A stretch of DNA of 64,000 nucleotides from NCBI GenBank assembly GCA_002781365.1, contig PETN01000094.1, positions 1-64,000 on the forward strand, in the 5' to 3' direction. Positions 1 to 64,000 of the stretch are shown here, one piece after another (position 1 is the stretch's first letter; each line of letters opens with the position of its first letter). Position numbers and translations under genes: made by a program. This stretch comes from Sulfurimonas sp. CG01_land_8_20_14_3_00_36_23 (GTDB taxonomy: Bacteria > Campylobacterota > Campylobacteria > Campylobacterales > Sulfurimonadaceae). Under the pieces are notes generated by a model that was given only the letters and a program-made list of their open reading frames with translations, did no database searches and was not told the DNA's origin.

Positions 1-1
1 C

Positions 2-139
2 TATGGTGTACACTTTTCTAAGCCAGCTATTACCACTGTTACCGATAAATTAATACCTATGCTTGAAGAGTGGAAAATACGACCACTAGACGCAATTATA
101 ATGCCCCTAAAAATCAAGACAACTTTTCAGCCTAATTAA
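2..139 (+). pseudogene. IS256-type transposase remnant (C-terminal piece)
   Basis: Read from base 2, this frame is open for 45 codons to a stop at 137-139 and carries TDKLIPMLEEWKIRPLDAI. This resembles the IS256/Mutator transposase stretch with an ITD..LPELEEWQNRPL pattern that comes just before the catalytic core. In intact elements the text continues with the YPFVFLDAIH part holding a catalytic Asp. Here it jumps to unrelated sequence and stops, so the catalytic residues are gone. The upstream part lies outside the window. I read it as a decayed insertion-sequence fragment. Family assignment rests on motif resemblance only. Confidence 0.55.
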
Positions 140-807
140 TTTCCACCTCTAACTGTTACCTTACTTCTTAAAATCTCTTCCTGCGCACTCTTCTCATAAT
201 TAAACTTAAACTCAATCTCCTTCAAATAGTAAAAAAAGTTCTCACTACTCACACCTTTGTACTTCAAAATAGCATCTTCAAAAAAGAGCCAAAACTGTGT
301 GATGATATTTTCTCTTTTTCTTGTTTTTGAGATTTTGTTGAGCATCATAAACTTGGAGAACTCTTTGAAGTATACTCCATCCGTTCCCTCTTCTAAAAAC
401 TGATTTTTGTATTTGTTTAGGTTTGGCATGAGGAGGTTGTATACTTTCTCTTCATAAGCAAAGGTGAGGAAGTTTTGCGCATCGAAGATGTTCTCTTTCA
501 CTTTTTTCTTGCTTTTTTCTAGGTAGATGTATTCGTCGTACTCTATAACCGCTTTATCTCTGTACTCCTCTTCTAAGAAGTTTGCGATGAGCTGACGGAA
601 GAATTCGTAGCGTTTTTTCACGGTGATGTAGTTGATGGAGAGTTGTTTACTTGCTTCGTTGACTGTGAGGTTTTCACAAAAAGCTTCTATAAGTTTTAAT
701 TGTGTGTCTATCTTTTTAGGAGAGAACTTCTTTTTGCACTTTGCACACTTCATCTGACCTGATTTGAGGGTGTAGAGTTTTGCATGGTTACAGTAGATAC
801 ATTTCAT
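136..807 (-). CDS. zinc-ribbon / helix-turn-helix protein, IS1595-transposase-like
   Basis: The N-terminus has two cysteine pairs (CIYC and CAKC, about 15 residues apart), a zinc ribbon as in the N-terminal domain of IS1595-type transposases. A helix-turn-helix-like stretch follows (LTVNEASKQLSINYITVKKR). The remaining two thirds is rich in Lys, Glu and Phe and I cannot assign it; I do not see a clear DDE catalytic core. The frame extends to 834, but the ATG at 807 directly precedes the zinc ribbon and has an AGGATA motif upstream, so I prefer it. It lies tail to tail with an IS256-type remnant, overlapping it by a few bases. It may be a transposon accessory gene or a domesticated regulator. 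Confidence 0.5.
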   Translation of the reverse strand: MKCIYCNHAKLYTLKSGQMKCAKCKKKFSPKKIDTQLKLIEAFCENLTVNEASKQLSINYITVKKRYEFFRQLIANFLEEEYRDKAVIEYDEYIYLEKSKKKVKENIFDAQNFLTFAYEEKVYNLLMPNLNKYKNQFLEEGTDGVYFKEFSKFMMLNKISKTRKRENIITQFWLFFEDAILKYKGVSSENFFYYLKEIEFKFNYEKSAQEEILRSKVTVRGGN

Positions 808-933
808 ACTGAATTTTATCCTATTTAGTACCAAAAATATATAAGAAATGAGTGAATTTAGTTTACTTTTACAATAAAGATATAGAATATGAACAGCTAT
901 TCAGTCGAGTAGAAAAAAGTTAAGGAACACATC

Positions 934-1458
934 ATGAAAATATTATTAGTGCTTTTATCTTTGGCGGCGCTTGCTTTTGGGCATACTACAACTTTAGAGA
1001 GCGGGGGATTTGGAGACGGTTATTTACATCCCGTGAGTGGATTGGATCATATTTTGACTATGATTGGTGTGGGTATGGTTGCTTTTTTTGCATCTAAAAA
1101 AGGGTATCTACTTCTTTTGGCTTTTATGGGTGCAATGGTTATCTCTGCAATCATAGGTTACTCAGGTGTAGAGTTCTTATTTGTTGAAGAGGGCATACTT
1201 CTTTCTATCGCTGTTGTTTTTGCTCTTATTGGCTTTGCAAATAAAATCTCTATTAACATCATTGTTGCTATCGTTGCATTTTTTGGAATGTTCCATGGTT
1301 TTGCACATGGTGCTGAGTTTCAAGCAGGAAGTTTTGTGACTTATATTGCAGGATTTACACTCTCTACGCTTATTTTACATGTTTCAGGAATCCTTTTGGC
1401 ATACGGTTACAGTAAAAGTGTTGCAAAAAAAGAGACACTAGCAAGAGAAACAATCTAA
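934..1458 (+). CDS. hupE: HupE/UreJ-family metal (nickel) transporter
   Basis: This 174-aa membrane protein has an N-terminal signal-like segment (residues 1-16) and about six hydrophobic segments. It carries the family signatures HPVSGLDH (32-39) and FHGFAHG (120-126), whose histidines are thought to bind Ni2+. HupE/UreJ proteins import nickel for hydrogenase or urease. Its place just ahead of hypB, hypC and hypD makes hydrogenase supply the likely job. AAGGA sits 8 bases before the ATG. A structured spacer with a small terminator separates it from hypB, so the two may be transcribed separately. The family is clear; nickel as substrate is inferred from context. Confidence 0.88.
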   Translation: MKILLVLLSLAALAFGHTTTLESGGFGDGYLHPVSGLDHILTMIGVGMVAFFASKKGYLLLLAFMGAMVISAIIGYSGVEFLFVEEGILLSIAVVFALIGFANKISINIIVAIVAFFGMFHGFAHGAEFQAGSFVTYIAGFTLSTLILHVSGILLAYGYSKSVAKKETLARETI

Positions 1459-1473
1459 TATACACATACTAAA

Positions 1474-1508
1474 GGTTACGTCGGAAGCATGAAGGCTTCC
1501 GCTAAACC
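1474..1508 (+). other. structured spacer hairpin between hupE and hypB
   Basis: CGGAAGC pairs perfectly with GCTTCCG around an ATGAAG loop, and an outer GGTT/AACC pair closes the structure. A second AACCT at 1513-1517 could compete with the first for pairing to AGGTT at 1473-1477. Such a switchable pair just before a small terminator-like hairpin looks like an attenuator or riboswitch. I do not recognise any known riboswitch class. Confidence 0.5.
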
Positions 1509-1518
1509 TAAGAACCTC

Positions 1519-1535
1519 ACGGTCATACCGTTTTT
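1519..1535 (+). terminator. small intrinsic terminator after hupE
   Basis: ACGGT-CAT-ACCGT forms a 5-bp stem directly followed by TTTT. It is short, so termination may be partial. It stands between the structured spacer and the hypB promoter. Confidence 0.5.
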
Positions 1536-1539
1536 CATC

Positions 1540-1545
1540 TATAAT
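1540..1545 (+). promoter_or_regulatory. hypB -10 box
   Basis: A perfect TATAAT lies 41 bases ahead of the hypB ATG, just after the terminator-like hairpin. The region upstream of it has no clear -35 box, which is usual for sigma-70 promoters in Campylobacterota. Confidence 0.55.
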
Positions 1546-1586
1546 ATACTTCAAACAATAAAATAAAATCAAGGGATAACAAAACT

Positions 1587-2393
1587 ATGTGTAAAGATTG
1601 CGGTTGCAGTATAACAGGACATTCACACGAAGAAGTACATTCACATGCGCATGATGCAGAGCATTCACACGACCATCATCACGGAGGGTCTCACGCGCAT
1701 CAAGAAGCACATCAACATCTCCATGACAATCCACAACTCAATGACCCAAAGACGATTTCGGTTATCACAAAAATTTTGGATAAAAATGACCAAGAAGCAC
1801 AGCACAATCGCGAGCATTTTAACAAGCATGATGTTTTGTGTATCAACCTCATGAGTAGCCCTGGAAGTGGAAAAACGACTTTGCTTGAACATTTAAGCAA
1901 GGTGGCTGATTTTAAATTCGGTGTAGTTGAGGGTGACTTAGAAACTTCTCGTGATGCAGACCGACTCTCGGCATGTGGAATCCAAGCGCACCAGATACAA
2001 ACAGGTTCTGCTTGTCACTTGGATGCGTTTATGGTGCATAAAGCGCTTCATCATATGGATTTAGAGAGTGTAGATGTATGCTTTATTGAAAATGTAGGCA
2101 ATCTTGTTTGCCCTGCAAGTTATGATGTGGGAAGTCATCTCAACATTGTGCTTGTCTCTGTTCCTGAGGGTGAAGATAAGATAGCGAAATACCCTGTAAT
2201 GTTTAGAACTGCGGATTTGATTTTGTTTACAAAAACTGACCTTTTACCATACTTTGAGTATGACATGGAAAAAGAGAAAGAGATGGCAAGAAAACTCAAA
2301 CCAAGTGTAGATATACTTGAAGTGAGTACCAAAGATGCTGAGTCACTCAAAAAAGTAGCTTCATGGATTAAGTTCAAAATGGAGATGAGATAA
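1587..2393 (+). CDS. hypB: hydrogenase nickel incorporation GTPase HypB
   Basis: HypB is the GTPase that delivers nickel to the [NiFe]-hydrogenase active site together with HypA. This 268-aa protein starts with the high-affinity metal motif MCKDCGC and has a histidine-rich stretch (about 12-46) like HypB proteins that also store nickel. The P-loop SPGSGKTT is at 91-98. The metal-binding region CGI.AHQI...ACHLDA and the G4-type motif FTKTDLLP follow. The stop overlaps the hypC start by one base (TAATG), implying translational coupling. A good TATAAT lies upstream and GGGA precedes the ATG. An uptake-like repeat lies inside at 1970-1978. Confidence 0.97.
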   Translation: MCKDCGCSITGHSHEEVHSHAHDAEHSHDHHHGGSHAHQEAHQHLHDNPQLNDPKTISVITKILDKNDQEAQHNREHFNKHDVLCINLMSSPGSGKTTLLEHLSKVADFKFGVVEGDLETSRDADRLSACGIQAHQIQTGSACHLDAFMVHKALHHMDLESVDVCFIENVGNLVCPASYDVGSHLNIVLVSVPEGEDKIAKYPVMFRTADLILFTKTDLLPYFEYDMEKEKEMARKLKPSVDILEVSTKDAESLKKVASWIKFKMEMR

Positions 2394-2683
2394 TGTGCCT
2401 CTCAATACCAAGTAAAGTTGTTAAAATAGACCAAGAACAAAATGTAGCAACCGTAGATACTATGGGTGTTCAGCGTGAAGCAAGTTTAGACTTGATGTCA
2501 GAGGGAGATGTAAAAGTAGGCGATTATGTACTTTTGCATATTGGTTTTATTATGAACAAGATTGACGAAGAAGATGCACTTCTGAGTCTGGAGACCTACA
2601 GAGAAATCATTGAAGCTATGGATGAAGAGGAGAGGCAGAGGGCGATACTCGAAGACGACGAGTGTGAGAATCGAGGCGCATAA
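2393..2683 (+). CDS. hypC: hydrogenase maturation chaperone HypC/HybG
   Basis: HypC carries the Fe(CN)2CO group from HypD to the hydrogenase large subunit. This 96-aa protein begins MCLSIPSKVV; the Cys right after Met is the essential ligand and fits the family MC(L/I)..P motif. The C-terminal part (SLETYREIIEAMDEE) is the usual helix. It overlaps hypB upstream and hypD downstream by one base each, so the three form one tightly coupled operon. Confidence 0.96.
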   Translation: MCLSIPSKVVKIDQEQNVATVDTMGVQREASLDLMSEGDVKVGDYVLLHIGFIMNKIDEEDALLSLETYREIIEAMDEEERQRAILEDDECENRGA

Positions 2684-3810
2684 TGGCACTAGAACTTAAA
2701 AATCTTTACGATGATTTTAGAGATGCCGACACCATCAAAGCCTATGCAAAGAGAATTAAAGAGGATTCAAAGAAACTTCCACATGCCATAAATATCATGG
2801 AAGTGTGTGGAGGACATACGCATACGATTATGAAATATGGCATCTTGCAACTCCTACCTGAGAACATCAAGTTTGTTCATGGTCCTGGTTGTCCTGTATG
2901 CATCATGCCAAAAGAGCGGATTGACCATGCCTATGTTTTAGCGATGCAACCAGATGTCATACTTGTGACTCTAGGTGATATGATAAAAGTGCCAGGAAGT
3001 AATGGAAGCCTGCAAGATGCAAGAAGTAAGGGTGCAGATGTAAGGTTTGTTTACTCTCCTATGGATTGTTTAAAAATTGCCCGTGAAAATCCACATGCCA
3101 AGATAATCTTTTTTGCCATTGGTTTTGAAACAACCACACCAATGAGTGCTGCACTTTTAGATGCAGTTATTAAACAAGATATAAAAAACATTTACTTTCA
3201 TCTTAACCATGTTACTGTTCCCGAAGCGATGGCAGCACTTTTGTCGGATAGCGATTGTAAGATAGATGCCTTTTTAGGACCAAGCCATGTGAGCGTGATT
3301 ACTGGAAGTAAGATATATGAAGAGTTTCCTCGTGATTTTCATAAGCCTGTAGTCGTTTCAGGATTTGAGCCTGTGGATGTGATGCAGTCGATTAGTATGA
3401 TAGTTAAACAGTTTATAGAGGGCAGATGTGAGCTTGAAGTAGAGTACAAACGCGCGGTAAATCGAGAAGGCAACTTAAGAGCACAAGAGTTAAACGAAAA
3501 GTATTTTGAAAAAGCGCAAAATTTCCGTTGGCGCGGACTTGGTGATATACCAAAAAGTGGCTTGAAACTAAGAGATGAATACAATGCCTACAATGCAGAG
3601 ATACTCTACAAGGACATTTTGCCAAAAGAGCCGATAGATGATCATAAACTCTGTATCTGCGGAGATATACTCAAAGGCAAAGCCTCTCCCCCAGAGTGCT
3701 CTATATTTGGTACTGCATGTAAACCTACAAGCCCTATAGGAAGCTGTATGGTAAGTTCTGAGGGTGCATGTGCGGCCTATTATAAATATGGAAACCTGCT
3801 AAAGAGTTAA
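2683..3810 (+). CDS. hypD: hydrogenase maturation protein HypD
   Basis: HypD is the Fe-S scaffold on which the Fe(CN)2CO cofactor is built with HypC and HypE. The 375-aa length is normal. Conserved motifs are CGGHTHTIMKYG (42-53), GPGCPVC (67-73) and a C-terminal cysteine cluster (CICGD...PPECSIFGTAC...GSCMVSSEGAC) that binds a [4Fe-4S] cluster. In most hyp operons hypE and hypA follow; here an aldo/keto reductase follows, so HypE, HypA and HypF must be encoded elsewhere. Two uptake-like repeats lie inside (2779-2787 and 3091-3099), both reading PHA. Confidence 0.97.
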   Translation: MALELKNLYDDFRDADTIKAYAKRIKEDSKKLPHAINIMEVCGGHTHTIMKYGILQLLPENIKFVHGPGCPVCIMPKERIDHAYVLAMQPDVILVTLGDMIKVPGSNGSLQDARSKGADVRFVYSPMDCLKIARENPHAKIIFFAIGFETTTPMSAALLDAVIKQDIKNIYFHLNHVTVPEAMAALLSDSDCKIDAFLGPSHVSVITGSKIYEEFPRDFHKPVVVSGFEPVDVMQSISMIVKQFIEGRCELEVEYKRAVNREGNLRAQELNEKYFEKAQNFRWRGLGDIPKSGLKLRDEYNAYNAEILYKDILPKEPIDDHKLCICGDILKGKASPPECSIFGTACKPTSPIGSCMVSSEGACAAYYKYGNLLKS

Positions 3811-3939
3811 AAGCCACCTCGTGTAAAAGATTTAAAATTTACAAAAGAGTATAAAACTAAACCTCTTTTGGAAGAGTGTTTTTATGTGGATAAAGTTACA
3901 CTAAAAAATGCGTTGAATATTTTCAATGAGAGTAGCTAA
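3811..3939 (+). other. open 43-codon stretch in frame with and after hypD stop
   Basis: After the hypD TAA the same frame stays open for 43 codons and ends at TAA 3937-3939. It has no good start codon of its own with a ribosome site. The translation (ending LKNALNIFNESS) is not something I recognise. It may be the tail of a deleted gene or a former extension of hypD. I see no promoter in it. Confidence 0.35.
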
Positions 3940-3954
3940 AAAGGATACGAGTTA

Positions 3955-4974
3955 ATGCAGTACAGATATATAGGTAAAACAGGACTCCGAGTAACACCGA
4001 TTTGTTTAGGAACTATGAGTTTTGGTTCTTGGAGTGATGAGGCGGAGTCTTTTAAGATAATGGATAAGGCGTATGAGAGAGGGATAAACTTTTTTGATAC
4101 AGCTGAACTCTATCCCGTTCCTCCAAAAACATCATGGGCGGGAGAGACTGAGAGTATCATTGGTAAGTGGCTCAAGACAAAACAGAGAGATAGCCTGATT
4201 ATTGCTTCAAAAGTGGCAGGAGCTGCAAACGGTTGGTTCGTTCCTCCTATCCGTCATGGCTTTACGGCTGTGGATAAGTTCCATATAAAGAGAGCTATCG
4301 AGGGGACACTTAAAAGATTGCAAACGGATTATATTGATTTGTATCAGATGCATTGGCCTGATACTGTTGTTCCTATTGAAGAGTCACTCAAAGCTTTTGA
4401 TGAGTTGGTTCAAGAGGGGAAAGTGAGATATGTGGGGACTTCAAATGACAGTGCGTATGGACTCACTAAAGCGAATGAGACTTCTAAGAGATTAGGGATT
4501 GCAAGATTTGAGTCTATTCAAAATAATTTTTCTCTTAACAATCCAAGATTTTTAGATGAGTTAGCGCATGTCTGCAGAGAAGAGCAGATTTCACTCTTGC
4601 CTTATTCGCCAATCGGTGGTGGAGTTTTAAGTGGAAAGTACAATGGAGCTTTTTATCCTGATAATGCAAGATATTCAGAGTATCTCAAAAGTGATAACAT
4701 TCGTGTACAAGCACAAGCGACACGCTTTGTAAATGAGAAGTCTTTACAAACAACTGCAAAATATATGCAAATAGCAAAAAGACTTGAAATATCACCCGTT
4801 ACTTTGGCAGTTGCTTACTCAAAGCAATTTGATTTTGTTGCCTCGACTATCATCGGTGCAAGAACTGCGCAACAACTGGATGAATCCTTCGCAGCTCTGG
4901 ATTTAGAACTGACACAAGAGACTATGAAAGAGATTAAAGGGATACAAGAAGATATAATGTATCCAATGGGTTAG
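3955..4974 (+). CDS. aldo/keto reductase, Tas-like
   Basis: This is a 339-aa NADPH-dependent aldo/keto reductase with a TIM-barrel fold. The catalytic tetrad is visible: D48, Y53, K86 and H134 (in DLYQMHWPD). Near the C-terminus STIIGARTAQQL is the cofactor-binding signature. The RYIGKTGLRV start and the WAGETESIIGKWL segment resemble E. coli Tas and YghZ-type members rather than sugar reductases. The substrate cannot be told from sequence. AAGGA lies upstream of the ATG, and the msr fusion starts 11 bases after its stop, so the two are probably co-transcribed. Confidence 0.9.
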   Translation: MQYRYIGKTGLRVTPICLGTMSFGSWSDEAESFKIMDKAYERGINFFDTAELYPVPPKTSWAGETESIIGKWLKTKQRDSLIIASKVAGAANGWFVPPIRHGFTAVDKFHIKRAIEGTLKRLQTDYIDLYQMHWPDTVVPIEESLKAFDELVQEGKVRYVGTSNDSAYGLTKANETSKRLGIARFESIQNNFSLNNPRFLDELAHVCREEQISLLPYSPIGGGVLSGKYNGAFYPDNARYSEYLKSDNIRVQAQATRFVNEKSLQTTAKYMQIAKRLEISPVTLAVAYSKQFDFVASTIIGARTAQQLDESFAALDLELTQETMKEIKGIQEDIMYPMG

Positions 4975-4985
4975 GAGGTAATGGT

Positions 4986-5921
4986 ATGAAGATAGTTCTA
5001 TTTATTTTATCACTTTTAGCAATATTACAAGGAAGCGGAACGGGAATCATGAAAAATCAAATCTGGAATGAACTTACACAAGAAGAGAAAAACGTTATAG
5101 AGCATAAAGGGACAGAGAGACCTTTTAGCGGGAAATATTATAAAACAAATGAGGAGGGAGTCTATCTCTGTAAAAGATGTAACGCTCCTCTGTATAAATC
5201 AGACGCAAAGTTTGATAGCGGATGTGGTTGGCCAAGTTTTGATGATGAGATTGCAGGCGCAGTTAAAAGAGTACCTGATGCGGATGGAAGAAGAGTTGAA
5301 ATCATCTGTGCAAATTGCGAGGCGCACTTAGGACATGTTTTTGAAGGAGAGGGTTTGACCGATAAAAATGTCAGACACTGCGTAAACTCCCTCTCTATAG
5401 ATTTTAAGCATCAAGATTTGAAACCCTTAATGCTTTCTAAAAATAAAAAAGCTTACTTTGCAGGAGGCTGTTTTTGGGGAGTTGAGTATTACTTTGAAGA
5501 TGTAGATGGTGTCATTAGTGCTGATTCAGGCTATATGGGCGGAGCTTTGAAAAATCCAACCTATAAAGATGTTTCAAGAGGAGACAGTGGGCATTTAGAA
5601 GTTGTTGAGGTAACATACGATCCTACGAAAGTAGATTATGAAACTTTGGCAAGGCTCTTTTTCGAGATTCATGATCCAACGCAAAAAAATGGGCAAGGAC
5701 CAGATATTGGCGAACAGTATCTCTCAGCTGTATTTGTCTCCGATGAGAGTGAGAGAAAAATCATAGAAAAACTTACAAATCTTTTAGAGTCAAAAGGTTT
5801 GGATGTAGCTACAAAGATAGTTCAAAGCAGTGAGTTTTATAAGGCTGAAGAGTATCATCAAGACTACTATAAACATAAAAATGCAAAACCCTATTGTCAC
5901 ATATATATTAAAAGATTTTAA
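4986..5921 (+). CDS. msrAB: secreted MsrB-MsrA methionine sulfoxide reductase fusion
   Basis: This 311-aa protein repairs oxidised methionine in both stereoisomers. An N-terminal signal-like segment (1-20) suggests periplasmic location. The MsrB domain comes first, with zinc cysteines C62/C65 and C108/C111, the CGWPSF motif and catalytic C132 in RHCVNS. The MsrA domain follows, with GCFWG at 161-165 (catalytic C162) and the ending EYHQDYYKH. The order MsrB-MsrA is the reverse of Neisseria PilB, where A precedes B. The gene follows the aldo/keto reductase closely, and ycaO starts 27 bases downstream. Confidence 0.95.
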   Translation: MKIVLFILSLLAILQGSGTGIMKNQIWNELTQEEKNVIEHKGTERPFSGKYYKTNEEGVYLCKRCNAPLYKSDAKFDSGCGWPSFDDEIAGAVKRVPDADGRRVEIICANCEAHLGHVFEGEGLTDKNVRHCVNSLSIDFKHQDLKPLMLSKNKKAYFAGGCFWGVEYYFEDVDGVISADSGYMGGALKNPTYKDVSRGDSGHLEVVEVTYDPTKVDYETLARLFFEIHDPTQKNGQGPDIGEQYLSAVFVSDESERKIIEKLTNLLESKGLDVATKIVQSSEFYKAEEYHQDYYKHKNAKPYCHIYIKRF

Positions 5922-5948
5922 AAATAACAACTTCAAAGGAAGTAGCCA

Positions 5949-7706
5949 TTGAGCACAAAAACATTTATAAAAGGTAAAGATAGAGATTTAGAATCCTCCA
6001 TAGAGAGCATGCTTGAAAAATTGAAAAGTTTTAATATCGAGATAGAGGAAGCTTCTTGGCTCAATCCAGTTCCCTTTGTTTACTCGGTTCACATTCGAGA
6101 TAAAGAGTGTGGGCTTATGTTTACAAACGGTAAAGGAGCCTCAAAAAAAGCTGCGCTTGCGAGTGCTTTGGGCGAGTTCTTTGAGAGAATGAGTTGTAAC
6201 TACTTTTTTGCGGATTTCTATCTCGGAAAAGAGTTTGCAAATGCTGCATTTACACACTATCCAAATGAGCGTTGGTTTGAGATTTCAGAGCGCATGCCAC
6301 AAGAGCTTTTAAATGAGACTCTTTGGGATTTTTATGACCCAGATGGAGAACTTTTGCCTGAGCAACTCTATGAGCTTAACTCTGGTGCTGGAGAGAGAGG
6401 AATCTGTGCGCTCCCCTTTACACGTCTGAGTGATAACGAAGAGATACTTTTCCCTGTGAATCTTATAGCAAACTTGTATGTAAGTAATGGAATGTCTGCT
6501 GGAAATACAAGAGCAGAAGCGAGAGTTCAGGCACTCTCAGAAATATATGAACGCTATGTAAAAAACAAAATCATTGCAGAGGGTATCTGTTTACCTGAGA
6601 TTCCACATGCCGTAATAGAGAGATTTCCACATGCCAAAGAGGCTATCGATAAACTCACAGAGCATGGCTTTCATTTACGCGTTGCAGATGCTTCTTTAGG
6701 TGGAGTTTACCCAGTCATAAGTGTAACACTTATCAATCCAAAAGATGGTTCTGTTTTTGCCTCCTTTGGTGCACATCCATGTTTTGAAGTAGCATTAGAG
6801 CGGACGGTAACGGAACTACTACAAGGCAGAGGGCTGAATCAACTAGACTCTTTCCAAGCTCCTTCGTTTAACATGAATGAGGTTGCAGATAGCAATAATC
6901 TTGTAGAACATTTTATAAACTCGACGGGTCTGATTTCCTACGACTTTTTTAAAGATAGCCCTGATTATGCGTTTGTTGATTGGAACCATGATTCGGACAC
7001 TGAGAGTGAATTTGAGTACTTAAGCAGTATCATCCATGAGATGGGACATGAAATCTATATCATGGAATATGAACATCTTAATGTATATGCTTGCAGAGTT
7101 CTTGTACCTGGTATGAGTGAGATATATCCTGTAGAAGATTTGGTATGGAGTAACAACAATGAAGGCGCACAATTTCGTGAAGCGATTCTCTCTCTAAAAA
7201 GTTTAGACAAAGAGGAGTGGCAAGATTTACTCGAGCAGCTAGAAGAGGGTGCTTTTGAGGATATGCGAAAAGTGTTAGAGTTTATAGGCATAGCATCGGA
7301 TGCAAATACAGCTTGGGCAAACTTGCAAATCGGTGAGTTAAAAGGGATGCTCTGTTTAGCTCTTGGAGATTATGAGGGTGCTAAAGAGTGGAACAGTTGG
7401 TCTTTGCTTATGGAGTATGACGATGATAAACGAACGAAACACTATAGATGTTTAGACGCACTTTTAGAGATAGAGTTGGAGGATGAAAAAGAGTTTTCAA
7501 ACTATGAAGCCTCTTTAGTTCTTATGTATGGCGCAGAAAAAGTTCAAGAGTGTTTAGCACTCATTGAGGGAAGGGAAACTTTTTATGGACTCCATACACC
7601 AGGCTTAGATTTGGACGGCTTTGAGACACATAAAAAGCTCTTAAAGGGTTATGTAAAAGCAAATCAAGCAAAAATAAAATATCATAACGAAAAGGGAGTG
7701 GCATAA
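5949..7706 (+). CDS. ycaO: YcaO protein (ribosomal protein S12 methylthiolation factor)
   Basis: The 585-aa length and the near-identical N-terminal region ([47 protein letters not shown]) match E. coli YcaO. That protein assists RimO in beta-methylthiolation of Asp in ribosomal protein S12. YcaO domains bind ATP and activate amide backbones; the conserved Glu-rich ATP site ([15 protein letters not shown] and [11 protein letters not shown]) is present. The start is TTG at 5949 with AAGGAAG 6-8 bases upstream. No natural-product precursor or dehydrogenase is nearby, so a housekeeping role is likelier than peptide modification. Two uptake-like repeats sit 24 bases apart (6603, 6627). Confidence 0.93.
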
Positions 7707-7710
7707 AAGC

Positions 7711-7932
7711 ATGAGTGATGAGCACAAAAATAATCCTTTACACGGTATAAAACTACAGCAGATACTCGAAGAGTTAGTCGAACACTATGGCTTTAAAGAG
7801 TTATATAAGCATGTGGAAATCCGTTGTTTTTATAATGACCCTAGCATCACTTCTAGCCTTAAGTTCTTAAGAAAAACACCTTGGGCTAGAGCAAGAGTTG
7901 AAGATTTATATCTTCGTATGATTAAGGGTTAA
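7711..7932 (+). CDS. VF530-family (DUF2132) small DNA-binding protein
   Basis: This 73-aa protein has the family core [16 protein letters not shown] and the ending [17 protein letters not shown]. The VF530 fold resembles a DNA-binding double helix bundle and the function is unknown. It starts 4 bases after ycaO and probably shares its transcript. A near-copy of the uptake-like repeat (AGCATGTGG) is at 7810-7818. Confidence 0.88.
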
Positions 7933-7943
7933 AGAAATTAGTA

Positions 7944-7949
7944 TATAAT
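7944..7949 (+). promoter_or_regulatory. -10 box for the 77-aa basic protein gene
   Basis: A perfect TATAAT stands 24 bases before the next ATG, followed by an A-rich leader and AAAGG. It suggests that the small gene downstream has its own promoter. Confidence 0.5.
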
Positions 7950-7973
7950 TTCGAATTAAAAAAAAGGTAAATT

Positions 7974-8207
7974 ATGAGTAGAGCAAATACATCAAGCGTA
8001 GATACTACTGACGGCTACAAGATAGCACACTTAGGAAAAGAGAAAAAAATTGCTGATTTAGCAAAATATTCTCAAAAAGAGAAAGATGAAAATCAAATTG
8101 AACAAATTGTAAATGCGAGAAAAGTTGCATTCTCGGCGCTTAACAAAGAGAAGTTAAAAAGAAAAGCTAAATTAGCAAAAGCGTCAAGAAAGAGAAATAA
8201 GAAATAG
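7974..8207 (+). CDS. small lysine-rich hypothetical protein
   Basis: This 77-aa protein is strongly basic, especially its C-terminal third (KLKRKAKLAKASRKRNKK), with no membrane segment. I do not recognise a family. The tail could bind nucleic acid. It has its own TATAAT and an AAGG ribosome site, which supports it as a real gene. It converges on the 83-aa gene with only 8 bases between their stops and no terminator hairpin visible. Confidence 0.65.
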   Translation: MSRANTSSVDTTDGYKIAHLGKEKKIADLAKYSQKEKDENQIEQIVNARKVAFSALNKEKLKRKAKLAKASRKRNKK

Positions 8208-8215
8208 ATTAAAAG

Positions 8216-8467
8216 TTAAAAGCTAACGAAATAAAATGCTCTGTCTACAAGTGAAAGACTATTACTTATTAAGACAGAATCCTCCAAACTTTTATCGTTA
8301 AAATGGTGTTTATGAACAAACTTTGAGCCATCTTCTGCGATAACAATATCATTCTTAGAGATAATCATTGTTTGATTATCTTCATTTACACACTCATACG
8401 CTCTCGTAAAATCTACAGCTTTTACATCGGTTCTTAATTTTATAAATATGCTTTGTGAATTTTTCAT
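8216..8467 (-). CDS. hypothetical 83-aa protein
   Basis: A predicted soluble protein with no motif that I recognise. The start is supported by a strong AGGGAG site 9 bases before the ATG (minus strand). It is alternately polar and hydrophobic as in a small beta protein. It is divergent from nadE and convergent with the basic 77-aa protein. Confidence 0.6.
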   Translation of the reverse strand: MKNSQSIFIKLRTDVKAVDFTRAYECVNEDNQTMIISKNDIVIAEDGSKFVHKHHFNDKSLEDSVLISNSLSLVDRAFYFVSF

Positions 8468-8587
8468 TTTATTAACTCCCTATTTTGATTTTAAGAGTTT
8501 ATATCAAATAAGTGTAGATATAATGTATCTAAAAATAATTGATGATAAAAATTCTCTTTTAGTATAGAAAGCTGGAATATTTTTGGA

Positions 8588-8593
8588 TATAAT
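8588..8593 (+). promoter_or_regulatory. nadE -10 box
   Basis: TATAAT in an AT-rich context places the transcription start near 8600. This rules against a TTG start at 8599 and favours the ATG at 8632 for nadE. Confidence 0.5.
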
Positions 8594-8631
8594 ATTTTTT
8601 GTTAAAGATTCTTAAAGGTTATAGTAAAGCA

Positions 8632-9438
8632 ATGGGTAAATATGAGCAAATTTCAGACTATCTGCAACGATTTTTAGAGAACGAAGTTAAAAAAACGGGT
8701 ATCCATAAAGTGGTAGTTGGTTTGAGTGGTGGGCTTGATTCTGCCGTTGTAGCTGTTCTTGCTCAAAAAGTTTTTCAAGATGATTTATTATGTGTGAAAA
8801 TGCCTTCACACTACTCATCTCAAAGCTCTTTAGATGATGCAGATGAGCTCTGTAGGGATTTTCAAATGAACTCTGTTGTCGCATCTATTGAGCCAATGCT
8901 CAAAGCGTATGAAGCGTTAAATCCTGATATGGACAACTTAAGAAGAGGAAATTTTTCTTCTCGTATGAGAATGGCAACACTTTTTGATATCTCTGCCCGT
9001 GAAAATGCTTTGGTTTTAGGGACGAGTAATAAAAGTGAACTGATGTTGGGATATGGAACACTCTATGGGGATTTATCGAGTGCTGTAAACCCAATCGGGG
9101 ATCTATATAAGAGTGAAGTCTATGCGTTAGCAGAGCATCTCAATATAAGCAGAAGCATTATCAAAAAGCCTCCTTCTGCTGATTTATGGGATGGACAGAG
9201 TGATGAGGCTGATTTAGGGTATAGTTATGCCAAACTAGATGAGGCAATGAAGCTTTATGTTGAAGAGAGACTTAGTAGAGAGGAAATAGTTCAAAGGGGC
9301 ATAGATTCAAAGATGTTAGATATGATAATACAAAAAATATTTCGTAATCATTTCAAGAGAAAAATGCCAGTTATTGCCAAGTTGACTTCAAGAACACTCA
9401 ACCATGATTTTAACTATCCAAGAGATATAACTTTATAA
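8632..9438 (+). CDS. nadE: NAD+ synthetase, ammonia-dependent
   Basis: NadE amidates nicotinic acid adenine dinucleotide to NAD+. The protein is about 268 aa from this start, the size of the short ammonia-using form without a glutaminase domain. The PP-loop SGGLDSAVVAVLAQ, GTSNKSE, GYGTLYGD and the PPSADLWDGQSDE segment are all present. The frame reaches a TTG at 8599, but a TATAAT at 8588 would put that codon on the transcription start, so I use the ATG. It heads the run nadE - DegT aminotransferase - lpxK. Confidence 0.95.
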   Translation: MGKYEQISDYLQRFLENEVKKTGIHKVVVGLSGGLDSAVVAVLAQKVFQDDLLCVKMPSHYSSQSSLDDADELCRDFQMNSVVASIEPMLKAYEALNPDMDNLRRGNFSSRMRMATLFDISARENALVLGTSNKSELMLGYGTLYGDLSSAVNPIGDLYKSEVYALAEHLNISRSIIKKPPSADLWDGQSDEADLGYSYAKLDEAMKLYVEERLSREEIVQRGIDSKMLDMIIQKIFRNHFKRKMPVIAKLTSRTLNHDFNYPRDITL

Positions 9439-9455
9439 GTACAAGGAGATTAAGT

Positions 9456-10577
9456 ATGAGAATTCCATTTTATAGATTAGAGAGCGGACGAGAAGAAGGC
9501 TCAAATGTAAACGATGTTTTAGAACATGATGAGATTAATCAAGTAAAAGAGCTTGAAAAAGAGTTTGCAGCTTATATAGGGGTAGAGGAAGCACTTGCAA
9601 CTTCACATGGTACATCAGCACTTCATTTAGCAATGCTTGCACTTGATTTAAAAAGAGGAGATAAAGTTGTCTGTTCTGTAAATGCACACCCTAATGTACC
9701 TGAAGTTGTGCGTCATTTTGATGCGGAACCTGTTTTTATTGATATTGATCCAGAACATTACAATATGAATCTAGACCTTTTAGAAAATTATCTAGAAGAT
9801 AATCAATCTAAAAAACTTAAAGCCGTGATTCTAACTCATATTGCTGGTAATACAGTGGATTTAGATAGAGTCTACTCTATGGCTACAATCTATGATGTTA
9901 AAATAGTTGAAAATGCTTGTGACTCTTTTGGTGCAACCTATAAAGGTAAAAAGATAGGTTCAACCGGTGCAGATATAACATGCTTTGACTTCTCAGCACA
10001 CCTAAAAAAGAGTATTTGCAATGGAGGAATGATTATCTCCAATGATGATGAGATGATGAAAAGAGCAAGACTTTTACTCAACCATGGTATCGTTAAAGAG
10101 GATGATGCTTTAGAATATATCTATGATATTGTTGATATTGGAAATGATTACTCTTTAAGTCAGCTCAATGCAGGTTTCATCAGAGCACAACTCAAAAAAC
10201 AAGATAAAAATATAAAAAGACAAAGAGAAATCGCTAAAATGTATAACGAGGAACTTGATGGTGTGGAGCATATAACTCTTCCTGCGAATGTAAGTGATGA
10301 AACTCCTTTCTCTTTGTATATAATACAAGTAGATAAAAATCGTGACTCTTTTGCTCTGAGTTTAAGAGAAGCTGCGATTCAAACAGGTCTTTATTACATA
10401 CCGCTTCATCTTTTAGCCTATTATAAAACAAAGTACTCCTTGCGTGTAAATGATTTTCCTATAGCTCTTAAAGCGTATCAGAAATTTTTAGCACTTCCAA
10501 TCTATGCAAGTATGGATGATAAGCAGGTCAAATATGTAATTGACACAATTAAGAAAATAGCAAAAACAAGAGTTTGA
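9456..10577 (+). CDS. DegT/DnrJ/EryC1/StrS sugar aminotransferase
   Basis: This PLP-dependent enzyme of 373 aa normally moves an amino group onto a keto sugar for a surface glycan. Visible features are the SHGTSALHLAM cofactor-binding stretch, ENACDSFGA.YKGKKIG and the PLP lysine, probably K185 in SAHLKKSICNGG. The usual H.x(2)K..TTGEGG pattern is degenerate after the lysine, lacking the GEGG glutamate. The C-terminus with its HLLAYYK and ALPIYASMDD elements is typical. It overlaps lpxK by 4 bases, suggesting a lipopolysaccharide-related role. The actual sugar is unknown. Confidence 0.88.
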   Translation: MRIPFYRLESGREEGSNVNDVLEHDEINQVKELEKEFAAYIGVEEALATSHGTSALHLAMLALDLKRGDKVVCSVNAHPNVPEVVRHFDAEPVFIDIDPEHYNMNLDLLENYLEDNQSKKLKAVILTHIAGNTVDLDRVYSMATIYDVKIVENACDSFGATYKGKKIGSTGADITCFDFSAHLKKSICNGGMIISNDDEMMKRARLLLNHGIVKEDDALEYIYDIVDIGNDYSLSQLNAGFIRAQLKKQDKNIKRQREIAKMYNEELDGVEHITLPANVSDETPFSLYIIQVDKNRDSFALSLREAAIQTGLYYIPLHLLAYYKTKYSLRVNDFPIALKAYQKFLALPIYASMDDKQVKYVIDTIKKIAKTRV

Positions 10578-11485
10578 AAAAACATCTAGTCTTTTGGGTT
10601 GAAGAGTATTTCTACAACCCAACTTCATTCCAAAAAATTCTCTCATTTTTACTGTTGCCACTGAGCTGGCTTTACTGCTTTGGTATGTATCTTAGATATA
10701 AAAACAAAACTCTAGAAGATTTTTCTCTCAAGATAGTGAGTGTTGGAAACCTCAGTGTTGGCGGAAGTGGTAAAACACCCTTAGTCAGTGCCCTAGCTTT
10801 AAGATATGAGAATGTGGCCATCGTTCTTCGTGGATATGGCAGGGAGAGTAAAGGGCTTGTTGTAGTAAAAGAGTCTCAAAAGATTTTATGCGATGTGCGT
10901 ATGAGTGGCGATGAAGCGATGATATATGCACATAAAATTCCACATGCCATAATCATTGTGAGTGAAGATAGAAAAGAGGGGATACTTAAAGCTAAAGAGT
11001 TGGGTGCAAAGTTACTTTTTTTAGATGATGCTTACTCTAAACATGATATAAAAAAGTTAGATATACTCATTGAAGTAGAGAGTAGCAACAAAAGCTGTTT
11101 ACCCTCAGGACCCTTTCGAGAGAGATTATGGGATTCAAAAGATGTTCTTCTTTTGAAAGAGGAGCGAGATTTTAAAAGGGTTGTAGAACTTAAAAATCAA
11201 AAGCCTAAAATGTCACTTGTTACAGCCATAGCAAGACCTAGCCGTTTAGATAGATTTTTACCTGAAGTGATAAGCAAGAACTATTTTGAAGACCATCACG
11301 CTTTTTCTGAAAATGAGCTCCTTGAAGTTTTAAGAAAAGATAAATCAGATTCACTTTTGGTAACGTATAAAGATTTTGTAAAGATAGAGAACTATAATCT
11401 GCCTCTTTCATTGTTAGACCTATCTATGGAAGTGGATGAACGTGTATTTGAAGCCATAGGAAATTATATTGCAAAAGAGAACTAA
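10574..11485 (+). CDS. lpxK: tetraacyldisaccharide 4'-kinase LpxK
   Basis: LpxK phosphorylates the 4' position of the lipid A disaccharide at the inner membrane. The 303-aa protein has an N-terminal hydrophobic anchor (about 21-40), the P-loop region VGNLSVGGSGKTPLV, RGYGR, GDEAMI and LDDAYSKHDI. These match the family order, with DDAY where most have DDGF. The start is TTG at 10574, overlapping the aminotransferase stop. An uptake-like repeat lies at 10940-10948. Confidence 0.94.
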   Translation: MKKHLVFWVEEYFYNPTSFQKILSFLLLPLSWLYCFGMYLRYKNKTLEDFSLKIVSVGNLSVGGSGKTPLVSALALRYENVAIVLRGYGRESKGLVVVKESQKILCDVRMSGDEAMIYAHKIPHAIIIVSEDRKEGILKAKELGAKLLFLDDAYSKHDIKKLDILIEVESSNKSCLPSGPFRERLWDSKDVLLLKEERDFKRVVELKNQKPKMSLVTAIARPSRLDRFLPEVISKNYFEDHHAFSENELLEVLRKDKSDSLLVTYKDFVKIENYNLPLSLLDLSMEVDERVFEAIGNYIAKEN

Positions 11486-11897
11486 AATAGTAAAAACAAT
11501 TTTACAAGTTTTTATCTTTTTTTCAATGTGCTTTAGTACAATGTTGGAAGCTGATTTTATAGATGTTAAAGTTATAAAGTTAAAAAAGGATGAACAAAAG
11601 AAAATTCTTGTAAAATATGACTCAAAAGAAAAACTTTTTCAATTTAGATGGACATTATATAAAAATGATGGACTTGTCGTATTTAGATCTTATGATAAAA
11701 TAGTTGCTCAAAATATACTCTATATAAGAAATAAAAATCAGAGTTTTAGGTTTTACTTGAAGCCAAAAGGCGGTAAATCTTACGATGTGCCTTATGTGTT
11801 AGTTAAATTTAAAGCATTTGACTATGAGACGAATGAAGCTACATTTGAGCTTTATTTATCTGATAAAAATATGCAAATCAGTTTAAAATATTTATGA
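11469..11897 (+). CDS. hypothetical exported protein, 142 aa
   Basis: An N-terminal hydrophobic segment (about residues 9-27) followed by Glu-Ala-Asp looks like a signal peptide, so the product is probably periplasmic. The rest is beta-rich with many Lys, Phe and Tyr. I do not recognise a family. The proposed TTG start overlaps lpxK by 17 bases and has AGGA 7 bases upstream. It lies between lpxK and the prenyl synthase and is probably co-transcribed. Confidence 0.65.
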   Translation: MQKRTKIVKTILQVFIFFSMCFSTMLEADFIDVKVIKLKKDEQKKILVKYDSKEKLFQFRWTLYKNDGLVVFRSYDKIVAQNILYIRNKNQSFRFYLKPKGGKSYDVPYVLVKFKAFDYETNEATFELYLSDKNMQISLKYL

Positions 11898-11914
11898 AAA
11901 TGTGAAGAGGGTGA

Positions 11915-12802
11915 ATGCAAAGAGTTGAACTAGAAATTGCAAGGTTAATAAAAGAGATAGAGTATGACGAGGTTACTAAACTCTTTGCTATGTTAAGCGG
12001 AGGGAAGAGACTTCGGGCAAAATTGATTTTAAAAATAGCACCAAATCATGAAAAAGCTCCTCTTTTAGCAGCAATTGTTGAGTTAATCCATGGTGCAAGT
12101 CTTTTGCATGATGATGTGATTGATGATTCACATACAAGAAGAGGAGTAGCATCAGTGAATGCAACAGAGGGGAGTAAAACAGCAGTCATGCTAGGAGATA
12201 TACTCTATTCAAAAGCCTTTACGGAACTTCTCTCTTTTGATAAAGAAATTGCTAAATGTGTTGCCTCTTCTGTTACGGCTCTCTCTAAGGGTGAAATGCA
12301 AGATGTTAAAATGGCAGATAGATTTAACTCGGATGAGAAAAAGTATCTTGATATGCTCTATCTCAAAACTGCCACGCTCATAGAAGCTGCCGCAACTGCT
12401 TCGGCACTTTTGGCTGGTAAAGATGCTCAAAAACATGCTGTTTATGGGAGAAACTTGGGGCTTTCATTTCAAATTATTGATGACATTTTAGATATTACAT
12501 CGGATGCTACAACACTTGGAAAACCTGCAATGAATGATTTTGTTGAAGGGAAATGTACACTGCCCTATATCTACCTTTATGAAGCTCTCAATGAAGAGGA
12601 TAAAAAAAGGTTAGAGCGTTCACATGCTCAAAAGACAGAAGAGAGTGAAACTCTTTGGATAAAAGAGAAGATGAAAGAGAATGAAAGTATAGAGAAATCT
12701 TTTTTGTTAGCGCAAAAACTTTCATACGAAGCGATGCAGGCTGTTGAAGATGATAAAGAGCTTGTATCGATTCTAGAAACCATGATAAAAAGAAGTTACT
12801 AA
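11915..12802 (+). CDS. ispB: polyprenyl diphosphate synthase (quinone side chain)
   Basis: This 295-aa trans-prenyltransferase has the first Asp-rich motif HDDVIDDSHTRRG (about 65-77), GDILYSKAF and the second Asp-rich motif FQIIDDILDITSD. It makes the long isoprenoid tail of menaquinone. Chain length cannot be read safely from sequence. GAGG precedes the ATG. It overlaps hemA by one base (TAATG). Prenyl synthase-hemA-proS-hemC order is shared with Helicobacter, which supports the assignment. Confidence 0.92.
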   Translation: MQRVELEIARLIKEIEYDEVTKLFAMLSGGKRLRAKLILKIAPNHEKAPLLAAIVELIHGASLLHDDVIDDSHTRRGVASVNATEGSKTAVMLGDILYSKAFTELLSFDKEIAKCVASSVTALSKGEMQDVKMADRFNSDEKKYLDMLYLKTATLIEAAATASALLAGKDAQKHAVYGRNLGLSFQIIDDILDITSDATTLGKPAMNDFVEGKCTLPYIYLYEALNEEDKKRLERSHAQKTEESETLWIKEKMKENESIEKSFLLAQKLSYEAMQAVEDDKELVSILETMIKRSY

Positions 12803-14064
12803 TGCACTATCTAGTTATAAGTTTTACACATAAAAATTCGACAATGGAGATAAGAGAGCAATTATCTTATCCAAATGAACAGAATAAACATGAATGTTTA
12901 AAAAAATTAATGAGTTGTGATTCTATCTTTGAATCTATTTTAATCTCAACATGCAACAGAATGGAAGTATTTTGTAATTGTAATAATATTGCACTCGCTA
13001 CAGAGCATATTTTTGATATGTTAAGTAAGCACTCTGGCATTAGCATGGAAGAGTTACATGAGCGTGCCGACGTCTTTGATGATAGTACTGCAATTCACCA
13101 TATCTTCAGTGTTGCATCTTCATTAGACTCTATGGTCATTGGTGAAACGCAAATTGCAGGGCAATTAAAAGATGCCTTTAGATTTTCATTTGACAATGGC
13201 TACTGTGGGAAAAAACTTGCTCGCGTTATGAAAAATGCTTTTAAGTGTGCAGCTAAAGTGAGAAATGCAACAGATATTTCATCTAAGCCTGTTTCTATAG
13301 CGAGTGTCGCTGTCTCGAAATTGAAGTCTGTTGTAGATGAAATTAAAGATAAGAAAGCACTCATTATTGGTGTGGGTGAAATGTCTGAAATTAGTGCAAA
13401 ACATTTAGTCTCTGCTGGTGCTGATGTTTACATCATGAATAGAACAAAGCACAAAGCAGAACTTTTAGCAAAAGCGTGTGGGGCAAATGTTATGAACTTT
13501 GAACAACTTCCACATGCCGTAAATGGTTTTGAAATCATCTTTACAGCAACTTCCTCCCCTGAACCAATTATTACAGATGAGATAATAAAGCCACGTGATT
13601 TTAATCGATATTGGTTTGACTTAGCGCTTCCAAGAGATATTCAACATACTCCTAGTGAGAAAATAGATCTTTTTATTATAGATGATTTAAAAAATATTGT
13701 CGATGAAAATATAGGGCATAGAGAAGAGTCATCAAGAGCGGCACATGGAATTATAGGTCGTAGTGTTGTTGACTTTTTTGAGTGGCTTAACACTTTAGAT
13801 ATAGAGCCAATGATAAAAGAGATTTACCAAAAAGCGTATCTTTGTGCATCGAATGAGAGTCAAAGAGCTATTGAACATGGTTATATTCCAAAAGAGTATG
13901 AAGAACAAGCGAAAAAAATGTGTGAACAGGCGATTAAAAGATTTTTACATGATACAACAAAAAAAATGAGAAGTGCATCAGAGGATGAACAACCTGATCT
14001 GTTAAGTGCTTCAGTATCGAGTATGATGAAAGATAAAATTGAGATGAGAGAAGGAAACAAGTGA
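12802..14064 (+). CDS. hemA: glutamyl-tRNA reductase
   Basis: HemA reduces glutamyl-tRNA to glutamate semialdehyde, the first step of C5 haem synthesis. The 420-aa protein shows the catalytic [10 protein letters not shown] motif, [13 protein letters not shown], the NADPH-binding [13 protein letters not shown] and FDLALPRDI. It overlaps the prenyl synthase by one base and proS by 4 bases. hemC lies three genes downstream in the same run. An uptake-like repeat is at 13510-13518. Confidence 0.97.
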
Positions 14065-15365
14065 GAAGAAGCAGAGCGTTTATTCCAACAACAAAAGAGG
14101 CACCCTCAGATGCGACTCTACCAAGCCATCAGTTTTTAATTCGAGGCGGCTTTATAAACCAACAAGGGGCAGGACTTTATAACTTTATGCCACTTGGAAA
14201 AATTGTACTTGAAAAAATCCGAGCGATTGTAAAAGAGGAGCTGGACAAGGCAGGTTGTTGTGAAGTACAACTGAGTTTTGTAACACCTTTAAGTTTGTGG
14301 GAAAGAAGTGGTCGTTCCGAAGCGATGGGAAAAGAGATGCTTCGTATATCTGACAGACATGAGAACAGTTTTGTACTTAGCCCTACAAATGAAGAGGCTA
14401 TGGTAGAACTTGTAAAAAATAGAGTTACAAGTTACAAAGATTTACCTCTGAACTTATACCAAATCAATACAAAGTTTCGTGATGAAGCGAGACCAAGATA
14501 TGGACTGATGCGTGGCCGTGAATTTCTTATGAAAGATGGCTACTCTTTCCATGCTTCGACAGAAGATATGGTCAGAGAATTTGATCTCATGGAAGCGACA
14601 TACAAAAAAATCTTCACGAGACTTGGGCTTGATTTTAGAGTTGTTGCTGCTGATAGTGGGGCAATTGGTGGAGAGGGAAGTAAAGAGTTCCATGTTTTAG
14701 CAGATAGCGGTGAAGATACGCTTGTTGTTTGTGAAGCTTGTGAATATGGTGCAAATATTGAGACCATTTTTGAGAGTGAAGAGGAAGTGGATGCTCTCAA
14801 TGAGAAATCTTACGAATCCTTACAAGAAGAGAAGATTGCAGAAAAATGTTCTTGTGGTGGAAAACTTAGCTTTAAAAAAGGGATTGAAGTTGGTCATATT
14901 TTTCAGCTTGGAGATAAATACTCTAGCGCGCTTGAAGCACACTTTAACGATGAAAATGGAAAGCCAAGACCTTTTGAAATGGCAACATTTGGCATAGGTG
15001 TAAGCAGGCTTGTAGCTTCTGTAATAGAACAAAATCACGATGAAAGTGGTTGTATCTGGACAAAAGCAACTGCTCCGTATATGGTCAATATTTTAATCTC
15101 TAACATCAAAGATGAGGCACAAAACAGTTTAGGTGAAGCGCTTTATGCAGAGCTTCAATCTCAGCATGTGGAAGTGATGCTAGATGATAGAAAAGAGAGA
15201 TTTGGTTTTAAGATGAAAGATGCAGAACTTATCGGATTTCCATACACAATCGTCATAGGAAAAGAGCTTGAAAATGGACAAGTACAAATTTTTGACAGAA
15301 GAGCAAAAGAGAATATCTCTGTAAATAAAGATGAGATTATTGAAAAGATAATGGAATTAATATAA
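14061..15365 (+). CDS. proS: prolyl-tRNA synthetase without editing domain
   Basis: A class II synthetase with motif 2 ([17 protein letters not shown]), [23 protein letters not shown] and motif 3 (FGIGVSRLV), then an anticodon-binding domain ([18 protein letters not shown]). It is only 434 aa. Ordinary bacterial ProRS is about 570 aa because an editing (INS) domain of about 180 aa sits between the GED..YGAN and GIEVGHIF elements. Here only about 39 residues join them, containing CSCGGKL, and a CEAC pair lies just before YGAN; together they could bind a metal. The start is GTG, overlapping hemA by 4 bases. Confidence 0.96.
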
Positions 15366-15366
15366 G

Positions 15367-15795
15367 ATGATTTATTTTATTGTTTACCTCTTTTTTGAAG
15401 TACTCATATCCGTGAATCTCTCTTCCGCTATTGGCAGTTTGATGACATTTTTTGAAATACTCATAAGTGCTGCTTTTGGAATAATGATATTAATAAACTT
15501 CAGAAAAACATTAGCAGAAAATATGTCAGCTGTCTCTTACAACTGCATAGATTTAAAACAGTTTCAAAGCTTAAACCTTTTTACAATCTTTGGCGCGATT
15601 TTATTAATCCTTCCAGGATTTTTAACGGATATAGTTGGTCTTTTAATGCAGTTTAGTGTTTTTACGACTATGCTTGTTAACCGTTATCATGTAAAATCGG
15701 GCAGTTGTAAAACAGATTTTGAAGCAAATACTATAAAAAAGGATTTAGATGTCATTGATGTTGAAATTATTAGCGATAACACTCTTAGTAAATAG
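15367..15795 (+). CDS. fxsA: FxsA-family membrane protein
   Basis: This 142-aa protein has three or four hydrophobic segments and the FxsA signature GAILLILPGFLTDIVGLLM at about residues 75-93. FxsA in E. coli limits F-plasmid exclusion of phage T7; its normal role is unknown. It lacks obvious catalytic residues. Its 3' end overlaps the thiol-disulfide protein gene by 47 bases. Confidence 0.8.
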   Translation: MIYFIVYLFFEVLISVNLSSAIGSLMTFFEILISAAFGIMILINFRKTLAENMSAVSYNCIDLKQFQSLNLFTIFGAILLILPGFLTDIVGLLMQFSVFTTMLVNRYHVKSGSCKTDFEANTIKKDLDVIDVEIISDNTLSK

Positions 15796-16585
15796 CTCTG
15801 TTTTCGCACTTACTACAGATGAAACGGTTATAAAGTTTTTAGAAAAATCATTTAAGGGCAATCCAAAAATTGTTGCTTTAAAGGTTAATATTGCAGATAA
15901 AGTTGCAGTCCAAAGTATGCAGGGTTGGAGTGCCTATATTGTGGATATTGACGCAACGGTAAAGGCTGAACCTAAAGAGCGTCAAGTAAAACAAAAAATG
16001 ATTTGGTTCTCAAATGGTCAATTGATTACACAGGATTTAATTGATTTGAAAACTGGGGATTCCTTAAAAGATGCTGTTTCTCCTGCTTTTAAAAAAGAAT
16101 ACTACAAAAAAGAGAACTTGATTTATGGAGATGCAGATGCGAAGCATAAGGTAGCAATCTTTTCAGACCCACTCTGTCCCTATTGTAAAAACTTTGTGCC
16201 TAAAGCGATAGAGTTTATGAAAAAAGATGCGAAAAAATTTGCAATCTACTATTATCACTTTCCACTATCTTCACTCCATCCTGCAGCTGTGCAACTTGTA
16301 AAAGCTGCAAGTGTACTCCAGATGAGAGGCTACAAGGATGTTGTACTTAATCTTTATAAAGTAGAGATTGATGCGAGAGAAAAAGATGTCAATAAAATTT
16401 TGGCAGCATTTAACAAAACATTTAAAACAGAGCTAAAAGCAGAAGATTTAACCTCGGAAGCTGTTGTGCAAAACTATGAAAATGACATGAAGATTGCTGA
16501 TGAAGTTATGGTTCAAGGTACTCCAACAATGTTCTTTGATGGAAAACTTGATAAATCTAAAAGAAAATATGAAAAGGCTGAGTAA
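15749..16585 (+). CDS. periplasmic thiol-disulfide oxidoreductase/isomerase (DsbC/DsbG-like)
   Basis: A 278-aa exported thioredoxin-fold protein. It has a signal peptide (about 1-20), an N-terminal domain of about 110 residues as in DsbC/DsbG dimers, then the redox motif DPLCPYCKNF and the cis-Pro element QGTPTMFFDGK. The CPYC motif and domain layout suggest disulfide isomerisation or reduction in the periplasm, perhaps for cytochrome c maturation. The ATG at 15749 follows AAAAAGGA within the end of fxsA. hemC begins 4 bases after its stop. Confidence 0.85.
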   Translation: MSLMLKLLAITLLVNSSVFALTTDETVIKFLEKSFKGNPKIVALKVNIADKVAVQSMQGWSAYIVDIDATVKAEPKERQVKQKMIWFSNGQLITQDLIDLKTGDSLKDAVSPAFKKEYYKKENLIYGDADAKHKVAIFSDPLCPYCKNFVPKAIEFMKKDAKKFAIYYYHFPLSSLHPAAVQLVKAASVLQMRGYKDVVLNLYKVEIDAREKDVNKILAAFNKTFKTELKAEDLTSEAVVQNYENDMKIADEVMVQGTPTMFFDGKLDKSKRKYEKAE

Positions 16586-16588
16586 AAT

Positions 16589-17542
16589 ATGAAAAAACTA
16601 ACAATCGCAACAAGAGGTTCACAACTAGCGCTATGGCAATCAAACCACATTAAAGCTGTTCTAGAAGAACAAAACCCAGGTCTCGTAGTAGAGTTAAATG
16701 TAATTGTAACTACAGGAGATAAAATCATTGATAAGCCTCTTGCGGCAATTGGTGGAAAAGGTCTCTTTTTAAAAGAGCTTGAAGAAGCAATGTTAAGAGG
16801 TGAAGCACAAATTGCTGTTCACTCTCTCAAAGATGTTCCTACAGTAATGCCTGAAGGTCTTATTTTAGCGGCAATTACACAAAGAGAAGATGTAAGAGAT
16901 GCTCTTTTATCTGAAAAGTATGCTGACATTGACTCTTTACCACAAGGGGCTACTGTTGGAACTTCTTCACTGCGTCGTCGTATGCAGATAGAGAAGATTA
17001 GACCTGATTTGAAAATCAAAGATTTAAGAGGAAACGTTGATACAAGAATCAGAAAGTTAAAAGAGGGTGAGTTCGATGCTATCATTCTTGCAGCTGCTGG
17101 TATCAACAGACTTGGCTTTACAGGTTCGGTTACGCATGTTTATCCTATTTCTCTTTATGAGATGATTCCATCTATGGGGCAAGGTGCTCTTGGCATTGAA
17201 GCTGTAAATGATGAAAAAGTTTTAGCAATAGTAGCTAGACTTGAAGATGAGTTTAGTAGAATTGAAACAACAATTGAGAGAGAGTTTGTAGATGAGCTCA
17301 ACGGCGGATGCCATGTTCCAATCGGTGTAAATGCAACAGTTTTAGAGAATGATGATGTTGTCATTAAAGCAGTTCTTGGTCTTCCAAATGGAACAAAAAT
17401 CCTAAGTGATTCTAAAATCATTTCAAAAGATGACTTTAAAGGTGCTGGAAGAGATATGGCAAAAGAGTTTATAAGCAGAGGTGCTAAAGAGATACTTGCT
17501 CTTGCTGAAGAGATGCAAAAAGCAGAGGAAGCAAAGAAATAA
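16589..17542 (+). CDS. hemC: porphobilinogen deaminase
   Basis: HemC joins four porphobilinogen units into hydroxymethylbilane. The 317-aa protein has TRGSQLALWQ, GKGLFLKELE, VHSLKDVPT, GTSSLRRR, LRGNVDTRIRKL and the dipyrromethane cofactor cysteine in LNGGCHVPIG. All family landmarks are intact. It is tightly spaced between the thiol-disulfide gene and ubiD (adjacent stop and start), so the haem and quinone genes look co-expressed. Confidence 0.97.
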   Translation: MKKLTIATRGSQLALWQSNHIKAVLEEQNPGLVVELNVIVTTGDKIIDKPLAAIGGKGLFLKELEEAMLRGEAQIAVHSLKDVPTVMPEGLILAAITQREDVRDALLSEKYADIDSLPQGATVGTSSLRRRMQIEKIRPDLKIKDLRGNVDTRIRKLKEGEFDAIILAAAGINRLGFTGSVTHVYPISLYEMIPSMGQGALGIEAVNDEKVLAIVARLEDEFSRIETTIEREFVDELNGGCHVPIGVNATVLENDDVVIKAVLGLPNGTKILSDSKIISKDDFKGAGRDMAKEFISRGAKEILALAEEMQKAEEAKK

Positions 17543-19357
17543 ATGCAAAGAACTATTAATCTTCTAAAAAAAGAGAATGAACTAAAAATTATTGAAGATG
17601 AATTAGATATATATCTCGAAGTTTCACATTTAGCGTATGCCGAGGTGAAGAAAAAAGATGGTGGTAAAGCACTCCTCTTTACAAATGTTATAGATAAAAA
17701 AAGCGGTACAAAGTTTGAAGAGCCTGTTCTTATGAATGTTTTTGGCTCCTATAAACGATGTGAGTTACTTTTTGGAAGAAGCATAGAGTCTGTTGCAGAT
17801 GAGATAACGAAACTTCTCCACATGAAACCACCTGCAGGATTCATGAATAAAATTTCTATGGCAAGTGAACTTTTTTCTCTTAAAAATATTTTTCCTAAGC
17901 GCTTAAAAGGTGAGGGTGCTTGTCAAAAGGTTAAATATTTAAATGAAGAGATAGACCTATATAAACTCCCTGTTTTAACGACTTGGGAGCAAGATGGTGG
18001 TCCTTTTATTACTATGGGACAAGTCTATACACAGAGTCTTGATGGAGAGTTAGTCAATCTTGGCATGTACAGATTGCAAGTTTATGATAAAAATCATTTA
18101 GGGATGCATTGGCAGATTCATAAAGACTCTTCACACTTTTTTGACCAGTACCAAAAAGCTGGTAAAAAGATGCCAGTAACAGTTGCTATCGGAGGAAATC
18201 CTCTCTATACTTGGTGTGCAACCGCTCCTCTTCCTTATGGAGTTAATGAGCTCCTTATGTATGGACTTATCACAAAGGAGCCTGCGAAACTTGTGAAATC
18301 TATCACGACTCCACTCTATATTCCTGAAGATGTAGATTATGTTATAGAGGGTTGGGTCGATTCAACACAGATGAAAGTAGAGGGTCCTTTTGGTGACCAT
18401 ACGGGTTACTACACTTTAAAAGAACCCTATCCTGTGATGGAAGTAAGTGCGATTACGACCAAAAAGAAGAGAGTCTTTTTAGCTACAGTTGTAGGAAAGC
18501 CACCACTTGAAGATAAATATATGGGTTGGGCGACAGGAAAGATATTCTTTCCACTTTTAAAAACAACTGTTCCTGATTTGTTGGATTACCACATGCCAGA
18601 AAATGCAGGTTTTCACAACCTTATTTTGGCAAAGATGCAACCACATTACAAAGGACATGCAAAGCAGTTTATGCACGCGTTCTGGGGTGCTGGACAGATG
18701 AGTTTTGTAAAACATGCTATCTTTGTAGATGAGAAGGCACCAAGACTTGATAATTACGAAGCTTTTGCTACCTATGTCCTAAATAGATTTACTCCTAAAT
18801 CGATGTTTATCTCAGAGGGTATTTTAGATGCACTTGACCACTCCTCTCCTGAGTCCTTAGTTGGAGGAAAACTAGGGATAGACGCTACAGCTTCACACAG
18901 AGTTGAACCACCACAACTTTTAGGGGATGAAGAGCTTTTTATGCAAGTAAAAGAGCTGATTCCTGATGCTGTGAATCTGCATCAATTTATGAGACGAACC
19001 AATAACCCAATTACGGTTATAAGTCTCAATAAAACAAAAAATGCACGAGAATATTTTGAAGCCTTAGTTCCACTCAGTCCACATCTAAGAGTAGTCATTT
19101 TTGTAGATGAAGCGAAGAATGATCTCTTTAACGCATATATGCTAATTTGGAGAGTTACAAACAATATAGACGCTGCAAGAGATATCTTTGTATCAGGATT
19201 GATGGTTGGAGTTGATGGAACAAATAAAACGCCTCTTGATGGCTTTTTACGTGAATGGCCAGATGATGTTGAATGCACGCAGAGCGTTGTAAACTCTTTA
19301 AAGCAAAAAGGCCTTTTTGATTTGGACGAGACGCTTTATAATAAATTTCAGTTATAG
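17543..19357 (+). CDS. ubiD: UbiD-family decarboxylase (menaquinone pathway)
   Basis: UbiD enzymes decarboxylate aromatic acids with prenylated FMN. The 604-aa size matches the long Helicobacter-type members, thought to act in the futalosine route to menaquinone. Seen are TWEQDGGPFITMG, YRLQVYDKNHLGMHWQIHKD, EGPFGDHTGYY and the E-rich active-site neighbourhood VEGPFGDH. It directly follows hemC with no gap. The UbiX flavin prenyltransferase is not in the window. An uptake-like repeat sits at 18589-18597. Confidence 0.92.
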   Translation: MQRTINLLKKENELKIIEDELDIYLEVSHLAYAEVKKKDGGKALLFTNVIDKKSGTKFEEPVLMNVFGSYKRCELLFGRSIESVADEITKLLHMKPPAGFMNKISMASELFSLKNIFPKRLKGEGACQKVKYLNEEIDLYKLPVLTTWEQDGGPFITMGQVYTQSLDGELVNLGMYRLQVYDKNHLGMHWQIHKDSSHFFDQYQKAGKKMPVTVAIGGNPLYTWCATAPLPYGVNELLMYGLITKEPAKLVKSITTPLYIPEDVDYVIEGWVDSTQMKVEGPFGDHTGYYTLKEPYPVMEVSAITTKKKRVFLATVVGKPPLEDKYMGWATGKIFFPLLKTTVPDLLDYHMPENAGFHNLILAKMQPHYKGHAKQFMHAFWGAGQMSFVKHAIFVDEKAPRLDNYEAFATYVLNRFTPKSMFISEGILDALDHSSPESLVGGKLGIDATASHRVEPPQLLGDEELFMQVKELIPDAVNLHQFMRRTNNPITVISLNKTKNAREYFEALVPLSPHLRVVIFVDEAKNDLFNAYMLIWRVTNNIDAARDIFVSGLMVGVDGTNKTPLDGFLREWPDDVECTQSVVNSLKQKGLFDLDETLYNKFQL

Positions 19358-19449
19358 TTTTTTATTGCAATCTATCTAAGTTTATAATGCAAGGTTCGTG
19401 TAATATCTTTTGATGTAATATCACTCTATTATATTTTAAAGGGCTAAAA

Positions 19450-19785
19450 ATGAACCACTTTTTCTTCTTTATACTATCACTCTTTTTTTTCACTGCAGCT
19501 ACATCCAGTGCTGCGGTTTACAAGGGTCAAAAACTCTTTGTTAAACAGTGTACGACTTGTCATGAAACAGGGCAGACATTTGTCGCCAAAAAAAAGATGA
19601 AAGAGTGGAAAAAAGTGATGGAAGAAGATGGTAAAAAGTTAGCTACATTACATCTTAAAAGTGAAAAAGCTAGTAAATCATGGAAATATTTTGAGAGTAA
19701 GAGTTACAGCAAAAACGCTAAACATCTTAAACAGTTTTTAGTAGAGTATGCTAAAGATAGCGGAAATGTCCCAGCCTGCAATTAG
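19450..19785 (+). CDS. small periplasmic cytochrome c
   Basis: This 111-aa protein has a signal peptide (about 1-22) and one haem-binding CTTCH at about residues 35-39. The rest is Lys-rich, giving a basic cytochrome. No distal Met is obvious; the C-terminal part has none. It follows ubiD after a 92-base gap containing an AT-rich promoter-like stretch (TATATT near 19432). It may shuttle electrons in sulfur or nitrate respiration, but that is a guess. Confidence 0.8.
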   Translation: MNHFFFFILSLFFFTAATSSAAVYKGQKLFVKQCTTCHETGQTFVAKKKMKEWKKVMEEDGKKLATLHLKSEKASKSWKYFESKSYSKNAKHLKQFLVEYAKDSGNVPACN

Positions 19786-19804
19786 TAAAAAACTTTCATA
19801 AATT

Positions 19805-19813
19805 CCACATGCC
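19805..19813 (+). repeat. uptake-like repeat CCACATGCC, intergenic single copy
   Basis: AATTCCACATGCCACTT lies in the gap between the cytochrome gene and argH. It is one of only two intergenic copies that are not part of an inverted pair, so coding constraint cannot explain it. Confidence 0.7.
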
Positions 19814-19873
19814 ACTTTGTAAAACAGCTATATTTAGCTAAAATACCAAACTTTTTATATCGGAGAAATTATA

Positions 19874-21253
19874 ATGGATAAAATGTGGTCTGGTCGTTTT
19901 TCTGCAAGTGCTTCAACTCTCTTAGACAAGTTTAATGCTTCAATTATGTTTGATAGAAAACTTTATCGTGAAGATATTGAGGGCTCTATAGCACACGCTA
20001 CTATGCTTGAGAATCAAGGTATCTTAAATAGTACCGAGCTACTTCAAATTATGGATGGCTTAAATCAAGTGTTGCAAGAGATAGAGTCAGGCGAATTTGA
20101 GTGGAAAATCTCTGATGAAGATTTACACATGGCAATAGAGAAGCGCTTAACCGCAATCATTGGTGACGCTGGCAAAAAACTTCATACAGCAAGAAGTAGA
20201 AATGATCAGGTTGCAGTTGATTTTAGACGTTTTGTTCTTCGTAAAAATAGAGAAATCATTGAAGCAATTAAGCTTCTTATGCGTGAAATCTTAGTCGTGG
20301 CAGAGAAACATACAGAGACGCTTATGCCTGGTATGACACATCTTCAACATGCACAACCAATTAACTTCGCTTTTCATTTAGGGGCGTATCTCTCTATGTT
20401 TAAGCGTGATATTGAGAGATTTGAGAGCTCTTATACGCGCAATAATGTATCTCCTTTAGGGTGTGCAGCATTAGCGGGAACTCCACATGCCATTGACAGA
20501 AGCATGACAGCTGAATTACTGGGGTTTGATAGTGTAAGCGTCAACTGTTTAGATACGGTAAGCGATAGAGATTTTGCCTTAGAAATTTTGTTTAATATCT
20601 CTACGATGATGATGCATATTTCACGTTTAAGTGAAGAGCTTGTTATGTGGTCAAGTTATGAGTTTGGTTTTGTTGAGTTAAGTGATGAATATTCCACAGG
20701 CTCTTCTATCATGCCACAAAAGAAAAATCCTGATGTACCAGAGCTTCTTCGTGGGAAAACGGGTCGTGTTTATGGCTCTTTGATGGGACTTTTAACAGTT
20801 ATGAAAGGCTTGCCATTAGCTTATAACAAAGATACGCAAGAGGATAAAGAGGGTGTTTTTGATGCAGTAGAAACTGCTGAAATATCACTGGAAATTTTAA
20901 AAGAAGCTATCAAAACGATGCAAGTCAAAGCGCATAATATGAAAAATGCTTCTAAAATCGGACACCTCAGTGCGACAGATTTAGCTGATTATTTAGTAGA
21001 GAAGTGTGGCATTCCATTTAGAGAAGCACACTTTATTACAGGTAAAGCTGTAGCCAAGAGTGAAGAGTTAAAGATTGATTTGAGTGATATAGAACTTCAC
21101 TATTTGCAAGCGATAGATTCGAGAATAAATGCAGATGTATTGAAATTTTTATCGATTGAGAACTCAATGAATGCAAGAGTCTCTTTTGGTGGAACAGCAA
21201 CTGTTCGAACCAAAGAACAACTAGACTATTTTAAAAATTATATAAAGGATTGA
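19874..21253 (+). CDS. argH: argininosuccinate lyase
   Basis: ArgH cleaves argininosuccinate to arginine and fumarate. The 459-aa protein has the N-terminal [25 protein letters not shown]-like [11 protein letters not shown] and the superfamily signature [12 protein letters not shown]. Catalytic His and Ser residues are in place. GGAGAAATTATAATG gives a clear ribosome site. The OsmC gene begins at its end and probably shares the transcript. Confidence 0.97.
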
Positions 21254-21258
21254 TATTT

Positions 21259-21723
21259 ATGCAAGTAACTATTTCTCATCAAGAAGGGATGAAATTTGAG
21301 GCGAAGACCTCTAAGAGTAGTTTTATTATTGATTGTCCTGTTATCTCTCCAGTAGAGTATTTTTTAGCAGGAATTATCACATGCAGTGCAACCGATATTG
21401 TACTTATTCCAAAAAATCAAGATAAAACTGTTACAGACTTGGTTGTCTCAGGTGATGTTGTTAGAAATGAGACTGCACCATGTAAATTCAACACACTTCA
21501 TTTAACATACAGTTTCAACTCGGATGGAGATGATACCATGGCGGCTCGTTGGGTTATGGCATCTCTAGAGACCTATTGCTCTACTATCAATACTATCCGT
21601 GATACTACGGCTATCTCTTACTCTATCACGCACAATGGCAAACTTATCCGTGAGGATGAGAAGATGATTTCAGGTGGCGGAACAAACATTGATTTTGGCA
21701 CAATCGAGAGTTGTCCAAGTTAA
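21259..21723 (+). CDS. OsmC/Ohr-family protein
   Basis: OsmC-like proteins are small thiol peroxidases that reduce organic hydroperoxides with two cysteines. Here VEYFLAGIITCSATDIV holds the first cysteine at the usual place, and the second is probably in LETYCSTINTIRD. The frame extends to a TTG at 21250, but the ATG at 21259 has AAAGGA about 10 bases upstream and is preferred. It gives about 154 aa. A perfect inverted uptake-repeat hairpin follows the stop by 7 bases. Confidence 0.85.
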   Translation: MQVTISHQEGMKFEAKTSKSSFIIDCPVISPVEYFLAGIITCSATDIVLIPKNQDKTVTDLVVSGDVVRNETAPCKFNTLHLTYSFNSDGDDTMAARWVMASLETYCSTINTIRDTTAISYSITHNGKLIREDEKMISGGGTNIDFGTIESCPS

Positions 21724-21729
21724 AACTTT

Positions 21730-21760
21730 TTGGCATGTGGAAATGATTTCCACATGCCAA
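21730..21760. repeat. perfect 15-bp inverted pair of the uptake-like repeat
   Basis: TTGGCATGTGGAAAT at 21730-21744 is the exact reverse complement of ATTTCCACATGCCAA at 21746-21760, with a single G between. The hairpin begins 7 bases after the OsmC stop, so it could end transcription, though no long T run follows. Head-to-head uptake sequences acting as terminators are a hallmark of Neisseria and Haemophilus genomes. Confidence 0.85.
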
Positions 21761-21903
21761 TACTCCTTTGTGTAGTTCCCAATACTTTTTTAGTAATCCT
21801 TCTCTCTTCTCATAAAATAATTTTTAAATTTCATGACAAATTGCAATGCTTTTCTCTTTTTTTAAATTTTCAATATAAGATATAAAAAATGAAGGAGTTC
21901 TAA

Positions 21904-22020
21904 ATGTTAGTCATGGCAACAGTTTTAATAGCATGTGCAATTTTAATGATTTTAGCGTATGAGTTTAGTTTTGTATGGAAAAAAAGAGAGTGGGGCGAAA
22001 ATTCTAAAAGTTTTTTTTAG
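21904..22020 (+). CDS. 38-aa single-pass membrane protein
   Basis: AAGGAG lies 7 bases before an ATG that opens a 38-codon frame ending TAG at 22018-22020. The product begins MLVMATVLIACAILMILAY, one strong membrane helix, followed by a short positively charged tail (FVWKKREWGENSKSFF). Positive charge after the helix suggests a cytoplasmic C-terminus. The strong ribosome site and the clear helix make a real gene likely. I do not recognise a family. It converges on the lytic transglycosylase gene. Confidence 0.65.
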   Translation: MLVMATVLIACAILMILAYEFSFVWKKREWGENSKSFF

Positions 22021-22051
22021 CTTTTAAAGAATAGAGTAAAGGTCTATACAA

Positions 22052-23236
22052 TCAACTGCCATAAACCTTATGATAAGTACTCATTCTTTGCGTGACATTT
22101 TTTAAGTAGTGTTTTGGCTCCTCAAATCTTAAATCTTTGAGAAGTCTCTTGTAAACTTCATCTGAAGATAATCTATTTATAAGTGGTGCGGCTTTAGTCA
22201 TGTTGTATTTTTTTGTAAAAGCCCATGCAATATTACCAGCGCCTGTATTGTAGGCTGCGATAGTGCAGTAAAGTCTCGAATCTGGGTCTTTAATATCTTT
22301 TAAATATTTATAATAGAGTATATGCAGATACGCTGCACCCATAGTTATATTGTTCGTGCTGTTATAAAGGTAGCTTCCAGTAACTAATTTTTTCTCTTTA
22401 TAAAGATATTGGTAAGTGTCAATTCCTGCTGTTTTTGGAACAATCTGCATCAAACCAAAAGCTGGAACATAAGACCTCGCTCTTGGATTAAAACTGCTTT
22501 CTGAATGCATAATGGAAAAGAGTAAAGGGATGGGGAGGCTTTGTCTTTTTGCCTGTTTTTTTACTTCATCATAATAAACTTTTGATCTTTGAAGCATTGC
22601 ATCTTGTGGCATCTTTACAGAGATTTTATAAATCTTTGTATCTTTTATTTTACTACTTTGTTGTTTGATTGTGCTGTCAGATACGTTCTTATTTACATAG
22701 GAGCGAACACTCTCTTTTGTAGGTGGATTTTTAAATACTACATTCGAAAGTATAGGTTCTGATTTAATTTCTGAATCTATAACTCCAACAGGTTTTTTTA
22801 TTTTTGCCAGCTCTTTTTCTAAGGGGTCTGTCTCTTGAACACTTTTTGTATCAATACTAATAACTTTTGCAAGAGCGATCTGTAATCTATTTTTTGCCTC
22901 TTCTTGTGAAGATGCGATGGTTTCAACTGTGATAATTTCGTTGCCAAAATCTACATCTGTTCTTGTCTTTTTATCAGGAGTATACGCAACCCAGGCTTTT
23001 TTAGTAGAGATTTTAGGCTCATCCCAAAGTGCCCCAATCTCTTTTTTATACTTGTTTAGAGTTTGCATTTGCGCCTCTTGATAGGATGCAAACTCCTCTT
23101 CTTGACTCTTTTTATAGCGCGCGAAATCTTTTTTTTGTTCACCAAAACCTTGCATCTGTTGTTGATTAAACTCTTGCGCAGTCTGTGCAAAAATAAGGGT
23201 AGAAATAGCAGAAACTAAGAGAGTTTTTGTAAACAT
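22052..23236 (-). CDS. mltC: membrane-bound lytic transglycosylase, MltC-like
   Basis: The enzyme cleaves peptidoglycan between MurNAc and GlcNAc, forming anhydro ends. The 394-aa protein has a signal peptide (1-17), an N-terminal region with a KWVAYTPDKKTRTDVDFGN-like segment resembling the MltC DUF3393 domain, and a C-terminal SLT domain. There, catalytic Glu is in MHSESSFNPRA, followed by AFGLMQIVP and AAYNTGAGNIAWAF. I see no lipobox cysteine, so membrane attachment as in E. coli MltC is doubtful. It lies downstream of the HIT gene on the same strand, 16 bases apart. Confidence 0.88.
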   Translation of the reverse strand: MFTKTLLVSAISTLIFAQTAQEFNQQQMQGFGEQKKDFARYKKSQEEEFASYQEAQMQTLNKYKKEIGALWDEPKISTKKAWVAYTPDKKTRTDVDFGNEIITVETIASSQEEAKNRLQIALAKVISIDTKSVQETDPLEKELAKIKKPVGVIDSEIKSEPILSNVVFKNPPTKESVRSYVNKNVSDSTIKQQSSKIKDTKIYKISVKMPQDAMLQRSKVYYDEVKKQAKRQSLPIPLLFSIMHSESSFNPRARSYVPAFGLMQIVPKTAGIDTYQYLYKEKKLVTGSYLYNSTNNITMGAAYLHILYYKYLKDIKDPDSRLYCTIAAYNTGAGNIAWAFTKKYNMTKAAPLINRLSSDEVYKRLLKDLRFEEPKHYLKNVTQRMSTYHKVYGS

Positions 23237-23252
23237 TTAGATGCCCTCTCTA

Positions 23253-23609
23253 TTAAAAGTGACCCTGAGGATCTGCATCACTAAAATGATCCCATTTAAG
23301 TTTTGCACCACCTAAAACATGAAAATGGAGGTGTTTAACCTCTTGCCCTCCATTTTCACCAATATTGGTAATAACTCTATATCCACTCTTTTGAATCTTA
23401 ACTTCAGAGGCTACATTTTGAATAAATTTACTAATTTTTCCCATGAGAAGAGAATCCGCTTCATCAAAGCTATCTACATGCTGTTTTGGAATTGCTAAAA
23501 TATGCACTGGTGCTTTTGGGTTGATGTCGTGAAATGCGATGAATTCCTCATCTTCTAAGATAATATTTGAAGCTATTTCTTTCTTTGCTATTTTACAAAA
23601 TAAACACAT
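23253..23609 (-). CDS. HIT-family nucleotide hydrolase (HinT-like)
   Basis: About 118 aa, starting MCLFCKIAKKEIAS, with the histidine triad HLHFHVLGG near the C-terminus. HinT proteins hydrolyse adenosine phosphoramidates and acyl-AMP. The frame extends to 23642, but the ATG at 23609 has a GGCGGA site and gives the usual family start with CxxC-type cysteines. A HIT gene next to pheS is also found in Helicobacter pylori, where HP0404 lies by pheS. Confidence 0.92.
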   Translation of the reverse strand: MCLFCKIAKKEIASNIILEDEEFIAFHDINPKAPVHILAIPKQHVDSFDEADSLLMGKISKFIQNVASEVKIQKSGYRVITNIGENGGQEVKHLHFHVLGGAKLKWDHFSDADPQGHF

Positions 23610-23694
23610 GATTTTGTCCGCCTTTTTTAGCAATTGTAACATATAAAATTGAATCTATCATTTTATATGAAGCTGTATATAAACAATATTTGAC

Positions 23695-23700
23695 TATAAT
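23695..23700 (+). promoter_or_regulatory. pheS operon -10 box
   Basis: A perfect TATAAT 52 bases before the pheS ATG, with TTTGAC directly upstream. It sits in the divergent gap with the HIT gene. Confidence 0.5.
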
Positions 23701-23751
23701 CGCTTACTTTAAAAAACCTCTAAATATTTTTTTTGGTATATATTTTTATAA

Positions 23752-24756
23752 ATGGAGACTCTATTGAAAGAGTGGTATGATTCAATAAAAAAAGCACAGA
23801 GTGTAGATAAACTTGAAGAGATTCGTGTAGCAATATTCGGAAAAAAAGGTGTCTTAGCTGCTGAGTTTGCAAGAATGAAAAGTGCATCCGATGAAGAGAA
23901 AGCACAAATTGCGAAAGATTTAAACACGCATAAAAGTTCACTTATGAATGAGCTTACGGCTAGAAAAATTGTATTGCAAACATTGGAATTGCAAGAGAAG
24001 ATGCAAGCAGAAGCTATAGATGTTTCCCTCTATAGTACAACTTCTCAAGCAGGTGGACTTCATCCTGTTATGGAGACAATGGATAGAATTGTAGAGTATT
24101 TCTCTGCTATGAACTTTGCTGTGAAAACTGGGAATATGGTAGAAGATGATTTTAACAATTTTGAAGCGCTCAATCTACCTAAATACCATCCAGCTAGAGA
24201 TATGCAAGATACGTTTTATTTTAAAGATGAAATGCTTTTACGTACCCATACTTCTCCTGTTCAAATAAGAACAATGATGAGCACAAAACCACCTATCCGT
24301 ATGATTGCACCAGGTGCAGTTTTCCGCCGTGATTATGACTTGACGCATACACCTATGTTCCATCAAGTAGAGGGTTTGTTAGTAGATGAAGAGGGGAAAG
24401 TCTCTTTTGCAAATTTAAAATATATTTTAGAAGATTTCTTAAAATACATGTTTGGTGATGTAGAAGTTCGTTTTCGTCCATCTTTTTTCCCATTCACTGA
24501 GCCTTCAGCAGAGGTAGATATCTCTTGTGTATTTTGTAAAGGCAAAGGGTGCAGAGTCTGTTCTAAAACAGGTTGGTTAGAAGTTTTAGGCTGTGGTATT
24601 GTTGACCCGAATGTATTTGAAGCGGTCAAGTATGAAAATGTGAGTGGTTATGCTTTTGGACTTGGTGTCGAGAGATTTGCTATGCTCATTCATCAAATTG
24701 GTGACCTTCGTGCTCTGTTTGAAGGAGATATTAAACTGTTGGAGCAATTTCAATGA
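23752..24756 (+). CDS. pheS: phenylalanyl-tRNA synthetase alpha subunit
   Basis: PheS carries the class II catalytic core of the alpha2-beta2 enzyme. The 334-aa protein has an N-terminal coiled-coil, [14 protein letters not shown], motif 2 ([30 protein letters not shown]) and motif 3 ([12 protein letters not shown]-like [14 protein letters not shown]). A cysteine-rich [17 protein letters not shown] insert is normal for bacteria. No strong ribosome site precedes the ATG. It overlaps pheT by 4 bases. Confidence 0.97.
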
Positions 24757-27086
24757 TAGTTACTAGAAGTTGGTTAGAAGAGTGGATAGATTTAAAAGGG
24801 ATTTCTACAGAGGAGTTACTCAAGACTTTTAACTCTATCGGTTTAGAAGTAGATAGAGTAAAAAGTTATGTGATCCCACAAAAAATAGTTTTTGGTAAAG
24901 TACTGGAGTGTGTTAAGCACCCCGATGCGGACAAACTTAATGTGTGTCAGGTAGATATCGGTAGCAGCATCCGTCAAATAGTTTGTGGGGCTTCAAATGT
25001 AAGAGTTGGTCTAAATGTTGTAGTTGCTACAATTGGTGCAGTGATGCCAAGTGGACTTGTCATAAAACCTGTGAAACTCAGAGGTGTTGAGAGTGAAGGT
25101 ATGCTCTGTTCCGCGACTGAAATTGGCATCGAAAACTGTCAAGATGGAATTTTAGAAATTGATAGCAGTATAGGTGCATACACTATAGGTCAAGAAGTCT
25201 GTACAAATAGACTCTTCTCAGATGATTTAATTGAGATTGAACTAACTGCAAATCGAGGTGATTGTTTAAGTATAAGAGGTGTAGCACGAGATTTAAGTGC
25301 CGCTTTTGACAGAGGCTTACATGAAAAAGCATTTACAGATAATGAAGATAGAAGAATAGGAATAGGTAGAATTCTAAGTTTAACTCATGAGAAAAATTTA
25401 AATGTAAACTTAAGATACAAAGCGATTGAGTTACAAAACTTGACTATTCCATTAGCCGTGAAACTTAGACTTGCTCAGATTGATGAGAACAGAGAATCTG
25501 ACATCGAATCAGTTATGCTTTACGCAACACATAGTAGTGGTGTAGTCTTAAGAGCCTATAACTATGGTTTTTTCTGTGCTGATAATGAGACAATGGCGAA
25601 AGTTGAACTTCAAGAAGATGAGAATGGTTACGCCTGTATCGTCGCTGAGAAAAAAGCTTCAACTATTGGAATTATGCAAGAAGATGCATCGAGGGTTGCT
25701 TATGATGAGGGAACAGTTTTAATTGAGGCGAGTTATATACCACCAGAAATTATCTCAAAACAGATGTCCATTTGTAAAGTACCAACGGGACCGATGTATT
25801 ACAGAACATCAAGAGGAAGTGAACCTGAGTTGAACTTAGGTCTCTCTTTTTGTCTGACCCTTATAGAAGGGAATTCCGATTCCTCTATTTTTGGTGGAAA
25901 CATTGACCTTAGTGATGTTTACAGTGAAAAAATTATAACTGTGAGCAAGTCAGAGATAGATGCTATTATAGGCGCTCAAATTGATAAAGTGAAAATCACT
26001 AAAATATTACAAAATCTTGGGTTTAATACAAATAAGTCTCAGCTTGATAAGTTTGTCATCTCAGTTCCAAGATTTCGTCATGATATTGTCAATAAGCAAG
26101 ATATTATAGAAGAGATTGTCCGAATGGTTGGGATTGACAATATTCCTGCAAAGCCTTTTATCTTTACAGAAGCCAATAGACTTGAAGATGATTACTTTTT
26201 CTACAAAAAAAGAAGAATATACCGTCATAAAGCTGCAAATAGCGGTTTCTTTGAATCTGTACATTTTATTTTTGATGAGAAAAAAATTCTTGAAAAGTAT
26301 GGTTTTGTTTGCACGAATGAAGAGCTCGAACTACTTAATCCTATTGTAAGTACACTCGATACTTTGAGACCAACTTTACTTACAGGTATGTTGAAAGCAG
26401 CTTCTCAAAATGCAAAAAATGGTTATGACTCGATTAGACTTTTTGAAGTTGGTTCTGTGTTTACGCCACTACGTGAAGAGTCTCTTAAAATGTCTCTTTT
26501 ATTCAGCGGACATAGAGAAAAAGATGCAATCAATAATTCTGGAAAACCTGCGAAAGTGGACTTTGGCTTTTTTGTTCAAAAAATTTCTGATATTGTAGGT
26601 ACTATTGAACTTAGAAACTACAAGACAAAACATACACTCTCTCATCCTTACCAAACAGCTGAAATAGTAGTAGATGCTCAAGTGATTGGAGAGGTTTTTA
26701 GACTTCACCCTGATGTACAAGAAGCGTACGGGCTCGATGTGACCTATATCTGTGAATTGGATTTTTCTAAACTTCCTTATGCACTTAAAACTGCTAAAAA
26801 AGTCTCTAAATACCAAGCCTCTTTTAGAGATTTAAGCATCATCATGCCAAAAGGTATGCACTATGATAAAGTAAAATCTGTAATAGCTGAAAATGCTAGC
26901 AGTGAGGTAATAAACTTCTATCCAGTAGATAAATATAGTGATGCTTCTTTAGGCGAAAACATGAGTTTAACACTTCGATTTATGTTACAGTCAGATGAGA
27001 AAACACTTGAAGAAGAGGATATTTCATCATCTATGGAGAGTGTCCTAAAAGCATTAAACAGCGAGTTGGGTGTAGGTCTGAGATGA
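24753..27086 (+). CDS. pheT: phenylalanyl-tRNA synthetase beta subunit
   Basis: The 777-aa beta subunit has, in order, the tRNA-binding domain ([20 protein letters not shown]), the B3/B4 editing region ([16 protein letters not shown]), the B5 domain, the core domain with a [10 protein letters not shown] segment, and a C-terminal anticodon-binding FDX-ACB domain ([16 protein letters not shown]). It overlaps pheS and aroA by 4 bases each, forming one transcription unit. Confidence 0.97.
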
Positions 27087-28363
27087 GTCAAGTAGAAGTT
27101 TTTGCCTGTAGTGAATTTTCATTAGCTATCTCAGAGATAGCACCCGATAAATCTATTTCACATCGTAGTGCGATGTTTAGTTTATTGGCATGTGGAACAA
27201 GTGAGATTAGAAACTTTTTAAGAGCTGAAGATACTTTAAACACTTTAGAAATAGTCAAAAAACTAGGTGCTAAAGTTGAAGATAAAGAGGGTGTTATTAA
27301 GATAAGTTCTGATGGCATTCAAGAAAGTCCAGATATTTTGGATTGTGGAAACTCTGGTACTGGGATGAGGCTTTTTTGTGGACTTTTAAGTTCTGCTAAT
27401 GGTCACTTTATCTTAACGGGTGATGAGTATCTGCGTCGCCGTCCAATGAAGAGAGTTACTGCTCCTCTGCGTGATATTGGTGCAAAACTTGATGGAAGAA
27501 ACAGCGGTGATTTAGCTCCACTGAGCATAAGAGGTGCTTCCCTTAAAGCTTTTAATTATGAGAGTAAGATAGCATCTGCTCAGGTGAAAAGTGCAATGAT
27601 ATTAGCAGCTTTAAGAGCAGATGGTGTTTGTACTTACAAAGAACCTGAACTCTCTCGTGACCATACAGAAAGAATGTTAAAAGGGATGGGTGCAGATATA
27701 AAAGTAGATGGACTTCTGACTACTATAGCCCCAATGAAAGAGCTTCTCTCTCCTTTAAACATAAGAGTTCCAGCCGATCCATCAAGTGCATTTTTCTTTG
27801 CAGTTGCAGCTGCGATTACCCCAAATTCTAGCGTTGTTTTGGAAGGTGTGACCCTTAACGAAACAAGAATAGAAGCTTTTAGGGCTTTAGAGAGAATGGG
27901 TGCTAACATAACTTATGAACTTACGAGTGATAAGTATGAACCTATAGGAGATATAACTGTTAAATATGCTCCGCTCAAAGCTATCACAGTTGAAGAGAAT
28001 ATCTCATGGTTAATAGATGAACTCCCAGCACTCTCCATTGCCTTTGCTTGTGCTAAGGGGACGAGTATTATTAAAAATGCTGAGGAACTTCGTGTAAAAG
28101 AGAGTGATAGAATCTCTACAGTTGTGAAGGGACTTTTGGCATGTGGAATTCAAGTAGATGAGTATGAAGATGGCTATACAGTAACTGGTGGTACTTTAAA
28201 TAGAGCAACTATTGATAGCCATGGTGACCATAGAATTGCTATGAGCTTTATCATAGCGGGTCTTAAATGTGGTATGGAAGTAACTGATTTAGAGTGTATA
28301 AACACATCTTTTCCAAACTTTTTTGAATTATTGCAGAGAATAACAGAAGTAAAGTTCAATTAA
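27083..28363 (+). CDS. aroA: EPSP synthase (3-phosphoshikimate 1-carboxyvinyltransferase)
   Basis: AroA makes 5-enolpyruvylshikimate 3-phosphate in the chorismate pathway. The 426-aa protein has PDKSISHRS near the start, the family signature [13 protein letters not shown], the second signature RVKESDRIS and DHRIAM. It is of normal length. It overlaps pheT and is followed by ispH after 20 bases. Two reverse-oriented uptake-like repeats (27187, 28138) both encode LACG in the same frame. Confidence 0.97.
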
Positions 28364-28383
28364 AAATCCATAAAGGGATAATT

Positions 28384-29211
28384 ATGAAAATTGAGTTAGC
28401 TGAAAATTACGGTTTTTGTTTTGGCGTTAAACGAGCGATTAAAATAGCTGAGGAGAATAAAAACTCTTCAACCTATGGTCCATTGATACATAACTCAAAA
28501 GAGATTGAAAGATTGGCGCGTGACTTTAACGTGGCTCTAACAGATGATTACAAAAGTTTCAAAGCAGGCGATAAAGCTGTAATCAGAACGCATGGTATCC
28601 CTAAAAATGAGTTGGAAGAGCTTATAGATAACAGGGTTGATGTTGTCGATGCAACGTGTCCTTATGTGACAAAGCCTCAGCAAATTTGTCAAGAGATGAG
28701 TGAAGCTGGCTATGACATTATCATCTTTGGTGATGAAGCGCATCCAGAGATTAAAGGTGTTAAAAGCTACGCTACACATGGTGCGAGAGTTGTTACATCC
28801 TCGAAAGAGCTAGAGAGTATGAAGATTGGAGAGAGAGTCGCTCTTGTTGCACAAACAACAAGAAAAGTCGAAGATTATATGGAAGTTGCAAACTATCTTA
28901 TCCCTCGTCATAAAGAGGTTCGTGTCTTCAATACTATCTGTAATGCAACTTTTGAAAATCAAGATGCAGTGAGAAAACTTGCATCAAAAGCGGATATTAT
29001 GATTATTGTCGGTGGAAAAAATTCATCCAATACAAAACAACTTTTTAGCATATCTAAAGATAACTGCCCAGATAGCTATCATATAGAAGATGAAACAGAT
29101 TTAGAGTTTGAATGGTTCGCTCATAAATCACTTTGTGGCATCAGCGCTGGAGCTTCTACTCCTGATTGGATTATAAAAAATGTTGTTCAATCTATTGAAG
29201 AGAAGCGTTAA
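28384..29211 (+). CDS. ispH: 4-hydroxy-3-methylbut-2-enyl diphosphate reductase
   Basis: IspH is the last enzyme of the MEP isoprenoid pathway, an Fe-S reductase. The 275-aa protein has the three cluster cysteines (C12 in NYGFCFGVKRA, the DATCPYV cysteine and the FNTICNATFENQ cysteine), plus TYGPLIHN, GKNSSNT and AGASTPDWII. AAAGGGA precedes the ATG. The stop overlaps a perfect 16-bp palindrome that may stop transcription before rpsA. Confidence 0.97.
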   Translation: MKIELAENYGFCFGVKRAIKIAEENKNSSTYGPLIHNSKEIERLARDFNVALTDDYKSFKAGDKAVIRTHGIPKNELEELIDNRVDVVDATCPYVTKPQQICQEMSEAGYDIIIFGDEAHPEIKGVKSYATHGARVVTSSKELESMKIGERVALVAQTTRKVEDYMEVANYLIPRHKEVRVFNTICNATFENQDAVRKLASKADIMIIVGGKNSSNTKQLFSISKDNCPDSYHIEDETDLEFEWFAHKSLCGISAGASTPDWIIKNVVQSIEEKR

Positions 29212-29223
29212 GAGATCTCTTAA
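29208..29223. terminator. 16-bp palindrome at the ispH end
   Basis: TTAAGAGATCTCTTAA is a perfect palindrome that includes the ispH stop codon. As RNA it gives a 6-bp stem with a GATC loop, followed about 12 bases later by a T run. It may be a weak terminator separating ispH from rpsA. Confidence 0.4.
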
Positions 29224-29330
29224 ATATATACATTTTTTATTTTAAACTTCATATTTTCTTAGAATTAAGAGCAAAATAATCATAAGTTAGATACAATCAC
29301 GACAATTTTTATGTAACAAGAGGATAGATA

Positions 29331-30986
29331 ATGGCGTTCGATAACGAATCATTTGAAGAAGAAAACTTTGCAGAGATGTTCGCTGCAACCGAGAAACAGC
29401 AAGAGACAAGCCGCATTGTAGAGGGTGAGATTGTTGAAATCCAAGAGGATGAAGATAGAGCATTAGTGGGTGTTGGTGAGAAACTAGAAGGTGTTTTAAG
29501 CTTAGATGAGATCCGTGATGAAAATGGAAATTTAAAGTTTACTACTGGTCAAAAAATCAAAGTAATGGTTACTGGATACTATAATGAGCGTCCAAAAATT
29601 TCTTACAAAAAAGTTTTAGAGATTCAAAAAACTATTGATTTTATTGATGCTCATAAAGAAGATTATGAAGAGCTTATCATCGAGGGTATTATTACTAAGA
29701 AAAACCGAGGTGGTTATGTAATAGAAGCGGATGATGTAGCTTTCTTTATGCCACGCTCTTTAGCAGCGTTTAAAGATACGGATGAAGTTATCGGTCGTAA
29801 AATAAAAGCACAAGTTGTTAAGATTGATGATGCAGAAAACTCAATCGTAGTTTCTCGTCGTAAACTCTTCAATGAAGAGAGAAAAAAGAAAAAAGAGATT
29901 ATTGACCAGTTAATGGAAAATAACACTGTTGTTGAAGGTGTTATCAAGAAAATTACTAGTTATGGTATGTTTGTAGATGTAGGTGGTGTAGATGGTTTAG
30001 TTCACTACAATGAAATAAGCTACAAAGGACCAGTGAACCCATCAAAACTTTACAAAGATGGAGACAAGGTTGTTGTTAAAGCTATCTCTTACGACAAAGA
30101 TAAAAGACATCTCTCTTTATCAATCAAAGCTGTTCTTTCAGACCCATGGGCAGAAGTTGAGAGCGAACTAGATGAAGGCGATACAATTACTGTAACAGTT
30201 TCAAATATTGAAGCGTATGGTGTATTTGTTGATCTTGGAAATGACATTGAAGGTTTCTTACATATCTCAGAAATCACTTGGGATAAAAACGTTAAAAATC
30301 CTAATGACTACTTAACTGTTGGTCAAGAAATCGATGTTGAAGTTATAGAGATAAACTCTAAAACTCATAAACTTCGTGTTTCATTGAAGAAACTATTACC
30401 AAAACCTTTTGATGAATTTTCTAAAAACTTCAAAGAGGGTGATGTTGTAACTGGTACAGTTACTTCACTTACTGATTTTGGTGCATTTGTTCGTATTGGA
30501 AGCGTAGAAGGTCTTTTACATAATCAAGATATCTCTTGGGATAAAAATGTGAAATGTAAAGATATTCTAAAATCTGGTGATGAAGTTGAAGTAAAAATTA
30601 CTAAAATCAGTAAAGAAGATCAAAAAATCTCTTTAAATCGTAAAACACTTTTAGAGTCTCCAATCGATAAGTTTGCTACTTCTCATAAAGCAAACTCTGT
30701 AGTTGTTGGAACTATCCGTGATATTAAAGATTTTGGTGTTTTCGTATCTTTAGAAGATGGTGTTGATGCTCTAATCCGTAATGAAGATTTAGCTCCTTTA
30801 GTAAAAGAAGAGTTAGAGATTGGTCAAGAGATTGAAGCGGCTATCGCTGTGATTGATACAAAACGTGACCGTATCCGTCTCTCTGTGAAAAAATTAGATT
30901 ATATTAAAAATCAAGCAATGCTTGAAGAAATCAATGATAACGAATCACACTCTCTTGGTGATTTAATCAAAGACAAATTTAACTAA
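29331..30986 (+). CDS. rpsA: 30S ribosomal protein S1
   Basis: S1 binds mRNA leaders at the ribosome. The 551-aa protein is a chain of about six S1 (OB-fold) domains; clear repeats of the type VxGxVxxITxYGMFVDVGGVDGLVH recur at GAFVRIGSVEGLLH and YGVFVDLGNDIEGFLH. The first two domains are less regular, as usual for the ribosome-binding part. A promoter-like TACAAT at 29292-29297 and AAGAGGA before the ATG suggest its own transcription start. Confidence 0.96.
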   Translation: MAFDNESFEEENFAEMFAATEKQQETSRIVEGEIVEIQEDEDRALVGVGEKLEGVLSLDEIRDENGNLKFTTGQKIKVMVTGYYNERPKISYKKVLEIQKTIDFIDAHKEDYEELIIEGIITKKNRGGYVIEADDVAFFMPRSLAAFKDTDEVIGRKIKAQVVKIDDAENSIVVSRRKLFNEERKKKKEIIDQLMENNTVVEGVIKKITSYGMFVDVGGVDGLVHYNEISYKGPVNPSKLYKDGDKVVVKAISYDKDKRHLSLSIKAVLSDPWAEVESELDEGDTITVTVSNIEAYGVFVDLGNDIEGFLHISEITWDKNVKNPNDYLTVGQEIDVEVIEINSKTHKLRVSLKKLLPKPFDEFSKNFKEGDVVTGTVTSLTDFGAFVRIGSVEGLLHNQDISWDKNVKCKDILKSGDEVEVKITKISKEDQKISLNRKTLLESPIDKFATSHKANSVVVGTIRDIKDFGVFVSLEDGVDALIRNEDLAPLVKEELEIGQEIEAAIAVIDTKRDRIRLSVKKLDYIKNQAMLEEINDNESHSLGDLIKDKFN

Positions 30987-30994
30987 GCAATGAA

Positions 30995-31474
30995 ATGCAA
31001 AAGATTTTAAAATGGCTGACTCCGCTTGTAGCACTCGGAGTCGCCATTTTTATTGTCTTTTTTTTAATATCTATCAATTCTCTCTCAAAGATTGAAGATA
31101 GCAAGCCTTTATCTCATAAAAGTTATGTTGTTCAAAAAAAAGAAGAAAAAGTTTGGCTTGATAATTTTTCTAAAACACAACGATTAGGATATTTCTATCC
31201 AGTGAATGAAGTTTACATCGAAGTAGACTTAAAAGAAAAAATAACTAAAACTATCACATACAAATTATCAGCTTCTCTTTTAGACCCCTATCAACTATTT
31301 TGTTTAAAAGAAGAGTTGAGACAACATGCATTAAAATATTACCTTTCAAAAGAGAAAGAGGGCATAGAGTTACTTATTTTTTCAAAAAATCGAGAGAAAT
31401 TAAATTCCTTGGTTTCAGTATTAAAAAATTATCAAATTTCGGCAACAATTAAGCCATATAAAGAGGACCTATAA
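30995..31474 (+). CDS. conserved single-pass membrane protein between rpsA and serA
   Basis: A 159-aa protein with one N-terminal membrane helix (about 10-28) and a soluble domain with mixed charges. I recognise no domain. Helicobacter has an unnamed small gene at the same place between rpsA and serA (HP0398), so it is probably an orthologous envelope protein of unknown role. It lies 8 bases after rpsA and overlaps the serA start by one base. Confidence 0.75.
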   Translation: MQKILKWLTPLVALGVAIFIVFFLISINSLSKIEDSKPLSHKSYVVQKKEEKVWLDNFSKTQRLGYFYPVNEVYIEVDLKEKITKTITYKLSASLLDPYQLFCLKEELRQHALKYYLSKEKEGIELLIFSKNREKLNSLVSVLKNYQISATIKPYKEDL

Positions 31475-33060
31475 TGCAAAAATATACAGTAGTCGTTTGT
31501 GACCATATTCATGAAGCTGGGCTTGAAATGCTTCGTAATGATAAAAACATCAATTTTATCATGGCAGCAGATGAAGATAAGGTAAAGCTTTTAGACATTA
31601 TTGAACAAGCGGATGTTGCTATTACAAGAAGTTCAACAGATGTAGATGCAAATTTTATTGCACATGCAAAAAACATGAAAGCGATTGTTCGCGCTGGTGT
31701 TGGTGTTGACAATGTGGATATAGAAGGGTGTTCAAAAGAGGGTATCATCGTTATGAATGTTCCAACTGCAAACACGATAGCTGCGGTTGAACTTACTATG
31801 ACACATATGCTCTCATGTATGCGTATGTTTCCATACTCACACAACGACCTTAAACTAGATAGAATTTGGAAAAGAGAGAAGTGGTACGGTTATGAACTTA
31901 AGGGTAAAAAACTAGGTGTTATCGGTTTTGGTAACATTGGTTCTCGTGTTGCAAAACGTGCCAAAGCATTTGAGATGGATATTGTGGCGTATGACCCGTA
32001 CATTCACCCATCTAAAGTAACAGATTGTGATATGACGTATACGAAGAGTTTTGAAGATATATTGGCATGTGACATTATTACAATTCACACACCTAAAAAT
32101 CATGAAACTGTAGATATGATTGGCGAAGAAGAGATTGCGAAGATGAAAGATGGTGTAGTTTTAATTAACTGTGCGAGAGGTGGTCTTTATAATGAAGAGG
32201 CACTTTTTAATGGTCTTAAATCTAAGAAAATCCGTTTTGCAGGTATAGATGTTTTTAACAAAGAGCCAGCTACAAGTCATCCTCTTCTAGATTTAGACAA
32301 TGTAACTGTATCTCCACATCTAGGTGCAAATACTTTTGAGTCCCAATACAATATCGGTACAGAAGCTGCGGCAAATGCTATCGAAGCAGCAAAAGGAATC
32401 TCATATCCACATGCTATGAATCTACCAATTGATGAGAGTAAAATTCCATCGTATGTGAAACCATTTTTAGAAATGGGACAAAAAATCGGTTTCTTGGCTT
32501 CACAAATTAACAAATCTCAAATCATCGCTATCAAAGTGAGTGGACAAGGTGACATCTCTAAATACGTAGATTCACTCTCAACTTTTGTGGCCGTTGGTGC
32601 AATGAGCCAAAGCAGTGACGATACAATCAACTATGTAAACGCTGAATTTGTTGCAAAAGAGAAAGGGATTAAAATAGAGTCAGAAGCTTTAACTGAATCT
32701 TCTGTATTTAAAAACCTTATTACTATTAAACTCACAACTGCTGAGGGAACTACAAGTATCTCTGCAACTATTTTTGATGATGCTGTGAAGCGTATTGTTG
32801 CTATAGATGGTTTTGATATTGAAGTTGCATTAAAAGGCGATATGATACTCTTTAAAAACAGCGATGTTCCAGGTGTTATTGGTAGCATCGGTTCTACGCT
32901 TGCAAGTTTTAACGTGAATATTGCAGACTTTTCATTATCAAGAAATAAGAACGCTGAAGCTTTAGCAGTTATTCTTGTAGATAATGCAGTGAGTGATGCT
33001 ACATTAGCTAAATTAGCATCTCTAGATGCTTGTATAAGCGTAAACTACGCTCGTTTATAA
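31474..33060 (+). CDS. serA: D-3-phosphoglycerate dehydrogenase
   Basis: SerA starts serine synthesis. The 528-aa long form has the substrate-binding domain, the NAD-binding motif GFGNIGSRVAKRAKAF, catalytic residues in NCARGG and SPHLGANTFESQ, an intervening domain (about 310-445) and a C-terminal ACT domain (DVPGVIGSIGSTLASFNVNI) that usually senses serine. It ends the pheS-serA run and is followed by a terminator hairpin. Confidence 0.96.
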   Translation: MQKYTVVVCDHIHEAGLEMLRNDKNINFIMAADEDKVKLLDIIEQADVAITRSSTDVDANFIAHAKNMKAIVRAGVGVDNVDIEGCSKEGIIVMNVPTANTIAAVELTMTHMLSCMRMFPYSHNDLKLDRIWKREKWYGYELKGKKLGVIGFGNIGSRVAKRAKAFEMDIVAYDPYIHPSKVTDCDMTYTKSFEDILACDIITIHTPKNHETVDMIGEEEIAKMKDGVVLINCARGGLYNEEALFNGLKSKKIRFAGIDVFNKEPATSHPLLDLDNVTVSPHLGANTFESQYNIGTEAAANAIEAAKGISYPHAMNLPIDESKIPSYVKPFLEMGQKIGFLASQINKSQIIAIKVSGQGDISKYVDSLSTFVAVGAMSQSSDDTINYVNAEFVAKEKGIKIESEALTESSVFKNLITIKLTTAEGTTSISATIFDDAVKRIVAIDGFDIEVALKGDMILFKNSDVPGVIGSIGSTLASFNVNIADFSLSRNKNAEALAVILVDNAVSDATLAKLASLDACISVNYARL

Positions 33061-33072
33061 CTTCCTCTTTAC

Positions 33073-33105
33073 GAAGTCTCTTTTTTGAGGCTTCAACTCT
33101 TTTCT
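33073..33105 (+). terminator. intrinsic terminator after serA
   Basis: GAAGTCTC (33073-33080) pairs with GAGGCTTC (33087-33094) around a T6 loop, with one G-T pair, and a T-rich stretch follows. It lies 13 bases after the serA stop. Confidence 0.6.
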
Positions 33106-33141
33106 CTTTTTAGACTCATATAAATTATTCAGATACTATTT

Positions 33142-33177
33142 ATTTCCACATGCCAAAAGAAGTTGGCATGTGGAAAT
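33142..33177. repeat. 15-bp inverted pair of the uptake-like repeat
   Basis: ATTTCCACATGCCAA (33142-33156) and its exact reverse complement TTGGCATGTGGAAAT (33163-33177) flank a 6-base loop. The pair lies between the convergent serA and RND genes, 6 bases past the RND stop. It could end transcripts from both sides, and is the second such pair in the window. Confidence 0.85.
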
Positions 33178-33182
33178 TCTTT

Positions 33183-34895
33183 CTAAGGTTCTAGAATCGA
33201 TACAGCTTTTTTCTCATGGAAGTGAAAGTGTGACTCTAAGTCCGACATATTGAGAAGTACAGGCACGATGATGAGCGAAGCGACAACCGCAGCAATCGTT
33301 CCAAAAATTAGAGAGACTCCAAGCCCTCCAAATACAGCATCTCCTGCAAGAAGTGTAGAAGCGAGAATTATAGCCGTAGCAGTTAAGAAGATAGGCTTCG
33401 CTCTTGTCGCTGTTGCATAGGCGATAGCTTCTGCTTTATGCATTCCTTTCTCAAGCATAAGTGACTTGGTAAAGTCGATGAGAAGTAAAGAGTTTCTAGA
33501 ACTAATTCCAATCAGGGCAATAAAGCCGATAAGCGAAGTCGCAGTTAAAAAGAAAGTATCTGTTGTGAAGATATTCATAATCCAGTGCCCTACAATCACT
33601 CCGATGATAGAGAGAAAAGAGCCGAGTAGAATGATTCCACTTATCGTATAGCTTTTATAGTAAATAACCATCAGTAAAAAGATAAGCACAAGTGCTGCGA
33701 TAAATGCCGCTCCGAGTTCAACAAAAGTATCAAGCGTAACTTCCATCTCTCCATCCCAAACCAAATCATAAACTTTTTGGCTCGATTTCTCTGTGAGTTG
33801 GAGGTTGAAAAGTCCTGTTTTTTTTATTTCATATCTGTCACTGAAGGTTTGAATGATGGTATCTCTTGCTTCCATAAGAGGGTAAACTTGAGAGACCATA
33901 TCTGTCTCCGCCATAACATTTGTCATCTGATGGAGGTTTTTACTCATAATCATAGGATTTGATTTTTTAAGGATGATTTTTGATAACTCTGTTAAAGGTA
34001 TCATCATTCCCATCTTATTCATCAATTTTAAAGAGGAGAGTTTTATCTCTAGTGCGCGTATATCTTTTGTTGTAAATTTTTTGGAGGCTTCACTTAAAGA
34101 GAGATAGATAGGAATCTGATCATTATAGATGTCAGAATTTTTTACAGCGATTTGCATCCCTTCAAAAGCGAGATATAAAATATCATTTAACTGTTTGAGA
34201 GAGACACCAGAACGCGTGACTTTTGTGCTATCCACTATGATTTCAAAAGTGTCATAGATGTGGTCTTGCATAATATCTACATCTACTAAGCCCTCAGTCT
34301 TTTTAAAGACATCGGATACTGTAGAAGCAAGCTCTCGTATTCCCTCAGGGTCATTCCCATATATCTCTGCAACTATCGCTGCAAGAACGGGAGGGCCTGC
34401 TGGAGGCTCTACAAAAGAGACAACAGTATTTGGATAGATAGAGGCGCAGTTTTGTACAATGATAGGTCGCATTCTTTGAACCATTAAGTAGGAAGGCTCT
34501 ACTCTGTTATGTTTTTTTGTAAGATTTAAAACTACTTCGGCAACATTTTCTGAGTTTTTAAAATGGGAGCCTTTAATCAGACCTGCAAAGTCAAGAGGCG
34601 ATCCTAAACCCAAGAAGACTTCCATATCGACAACTTCGCTCTCCTTTTGAATATGTTCTACAATACACTCAGTTACCTCTTTTGTTTGAGACATTGCACT
34701 TCCAATTGGAAGTGTCGCATAGATTGTAAAAGTGTCATTATTCTTTCCTGGGAGCATTTTCGCCAATACCATTTTAGTAGGCGCTATCATTAAGATAGAG
34801 AGAATAAAGGCTAGAAGTGTTGCAAAAAGTATAATTTTTCTTTGTTTAGGGCTCTGGATGCTACTCAAAAGAGTATTTTCAAATTTTTGAAACAT
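33183..34895 (-). CDS. RND efflux permease, C-terminal half (split gene)
   Basis: 570 aa covering the second half of an RND inner-membrane pump. It begins with a cytoplasmic helix and TM7 (LFATLLAFILSILMIAP), then the second periplasmic porter/docking part (EPPAGPPVLAAIVAEIYG), TM8-12 and a His-rich tail (HFHFHEKK). TM10-11 landmarks are GIIVGHWIMNIF and the SRNSLLLIDF region that follows TM10 in full-length pumps. Its ATG overlaps the stop of the N-terminal half (TAATG). The two halves together are about 1100 aa, the size of one RND protein. Confidence 0.88.
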   Translation of the reverse strand: MFQKFENTLLSSIQSPKQRKIILFATLLAFILSILMIAPTKMVLAKMLPGKNNDTFTIYATLPIGSAMSQTKEVTECIVEHIQKESEVVDMEVFLGLGSPLDFAGLIKGSHFKNSENVAEVVLNLTKKHNRVEPSYLMVQRMRPIIVQNCASIYPNTVVSFVEPPAGPPVLAAIVAEIYGNDPEGIRELASTVSDVFKKTEGLVDVDIMQDHIYDTFEIIVDSTKVTRSGVSLKQLNDILYLAFEGMQIAVKNSDIYNDQIPIYLSLSEASKKFTTKDIRALEIKLSSLKLMNKMGMMIPLTELSKIILKKSNPMIMSKNLHQMTNVMAETDMVSQVYPLMEARDTIIQTFSDRYEIKKTGLFNLQLTEKSSQKVYDLVWDGEMEVTLDTFVELGAAFIAALVLIFLLMVIYYKSYTISGIILLGSFLSIIGVIVGHWIMNIFTTDTFFLTATSLIGFIALIGISSRNSLLLIDFTKSLMLEKGMHKAEAIAYATATRAKPIFLTATAIILASTLLAGDAVFGGLGVSLIFGTIAAVVASLIIVPVLLNMSDLESHFHFHEKKAVSILEP

Positions 34896-36490
34896 TAGTG
34901 ACCCCCTTTTTTCGTGTGATCTGGTTTTTTAAGCATACGTACCGCCAAATAAGGTGTAAAGATATAAGCAACAAAGAGTGAAGCGATTAGAGCAATTGGC
35001 ACATTTGCAGGAATAGGCTTCATAAATTGTCCCATCATCTGCCCAACAAATGCCATAGGAACCATTGTCATAATAATGGCTAAAGTCGCGATGTTCGTTG
35101 GTGGTCCAATCTCATCCGTCGCTTTTATCATTAAGTCATCTACATTTTCATGTTGGGACTCTATGGAGTGGTAGTGTCTATGAATATTTTCAATTACGAT
35201 AATCGCCGCATCCACTAAGAGTCCAAGAGATAATAAAAATGCAAAGAGTGTAATACGATTAATCGTCTGCCCACTAAGATAGGCAACAAAGAGCGTGATA
35301 GCTAAGATGGCAGGAACAGTGAAGGTTACGATTAAAGACTCTCTCCAGCCAAGAACAAAAACTAAGAGTACAGCGATGATAGCAATGGATAAGAGGAGAT
35401 GAAACACAAGTTCATTGACGGCTTCATTCGCACGCTCTCCATCATTTCGTGTTATGACATAGCTGATTCCATTTTTTGCTAGAAACTCTTTATGACTCTC
35501 CAACTCCGTTTTCACAGCTTCAGCGATAATAACCGCATTTGTCCCTTGGAGTTTAGAGACGGTAAGCGTTACCTGATCTGTGAGCGGTGTAAATGTACCG
35601 TTCTCATCGCGCATACTAATTAAAACAGATTTGAAATTTTGAATATCATAAGAGCCTTGCACCTCTGCAATTTGTCTAAGATAGATTGGCGAGCCCATAT
35701 ACTCTGAAACAATTATATTGCCGATGTCTTTCTCAGTTTCAATAGCATTCTTGACACCGAACATGACTATCTGATTATCTTTTGTACTGTTTTTGATGGC
35801 TGGAACACTATAAGATAAAGATTGAACCGCTTGTACAATCTGCCCCATAGAGATGTTATACCCTGAGAGTTTATGCAGATCTACCTCTATGTTAAATTGG
35901 TGTCTATTGCCACCTTTTAGCTCAGTTACAGCAACATTAGAGAGACCATTTATCTGCTGTTGAATATCTTTTACTTTGTCATAGAGTTCTGTTTTGCTCA
36001 TATTTTTATCGTTTGCGTAAAAGGCAACGGAGACAACAGGAATATCTACATCAATATCGAGTGGTTTGATGATGGGATTCATCGCACCCTTTGGAAACAT
36101 ATCAGAGTTTTGCATGATTTTGTCATAGACTTTGAGGTTTGAACCCTCTTTCTCTTCACCAATAAAAAAAGCGGCATTTACAATACCGACATTGTCCATC
36201 GCTCTTCCATGGATATGCTCCACACCTTTAACCTCTTTGAGTTTTCTCTCTAAAGGCTCGACAATAACTTTTTGGATTTCTGCTGCACTTGCCCCAGGAA
36301 GAGCGACGATAACAGTAGAACCACTTACAACCATCTGCGGATTCTCTTCACGAGGCATGACCATTAAAGATAAGTAGCCTATCGCTAGGAGAAATACTCC
36401 AAGAACGACAGTAAGCGGACTTCTTAAAAAAGCTTTGGCTAATTTACCTGCAAAATCTTTTGGTTCATAAGGTTTATGTCTATTCATCAC
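34895..36490 (-). CDS. RND efflux permease, N-terminal half (split gene)
   Basis: 531 aa with TM1 (LTVVLGVFLLAIGYLSLMV), the first periplasmic porter part, and TM2-6. TM4 has GLLVDAAIIVIENIHR with a single proton-relay Asp, where classic AcrB types have two. It ends in the cytoplasmic loop between TM6 and TM7. Its last codons read through A6 then G5 and stop at TAA. A one-base slip back there would continue in frame into the second half with no intervening stop. GTG at 36490 is immediately followed by ATG at 36487; either can be the start. Confidence 0.88.
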   Translation of the reverse strand: MMNRHKPYEPKDFAGKLAKAFLRSPLTVVLGVFLLAIGYLSLMVMPREENPQMVVSGSTVIVALPGASAAEIQKVIVEPLERKLKEVKGVEHIHGRAMDNVGIVNAAFFIGEEKEGSNLKVYDKIMQNSDMFPKGAMNPIIKPLDIDVDIPVVSVAFYANDKNMSKTELYDKVKDIQQQINGLSNVAVTELKGGNRHQFNIEVDLHKLSGYNISMGQIVQAVQSLSYSVPAIKNSTKDNQIVMFGVKNAIETEKDIGNIIVSEYMGSPIYLRQIAEVQGSYDIQNFKSVLISMRDENGTFTPLTDQVTLTVSKLQGTNAVIIAEAVKTELESHKEFLAKNGISYVITRNDGERANEAVNELVFHLLLSIAIIAVLLVFVLGWRESLIVTFTVPAILAITLFVAYLSGQTINRITLFAFLLSLGLLVDAAIIVIENIHRHYHSIESQHENVDDLMIKATDEIGPPTNIATLAIIMTMVPMAFVGQMMGQFMKPIPANVPIALIASLFVAYIFTPYLAVRMLKKPDHTKKGGH

Positions 36491-36496
36491 TACACC

Positions 36497-37252
36497 TTAA
36501 TTGATGTCAATCGTAGCATACATGCCAGGATAGACAGATTTATTTCTGTTTTTAAAGGATACTTTTATCTTGAATGTATGTGTCATCGGGTTAGAACTTG
36601 GGATGATGGCTGTAACCTCTCCAATACTTACTATTTGTAAAGAGGGAATGTTTACAGTCACTTTTTTGCCATGTTGTACAAGTGCTAAATTACTCTCTGA
36701 AATTTCAGCAGATATTTTTAGGTTACTTAAATCCGAGAGGACGATAGCAGGCATACCTGGCATTGCCATTTCGCCAACCTTGATATTTTTAGCAATCACG
36801 ACACCGTCGTTTGGAGCTGTAATATTTAAGTAGCGGTACTGGTTGTTTACCTCTTGGAGTCTCGCTTTTGAGATAGAAATCATATCTTGGAGATTTTTTT
36901 CAGCAAGTTCGAGATTTTCTACCTCATACTTTGAGACCATATCTTTTTTTAAAAGTCTTCTATGTCTCTCAAGGTTGATGAGAACATTTGAGTACTGATT
37001 TTGATACATCTGCAGGCTTAACTCCGCTTGTCTTTTTCCAGAATCTATCTCTCTCGAATCAATCGAGTAGAGAATTTGGTTCTTCTTTACTTTTTCACCT
37101 TCAGAGACATTTACACTTGTTACAAAACCCATAAAACGGCTTGTAATCATCTTCTCATTGTCTGAGATTACGGTTCCTGATAAGGTAAGCGTCTCTGCCA
37201 TAAGTGAAGCACTCAGTGCTACTACTGTTAAAAGTTTTTTTATCATTCTCAT
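36497..37252 (-). CDS. RND periplasmic adaptor (membrane fusion protein)
   Basis: 251 aa with an N-terminal signal (about 1-19), barrel-sandwich and lipoyl-like halves (VNVSEGEKVKKNQILYSIDSRE and NITAPNDGVVIAKNIKVGE) around a coiled-coil hairpin, then a beta-barrel domain. It links the inner-membrane pump to the outer-membrane channel. It is shorter than AcrA, as in many Campylobacterota adaptors. It overlaps the TolC-like gene (ATGA) and precedes the pump genes by a few bases. Confidence 0.92.
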   Translation of the reverse strand: MRMIKKLLTVVALSASLMAETLTLSGTVISDNEKMITSRFMGFVTSVNVSEGEKVKKNQILYSIDSREIDSGKRQAELSLQMYQNQYSNVLINLERHRRLLKKDMVSKYEVENLELAEKNLQDMISISKARLQEVNNQYRYLNITAPNDGVVIAKNIKVGEMAMPGMPAIVLSDLSNLKISAEISESNLALVQHGKKVTVNIPSLQIVSIGEVTAIIPSSNPMTHTFKIKVSFKNRNKSVYPGMYATIDIN

Positions 37253-38661
37253 TGTTTTGCTCCATTTGCTAGTTTTTCAAGTGCGAAAATTCTTTCATTT
37301 CTTCTGTTTTGTGTCTGTTGCAGTTGCAGAATTTTTTGAATCTGCTCGGATTGTTTAATAATAACATCACTCATAGAGGAGAGTTTCTCTCTATATCTAT
37401 TCTCATAATTTGTATAGATTTCATTTGCAAGATTTAACTCTTTTTCCAAGGAGAGAATATCCTCATCCAAAGTAGCAATCTCTGTAATGATTTTATCTAC
37501 TTGAAGTGCTATCCCTTTTTTTGCAAGTTCTACCATCGTTCTTGTTTTGAGATGCTCTATTTTTGATTTTTCTATCTTTGCACCATCGACTCCGCCATTA
37601 AAAAGCGTCCATGTAAGTCGTGCGCCAATAGTATATGCGGCGTGGTCACTAGCGTTGGATAAAAAGGAGTCGTCCGCAGTTGCAACTTCTGCGAAAGCTC
37701 CTACCATTGGGTAATAAGATGCTTTAGAGACATTAAGCATGCTCTCTCGAACACGAAGTCCAGTTGTAGCTCTTTGAATATCTAAGTTCTCTTTCAAAAT
37801 AGTTTCATTATTAAAAGATGGCATCGGAACATGCACAGTAGAGGTAATGATGCGCTCTACTTTTTGGTTGAGTAAAAAACTTATGTAGTGATAAAGCAGT
37901 TTTTGGTTGGAAGCCATTTGTGCTATAAGTCGCTCAACATTTCCTTTTTTCGCTTGCACTTCTAGTAAATCCACTTTTTTTGCGTAGCCGACATTTATCA
38001 TATTTTTTGTCATATTTTCTAAGGTTTTGATGTTCTCTAAAATAGTATTGAGATTTTTTGCTGACTCTTTAAGTAGAGCCATATCGTAAAAGCTTTTTCT
38101 GAGTTCATAGCTTTTCTCATTGATGACTTGACTCTTTTCAAGCTGTTTCATCTTTGTCATAGCACGCATAACCTCTGAATAACTACTGATTTGAAAACCT
38201 GTAAAGAGAGGAACTTCATATTTAAGTTTGCTTTGAAAAAAATTTCTTGAATCTGGGTAGTTCAGCCTATCTGGAGGAGTTGTGTATGCACTCGCAGGTG
38301 GAACTCCACCATTTGCCCCAGTAGCGTTCATAAACTCCTGCGCACCAAAGTCGCCAAATGTTGCTTCTCGTGAAGTGAGTTTAAAGCCAAAAACATTACC
38401 CGCATCATTAGAGTTTGCAAAATCCTGAATAAACTCCAATTTGCCCCAACTGCTTCCTGAAGCTGTAGTCTCATCTGCTTGGGCAACTTTTACATCTAAG
38501 GAAGCAGCTTGTATCTCTAGATTTTCTGCTTTGAGAATCTCAAGCGCTTCGTTAAGTGTTAATGATTTTTTTATATTTATATCTATTGCATGTACATTTA
38601 GTGATAAAAAAAGTATAGGAACTATCTTTATCAGCGTTAGTACGGTTCTTTTAGTAAACAT
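37249..38661 (-). CDS. TolC-family outer membrane efflux protein
   Basis: 470 aa with a signal peptide (about 1-25) and two repeats of the TolC outer-membrane factor fold with long coiled helices (KSLTLNEALEILKAENLEIQ at the start; repeat two begins near residue 270). It forms the outer-membrane exit duct. GGAGGG precedes the ATG. It is the first gene of the efflux operon (channel - adaptor - pump N - pump C). No regulator gene is adjacent. Confidence 0.92.
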   Translation of the reverse strand: MFTKRTVLTLIKIVPILFLSLNVHAIDINIKKSLTLNEALEILKAENLEIQAASLDVKVAQADETTASGSSWGKLEFIQDFANSNDAGNVFGFKLTSREATFGDFGAQEFMNATGANGGVPPASAYTTPPDRLNYPDSRNFFQSKLKYEVPLFTGFQISSYSEVMRAMTKMKQLEKSQVINEKSYELRKSFYDMALLKESAKNLNTILENIKTLENMTKNMINVGYAKKVDLLEVQAKKGNVERLIAQMASNQKLLYHYISFLLNQKVERIITSTVHVPMPSFNNETILKENLDIQRATTGLRVRESMLNVSKASYYPMVGAFAEVATADDSFLSNASDHAAYTIGARLTWTLFNGGVDGAKIEKSKIEHLKTRTMVELAKKGIALQVDKIITEIATLDEDILSLEKELNLANEIYTNYENRYREKLSSMSDVIIKQSEQIQKILQLQQTQNRRNERIFALEKLANGAKQ

Positions 38662-38895
38662 TTTCCCTCCAAAACTAAAGCTTTTTTTATCTGAGTAAAG
38701 TAAGCTGAAATTATAACATATATTTAGTTTGATAATATTAATAAGAAAATATCCCCTCTTGCAATAGAGTAAATCTCTTAAAAAGAGTTCTATCGGTACT
38801 TACACTAAAACATTGTATCACGTATAAGAAATTAAAATAACTCAATTTTAAGAAAATAGTACTAAAATTCGACATTATATTTAAAAGGTTTTTTT

Positions 38896-39339
38896 ATGTC
38901 TTACTCTTGTCCAATGAATTTTGTCCGTGTGAACACCAATATATCCAGAGTCAATGCACTCTTTGTAAGCACTCTAGTTATCGCTTATTTAATAAGTTCG
39001 AACATTGCCATACTCTTCTTTTTAGCGATGGATTTCTCTCTGAAACTTTTTATAGATAAAAAATATGCACCTCTATTTGTCCTCTCGAAATTTGTAAAAG
39101 AGGGCTTGAAACTAGAAGATCACTTTTCAGATGGTGGGGCAAAAAGATTGGCTGCCTATTTTGGTCTTGTTTTTGTGTTTTTACTTATCGCTACACATAT
39201 TTTACATAGCTTAACACTCTCTTTAGTTATAGGAATTATTTTTATCTCTTGTGCACTTTTAGATGTCTTTTTTAGCTATTGTATAGGGTGTAAAATTTAT
39301 TTTGTTATTAAAAAGATATACCCAAAGTTCATGCAATAA
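38896..39339 (+). CDS. DUF4395 membrane protein
   Basis: 147 aa beginning MSYSCPMNFVRVNTNISRVNA, with three or four membrane helices and the C-terminal CIGCKIYFVIKKI motif that is typical of DUF4395. The two conserved cysteine motifs suggest thiol chemistry, but the function is unknown. It is divergent from the efflux operon across a 234-base gap that holds AT-rich promoter-like sequence for both sides. Confidence 0.82.
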   Translation: MSYSCPMNFVRVNTNISRVNALFVSTLVIAYLISSNIAILFFLAMDFSLKLFIDKKYAPLFVLSKFVKEGLKLEDHFSDGGAKRLAAYFGLVFVFLLIATHILHSLTLSLVIGIIFISCALLDVFFSYCIGCKIYFVIKKIYPKFMQ

Positions 39340-39388
39340 AGTATTGTTTGGATAAAATAGGCTTTTTTAATACAAAGGCTTTATTTAT

Positions 39389-39709
39389 ATGCAGATGGTA
39401 GTTGATACCCTTAGAAAAAAAGGGAAAATTTATAAAAAGATGCAAGAGATAGCTCCGAGTGAACTTGGAGTTAGAAACAAGATACGACTTTATAAAGCTA
39501 CAGACACAAATGGCTACTTTTGGGCAATCTTTGCTGTGAGTCAAAAGAGCAGACTTCTTATGAAAGATGTACATAAGTTTGAAGAAATTTATGCAAAACT
39601 AGTGCTCTTTTTCGACCATAACTTCAAACATAAAATTATTTTCATTGATGCACCACTCTGCTCAAAAGCGAAAGAGGCACTTATAAGTCAAGGCTGGAAA
39701 ATTCAGTAA
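39389..39709 (+). CDS. conserved hypothetical protein, 106 aa
   Basis: A small basic soluble protein with no motif that I recognise. Its stop overlaps the coaX start by one base (TAATG), so it is translationally coupled to coaX. The compact alternation of helices and strands (KRIRLYKATDTNGYFWAIFAVSQKSR region) suggests a folded domain rather than a spurious frame. Confidence 0.7.
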   Translation: MQMVVDTLRKKGKIYKKMQEIAPSELGVRNKIRLYKATDTNGYFWAIFAVSQKSRLLMKDVHKFEEIYAKLVLFFDHNFKHKIIFIDAPLCSKAKEALISQGWKIQ

Positions 39710-40326
39710 TGCTTCTTTGTGACATAGGAAATACCTCCTACCATTTTTTAAAAGATACTCTAGATTATAAAGAGAGTGTGCAAAGCTTTGACCCCTCAAC
39801 GCTTCAAGAGAGAGTTTTTTATATCTGCGTTAATCCACATGCCAAAGAGTTAGTAAAAGATTTAGAGAACTGGATTGATTTATCTGGGCATGTGGAAATC
39901 TCTCGTTACTATGAGACGATGGGAATAGATAGAGTCTTTGCCTGTGAGGCGATAAGCGATGGGGTTATCCTCGATGCTGGGAGTGCAATCACAGTTGATA
40001 GAGTAAGAGATGGCTCCTTTGAGGGTGGCTTTATCTATCCAGGAGTTCAGGCAATGGCACAAACATACAAAAATATTTCGCCTGTACTCGACTACTCATT
40101 TAACTTTGAGCTAGATTTAGATAAAATGCCAAAAAATTCCAGAGATGCAATAAGTTATGGCTATCTAAAAACACTCTATAATGAAGTTATGGAGCAGAAT
40201 ATGGAGCTCTTTTTAACAGGTGGAGATGCGCAGATGTTTGCAAAAATATTTCCACATGCCAAGATAGATAAAACTCTAATATTCAAGGGAATGAAAAAGA
40301 TAATGAAAAAGGCTAAATTATGCTAA
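39709..40326 (+). CDS. coaX: type III pantothenate kinase
   Basis: CoaX phosphorylates pantothenate in CoA synthesis; it belongs to the actin-like ATPase fold. The 205-aa protein has the N-terminal DIGNT phosphate motif, GIDRVFACEAI and the LDAGSAITVDRV.GSFEGGFIYPG active-site block. It is shorter than the usual 250 aa, as in Helicobacter. It contains three uptake-like repeats (39835, 39887 reversed, 40252), the densest cluster in the window. It overlaps hisG by 7 bases. Confidence 0.94.
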   Translation: MLLCDIGNTSYHFLKDTLDYKESVQSFDPSTLQERVFYICVNPHAKELVKDLENWIDLSGHVEISRYYETMGIDRVFACEAISDGVILDAGSAITVDRVRDGSFEGGFIYPGVQAMAQTYKNISPVLDYSFNFELDLDKMPKNSRDAISYGYLKTLYNEVMEQNMELFLTGGDAQMFAKIFPHAKIDKTLIFKGMKKIMKKAKLC

Positions 40327-40946
40327 CAGTAGCACTTCCAAAAGGTCGTATCGCAAAAGAGACTTTAGAAATTTTTGAGAGAATTTTTGGAGACAGTTTT
40401 GCATTTAATGATAGAAAACTTATTCTTGATACACCCAACTTTCGTTTTTTACTTGTAAGAAACCAAGATGTAGCAACCTATGTCTATCACCAAGCGGCGG
40501 ATATTGGTGTTGTTGGCTTAGATACTTTAGAAGAGCAGGGCTTAGATGTAATTCGTCTTTTAGATTTAAAAAGAGGAATTTGTAAAGTCGCTATCGGTAT
40601 GCGTAATGGTGAGAAGCTTGACCTTAACAAGCCAGATATTAAAGTGGCTTCAAAGATGGTAAATATTACAAAACGTTACTTTGAACAGCGTGCAGTCTCT
40701 GTTGAAATCATAAAACTTTACGGTTCAATCGAACTTGCTCCACTGATTGGACTTGCAGATATGATAGTCGATGTTGTTGAAACGGGTGCGACTATGAAGC
40801 AAAATGGTTTAGAAGTTGTTGAAGATATTATGACTTCATCTACCTACCTTATCGCAAATAAAAACAGCTATATTACTAAGAAAAATGAGATATTAGATAT
40901 TTATGAAAAAATCAATCAGGTGATAAAAGCGGAGCAAAAAGCGTAA
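40320..40946 (+). CDS. hisG: ATP phosphoribosyltransferase, short form
   Basis: HisG starts histidine synthesis. At 208 aa it is the short form that lacks the C-terminal regulatory domain and normally needs the HisZ partner. Seen are LPKGRIAKETL at the start, LVRNQDVATYV and the PRPP-binding DMIVDVVETGATMKQNGL. No hisZ is in the window. It overlaps coaX and abuts the methyltransferase gene by one base. Confidence 0.95.
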   Translation: MLTVALPKGRIAKETLEIFERIFGDSFAFNDRKLILDTPNFRFLLVRNQDVATYVYHQAADIGVVGLDTLEEQGLDVIRLLDLKRGICKVAIGMRNGEKLDLNKPDIKVASKMVNITKRYFEQRAVSVEIIKLYGSIELAPLIGLADMIVDVVETGATMKQNGLEVVEDIMTSSTYLIANKNSYITKKNEILDIYEKINQVIKAEQKA

Positions 40947-41629
40947 TGACAAATCTAGACTTGTACGCAAAAGCTGAACATTTACTTGGGATAGAAGAGG
41001 CAACAGAAGCACTCTATGACTTATATCGCTCAGAACTCGATGGCAAGGATGTAAAATCACTTTTAGACATAGGATGTGGTCGCGGCGGTTTTATGCGACG
41101 TATGATGAGTGATGGCATCGTATGTAAAGGGATTGATTTAAGTGCTGTGATGGTGGAAGAGTCTCTTGCCCAAGGTCTCGATGCTGAGTGCATTGATGTA
41201 GCAAAAGTAGCTGGCACGTACGATGCGGTCGTTGCAATCTTTGATGTGCTCAATTTTTTAAATCAAGAGGAGCTTCTTTCATTCTTAGATGCAGTGAGCG
41301 AAAAACTGAGTGAGGATGGAATCTTCATCGCAGACATCAACACGCGCTACGGTTTTAGCGATGTTGCAGAGGGAACAATGAGCAGTGAAAATGAGAAAGA
41401 GTTTTTAAGTGTAGATGCTACTTTTCTCAACGATGAACTCGCAACGAAGTTTACACTCTTTGAAAAAAATGAAGATGGCACCTATACAAAATATCAAGAC
41501 ACCATTGTTCAGTACTTTCATAAACTTCAACTCTTTCAAAAACTAGGCTCTTTGAAGCTCGTGGATAAACAGACTTTTTCACTTTACGATACAAAAGATA
41601 AAACACTTCTCATCTTTAAAAAAAGATAA
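40946..41629 (+). CDS. class I SAM-dependent methyltransferase
   Basis: 227 aa with the SAM-binding motif LLDIGCGRGGFMRRM, the acidic motif (GIDLS) and the DAVVAIFDVLNFL post-motif. Such proteins methylate small molecules or tRNA; the substrate is not evident. It is coupled to hisG (TAATG) and is the last gene of this run, 3 bases from the convergent phosphoesterase stop. Confidence 0.88.
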   Translation: MTNLDLYAKAEHLLGIEEATEALYDLYRSELDGKDVKSLLDIGCGRGGFMRRMMSDGIVCKGIDLSAVMVEESLAQGLDAECIDVAKVAGTYDAVVAIFDVLNFLNQEELLSFLDAVSEKLSEDGIFIADINTRYGFSDVAEGTMSSENEKEFLSVDATFLNDELATKFTLFEKNEDGTYTKYQDTIVQYFHKLQLFQKLGSLKLVDKQTFSLYDTKDKTLLIFKKR

Positions 41630-41632
41630 ACG

Positions 41633-42748
41633 CTACCCTTCAATCACTATCTCAGTTATCTCCGAACTAGCACCGAGTCGCATCGGTGGTCCCCAAAAAC
41701 CTGTTCCTTTGTTGACATAAATCTGTAGTGCTGGCGTATGTTGATGCAGACCGCTGATGTAGGGTTGTTGGAGTTGTACAAGAAATCTAAATGGATAAAG
41801 TTGTCCACCATGCGTATGACCGCTTAGCATTAAATCAACTCCCTCTGTAACCTCTTCTATATATCTTGGTTGATGTGCCAAAAGGATGGTTGGAGACTCT
41901 TTTTTATGAGCAAGAGCTTTTTGTAAATCTGGCATGTGGTTTTGTACTCTATATCCAAAAATATCATAGACTCCTGCGAGGTTAAATCCTTCGCCGTCTT
42001 CTCCTATATAGACATTTTCATTTTCTAAAACGCGTATATCTAGGGCTTTGACTTCCTCTATAATCTTATCAATCCCATGAAAGTATTCGTGATTTCCAAC
42101 GATGAAGAATGTTCCATATTTTGATTGAAGATTTTTCAACTCTAGGAGCACAGGTTTTGCTTTTACAATATCGATATCAACCAAATCCCCAGTGATAACT
42201 ACAATATCAGGGTTTAAGAGATTGATTCTATGGACTAAATCTTTTATAAACTGCGCATTGATTAATCCACCTACGTGAATGTCGCTTATCTGAACTATCT
42301 TGTAGGATTTTTTTAGGTTTTTTATCTGAACTCTTACTTTCTCAAGCTTTACAAATTTTGCTTCATAGATGGCTCGTAAACTTAGGGTTGTTGCAAGTGC
42401 AAAAGAGGAGAGGTCTAAGGACTTTTTAAAAAATTTTCTTCGCTCATTTGAGAGTGGAGAATGTGAAATTAGAACTCTTGAGAGGTCATAAATTAGTGCT
42501 GTACAAAAGAGTAAAAAGAGTACGCCAATAGGAAGGGAGAAGAGAAAATAGAGCCAGTTAGGAACATTGAAATAGTATCTGCCAAGCATATAGCCGATGA
42601 TGCCAAAAAAGTTTAGAATCAGAAAAGCTCTGAGGTAAAACTTACTTCTACTGTTGATGTCCAAATGAGAGATAAATCTCTTTGAAATATACATATTGAG
42701 TAAAATAAAAACACCTAAAAAGGCGATGGCAAAGAGAGTGATATTCAT
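41633..42748 (-). CDS. membrane-anchored metallophosphoesterase, YkuE-like
   Basis: 371 aa with three to four N-terminal membrane helices (about 1-95) and then a calcineurin-like phosphoesterase domain. The metal motifs are in order: SDIHVGG, GDLVD, GNHEYF, AHQP and SGHTHGGQLYPF. Relatives act on UDP-diacylglucosamine or on lipids; the substrate here is open. It is divergent from the YceI gene, with a palindrome between them. Confidence 0.9.
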   Translation of the reverse strand: MNITLFAIAFLGVFILLNMYISKRFISHLDINSRSKFYLRAFLILNFFGIIGYMLGRYYFNVPNWLYFLFSLPIGVLFLLFCTALIYDLSRVLISHSPLSNERRKFFKKSLDLSSFALATTLSLRAIYEAKFVKLEKVRVQIKNLKKSYKIVQISDIHVGGLINAQFIKDLVHRINLLNPDIVVITGDLVDIDIVKAKPVLLELKNLQSKYGTFFIVGNHEYFHGIDKIIEEVKALDIRVLENENVYIGEDGEGFNLAGVYDIFGYRVQNHMPDLQKALAHKKESPTILLAHQPRYIEEVTEGVDLMLSGHTHGGQLYPFRFLVQLQQPYISGLHQHTPALQIYVNKGTGFWGPPMRLGASSEITEIVIEG

Positions 42749-42783
42749 GTGTGGATTATAGCGAACAATGGTTAATTCTTGCA

Positions 42784-42800
42784 GTTAATCCTGGATTAAC
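42784..42800. promoter_or_regulatory. palindromic operator candidate upstream of the YceI gene
   Basis: GTTAATCCTGGATTAAC is a perfect 7-bp inverted repeat around a 3-base spacer. It lies at about the -35 position relative to TATAAT at 42811. A regulator bound there would cover the YceI promoter and could also affect the divergent phosphoesterase gene. Confidence 0.5.
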
Positions 42801-42810
42801 AAAGTGGATG

Positions 42811-42816
42811 TATAAT
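42811..42816 (+). promoter_or_regulatory. YceI gene -10 box
   Basis: A perfect TATAAT just downstream of the palindrome. It puts the transcription start near 42823, which favours the ATG at 42846. Confidence 0.6.
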
Positions 42817-42845
42817 TTTTTTTGATATTAATAAAGGGAATCAAA

Positions 42846-43433
42846 ATGATAAAAATAGCGTTGTCTGTGTTACTTGCTCTAAGTGTTGCAAGTTCAAATG
42901 AAACAAGTTTAAAAAGTGGTAATTGTGAAGTTGCTCAAGAGGGTGGTATAACAGTGAGCTTTAAGGCTTATAAAACACCAGCTAAAATTGGTGTAGGTGG
43001 AATTTTTGATAGTGTCGTCTATACTCCAGCAGTGAAAGTTGCAAAAGATGCTTCAGCACTTTTAGTAGGTTCGAGTGTATCGATTGACACAGCGAGTGTA
43101 AACTCAAAAGATAAAGGACGTGATGCTAAACTTGTTGCATCTTTTTTTCAAGTGATGAGTACGCAAAAAATCACAGCGAAAATCTTAGAAGCCAAAGCAG
43201 GACAATTTATAGTTGAAGTGACTATGAATGGTGTTACGAAAAATGTTCCAATGAGTTTTGTAGTAGAAGATAAAAAAGTAGTGGCAAGCGGTACGATAGA
43301 CCTTTTTGACTTTAGTGCAAACAAAGCACTTGCTTCGATTAATCAAGCTTGTTTTGAAAAACATGCAGGTAAAACTTGGAGTGATGTAACTATCGGTTTT
43401 ACAACAAATCTTACTTACCCATCTTGTAAATAA
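42846..43433 (+). CDS. YceI-family periplasmic lipid-binding protein
   Basis: About 195 aa with a signal peptide (first ~18 residues) and a lipocalin-like YceI domain (beginning near VSFKAYKTPAKIGVGGIFD, with the VDIASV-type strand IDTASVNSKDKGRDAKL). YceI proteins bind isoprenoid or polyisoprenoid lipids. The frame extends to 42822, but the promoter and AAAGGGA site favour the ATG at 42846. A long terminator hairpin follows. Confidence 0.88.
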   Translation: MIKIALSVLLALSVASSNETSLKSGNCEVAQEGGITVSFKAYKTPAKIGVGGIFDSVVYTPAVKVAKDASALLVGSSVSIDTASVNSKDKGRDAKLVASFFQVMSTQKITAKILEAKAGQFIVEVTMNGVTKNVPMSFVVEDKKVVASGTIDLFDFSANKALASINQACFEKHAGKTWSDVTIGFTTNLTYPSCK

Positions 43434-43452
43434 TAACCCTCTTTTTTTAGGG

Positions 43453-43482
43453 CTTTAGCAACTGAGAAGTTGCTAAAGTTTT
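43453..43482 (+). terminator. intrinsic terminator after the YceI gene
   Basis: CTTTAGCAACT-GAGA-AGTTGCTAAAG is a perfect 11-bp stem with a GNRA-type tetraloop, followed by TTTT. It begins 20 bases after the YceI stop and touches the stop of the convergent peroxidase gene. Confidence 0.88.
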
Positions 43483-44494
43483 AGTTCATATCTGGCTTAG
43501 GCGTTGTGAGTGTTGAAGCTGGAAGCATTGGCATTGTAAGTGTAGGTTTTCTACCTTCAAGTGCTTGAAAAAACGCTTCGATTGACGCAACTTCTTTCTC
43601 TGATAGTTTCGTTCCAAGTTGGATACGACCCATTTCAGCAATCGCCTCTTTTAAATCCCAAATTTGACCATTATGAAAGTAGGGTGCTGTTTGTGTGATA
43701 TTACGAAGTGTTGGAACTTTAACCATTCCATTTGCATCGCCTTTGAAATCACCTACATTTTGATATTTGTACGTAGCATGAACATTAAACGCATTCATTC
43801 CATGACCTAAACTAACTCCATTATGACACGTAACACAACCTTTATCTATAAAAGTTTTCAGTCCCTCTTTTTGTGTTTTGTTAAGTGCATTTTTATCGCC
43901 ATTTAAATAGTCATCGTATGCAGAAGGTGTTACAAGTGTTCTCTCAAATGTAGCAATCGTATCTGTGATTTTTACAAAATCTACTTTTACATCTTTACCA
44001 TACGCTTTTTGAAATTCAGCGATATAGGCTGGCATAGAGTTTACAGTTTTTTCAACATGCTCTTTCGTCGCTGACATCTCTGGACCTGCTTGGATTGGAC
44101 CTTGTGCTTGTTTCTCTAAACTCGGGTCTCTTCCATCCCAAAATTGTGCATCAAAAAAGACTGCATTGTAAACAGTTGGTGAGTTTAGGTTATGTGGATT
44201 TGCTGTCCAGTTGTGACCGATAGCTGCACTTACACCATCATCTCCACCCTCATTAAGGTTGTGGCAAGTGTTACAGCTAATGATTCCACTTTTAGAGAGT
44301 CTTGGGTCAAAATAGAGCTTTTTACCAAGTTCAACTTTTTCATCAGTGATGTGATTTTTAGGATTGTCAATAAGTTTCATCAACTCAGTTTTTGAGTTAG
44401 GGATAGGTTTGAGACCAGCTTCTTTTGCTGTGTCAACGAGGTTTGCTGCAAGCAATGACGCTGCTGCTAAAGAGAGTGAAAGAAATATTTTCAT
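43481..44494 (-). CDS. di-haem cytochrome c peroxidase
   Basis: 337 aa with a signal peptide (about 1-18) and two haem motifs, CNTCH and CVTCH, one in each half, as in bacterial CcpA/MauG-type peroxidases that reduce H2O2 in the periplasm. Family landmarks LGKKLYFDPRLSKSG, FWDGRDPSLEKQAQGPI and PTLRNITQTAPYFHNG are intact. The C-terminal extension is Pro- and Met-rich. Its promoter region is the short AT-rich gap upstream of 44494. Confidence 0.95.
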   Translation of the reverse strand: MKIFLSLSLAAASLLAANLVDTAKEAGLKPIPNSKTELMKLIDNPKNHITDEKVELGKKLYFDPRLSKSGIISCNTCHNLNEGGDDGVSAAIGHNWTANPHNLNSPTVYNAVFFDAQFWDGRDPSLEKQAQGPIQAGPEMSATKEHVEKTVNSMPAYIAEFQKAYGKDVKVDFVKITDTIATFERTLVTPSAYDDYLNGDKNALNKTQKEGLKTFIDKGCVTCHNGVSLGHGMNAFNVHATYKYQNVGDFKGDANGMVKVPTLRNITQTAPYFHNGQIWDLKEAIAEMGRIQLGTKLSEKEVASIEAFFQALEGRKPTLTMPMLPASTLTTPKPDMN

Positions 44495-44568
44495 AGGTAT
44501 GCCTTTGTAAAAATTTGTAAAGTGTATTGTAGCAATTAAAGGATAATAATTATTATCTAATGAAATAA

Positions 44569-45999
44569 TTAACTCTCTTTTGCTACCTCACTTTCACTAA
44601 AAACGATAGCTTCATACGTAAAAAGCTCCGCGTCCTTGTACCCATCATATCCAATTTCAGCTTTTTCCTGTGCGCAGTGTCCAACAAACTCCTCCACACT
44701 CCAATGCATCTGTGTTGCGACATGGGGTAAAAAAGTACCACTATGAAAGCCTTTTTTTATGTAGATTCCATCTCTACCTAGAACTATCTCATCTAAAGAG
44801 TAAACTCTTTTTCTTGGTGTTAAAACTGAAATCTCTATCTCTATACTCTCAAGCTCTGCTTGTGTCACCTGCATAAATCTTGTGTCATTTTGCGCCGCTG
44901 AAATTGCCATATCTATAATGACATTCAGAAGCGATTTTGTAGGTTCAAAGGTGCCAATACAGCCTCGAAGCGCTCCCTCTTTGTTAAGAGTAACAAAGGC
45001 TCCGAGATGCTCTTTGAATTTTGAGGGCATGCTACTCTCATCTATTTCAATTCTTTTATTGTTTATCGTCGCTTCATTGAGTGCATCTCTTGCAACTTGT
45101 AATAACTTTTTTTTCTCTTTGGGTGTTAAGATAAACGACACACTCTTTTTGTAAACTCTCATAGCTCCATACCCAACCACTCTATCTTTATCACCATAGT
45201 GTGTGTCACCTGAATTTTTGTATTGGAGTGACTCTATAACTAAATCTCTATGATGTGTCATGTACAACAGAAGAAGAAGTGAACTCCATCCACATGCTGA
45301 AGTTTGTAGGTTCTCAATTTGAAGATTTTCATTCTCTAGAATTGCGTTGATAAAAGCTTGGGGGCTGTTTTTACATAGAGCTTCTAATGTTAAATGATCA
45401 ACTCTTTGCGCATCCTCGTAAGCAGGGTAGTGGGAGAGGTCTGTACTGATGACGAAAAGATTTTCATCATTCATATAGGGTTTGAGAACTTCTGATATTT
45501 CTATTATCGTTTTGAGTTCAGAGGTCGCCATGATGATTGGAACGATGGTTAAATCTTTTTCATAAATGGTTTGTAAAAAAGGGAGTTGTACTTCAAGTGT
45601 ATGCTCTTTGTCATGTGCATTTGGACGGTAAGTGAAGAGATTGGAATATCGCAGAAGTTTAGAGACTATCTCTTGGTTGACTTTTACTTCGCCTAAGGGT
45701 GTCTGATAGTTTCCTAAATTGTAAAGAGAGGCTCCATTGAAGCTCACATGGTGACTTGAGCCGATAAGAAAAATATTTTTGTATCTTTTATGGAGTGTTT
45801 TATAAGCTGTTGCCGCGATGGGCGCAGAGAAGAGATATCCAGCATGTGGAACTATGAGAGCTTGAACCTCTTCATCTGGATAGAGGGTTGCCTCTTGAAG
45901 CAGATTTTTTACTTGAGCAGATAATTTGTTTTTATCTTCACTATAAAAAGAGCCAGCAGCGGCACAAGGTCTAGAAGTGGGTGTTTGCATAGTCGTCAT
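44569..45999 (-). CDS. MEMO-AMMECR1 fusion (AmmeMemoRadiSam proteins B+A)
   Basis: This 476-aa protein fuses two widely conserved domains. The MEMO domain (about 5-270) has the dioxygenase-like ligands in VPHAGYLFSAP, GSSHHVSF and STDLSHYP, plus ACGWSSLL. The AMMECR1 domain (about 285-465) has the family LRGCIG motif and NDTRFMQV. In many prokaryotes the two are separate and occur with a radical SAM enzyme, a set called AmmeMemoRadiSam. No radical SAM gene is nearby. The function of the system is unknown. Near-copies of the uptake-like repeat are at 45290 and 45841. Confidence 0.92.
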   Translation of the reverse strand: MTTMQTPTSRPCAAAGSFYSEDKNKLSAQVKNLLQEATLYPDEEVQALIVPHAGYLFSAPIAATAYKTLHKRYKNIFLIGSSHHVSFNGASLYNLGNYQTPLGEVKVNQEIVSKLLRYSNLFTYRPNAHDKEHTLEVQLPFLQTIYEKDLTIVPIIMATSELKTIIEISEVLKPYMNDENLFVISTDLSHYPAYEDAQRVDHLTLEALCKNSPQAFINAILENENLQIENLQTSACGWSSLLLLLYMTHHRDLVIESLQYKNSGDTHYGDKDRVVGYGAMRVYKKSVSFILTPKEKKKLLQVARDALNEATINNKRIEIDESSMPSKFKEHLGAFVTLNKEGALRGCIGTFEPTKSLLNVIIDMAISAAQNDTRFMQVTQAELESIEIEISVLTPRKRVYSLDEIVLGRDGIYIKKGFHSGTFLPHVATQMHWSVEEFVGHCAQEKAEIGYDGYKDAELFTYEAIVFSESEVAKES

Positions 46000-46063
46000 A
46001 ATGAATCCTTTTACTAAGGTATGTCTAATCTTTTCCCTTGCTCTGTTTGATATCTATTAACAA

Positions 46064-46984
46064 TTATATATTTTTTAATCTAATAGCACTCTTTATAGCA
46101 TTAATATAACTTATAGTTTTCGCTTGCCCTGTATATGCAATGTCAAAAGCAGTTCCATGGTCTACTGAAGTTCTGATTATAGGGAGGTTGAGCGAGACAT
46201 TTACACTCTCATCAAAGTAGAGGGCTTTGAGTGGTGCTAAACCTTGGTCATGGTACATAGCAATAAAATAGTGAAAGTTTTTGCGAAAGTGCGGTGTAAA
46301 AGCGACATCGGGAACAATGGGACCCATAAACTGCTCAAAGCCTACTTTTTGGTTCGCGCTTTCTATCGCTTTTGTAATCTCTTGCTCTTCATCTCCAAGA
46401 ACTCCATTATCTCCAGCATGTGGATTTAAACCAAGAACGGCTATTTTCTCGTTTGGAACGGAGTTGTGAAAATCTAAAAAGAACTTCTTTAATCTCTTAT
46501 GCTCTACAAAAGAGGCAACCTCTTTAAGTGGTATGTGCTCTGTGAAGAGTGCTACAAACATCTCTTCACAGCCAAGCATCATAATGGCATCCTCTTTAAA
46601 GTGATGACGTAACAAGTCCGTATGCCCTTTATACTCTAAGCCAGCCATCATCCAAGCCTCTTTATGAATGGGCATCGTCACAACAGCATCCGCTTTTTTC
46701 TCTTCGCAGAGTTTTATAGCACTCATAAAAGAGTCATAGGAGTACTTTCCACATGCCGAACTTACCTTTGCAACTTCTATCTCAAACGCACCTTCCACAT
46801 GCCAAAGTTTGAAATCATGTGGCACTTGAACATTTAAAAGTTTTGCGGCTTGGTGGAGCATCGCTTCATTGATACAGTAGAGAGGATTACAGAGCTGTGT
46901 GATTTGGGAGTGGGCTTTGAGCGCTATCTCTATTCCAACTCCGTTTAAGTCGCCAACGCTTATGGCTATAGTAGGTTTCATCAT
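46064..46984 (-). CDS. pdxA: 4-hydroxythreonine-4-phosphate dehydrogenase
   Basis: PdxA works with PdxJ in the DXP-dependent vitamin B6 pathway. The 306-aa protein has SVGDLNGVGIE at the start, KGHTDLLRHHF, LGLNPHAGDNG and the metal-ligand stretch MYHDQGLAPLKALYF and SVDHGTAFDIAY. It follows pdxJ directly (the pdxJ stop TAG is next to its ATG). Two uptake-like repeats 46 bases apart lie inside (46749, 46795). Confidence 0.96.
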   Translation of the reverse strand: MMKPTIAISVGDLNGVGIEIALKAHSQITQLCNPLYCINEAMLHQAAKLLNVQVPHDFKLWHVEGAFEIEVAKVSSACGKYSYDSFMSAIKLCEEKKADAVVTMPIHKEAWMMAGLEYKGHTDLLRHHFKEDAIMMLGCEEMFVALFTEHIPLKEVASFVEHKRLKKFFLDFHNSVPNEKIAVLGLNPHAGDNGVLGDEEQEITKAIESANQKVGFEQFMGPIVPDVAFTPHFRKNFHYFIAMYHDQGLAPLKALYFDESVNVSLNLPIIRTSVDHGTAFDIAYTGQAKTISYINAIKSAIRLKNI

Positions 46985-47776
46985 CTATCTTGTTGTGAGT
47001 CGCTTCATCTCTTTGACCGCATCTGCCAAGCCTGTAAAAACACTTCTAGCGATGATACTTTGCCCGATGTTGAGCTCAATAATCTCTTGGATTTTCATCA
47101 TCTCATGCACATTATGGTAGTTGAGACCATGTCCTGCGGCAACTTCTAGCCCGATTTTGTTTGCATGAATGGCCGCATTTTTTATATCTTCTATCGCTTT
47201 TTCGAGTCGCTCTGAGAGTTCATATCTTGGAAGCGCATACTCTTTTACAGAGTGGTTAGAGTAGGGAAGTGAGGAGTGAAGCATTGCAAAAAGATTCGCA
47301 AAAGTTCCCGTATGAAGCTCCACCATCTCAGCCCCTAACTCTTTTGATTTGTTCATCACTTCTATGTTTGGATCTACAAAAAGCGAAACGGGGATGAGAG
47401 AGTCATGCAACTGCTCCACAGCATAAGCAATTTCATCTTCAAAAGTGAAAACATCCAAGCCTCCCTCGGTCGTTACCTCTTCTCTTTTTTCTGGAACTAA
47501 AGTGGCACGGTGTGGTTTAAGCTCACAAACTATGTCTAAAATCTCTCTGTTGATAGAGCACTCTAGATTGATAGGTAGAGGGGAGAGTTTCATGATATTT
47601 TGCGCATCCGCATCTTGGATATGGCGTCTATCTTCTCTAAGATGGATAGTAATCTGGTCGGCTCCATTGGAGCATGCCACATAAAGTGCTTGTAAAATAT
47701 CTGGGTCGTTTACTTTTCTGGCTTCTCTTAAAACTGCAACATGGTCTATGTTGACACCTAATCTCATTCTACTCAC
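46985..47776 (-). CDS. pdxJ: pyridoxine 5'-phosphate synthase
   Basis: PdxJ condenses the PdxA product with deoxyxylulose 5-phosphate. The 263-aa TIM-barrel has MRLGVNIDHVAVLREAR, the loop HLREDRRHIQDADA, NLECSI, LVPEKREEVTTEGG and AAGHGLNYHNV. A GTG at 47776 with AAGGAAG upstream or the ATG at 47767 can be the start. It overlaps the acyltransferase stop. Order acyltransferase - pdxJ - pdxA forms one unit. Confidence 0.96.
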   Translation of the reverse strand: MSRMRLGVNIDHVAVLREARKVNDPDILQALYVACSNGADQITIHLREDRRHIQDADAQNIMKLSPLPINLECSINREILDIVCELKPHRATLVPEKREEVTTEGGLDVFTFEDEIAYAVEQLHDSLIPVSLFVDPNIEVMNKSKELGAEMVELHTGTFANLFAMLHSSLPYSNHSVKEYALPRYELSERLEKAIEDIKNAAIHANKIGLEVAAGHGLNYHNVHEMMKIQEIIELNIGQSIIARSVFTGLADAVKEMKRLTTR

Positions 47777-48477
47777 GCTTCTTCCTTTTGAGCACTCTTC
47801 ATAAATGATTTATACTCAGATTCTAAATTTTTTTGCTCAATTATGTTGCCCACATGTACCTGCACAACTTTTCTCTTTTTATAGGGTGCATTTCTAAACA
47901 CATGCTCCAAAGTATCATTGATAAAGACCGGTACGACATCGAGCTGATTGGCTTTTGCTATCTTTTGCGCACCGCTTTGAAACTCTAAAATCCCATCTCC
48001 CTTGTGGCGCTCACCCTCAGGAAAGATATAGACATTGAGATTTGGAACTTTTAAGAGAAGCGCTTTTATCTTTTTAAAGAAAGTAAGCAAACCTCTGCCA
48101 CTCTCTATATCCACACTTATACAGCCACTATACTTAAAAAAATCACCATAAACGGTAGTGAAGAGTTCCTCTTTTGCTATCCAAACGCCACTCTTTTGAT
48201 GTCGTGAAAAGAGGTGTTCCATAACAATAATATCTAAAAGAGAACGGTGGTTTATCGCGTATAAGACTCTCTCATGTTCAGGAAGAGTGCCAATCAACGC
48301 AACTTCTATGTTTAACTTCTCTAAAACAGCGTTTGAGTAGGCTTGTCGGTCATGTGAGAGTTGCTCGTAAGCATGTTTTTGAGTTATAAATGGGTGGAGA
48401 TAACTCTTTTTAAAAATCTTAATATATCTATAGCCGAGTCGAACCATATAGATATATTTGCCAACCTTTTTTAGCAA
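47773..48477 (-). CDS. plsC: 1-acyl-sn-glycerol-3-phosphate acyltransferase
   Basis: 234 aa with the acyltransferase catalytic motif NHRSLLD (HX4D variant HRSLLD), then FPEGERHKGDGILEFQSGA, the family glycerol-phosphate binding region. It makes phosphatidic acid at the inner membrane. The start is TTG at 48477 with AAGGA upstream. Some relatives acylate other lipids, so the exact acceptor is not certain. Confidence 0.87.
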   Translation of the reverse strand: MLKKVGKYIYMVRLGYRYIKIFKKSYLHPFITQKHAYEQLSHDRQAYSNAVLEKLNIEVALIGTLPEHERVLYAINHRSLLDIIVMEHLFSRHQKSGVWIAKEELFTTVYGDFFKYSGCISVDIESGRGLLTFFKKIKALLLKVPNLNVYIFPEGERHKGDGILEFQSGAQKIAKANQLDVVPVFINDTLEHVFRNAPYKKRKVVQVHVGNIIEQKNLESEYKSFMKSAQKEEA

Positions 48478-48546
48478 AAAAAATCCTTTGTAAACTTCAT
48501 CCTAGCGGATGAAGTCGTGAGCTTTTTCTTAGAAACAAAATAGTAC

Positions 48547-48660
48547 TTACTTTTGTTGTCCACTTCTATAGCCAGGGTGTTGATAGTCATTGCGCTCACA
48601 AGCTGCAAAAAAAGTAGCACAACTAAGTCCTATCAGTGTAGCAAAAAATAATCCTTTCAT
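48547..48660 (-). CDS. 37-aa putative lipoprotein
   Basis: AAGGAGAAC lies just before an ATG that opens a 37-codon frame. It encodes a hydrophobic start (MKGLFFATLIGLSC), then TFFAACERND, where Ala-Ala-Cys resembles a lipobox. The short polar tail (YQHPGYRSGQQK) would be the mature part. Size and layout recall entericidin-like small lipoproteins, but I see no real match. The strong ribosome site supports it. Confidence 0.65.
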   Translation of the reverse strand: MKGLFFATLIGLSCATFFAACERNDYQHPGYRSGQQK

Positions 48661-48703
48661 TTGTTCTCCTTATTTGATTTGTGGCATTATAAAGAAAGAG
48701 AGA

Positions 48704-50638
48704 TTAAAAAGAGTTTGCAATCACTCCATTTAGCTCCGAAATTTCCTCTGTATTTGCAAAACAGCTCTTCTCTCCACAAACCATATAGCCACTTTCCTGA
48801 GTCTCTTTAAAGAGTGTAAATGGGTAGTTTAAAGAGGAGAGTTCTAAAGCGTTTGATTTTATATTTTCTAGATTTGTTTTTAAGATTCTATCCCCTTTGA
48901 GGTAGCGTAACATCGCTTGGAGCATTGCAGGAAAATAGATAGGTTTTCTTCCCAATTCATACGAGTTGTACTCGAGCGTTTTAAAGGCAAAGTGCGTATA
49001 TTTCTCATCTTCTAGCAGAGAACCTAGAGAGAGTAAAACATCGAGCATCACAGATACTGGGCTTGTGTAGGTATTGTCCGAAGTCTCCGCTTTTGTGAGA
49101 AATTCACCTGTGCTGAAATTCCACTCTCCTTTGTTGTAAAACTCTTCTAAAGCCTTGTTCGCAAAGCGTTGTGCATGGATGAGATAGAGCTCATTTTGCG
49201 TAAATTTATAGGCGTTTAAGAGTGCCTGAGCGAGAAAAGCGTAATCTTCCAAAAAGGCTTTTATCTTTGGCTTTTTATGGATGAGCGTTGTATGGTAGAG
49301 TGTACCCTCAAGAACCATCGTCTCAAGAAGTGCGTCAAGGCTTTTTACAGCTCTGTGCATATATTTACTATCGATTGCACCTAAGGTAAAGAGAGCGTTT
49401 ATCATCATGCTTGACCATGAAGTTTGGATTTTTTTGTCTATAAAAGGGTAGGCTCTTTTCTCTCGAAGTGTTTGAAGCAGAAGCTTTACCTCTTTAAAAT
49501 ACGCAGGTATCTTCCCACTCTCAAATCGGATGATGTTTTGTCCCTCAAAGTTCCCCTCTGATGTTACTTGCATCTCTTCGAGCATCGCTGGAATATTTTC
49601 ATATCCATTCTCTGCTAAAAGCGTATAAACTTCCTCATAAGTGTAGATAAAGTAAGTTCCCTCTTCACCCTCACTATCTGCATCGCTTGCAGAGTAGAAG
49701 AGGTTCTCTTCACTCATAAAATTATCCCAAAAATCAGCAATCTCTTTGGCAGTCTCTAAGAAACTCTCATCCTTGTAGGTCAAGTAGGTTTTGGCATAAA
49801 GCTCACAAAGGAGGGCGTTGTCATAGAGCATCTTCTCAAAATGGGGAACTCTCCACATCTCATCTACGCTGTAACGGCAAAAGCCGCCATCAACGAGGTC
49901 GTACATCCCACCTTTACGCATCGACTCCAAGGTATGCACCAACATCGCTTTGGCTGATTTGTCATCGTAGAGCCTATCGATAGTGAGGAGTGCGCTTAAA
50001 GTATTGGCATGTGGAAATTTCGGTGCGACAGAAAAACCGCCATGTTTTGTGTCATAGTTGTTTTTTGCTTGAAGCATAAAGTTTTTCGTGAACTCCTCTT
50101 TGAGGATAGTTGCCTCTTTTGGTTGCTCACTATGCGCTAAAAATGCACTGATTTCATCCGCATTTTCAAAGAGTTTCGCATCCTTTTGAGAGACTTTCTC
50201 AGAGATGATAGTTGTAAGCTCCTTAAAGCCCATTCCTGCCATTCCCTCACCAGACTCTGGCGGTATGTACGTTCCTGCAAAAAATGGTTTGTTTTGCGGT
50301 GTAGCGAAGATAGAAGTAGGCCAACCACCTGAGCGACGGTTGAGAAGCTGATGTACTTCTTGGTAGTGTTTATCTATATCTGGGCGCTCTTCTCTATCTA
50401 CTTTGATGCAAACAAAACCTGCATTTAAAATATCTGCACACTCTTGGTTTTCAAAAACTTTCTCTTCCATCACATGGCACCAGTGACAAGAGCTGTAACC
50501 TATACTTATAAAGATTGCTTTATTCTCAGCCTCTGCTTTGGTAAATGCCTCTTCGCCCCAAGGAAACCAATCGACTGGGTTATCTTTGTGCTGTTGTAAA
50601 TAGGGTGAATCTTCTTTTTCTAATCTGTTTGACATCAT
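48704..50638 (-). CDS. DUF255 thioredoxin-domain protein (YyaL/SSP411-type)
   Basis: 644 aa. The N-terminal thioredoxin-like domain has [21 protein letters not shown] and the [12 protein letters not shown] motif with one CxxC. A long (alpha/alpha)6-barrel glycosidase-like region follows ([37 protein letters not shown]). Family function is unknown; some suggest a role in redox or sugar-nucleotide chemistry. An uptake-like repeat reads PHAN at 50006. Confidence 0.9.
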
Positions 50639-50738
50639 TATTCTCTTTTAGTTTATTGTATAGATTTAATCAGATGTAGAGTAGGGGATAATCGCTGTTT
50701 TTGTACTTAATTTTTAGAAGTGCTTTTTAGCTTTTATC

Positions 50739-52271
50739 TTATTTGGTTGTTCTCTTTAACTCAAATATATCTTTTCTTCTATCTTTAAGGTTTTTAACAC
50801 TCCCAAATTCATGCAACTCTGTCAATAAATCTATGTCAACGTCAGCTATTAAAACCATTTCAGTATTTGGAGTGGCTTCTGCTTTTATACCATTTGTAGG
50901 AAAAGCAAAATCACAAGGGGTAAAAACGATAGATTGAGCAAACTGCATATCCATATTGTGAACATTTGGCAGATTTCCTACACTTCCTGCAATGGCAACA
51001 TAACACTCATTTTCAATAGCTCTTGCCTGAGAACAGTGTCTTATTCTTGAATAACCATTTTGTGTATCTGTTAAAAATGGAACAAACAAAATATCCATTC
51101 CTTCATCGGCAAGAAGTCTGCTGAGTTCTGGAAATTCTACATCATAGCAGATTAATATTCCGATTTTACCGCAGTCGGTATCAAATGTTTTTATCTCGTG
51201 TCCGCCTTGCATACCCCATACTTTTGTCTCATCTGGCGTGACATGTATCTTTTCATAACGGTCAATTGTGCCATCACGTCTGCATAAATAGCCAACATTG
51301 TAAAGGTGCCCATCTTTTATCTCAGGCATACTTCCAGAGATGATGTTGATGTTGTAAGAGATAGCAAACTCTGAGAATTTTTGGATAATGTCATGTGTGT
51401 GTTTCGCCAATTCTCTAATCGCATCAGGCTCTGAGAGGTGGTTGTTTTCAGCCATTAAAGGTGCATTGAAAAACTCAGGAAAAAGTGCAAAATCAGAGCG
51501 GTATCCTGAAACTGTATCTATAAAATATTCCGCTTGCTGAATCAACTCTTCCACGTTCTTATAAGGTCGCATTTGCCATTGGATTAAACCTAGACGAACT
51601 ATTTTTTTCTTGGATGTGGTTATTTTACTTGGCTTTTCATAGTAGATGTTATCCCACTCAAGTAAAACTGCGAACTCTCCTGATGCTTCATCTCCTTCCA
51701 AATATCCTTTCAAAATTTTTGATGGGTGAAAATCATTTGATATTTGAAAATTAAGTACAGGGTCGTTAATCTCTTTTCTTTTTACTTTTTCTATATATTG
51801 CTTTGGTGAGAGTTCATTCTCATATTTGTGGTAATTTGGAATTCTACCGCCAAAAGCGATGCCTTTGAGGTTTAGTTTTTCACACAACTCTTTTCTGTAA
51901 TCATACAAACGTCTTCCTAAACGAAGACCTCGAAATTTAGGCTTAATAAATACATCAATTCCATAAAGAATATCTCCTTTATCTGTATGTGTATCAAAAG
52001 TATAGTTGCCTGTTATCTCTTTATATGTGTGATGGTCGCTAAATTTATCATACTCTACAATGATTGCAAAAGCACATCCTGCTATCTCACCATCAATTTT
52101 AATAACGACTTGCCCCTCTTGAAATTTGTCGATTAAGGTTTGAATCTGATGTTTTTTCCAATACGCATCAGGAATCGATTCATACGATACAAGCATCGCT
52201 TCTTTTAACTCTTCGTAGTCATCCATACTAAGAAATTTTAATTCAATATTTTCTTTTATTTGTGTTTCCAT
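50739..52271 (-). CDS. GNAT acetyltransferase - carbon-nitrogen hydrolase fusion
   Basis: About 510 aa. The N-terminal GNAT domain includes the acetyl-CoA loop FRGLRLGRRLYDYRKEL. The C-terminal nitrilase-superfamily domain has the Glu-Lys-Cys triad in ALFPEFFNAP, DRYEKIHVTPDE and ILICYDVEFPELSR. This two-domain type occurs in many bacteria and is thought to act on amides; the substrate is unknown. The frame runs to a GTG at 52322, but that codon lies inside the upstream gene with no ribosome site, whereas the ATG at 52271 follows GGAAAAAA. Confidence 0.88.
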   Translation of the reverse strand: METQIKENIELKFLSMDDYEELKEAMLVSYESIPDAYWKKHQIQTLIDKFQEGQVVIKIDGEIAGCAFAIIVEYDKFSDHHTYKEITGNYTFDTHTDKGDILYGIDVFIKPKFRGLRLGRRLYDYRKELCEKLNLKGIAFGGRIPNYHKYENELSPKQYIEKVKRKEINDPVLNFQISNDFHPSKILKGYLEGDEASGEFAVLLEWDNIYYEKPSKITTSKKKIVRLGLIQWQMRPYKNVEELIQQAEYFIDTVSGYRSDFALFPEFFNAPLMAENNHLSEPDAIRELAKHTHDIIQKFSEFAISYNINIISGSMPEIKDGHLYNVGYLCRRDGTIDRYEKIHVTPDETKVWGMQGGHEIKTFDTDCGKIGILICYDVEFPELSRLLADEGMDILFVPFLTDTQNGYSRIRHCSQARAIENECYVAIAGSVGNLPNVHNMDMQFAQSIVFTPCDFAFPTNGIKAEATPNTEMVLIADVDIDLLTELHEFGSVKNLKDRRKDIFELKRTTK

Positions 52272-52293
52272 TTTTTTCCAATTATTTTGAAAT

Positions 52294-53136
52294 TTAGCTA
52301 TAAATTTTCTTAAACTCTTCACTATCTTTTATATTTTTAAAGAGTAGTTCGTTCTCAATCTCATCTCTTAAATGAGGTGATTTTTCTATAGCGGTTTCTA
52401 AATCTTCAATCGCCTCATGTTTATTGTCAAGAGCCGCATTGGCACAAGATCTCTGCCAGTAAGCATATCCATATTCGGGGTCGATTTCCAAAGCTTTGTT
52501 GCTAAGGTTGAGTGCCCACTCGTACTCATCCATGTCAAGAACAGCATCTGCTTTGTAGGCATACACTTCTGCATCGTTAGAATTTACTTTTAAAATTTCA
52601 TCATAAATATCTATTCTCGACTGTGGATTTGTTTCCAAGTTTGAGCGCATCCATAAGGAGTGAATATACTGGGTATTGTAAATTTTGTTTTGATTGTCCA
52701 ATATTTTTTTGGATTGTAGCGTGAGGGTGTCCTGAAGCGTTTGCAACTGAGAGTTATACTTTTGTGTGATTGCATCTAATCGGTTCTCAACAATCTCTTC
52801 AGTTTTTCGTCTTATATCTCTAAGCGAGTTCCAGCCCGCAAAAATGAGTATAGATGTCGCGGCTGCTATAAGGTAAAAAACATTACTGATTGTATCGGTC
52901 ATATATCTTGCAGCTCTGTCTGTTTGTTCAACTTCCGCTCTTGAAATTCTTTTTTCTACTTCATTTCTTACTCGCATATTCTCCATTCTTAAATCTTTAA
53001 GCTCATCCATTATGTAGCGTTCTACGAGAGGCTTTTGAAGCTCTTTTGAAAGATTTGAGGTTTGGGCAGTGTCAGCATTGAGGGAGCTATACAAAATTAA
53101 AAAAGATAATAGAAAAAAATTTAACACGATATTCAT
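52294..53136 (-). CDS. TPR-repeat membrane protein
   Basis: 280 aa with a signal-like N-terminus (about 1-21), a Glu/Arg-rich coiled region, a membrane helix (about 88-106, FYLIAAATSILIFAGWNSL), another coiled region and then TPR repeats (AYKADAVLDMDEYEWALNLSNKALEIDPEYGYAYWQRS and one more). It probably places a protein-protein interaction domain at the membrane. It overlaps or abuts the GNAT-hydrolase gene and is likely co-transcribed with it. Confidence 0.75.
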   Translation of the reverse strand: MNIVLNFFLLSFLILYSSLNADTAQTSNLSKELQKPLVERYIMDELKDLRMENMRVRNEVEKRISRAEVEQTDRAARYMTDTISNVFYLIAAATSILIFAGWNSLRDIRRKTEEIVENRLDAITQKYNSQLQTLQDTLTLQSKKILDNQNKIYNTQYIHSLWMRSNLETNPQSRIDIYDEILKVNSNDAEVYAYKADAVLDMDEYEWALNLSNKALEIDPEYGYAYWQRSCANAALDNKHEAIEDLETAIEKSPHLRDEIENELLFKNIKDSEEFKKIYS

Positions 53137-53194
53137 AGCAAGCCTTTAGAAACACAATTTGATGTCATTATAACTAAGGGCACTTCAATAGAAT

Positions 53195-55183
53195 TTAAAA
53201 ACTCTTGCTCAACGTAAAGCCAAGAACTCTTGGATTACCAATGTGATAGTAGTTATTTGTCGGCGTGTAAATCATAAAATCGGTGTACCTTGTGTCAAAC
53301 AAATTGTTTGCATAAACCAGCGCATTCCAGCCATCTTTTTTATAACCTATACCAAGATTTACTAGGGTGTATCCACTCTCTTTTGCAGAGTTTGAGATAT
53401 TGTAGTAGCGTTCTCCCATGTACTGAACATCTGATTGTAGAAAATAGTTTTGAGCGAAGCTGTATTTCGCGCCGATGCTCGCTGTTAGATTTGGAACATC
53501 GATGATGTTGTTTCCCTCATTTTGCGTAGATGCACTAAGCTTTGTCATTTGTGCTTTTACAATTCCACATGCCGAATAAATATTTAAACTCTCTGTTTTG
53601 TAGTTGAGTTCTAGCTCTGCACCGTAGCTGTATGCTTTTTTGGCATTGAGTGTTGTCGTCGCCAAGTTATCGCTAAATGTATTGATTCTAAGATTATCAA
53701 TGGAGTTATAAAAAAGCGCACTGCTCAGTGTTGTCGATGCACCCAAGACTCTTTTGTGCCCTAACTCAAGAGTATCTGTAGTCTCAGGCTCAAAAGGAGT
53801 GAGCGCATCGCTTGTATCTCTGTAGTTGTAACCACCTGGGCGATACCCTTTTGAGTAGGTCAGATAGGTATGCGAATCATCTTGCGCATAATGAGAAAAT
53901 GAGAGGGTTGGCAAAACATGTGTCCATGTTGTTTGTGCCTCTGCGCTCGTACTCGCAGCTCCAAAGTTGTTCATAGTACGGGAAAAGGAGCGTTTTGTAG
54001 TTTGATAACGAAGACCTGCCATAAGAGAGTAATCTTCACCTATGAAGTATTTGTACTGAGAAAAGAGTGCCATATTTTCATCTGGATTTTTCAAAGAGTT
54101 TTTGCTTGAAAGATGAAGCGCTAGAAGTGTCTGATCCTCTTTATAATCAAACTTTAACTTGTCACTATAAAAGATACCAACTAAGAGTTCACTGTTTTTA
54201 AAGTTTTGTTTGAATCTAAACTCTTGGGTTATCTCTGCTATGTCTATGTCAAAGTTCATATCTAATCCAGCACTTATGGGAACATAGCTCTTTTTCAACA
54301 CGAACTCTTTTGCATAACTTGTAGCAGATGTAAAAGTGTAATCTTTCTCTTTATACTTTATGAGAAGTGCGAGGTTGTCACTCTCCATCTTCACGCTACC
54401 ATCTGTTGGTATGTTGTCGATGGCGTAGGGGTTTAGTTTTGTATTTATCTTGAGTGCTGAGGCACCATCATCACTTTTACTTTTTGAATAACTGAGCAAT
54501 ATATCCAGCGGAGTATCTGGGTTATAACGAAGCTTTGTGGAGAGTGAGAGAAAATCTTTTTTATCAAACCTATTTCCAGTGCGCTCATTTTTTGAAAAGC
54601 CATCGGAGCTATCTTTTGTGATGGCGAGTGAGTATGTTAAGTCCTTGTTAGCTGTTGGACCCGATACCAGACCATAAAACTCTTGTGTGTTGTAGGAACC
54701 ATAGCCTGCACTTGCTTTTGCTTCAAACTCTTTGGATGGAGCTTTTGTGTAGATGTTTATAACTCCTGACTCCGCACCTTTACCAAAGAGTGTTCCTTGC
54801 GCACCTTTGAACACTTCTATGCTCTGGATGTTCTTCATATCTGCCATACCAAAACCATAACTAAATGGCACTGGCACATCGTCTATATACATGGCAACAC
54901 TACTCTCATACGTTACATAGTTGCTTATCCCTCGAAAAGTAAATGTTTTATCACTTCTGTTGCCTAGACCTGAAATGTTCGTGTTTGAGACAAGGGAAGA
55001 GAGTTCACTTATACTTTTGATATTTGAAATCTCAAGTTTCTCTTTGTCAATAATATCTACACTATTCGCACTCTCTTGGGAACTTTCTTCTAGTTTTGAA
55101 GACTCGATTTGTATGGGTGGAAGCTCTATGGCATGAAGCGTTACTAAGAGTGAGAGGAGTGAGAAGCTGAGGAGTTTTTTCAT
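53195..55183 (-). CDS. TonB-dependent outer membrane receptor
   Basis: 662 aa with a signal peptide (1-17), a TonB-box-like start (LPPIQIESSK), a plug domain (VDIIDKEKLEISNIKSISEL, VFKGAQGTLFGKGAESGVINI) and a 22-strand-type barrel ending with the aromatic LGFTLSKSF. The RGISNYVTYESSVAMYIDDVP plug segment is typical of siderophore or related receptors. The ligand is unknown and no iron gene is adjacent. A 36-base stretch of its plug-coding region recurs with two mismatches at 56609-56644. Confidence 0.92.
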   Translation of the reverse strand: MKKLLSFSLLSLLVTLHAIELPPIQIESSKLEESSQESANSVDIIDKEKLEISNIKSISELSSLVSNTNISGLGNRSDKTFTFRGISNYVTYESSVAMYIDDVPVPFSYGFGMADMKNIQSIEVFKGAQGTLFGKGAESGVINIYTKAPSKEFEAKASAGYGSYNTQEFYGLVSGPTANKDLTYSLAITKDSSDGFSKNERTGNRFDKKDFLSLSTKLRYNPDTPLDILLSYSKSKSDDGASALKINTKLNPYAIDNIPTDGSVKMESDNLALLIKYKEKDYTFTSATSYAKEFVLKKSYVPISAGLDMNFDIDIAEITQEFRFKQNFKNSELLVGIFYSDKLKFDYKEDQTLLALHLSSKNSLKNPDENMALFSQYKYFIGEDYSLMAGLRYQTTKRSFSRTMNNFGAASTSAEAQTTWTHVLPTLSFSHYAQDDSHTYLTYSKGYRPGGYNYRDTSDALTPFEPETTDTLELGHKRVLGASTTLSSALFYNSIDNLRINTFSDNLATTTLNAKKAYSYGAELELNYKTESLNIYSACGIVKAQMTKLSASTQNEGNNIIDVPNLTASIGAKYSFAQNYFLQSDVQYMGERYYNISNSAKESGYTLVNLGIGYKKDGWNALVYANNLFDTRYTDFMIYTPTNNYYHIGNPRVLGFTLSKSF

Positions 55184-55294
55184 TCTAATATCTTTTTTTG
55201 TAATTTGCTGTTTCTTGGTTGATGAAAACTTTTGGGTATTCTAGCCTAATCATTGTTGAAAGGGTATTTTAATAAGAGTCTAAGAGCAGTGGTT

Positions 55295-55896
55295 TTATAC
55301 CTCTCTCATACTATTTGTTATACGCTCCATAAAGTTTGCTGTTTCAACTTGTTGATTATCTCTTAAACTTTGAATCACTTTTTCTATATCTTCTTTAGAT
55401 TTATTTTGATTAAATTTGAATTTAGCCTCTATATTGGTAACCTTGATTTCAAAAAAACGTAAAAACTTTGTCAAATCTTTAAATCTTTCTTCTTCTGTAA
55501 CTTCCATCCATTTTGACCTTCATATATCTCTGTTGTTTCGTTCAGTAGTTCCCATACTTTTTCATTGTCATGAATGTACTTTATATTTCCATAGAGATGA
55601 ACCGCACCATAGTTCCACGTTGGAACATTGAAGTTTGTTTCATAATATGTAGGGGATATGTAAGCATGCTCTCCACGGAAAATAAAACAAACTTCTTTTG
55701 TCTCATCCACATTTGCATGGATATTCGCCTTAGCTACATGCCCATATAATTTACCATCTTTGAGTCTGTTGATAGGAAGATGCGTAACTTCAATCTTCCC
55801 ATGATTTTCGGATGTCAATAGAGCAAATGGGTTTTTTGAGATAAACTCTTCTATAAGATTTTCATCTGTGATTTTAAATGCGTCTGGTGAGTACAA
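55295..55896 (-). pseudogene. PaiB-like FMN-binding regulator, broken by a frameshift
   Basis: Two overlapping frames together match the length (about 200 aa) and order of PaiB. The first (55471-55896) has MYSPDAFKITDENLIEEFI, THLPINR and PTWNYGAVHLYGNIKY. The second (55295-55507) has the C-terminal FEIKVTNIEAKFKFNQNKSKEDIEKVI. The break is near 55517-55522: shortly before the ATG at 55505-55507, the second frame has a stop at 55520-55522, so a one-base indel around an AAGGTC joins them. The protein is probably inactive unless the indel is a sequencing error. Confidence 0.85.
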
Positions 55897-55946
55897 TTTG
55901 TTTGTTCCTTTTAACGATTTACTTCAGTGAAGCTATGCGTTCACTA

Positions 55947-56246
55947 CTAGGCTTTGTTATATCTTTGTGTTAATTGTTTTGGATTTCGTTTAGTATGGAA
56001 TATAGCTAATATCATTATAATATCTTCATATTGTTCATATATTATGATGTATGTAAATTTCTTCATAACTACTTTTTGAGATGTTTTAGTTTCAAATGGA
56101 TACAAACTTGGGGAGCTGAGTATGTTGTTGAATTGTTTGTCAATATGAGATAAAAATCTTTTTTCTAGTTTTGGACTTATCTCAAAGTAATAGTTGAGTG
56201 CAATTTTTAAATCATTTTCTGCAAGAGGATGTAGTTTTAAAGTCAA
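55947..56246 (-). CDS. RelE/ParE-family toxin
   Basis: 99 aa with the fold pattern of RelE/ParE toxins: LHPLAENDLKIALNYYFEI at the start, SPKLEKRFLSHIDKQF, and the C-terminal FTYIIIYEQYEDIIMILAIFHTKRNP. ParE types poison gyrase and RelE types cut ribosome-bound mRNA; the lack of a clear RelE catalytic set leaves this open. The antitoxin gene lies 2 bases upstream. Confidence 0.82.
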   Translation of the reverse strand: MTLKLHPLAENDLKIALNYYFEISPKLEKRFLSHIDKQFNNILSSPSLYPFETKTSQKVVMKKFTYIIIYEQYEDIIMILAIFHTKRNPKQLTQRYNKA

Positions 56247-56248
56247 AA

Positions 56249-56491
56249 CTATCTGTCTAAATCACTTTTTATATCATTCCAATTTCGACCAATAGAGCGA
56301 TTTTCATGAAATGAATTTAGTCTAAAATAAAGCTCTTTTTTTTGTTCTTCACTAAGTTCAGAAGTATTATTTATTTGAGAAAAATCGTGTATGTCATTAT
56401 CAACAATAAATTTCAATGCTTTCATTATTTCATCTTTTGAACTATTAAAAAAATTTTCAATTTTTGGTTCTTCTATTGATAGCTGAATCAT
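56249..56491 (-). CDS. antitoxin of the RelE/ParE pair
   Basis: An acidic 80-aa protein directly ahead of the toxin on the same strand. The sequence SELSEEQKKELYFRLNSFHENRSIGRNW resembles addiction-module components that end in a short helix binding the toxin. The DNA-binding part is not obvious. Stop and start are 2 bases apart. Confidence 0.75.
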   Translation of the reverse strand: MIQLSIEEPKIENFFNSSKDEIMKALKFIVDNDIHDFSQINNTSELSEEQKKELYFRLNSFHENRSIGRNWNDIKSDLDR

Positions 56492-56857
56492 TAAGTGTCT
56501 CCTACAATTTTAATATGTATTATAGCACAAACAAAGGTGTGGTATCTAAATTCTCTTTTGTGACATAATATTTAATTTTCTCTCGCTTCCATGCTTTGCT
56601 TAAAAGTGAATATCTACACTACTCGCACTCTCTTGGGAACTCTCACAACGGCTTCGAGTCCGACGGAGCGTCGGATTCCAAAAAAAGAGTAAATCCATTC
56701 CTAAAAATGCAAAACTCACTTCGTTCAAACAGTTGCATTTTCTTAACGGAATTACTTTACTATTTCTTGGCTCTGCAGGTGTTGTGAAGTTGGCTGACGG
56801 GTTGATTTATCGGAATGATTGAAAAAGTGGAGATCCGATTTCAGCGGAGTAGCTATC
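56492..56857. other. 366-base gene-free spacer with hairpins and gene debris
   Basis: No gene is supported here. It holds a 36-base relic of a TonB-receptor plug (56609-56644), a 9-bp hairpin GAGTCCGAC/GTCGGATTC at 56656-56678, and an 8-bp-plus hairpin AAATGCAA...TTGCATTT at 56705-56740. ATCGGA near 56810 faces TCCGAT near 56835. None is followed by a T run typical of terminators. It looks like decayed accessory DNA. Confidence 0.5.
56609..56644 (-). repeat. relic copy of a TonB-receptor plug segment
   Basis: These 36 bases match 55053-55088 inside the TonB-dependent receptor with two mismatches. On the minus strand they encode ESSQESASSVDI, against ESSQESANSVDI in the receptor, and then a stop. 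It is probably a remnant of a second receptor gene. Confidence 0.7.
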
Positions 56858-58210
56858 TTATGTACTTTCAGTTGCATCAGTAGTTGTTTGTGCATCTTTC
56901 TTTTTAAAACTTGGTAAATGTTCTAGTAAGGATGTTTTTATTTTATACTCATAATTTTCACCAATTTCATTTTTTAAATGGCTTTTTAATAAGTCCATTT
57001 TTACTTTGGTTCTTAATTCGAATTTATCTTTTTCATCAATATCTAATCCTAAAATAGATTGTTCAGCAATATCTTTTGCCAAGATACCAATTTTTGTAAA
57101 TATTCTTTTTTGTTTATGTATATGAATGATGTTTTTTATAAATATTTTAGATATTTCATATGAAACAAATAAAATTGAAATAACAATTAAAACAAATGGA
57201 ATTCTCGACCAAAATATCGCTGTTATATTCATATCTTTACCATCAGTTATTCTTGTACTATAAATTGTAGTTAAATCAGAAGCACCAAAGAAAACAATCC
57301 CTGATACAATTGCAATTAATATCCAAGGTATGGCAGATAAGTAAGTATATAATCTTATGTCTTTATTCCCTTGCTCAATGTATTCTTTCATTTCTGTTGC
57401 AAATATATTTGTATCTTCTGTTAATTTTTTCAATTCGTCATTTTGCTTTGATATTTTTAAATTTAATTGATTTGATGTTTCGTTTAGCTGTTGAATATTA
57501 TTTTCTAGATTTGTATTATCTGTAGTCAATGATGCGTTTTTAACTACAAGTTGATTTGTGTCATTTTTTAATGAAGTTTTTGAATCTGTTAAAGTAGATA
57601 TTTCATCTTCCAGTGTAGTTATATCAATCTTCAATGAATCTATAGTTTCTTCTTTAGTGTTTATAATTTCATTGGTTGCAATTAAATGATTTTCTAGTTC
57701 TTTATTTTTATTTTCTATATCATCTGATAAGATTTGTAAAGATAATTTGGAGTTTTCTAATTCTTTTACTTTATCTTTAATTGAATCAAAGTCATTAAGC
57801 TTAAATCCAATTATATCAATATGAGTAAGTGTTATTTTATTTATTAGCCTTTTTGGTGCTTTGATTTTAAATTCTTTTAGTACTGTTTTAGGTAACCAAA
57901 CTGCATGCTCTTTTTTTGAAAAGGTTATTGTCGAACTATCGTCTTTGTAATCTATTGCAATAATTTCTAAATCTTTTAAATTTACATCATCTTCCGTTTT
58001 AAAAATTACTTTTTGGATATATATTGGTTCAACAAATTTAAAACAATAATATTGATTTTTTAATGGATATGGAAAATCTTTAATATCTTTAATTAAATTC
58101 ATAATTTGACCAGATTGATTTTCAACAACTTCAATATCTAATACATATGGTTTAAGTTCATCATAGTTCTCAATATCTTGTTTTATTTCATTTAATTTAT
58201 CTTCTAACAT
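56858..58210 (-). CDS. coiled-coil membrane protein of unknown function
   Basis: 450 aa that I do not recognise. The N-terminal ~140 residues form a mixed alpha/beta domain; 150-285 is a long coiled coil rich in Leu, Asn and Lys (ELENSKLSLQILSDDIENK). Two membrane helices follow near 295-318 and 345-365, then a soluble C-terminal domain and a Thr-rich tail. Base composition is very AT-rich compared with nearby housekeeping genes. It faces away from a second unknown membrane-protein gene. Coiled coil plus two helices could be a membrane effector, but this is only a guess. Confidence 0.7.
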   Translation of the reverse strand: MLEDKLNEIKQDIENYDELKPYVLDIEVVENQSGQIMNLIKDIKDFPYPLKNQYYCFKFVEPIYIQKVIFKTEDDVNLKDLEIIAIDYKDDSSTITFSKKEHAVWLPKTVLKEFKIKAPKRLINKITLTHIDIIGFKLNDFDSIKDKVKELENSKLSLQILSDDIENKNKELENHLIATNEIINTKEETIDSLKIDITTLEDEISTLTDSKTSLKNDTNQLVVKNASLTTDNTNLENNIQQLNETSNQLNLKISKQNDELKKLTEDTNIFATEMKEYIEQGNKDIRLYTYLSAIPWILIAIVSGIVFFGASDLTTIYSTRITDGKDMNITAIFWSRIPFVLIVISILFVSYEISKIFIKNIIHIHKQKRIFTKIGILAKDIAEQSILGLDIDEKDKFELRTKVKMDLLKSHLKNEIGENYEYKIKTSLLEHLPSFKKKDAQTTTDATEST

Positions 58211-58385
58211 ATTTAAATATTCCTTTTATATTTATACCTAACTATTATTACATGAACACTATATCGAATATAGACAGATATGCATTGTTATTTAACATTA
58301 AAACCATAAAAACAATAATTATTTGTTTCCTTTTGTGAGAGAATCTATTAAAAAACAAACTCTTTCTTAAGCGAGAAGCTTGAGC

Positions 58386-58433
58386 AATAATCTTCTTGAA
58401 GATTATTAACGAGCTGATATTTATATCGGCTCG
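58386..58433. other. tandem perfect hairpins with TT loops
   Basis: AATAATCTTC-TT-GAAGATTATT (58386-58407) is a perfect 10-bp stem. Two bases later CGAGCTGATAT-TT-ATATCGGCTCG (58410-58433) is an 11-bp stem with one G-T pair when transcribed. Both have two-base TT loops, so as DNA they are near-perfect palindromes (cruciform-prone or protein-binding). An uptake-like repeat starts 3 bases later. Confidence 0.7.
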
Positions 58434-58435
58434 TT

Positions 58436-58444
58436 CCACATGCC
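58436..58444 (+). repeat. uptake-like repeat CCACATGCC, intergenic single copy
   Basis: CGTTCCACATGCCAATATG follows the tandem hairpins. A partial copy TTTCCACATG lies 7 bases downstream. Confidence 0.7.
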
Positions 58445-58647
58445 AATATGTTTCCACATGATATGTCAACACTATTTCAGACAAAAACATAGTATATCAA
58501 CGCAGTAAATTTTGCTATAACTTGTAGCATATATTTTTTACTGCAATCTTTCTTTATTAATAAAAATAAATTTTATATGACATATTGCAAAGTTTTTATC
58601 TAAAATAAGCTTTTTATATTATTATTAAAAAAAAAGAAGGAAAAAAC

Positions 58648-59184
58648 ATGTCATTAGAATTAGTAGAAAGCATTAGTGTTTTCAGCAAATGGTCGAGAGT
58701 ATATTTTCAAATGCAAAAATTAAAAATCAAACACTTAAAAATATTAAGTAATGAATTAAAAGATAATAGTCCTGATAAAACATTAGTACAGTATACTTTT
58801 TACGGTTTAACAAAAATATCTTTAGATTATGAAAATATAAAGGTTTTATGGAATCAGAATAATAGTCTCGAAATCATTAATTTGATGAAGAAATTCTCAA
58901 GTATCGTTTTATATGAAAATGGTACATTAAAATATATACGACCTAACCAAAAAAAAACAAATAGAGTTTCAACCAAGTTATGGAATATAGTTAAATATTT
59001 TTTTTACATTGCAATAATATTACTGGTAATACTTTGCATTTATACATTTTCTTTCGAACAACTAATTATTATCCTAACTTCAATTCTGTATCTTTCAATG
59101 ATGCATAAATATAGAGATGATTTTAACAAACTTGATAAATTAATTGACACACAAGCACATGCCAAAGCTCATAGTCTAAAATAA
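58648..59184 (+). CDS. hypothetical protein with two membrane helices
   Basis: 178 aa with no recognised domain. The N-terminal ~110 residues are soluble and Lys-rich; two adjacent membrane helices are near 116-134 and 138-150, followed by a charged tail (HKYRDDFNKLDKLIDTQ). AGAAGGA precedes the ATG. Like its divergent neighbour it is AT-rich and may have been acquired together with it. Confidence 0.65.
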   Translation: MSLELVESISVFSKWSRVYFQMQKLKIKHLKILSNELKDNSPDKTLVQYTFYGLTKISLDYENIKVLWNQNNSLEIINLMKKFSSIVLYENGTLKYIRPNQKKTNRVSTKLWNIVKYFFYIAIILLVILCIYTFSFEQLIIILTSILYLSMMHKYRDDFNKLDKLIDTQAHAKAHSLK

Positions 59185-59300
59185 CGTGAACTCATTCACC
59201 TTATTTGAGCTGTCTCATGCCAAATATTTCCATGAGCGAAATGGGTGGATGCTTATGTATCATAAATCATAAAATAGTGTACAATTACAAAAAAATTTAA

Positions 59301-59365
59301 AAGGATGGCATGTGAGACTACCTCGTGGCTTTGGCAAAAACTATTTTACGCTCTCTGCCATCCTT
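59301..59365 (+). promoter_or_regulatory. long-stem inverted repeat in the metE upstream region
   Basis: AAGGATGGCA (59301-59310) and TGCCATCCTT (59356-59365) are exact complements 45 bases apart. The left arm includes an AAGGA ribosome-site-like sequence before a GTG at 59312. If transcribed, the stem would hide that site. It lies about 370 bases ahead of metE. No known riboswitch class is recognisable. Confidence 0.45.
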
Positions 59366-59644
59366 GCATACAGTGTGACGGGTAGGCTTCAAAGCCAAGT
59401 TGCCTCTGCACAAGAACACCTCTTCTCAAAACTCTCTAGTGAGGAACAAGAAGAGGAATCTCCTCCTGATACACTTTTAGCGACTACTCTTTTACAAAGT
59501 GATAAACCGTGCCATTGCAACTGTTTTTTTAAAATCCGCATACGCCTGATTCTCCTTTTAAACCATTTTATCCCACGCTGCCCTTACTACACTGTCTGTT
59601 TTGCATTTCGCCGTAGTGGTGTGCATCCTCCTTTCGTTTCTTAA
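59312..59644 (+). CDS. doubtful 110-aa reading frame upstream of metE
   Basis: A GTG-started frame with AAGGA 6 bases upstream. The first ~65 residues look partly protein-like (SAILAYSVTGRLQSQ, then Glu-rich). The last third (CHCNCFFKIRIRLILLLNHF, then Arg/Pro-rich) looks like translated non-coding sequence. It may be a metE leader, a relic or no gene at all. Confidence 0.25.
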   Translation: MRLPRGFGKNYFTLSAILAYSVTGRLQSQVASAQEHLFSKLSSEEQEEESPPDTLLATTLLQSDKPCHCNCFFKIRIRLILLLNHFIPRCPYYTVCFAFRRSGVHPPFVS

Positions 59645-59735
59645 TCTATTTACGTTTTTACTATTGAGTTTTTTTCTACATGCCATGAAGCATGCCATGT
59701 AGATTCGTATTTGTTTGAAAAAATAAGGATGAACT

Positions 59736-62012
59736 ATGTCAAAAAATTATGTAATCGGTTTCCCTAGAATCGGGGAGCAAAGAGAGTTAAAAAGAGTTTT
59801 AGAAAAGTATTGGGCAAAAGAGGTTGCTTTTAGCGAAGTAGAATGCGTGGCACTTGAACTCAAAGAGCGTCATTGGGAGTACCAAAGTGATGCGGGAATC
59901 GACTGTATCAGTTGTAATGACTTTTCACTTTATGACAACATGCTCGACACTTCGGTAATGTTAGGGGCGATACCAGCGCGTTTTAAAGGTTTGAAAAACG
60001 AGGAACTTTACTTTGGTATGGCACGTGGAGACAGCGAGCGTGTGGCGATGGAGATGACGAAATGGTTCAACACAAACTACCACTACATCGTCCCAGAATT
60101 ATCGCTTGAAGATAGCTACCTACTCGATGCGAGCAAGATTGTTAAAGAGTACAAAGAGGCAAAAGCTTTTGGCATCAAACCAAAGATAAACATCATCGGT
60201 CCATTGACCTACTTGGGACTCTCAAAGCGTGTGGATGGTGGAGACAGTTACGCTCTTTATGGGAAAATTATGCCTCTTTATGTAGAACTTTTAGAGACCA
60301 TAAGCAGACTCGATGAGACGCTTTTAGTGCAAATAGATGAGCCGATATTTGTTAAAGATTTGGATACGAAGCTTCTCAGCCTCATCAAACCAACCTACGA
60401 CACACTGGCAAATGTGGCACAAAACATAGAGATTGTCGTGAGTAGTTACTTTGAACATGCTAAGGAGGCAACGGCTATTTTAGTGCATACACCTATCTTT
60501 GCCATCGGGCTTGATTTTCTCTATGGAGAGGAGAATCTTGACTCTTTAGAGATTCTTGCACAAAGTGGAAAAACAGTTGTAGCAGGTGTGGTGGATGGAC
60601 GAAATATCTGGAAAAACAATTTTGACACAACGCTTGCTCTTTTGGAAAAAATCGCTTTAAAAATCCCAGTCGAGCGTCTTTATGTAAGCTCTTCATGCTC
60701 ACTTCTTCATACGCCTTTTAGTCTGAAATATGAAGAGAAGATGGATGCGCAACTTAAAAATTGGCTTTCGTATGCGGTGGAAAAACTAGATGAAATCTCT
60801 CTCATCTCACAACTCTTTTTTGAGGGCGAAAAGAGCCTTAATAGTTTTGAGTTAGAACTTCTACACGCGAACCGTGATGCCAATATTTCAAGAAAAACCG
60901 CAGCACGTATTCATAACAAAAGTGTGCAAGCAAGAGTGTCAGCGCTTGATACGTTTGAGAGAAAGGGTAGTTTTGATGCGCGTATTAAAATCCAAAGAGA
61001 GTTATTAGCGTACGAAGATTTGGCAACAACGAGTATCGGTTCGTTCCCTCAAACAGCACAAATCCGTAAAGCAAGAGCTGACTATAAAACAGGTGCTATG
61101 ACAAAAGAGGCATATGAGCAAGAGATGAGAAACTATATTGATGCATGTGTAGCGTTTCAAGAGGAGTGCGGTTTAGAGGTACTTGTTCACGGTGAACCTG
61201 AGCGTAATGACATGGTGGAGTATTTTGGTGAGCAGTTAAGTGGGTATGGGTTTAGCCAAAATGGTTGGGTGCAAAGCTATGGAAGTCGATGTGTGAAACC
61301 GCCTTTTATCTATGGTGATATAAGCCGTCCAAAATCAATGACAGTAGAGTGGATAAGCTACGCACAAAGCAAAACAGAGAAAATCATGAAAGGGATGCTC
61401 ACGGGTCCAGTCACGATTTTGAACTGGTCGTTTGTGCGTGATGACATGCCAAGAAGCGAAGTCTCGAAGCAAATCGCCGTAGCACTTAGCGATGAAGTGG
61501 ATGACTTGCAAAATGCAGGTATCAAGATGATACAAGTGGACGAAGCCGCCTTCAAAGAGGGGTATCCACTACGAAAAACAAAAATAGCTAGGTATGAAAA
61601 CTGGGCAGTACGCGACTTTAAGATAAGTGTCTCAAGTGCTAAAAAAGAGACACAAATCCACACGCACATGTGCTATAGCGAGTTTAATGACATTATAAAA
61701 ACCATAGAGGCAATGGGCGCAGATGTGATTTCGATAGAGACAGCAAGAAGTGGCAATGAACTGCTAAAAATCTTCAAAAAAGTAGGCTATAAACAAGAGG
61801 TAGGACCAGGTGTCTACGACATCCACTCACCAAGAGTTCCAAGTGTCCAAGAGATGGTGCACCAAATCGAACTCCTCTTAGAAGTGCTTCCAAAAGAGCA
61901 ACTATGGATCAACCCAGACTGCGGACTCAAAACCCGTAAATGGGAAGAGGTAAAACCAAGCTTGAAAAATATGGTCGAGGCTGTGAAAATTGTGAGGGAG
62001 AAGTTGAAGTAG
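59736..62012 (+). CDS. metE: cobalamin-independent methionine synthase
   Basis: MetE transfers a methyl group from 5-methyl-tetrahydropteroyl-triglutamate to homocysteine using zinc. The 758-aa protein has both barrels: the N-terminal GFPRIGEQRELKRVLEKYW and the C-terminal catalytic half with SIGSFPQT, HGEPERNDMVEYF, the zinc ligands in HTHMCYSEF and the final cysteine in NPDCGLKTR. AAGGATG precedes the ATG. The 550-base upstream gap has candidate regulatory structure. Confidence 0.97.
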   Translation: MSKNYVIGFPRIGEQRELKRVLEKYWAKEVAFSEVECVALELKERHWEYQSDAGIDCISCNDFSLYDNMLDTSVMLGAIPARFKGLKNEELYFGMARGDSERVAMEMTKWFNTNYHYIVPELSLEDSYLLDASKIVKEYKEAKAFGIKPKINIIGPLTYLGLSKRVDGGDSYALYGKIMPLYVELLETISRLDETLLVQIDEPIFVKDLDTKLLSLIKPTYDTLANVAQNIEIVVSSYFEHAKEATAILVHTPIFAIGLDFLYGEENLDSLEILAQSGKTVVAGVVDGRNIWKNNFDTTLALLEKIALKIPVERLYVSSSCSLLHTPFSLKYEEKMDAQLKNWLSYAVEKLDEISLISQLFFEGEKSLNSFELELLHANRDANISRKTAARIHNKSVQARVSALDTFERKGSFDARIKIQRELLAYEDLATTSIGSFPQTAQIRKARADYKTGAMTKEAYEQEMRNYIDACVAFQEECGLEVLVHGEPERNDMVEYFGEQLSGYGFSQNGWVQSYGSRCVKPPFIYGDISRPKSMTVEWISYAQSKTEKIMKGMLTGPVTILNWSFVRDDMPRSEVSKQIAVALSDEVDDLQNAGIKMIQVDEAAFKEGYPLRKTKIARYENWAVRDFKISVSSAKKETQIHTHMCYSEFNDIIKTIEAMGADVISIETARSGNELLKIFKKVGYKQEVGPGVYDIHSPRVPSVQEMVHQIELLLEVLPKEQLWINPDCGLKTRKWEEVKPSLKNMVEAVKIVREKLK

Positions 62013-62036
62013 GGCGTAAAAGAGTATGAGCAGAAG

Positions 62037-62060
62037 AGAGAGATGGCACTCCATCTCTCT
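62037..62060. terminator. bidirectional terminator between metE and the DUF2892 gene
   Basis: AGAGAGATGG-CACT-CCATCTCTCT is a perfect 10-bp stem with a 4-base loop between two convergent genes. Flanking T runs are weak on the plus strand and similar on the minus strand. Confidence 0.65.
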
Positions 62061-62070
62061 TGCAAAGGTA

Positions 62071-62280
62071 CTAAGCTTCGTCCTCTTTTTTATCTTCTAT
62101 TTTACAACCTGTATTTATCCCAAGGAGAGGATAGAGGGGACAAAAACTAAACAGAGCAGTTAAAATAAAAACAACCCCGATATAACCGAGGATATTGCCA
62201 CTCATCACTGCCCAAACAACGAGTGCAATACCAGCACTCGCTCTTAAAACTCTGTCAATCGTTCCTACATTACAAGCCAT
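62071..62280 (-). CDS. DUF2892 small membrane protein
   Basis: 69 aa with the family start NVGTIDRVLRASAGIAL, two membrane helices and the CPLYPLLGINT motif that ends the core. The family is common next to rhodanese and redox genes, but its function is unknown. The charged tail (EDKKEDEA) is cytoplasmic. Confidence 0.87.
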   Translation of the reverse strand: MACNVGTIDRVLRASAGIALVVWAVMSGNILGYIGVVFILTALFSFCPLYPLLGINTGCKIEDKKEDEA

Positions 62281-62354
62281 TTTGAATCCTTTGTTTATAA
62301 GATTTGATACACAGTATATGCTAAATAAACTTTTTTGTGTGTAAAAATTTTATA

Positions 62355-63242
62355 TTAGTATTTTAGATTTGAGATAAGCTCTTTTGCTAGAGTTACATTT
62401 TTGCTAGAACCTTCTATCGCTTGTTTTGTATCTTGCACCAATTGATTCATATCTCCTTGAATCGTCTCAGAATCTTTTAGCTGTGTATCAATACAATGTA
62501 GAGCGATAGAAACCTCCTTTTTATTGTCGGTAGCATTACATCCGAGAGTTTCAAGTATATCTACTGTCTCTTGAGCTAAGGAAACACTGCTTTGAATTCC
62601 ATCGAGCATACCTTTTTGACGTACTAATACATCATTTGAAATGCCCATGATAAGACGCATTTCCAACTGAACTTGGTCGGCTGCTTTATTTGTATTATCT
62701 GCTAGTTTTCTCACTTCATCTGCAACGACGGCAAAACCTCTTCCATGCTCACCTGCACGAGCGGCTTCTATGGCTGCATTTAAAGCGAGTAAGTTTGTCT
62801 GGTCTGCAATATCTTTTATAGAATTAACTAATATGCTAATGCCATTTATCTTCTCATAGAGTTCTGATATTTGTGTTTGAAACTCATTTGTTAGTTCATG
62901 GTTATGCTCTAAGGTATCGGAGAGACGATTAATATGCGCACCACTTTGAGCTGTTGAGTCTAGTGTTTTGTCTGCAATTTCATAAGATTTTTGCGTGATG
63001 TTTTTTATCTCTATAGATTGCGATATAAATCCATCTACCATACTTCGTGTATTTTCAATACTTCCTAAACGATTTTTAGATGAATCATTTACTTTTTGAG
63101 CATTGTTATAAATAGTGTTTGCAATATCAAACGAATTTTGAGCAAGTAAGCTCTCAAGCACTCTATCTTTTCGTTTATACTCTTCAATCACTTCATTTTT
63201 AACAACTTGCTCATCTTCTTTAAGCCTAATTCCAAATAACAT
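62355..63242 (-). CDS. soluble methyl-accepting chemotaxis-type signalling protein
   Basis: 295 aa without any membrane helix or periplasmic domain. It contains the receptor signalling hairpin ([34 protein letters not shown]) near 143-180, flanked by coiled-coil helices. A start with AAGGA shows it is a full gene rather than a fragment. It may form a cytoplasmic receptor cluster with CheA/CheW. It follows the NrtS-like gene after 9 bases, suggesting a joint sensory unit. Confidence 0.88.
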
Positions 63243-63251
63243 AGATATTCC

Positions 63252-63620
63252 TTATTTTAGTTTCCAGTGTGTGTTGATTCCACATGCCAAACACTCTGGT
63301 ATGAGCTCATTCTCTTTGACATGAATTTCACATCCGCATTTTTTACATTGTAAATCTGTCTCAACAATAGCTTTCGTTCCAATCTGAAACTCTACTTTCA
63401 TAGCTGTTGCTGTATAGGTGGTAACACCATAAGGAACAAGGTAGGTGAGAGCGAACTTCACAAGACTTAGGTCTGCTACATCCAAAGCGATGAGCGCTTC
63501 CCCTTGATTTATTAGATTTAAAGTTGTTCCTACAATGAGTGAAACTTTTAAAGCTCTCTTTATCACGCTTGGAGATATTATAATCTCACAATAGATTTTG
63601 AGATGTTTCATTCTAATCAT
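63252..63620 (-). CDS. NrtS-like membrane protein with C-terminal zinc ribbon
   Basis: 122 aa. The first 75 residues have the layout of NrtS nitrate/nitrite transporters: SVIKRALKVSLIVGTTLNLINQGEAL and then LVKFALTYLVPYGVTTYTA, giving two membrane helices. The C-terminal part adds five cysteines (92, 95, 97, 110, 113) in a zinc-ribbon pattern, which I do not know from NrtS. It overlaps the HD-GYP gene by 8 bases. An uptake-like repeat lies at 63280-63288. Confidence 0.75.
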   Translation of the reverse strand: MIRMKHLKIYCEIIISPSVIKRALKVSLIVGTTLNLINQGEALIALDVADLSLVKFALTYLVPYGVTTYTATAMKVEFQIGTKAIVETDLQCKKCGCEIHVKENELIPECLACGINTHWKLK

Positions 63621-64000
63621 TATGTCTATCTCGTATCTCTAAAAAAACATCTAAATTTTCCATAAAAAGTGTGACTAGTTTTGGGTCAAAATGTTTCCCG
63701 CTCTCGTTTTTGAAAAGCTCTAAGATGGCATCTATCTCCCAAGCTTTTTTATAAACACGTTCACTTCCAAGCGCGTCAAATACATCTGCAAGAGCGGTGA
63801 TTCGTCCATAGATATGAATCTCGTGTGCGGCTATGCCTCTTGGATAGCCCGAACCATCCCACTTTTCATGATGTTCATGGGCTACTGTTGCGGCGGCTTT
63901 GAGGATAGGTTTATTTGAACTCTTAAGCATGTCATAACCCAGCTGTGCGTGTGTTTGCATGACAACCCACTCTTGCAAGTCGAGCTTTCTTGGCGCATTT
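63613..64000 (-). CDS. HD-GYP c-di-GMP phosphodiesterase domain, cut by window edge
   Basis: The visible ~129 residues are the C-terminal half of an HD-GYP domain that cleaves c-di-GMP. They include HHEKWDGSGYPRG, RITALADVFDALGSERVYKKAW and the tail of the core helix. The frame stays open at the right edge (LDLQEWVVMQTHAQLG), so the HD motif and any sensor domain lie beyond 64000. It is the first of three linked minus-strand genes visible here. Confidence 0.9.
   Translation of the reverse strand, partial: NAPRKLDLQEWVVMQTHAQLGYDMLKSSNKPILKAAATVAHEHHEKWDGSGYPRGIAAHEIHIYGRITALADVFDALGSERVYKKAWEIDAILELFKNESGKHFDPKLVTLFMENLDVFLEIRDRHND

Follow-up and report, generated by a model that had tools for sequence, protein, structure and literature searches.

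Head-to-head pairs of an uptake-like repeat cluster just past stop codons in a Sulfurimonas genome and may serve as transcript 3′ ends

Results

The gene end downstream of argH and osmC

The DNA analyzed here, from here on called the window, is a stretch of 64,000 nt from the genome of a Sulfurimonas species, as judged from its argH gene, which reaches 90% identity with Sulfurimonas genomes (75-90% identical to argH of Sulfurimonas and Sulfuricurvum). An osmC-like gene, for which orthologues were found in 12 relatives, overlaps argH (Table 1). Its TAA stop codon (21721-21723) is separated by 6 nt from a hairpin, TTGGCATGTGGAAAT-G-ATTTCCACATGCCAA, whose arms are complementary at 15 of 15 positions and lie 1 nt apart; no other perfect inverted repeat in the window is as long. 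The initial annotation had described a perfect 15-bp head-to-head pair with a 1-base gap 7 bases past a stop codon, and this description proved exact in sequence and coordinates. Counting perfect inverted repeats with a minimum arm length of 12 and a maximum gap of 8 nt gave 6 overlapping placements in the window and none in any of 5 Markov resamples.

Table 1. Coordinates of the genes and repeat features (window positions unless a contig, C, of the genome is given)
Feature	Position	Strand	Description
argH	19874-21253	+	459-aa ORF, first gene of the unit ending at the hairpin
osmC-like gene	21250-21723	+	overlaps argH; Pfam PF02566, E = 8e-11
Left hairpin arm TTGGCATGTGGAAAT	21730-21744	+	one repeat copy, plus orientation; consensus TTTGGCATGTGGAAWT
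Right hairpin arm ATTTCCACATGCCAA	21746-21760	-	second repeat copy, opposite orientation
Second inverted pair in the window	33144-33175	.	tail-to-tail, TTCCACATGCC-10 nt-GGCATGTGGAA, in the spacer of convergent genes
Tandem repeat arrays (G000)	C13:5-83, C86:4717-4778, C94:8-86, C75:35326-35390

As the innermost base pair cannot close a 1-nt loop in RNA, a stem of 13-14 bp with a 3-nt loop is predicted. The 81-nt region around the hairpin folds with -22.9 kcal/mol (z = -4.7), and 0 of 200 shuffled sequences folded as well. A stable stem-loop is therefore located just downstream of the stop codon, as in a terminator. No match to a known structured RNA in Rfam was found in the window, and the hairpin site is absent from the terminator-like sites of the window.

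Between the hairpin and a transglycosylase gene, there is an ORF of 38 aa (21904-22020, plus strand) with a ribosome-binding-like site (MLVMATVLIACAILMILAYEFSFVWKKREW...) and without a Pfam match; a similar ORF start occurs at the same place in genome G168 (L169). Gene calls were simple open reading frames, with a minimum of 60 aa at the window site, and the spacer containing the hairpin was scored as convergent by this caller; it would be tandem instead if the 38-aa ORF is a gene.

Abundance and distribution of the repeat

Each hairpin arm constitutes one copy of the 16-bp word TTTGGCATGTGGAAWT. In the fragmented genome assembly (2.43 Mb, 102 contigs), its core GGCATGTGGAA occurs 734 times, with 354 and 380 copies on the two strands, while the reversed control word yielded 0. 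Within the window, GGCATGTGGA was found 24 times, compared with 0.06 expected instances. A sample of 464 kb, consisting of the window and twenty 20-kb stretches and complemented by the flanks of all pairs, contained 143 exact copies of the repeat versus 64 copies with one mismatch, and eight shuffled words gave 0 exact copies. These control counts exclude a chance origin. Sequence conservation is confined to about 16 bp and ends at the edges of the word; the flanks are not conserved.

Of the 139 single copies in the same sample, 121 (87%) were genic, which is near the share of coding sequence (93%); these genic copies occurred in all six frame/orientation classes. Copies were not evenly spaced along the chromosome (CV 1.08 vs 0.95 for random placement). 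Short tandem arrays of the repeat with 17-bp or 18-bp units were also observed, some of them at contig ends.

The word is hence short, present in hundreds of copies far above chance, equally frequent on both strands, located in genes as well as in spacers and devoid of conserved flanks, all of which characterizes uptake sequences. Its description as uptake-like in the initial annotation agrees with copy number, strand balance, genic placement and the behavior of the inverted pairs, and the accompanying claim that codon usage cannot account for the pair is borne out by the intergenic location of the pairs and by the single copies in every frame and orientation. Judged from sequence, the abundance, the genic single copies and the use of all frames are the signature of an uptake sequence, rather than of insertion elements, codon usage or polar chromosomal motifs. 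Polarity of the Chi or KOPS kind was rejected because the strands are balanced. A mobile or phage element was rejected as well: among 2.9 million viral contigs only 7 contained the 16-mer and none contained an inverted pair, and no plasmid match was found.

Inverted pairs are enriched just past stop codons

Pairs were defined by a distance of at most 30 nt between cores. Genome-wide, 41 head-to-head pairs (40 distinct) and 16 tail-to-tail pairs were found, compared with 1.7 expected for either arrangement, while direct pairs amounted to about 10 loci versus 3.4 expected, some of which are tandem arrays. The excess of inverted over direct pairs (56 vs about 10 loci) was significant (p = 2e-8). 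Their spacers vary between 1 and 29 nt. The head-to-head pairs were intergenic in 37 of 40 cases; in the 464-kb sample, 22 of 24 copies belonging to inverted pairs were intergenic, different from the mostly genic single copies (Fisher p = 3e-14).

For 36 intergenic head-to-head pairs both neighboring genes were known. In 27 of these, the distance to a stop codon was at most 30 nt (26% expected, p = 9e-10), a clustering that holds even against random positions within spacers. Convergent spacers contained 16 of the 36 pairs (14% expected) and divergent spacers only 3 (29% expected). A genome-wide lack of enrichment of inverted pairs near gene ends had been named in the initial annotation as the observation that would speak against a gene-end role; the pairs are enriched just past stop codons, so that the proposal passed this test.

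An enrichment of inverted pairs at gene ends with a preference for the head-to-head arrangement is also a feature of uptake sequences. Published counts resemble those obtained here (41 head-to-head and 16 tail-to-tail pairs): in Haemophilus influenzae, pairs within 10 nt number 50 for the head-to-head, 25 for the tail-to-tail and 1 for the direct arrangement (PMC1852404). The hairpins of Neisseria meningitidis are likewise gene-end inverted pairs, to a large extent between convergent genes and almost never intragenic (94 convergent, 124 tandem, 10 divergent, 3 intragenic; PMC1852404).

The osmC gene end in related genomes

A head-to-head pair downstream of osmC is present in the motif-bearing relatives G151, G105, G103 and G091, with differing loops and distances to the stop codon. 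In G135 one arm of the pair is imperfect, and in G144 one arm was found beside masked bases. Among genomes with few or no copies of the repeat, G095 possesses a clean stem of 11 bp at this position that is unrelated to the repeat, other stems were found in G143 and G168, the latter possibly being part of the promoter of the next gene, and G148 and G071 lacked a significant stem there. The stem at this gene end is thus recurrent while its sequence is exchangeable, as co-option predicts. The other genomes with high copy numbers contain 12-34 head-to-head pairs each.

The stems are not followed by a U-tract

In 50 tails read in sense direction, the mean content of the first five bases past the stem was 0.64 for T and 3.42 for A; T-rich tails were found in only 5 of these 50, and beyond the first five bases the T content corresponded to that of ordinary spacers. 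Unlike in intrinsic terminators, no U-tract directly follows the stem. The motif begins with TTT, hence the stem is followed by A. Stems with A-rich sequence instead of a U-tract behind them are not canonical intrinsic terminators. The idea that uptake-sequence pairs double as terminators consequently stands in part: the enrichment just past stop codons favors it, whereas classical Rho-independent termination is unsupported as the T-tail is missing.

At gene ends free of the motif, stems of at least 8 bp were detected in 18 of 110 cases, compared with 0-1 of 110 in shuffled sequences, and 6 of these 18 stems had a T-tail. Since most of them lack one, gene-end stems without U-tract seem to be normal in this genome. 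By contrast, the hairpin tails of N. meningitidis contain about 3 T on average (PMC1852404, Table 4), and the T-tail in Haemophilus originates from the AAAA end of the motif. Published work attributes the preference for head-to-head pairs to the tail that this arrangement supplies, an explanation that cannot hold here. An alternative reason may be that the arrangement provides a GC-rich stem base together with a short AT-rich loop.

Different words in different Sulfurimonas genomes

High copy numbers of GGCATGTGGAA are restricted to some Sulfurimonas genomes, with 535-946 copies in G103, G105, G135, G142, G144 and G151, while the majority of the genus, and every other genus of the family that was sampled, showed background counts. 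A different word, ACTGCGTTTA, is overrepresented with up to 414 strand-balanced copies in G170, G145 and G202 (control 1-3). Its overrepresentation extends to G211, G140 and G071 (L158, L003, L015), and GGCATGTGGAA is absent or rare in these six genomes. The genomes enriched in ACTGCGTTTA also contain a few inverted pairs of CTGCGTTTA. We consider ACTGCGTTTA a candidate for a second dialect. The palindrome HTACATGTAD (TTACATGTAA or CTACATGTAG) reaches 550-655 copies versus 15-27 for the control in G064, G137, G152, G139, G115 and G141 (L140, L144, L155); it is a candidate for a third dialect or, alternatively, for an unrelated protein-binding or modification site.

Three words were counted, and none of the genomes compared contained more than one of them in abundance. 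These mutually exclusive words look like a set of dialects, among which the GGCATGTGGAA word alone was analyzed in depth.

Further words were observed in individual loci. Words resembling CTCACGCA, namely CTCACGCAAG, TCTCACGCA and CCTCACGC, are enriched in the Sulfurimonas loci L048, L051, L043 and L141, and a 20-kb stretch contains 8 copies of CATTTGTACC versus 0.07 expected (L149, G087). One contig in a Sulfurimonas assembly (L142, G019:C1:1-18348) has a G+C content of only 15%, unlike the other stretches sampled, and is possibly a contaminant or a foreign element.

Competence genes

The genome (G000) encodes comEC (PF03772) and ten proteins with type IV pilin-like N-termini, a competence machinery that does not set this species apart. 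Two of the pilin genes are located just upstream of priA, about 7 kb from comEC (G000:C1:59402-60478; L083, L084), and pilin genes occur near comEC in other Sulfurimonas, too. The two pilins are candidates for a DNA receptor. As relatives lacking the repeat have comEC and pilins too, these genes permit but do not prove that the repeat would guide DNA uptake.

Discussion

We propose, with a probability of roughly 0.6, that TTTGGCATGTGGAAWT is an uptake-type word whose head-to-head pairs past stop codons have been co-opted as transcript 3′ ends. The word would be a DNA-uptake-type self-recognition sequence of a Sulfurimonas lineage, its hundreds of copies presumably being kept by transformation-linked recombination. 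Position and comparison suggest that stem-loops formed by head-to-head copies immediately behind stop codons have been co-opted to provide transcript 3′ ends; a 3′-end role of the pairs is likely. The hairpin at 21730-21760 would accordingly close the argH-osmC unit. Its stem most likely pauses or terminates RNA polymerase and/or blocks 3′-to-5′ RNases, without the aid of a U-tract, which makes help by Rho or NusA possible. Owing to its symmetry, a single hairpin of this kind can act for both genes of a convergent pair.

The properties of the repeat resemble those of the uptake signal sequences (USS) of H. influenzae and other Pasteurellaceae, which are present in hundreds of mostly single copies at near-equal numbers on both strands (PMC1852404). 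The sequences are unrelated and the organisms belong to different phyla, and uptake has been demonstrated in Haemophilus, whereas it is inferred here. The existence of different overrepresented words in different species parallels the dialects of DNA uptake sequences (DUS) in the Neisseriaceae (PMC3630211). However, in Neisseria the words are variants with a common CTG core, whereas the Sulfurimonas words are not obviously variants of each other; ComP is the established receptor in Neisseria, compared with pilin candidates here, and the pairs in Neisseria carry T-tails. With intrinsic (Rho-independent) terminators the pairs share a strong stem-loop a few bases past the stop codon and the enrichment at convergent gene ends, but not the U-tract.

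Alternatively, the word might be an uptake sequence whose hairpins have no function, close inverted copies being tolerated only downstream of genes, since a stable stem would do harm within genes and in divergent spacers with their promoters. The lack of a U-tract fits this explanation, too. Nevertheless, we regard it as unlikely, because tolerance alone does not predict that inverted pairs far exceed direct ones. The clustering within 30 nt of stop codons, even relative to random spacer positions, the recurrence of pairs with different loops at the osmC end in several species, and the frequency of stems unrelated to the repeat at other gene ends, far above the shuffled rate, likewise argue against it.

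Still less probable is that the repeat is the binding site of a chromosome-organizing or regulatory protein, with the inverted pairs as high-affinity double sites. Hundreds of conserved copies would be compatible with such a site, and the uptake function is deduced indirectly. Yet, the strands are balanced and polarity is absent, single copies occur within genes in all frames, unlike regulator sites, and the pairs avoid the divergent spacers in which such sites would lie. Moreover, quite different words replace the repeat in other species of the genus, as is the case for uptake dialects. REP elements are typically palindromic intergenic repeats near gene ends, but we consider a palindromic mobile element of the REP or MITE type barely credible, as there is no dispersed unit of conserved length with conserved flanks, the pair spacers vary, most copies are single and genic, and the viral and plasmid comparisons were negative as reported above.

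The reading of TTTGGCATGTGGAAWT as an uptake-type word with co-opted gene-end pairs leads to a wider proposal, to which we assign about even odds: that Sulfurimonas (phylum Campylobacterota) possesses an independently evolved uptake-sequence system with several mutually exclusive dialects, in which pairs serve as transcript ends lacking a U-tract. Uptake sequences have been described for Pasteurellaceae and Neisseriaceae, and the requirement for them was called unique there (PMC3630211). A literature search that had preprints and most subscription journals outside its reach returned no earlier description of uptake sequences in Campylobacterota. If true, a system in this phylum would have originated independently and would allow a natural test of the emergence, the spread and the between-species change of such sequences. 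The recruitment of uptake hairpins to gene ends would then be independent of the T-tail, unlike what was proposed for Neisseria and Haemophilus, and gene-end hairpins without T-tail make two explanations for the occurrence of uptake sequences in terminators separable, a ready-made stem and a ready-made tail. Environmental Sulfurimonas would offer a model of self-selective transformation in bacteria that are not host-associated.
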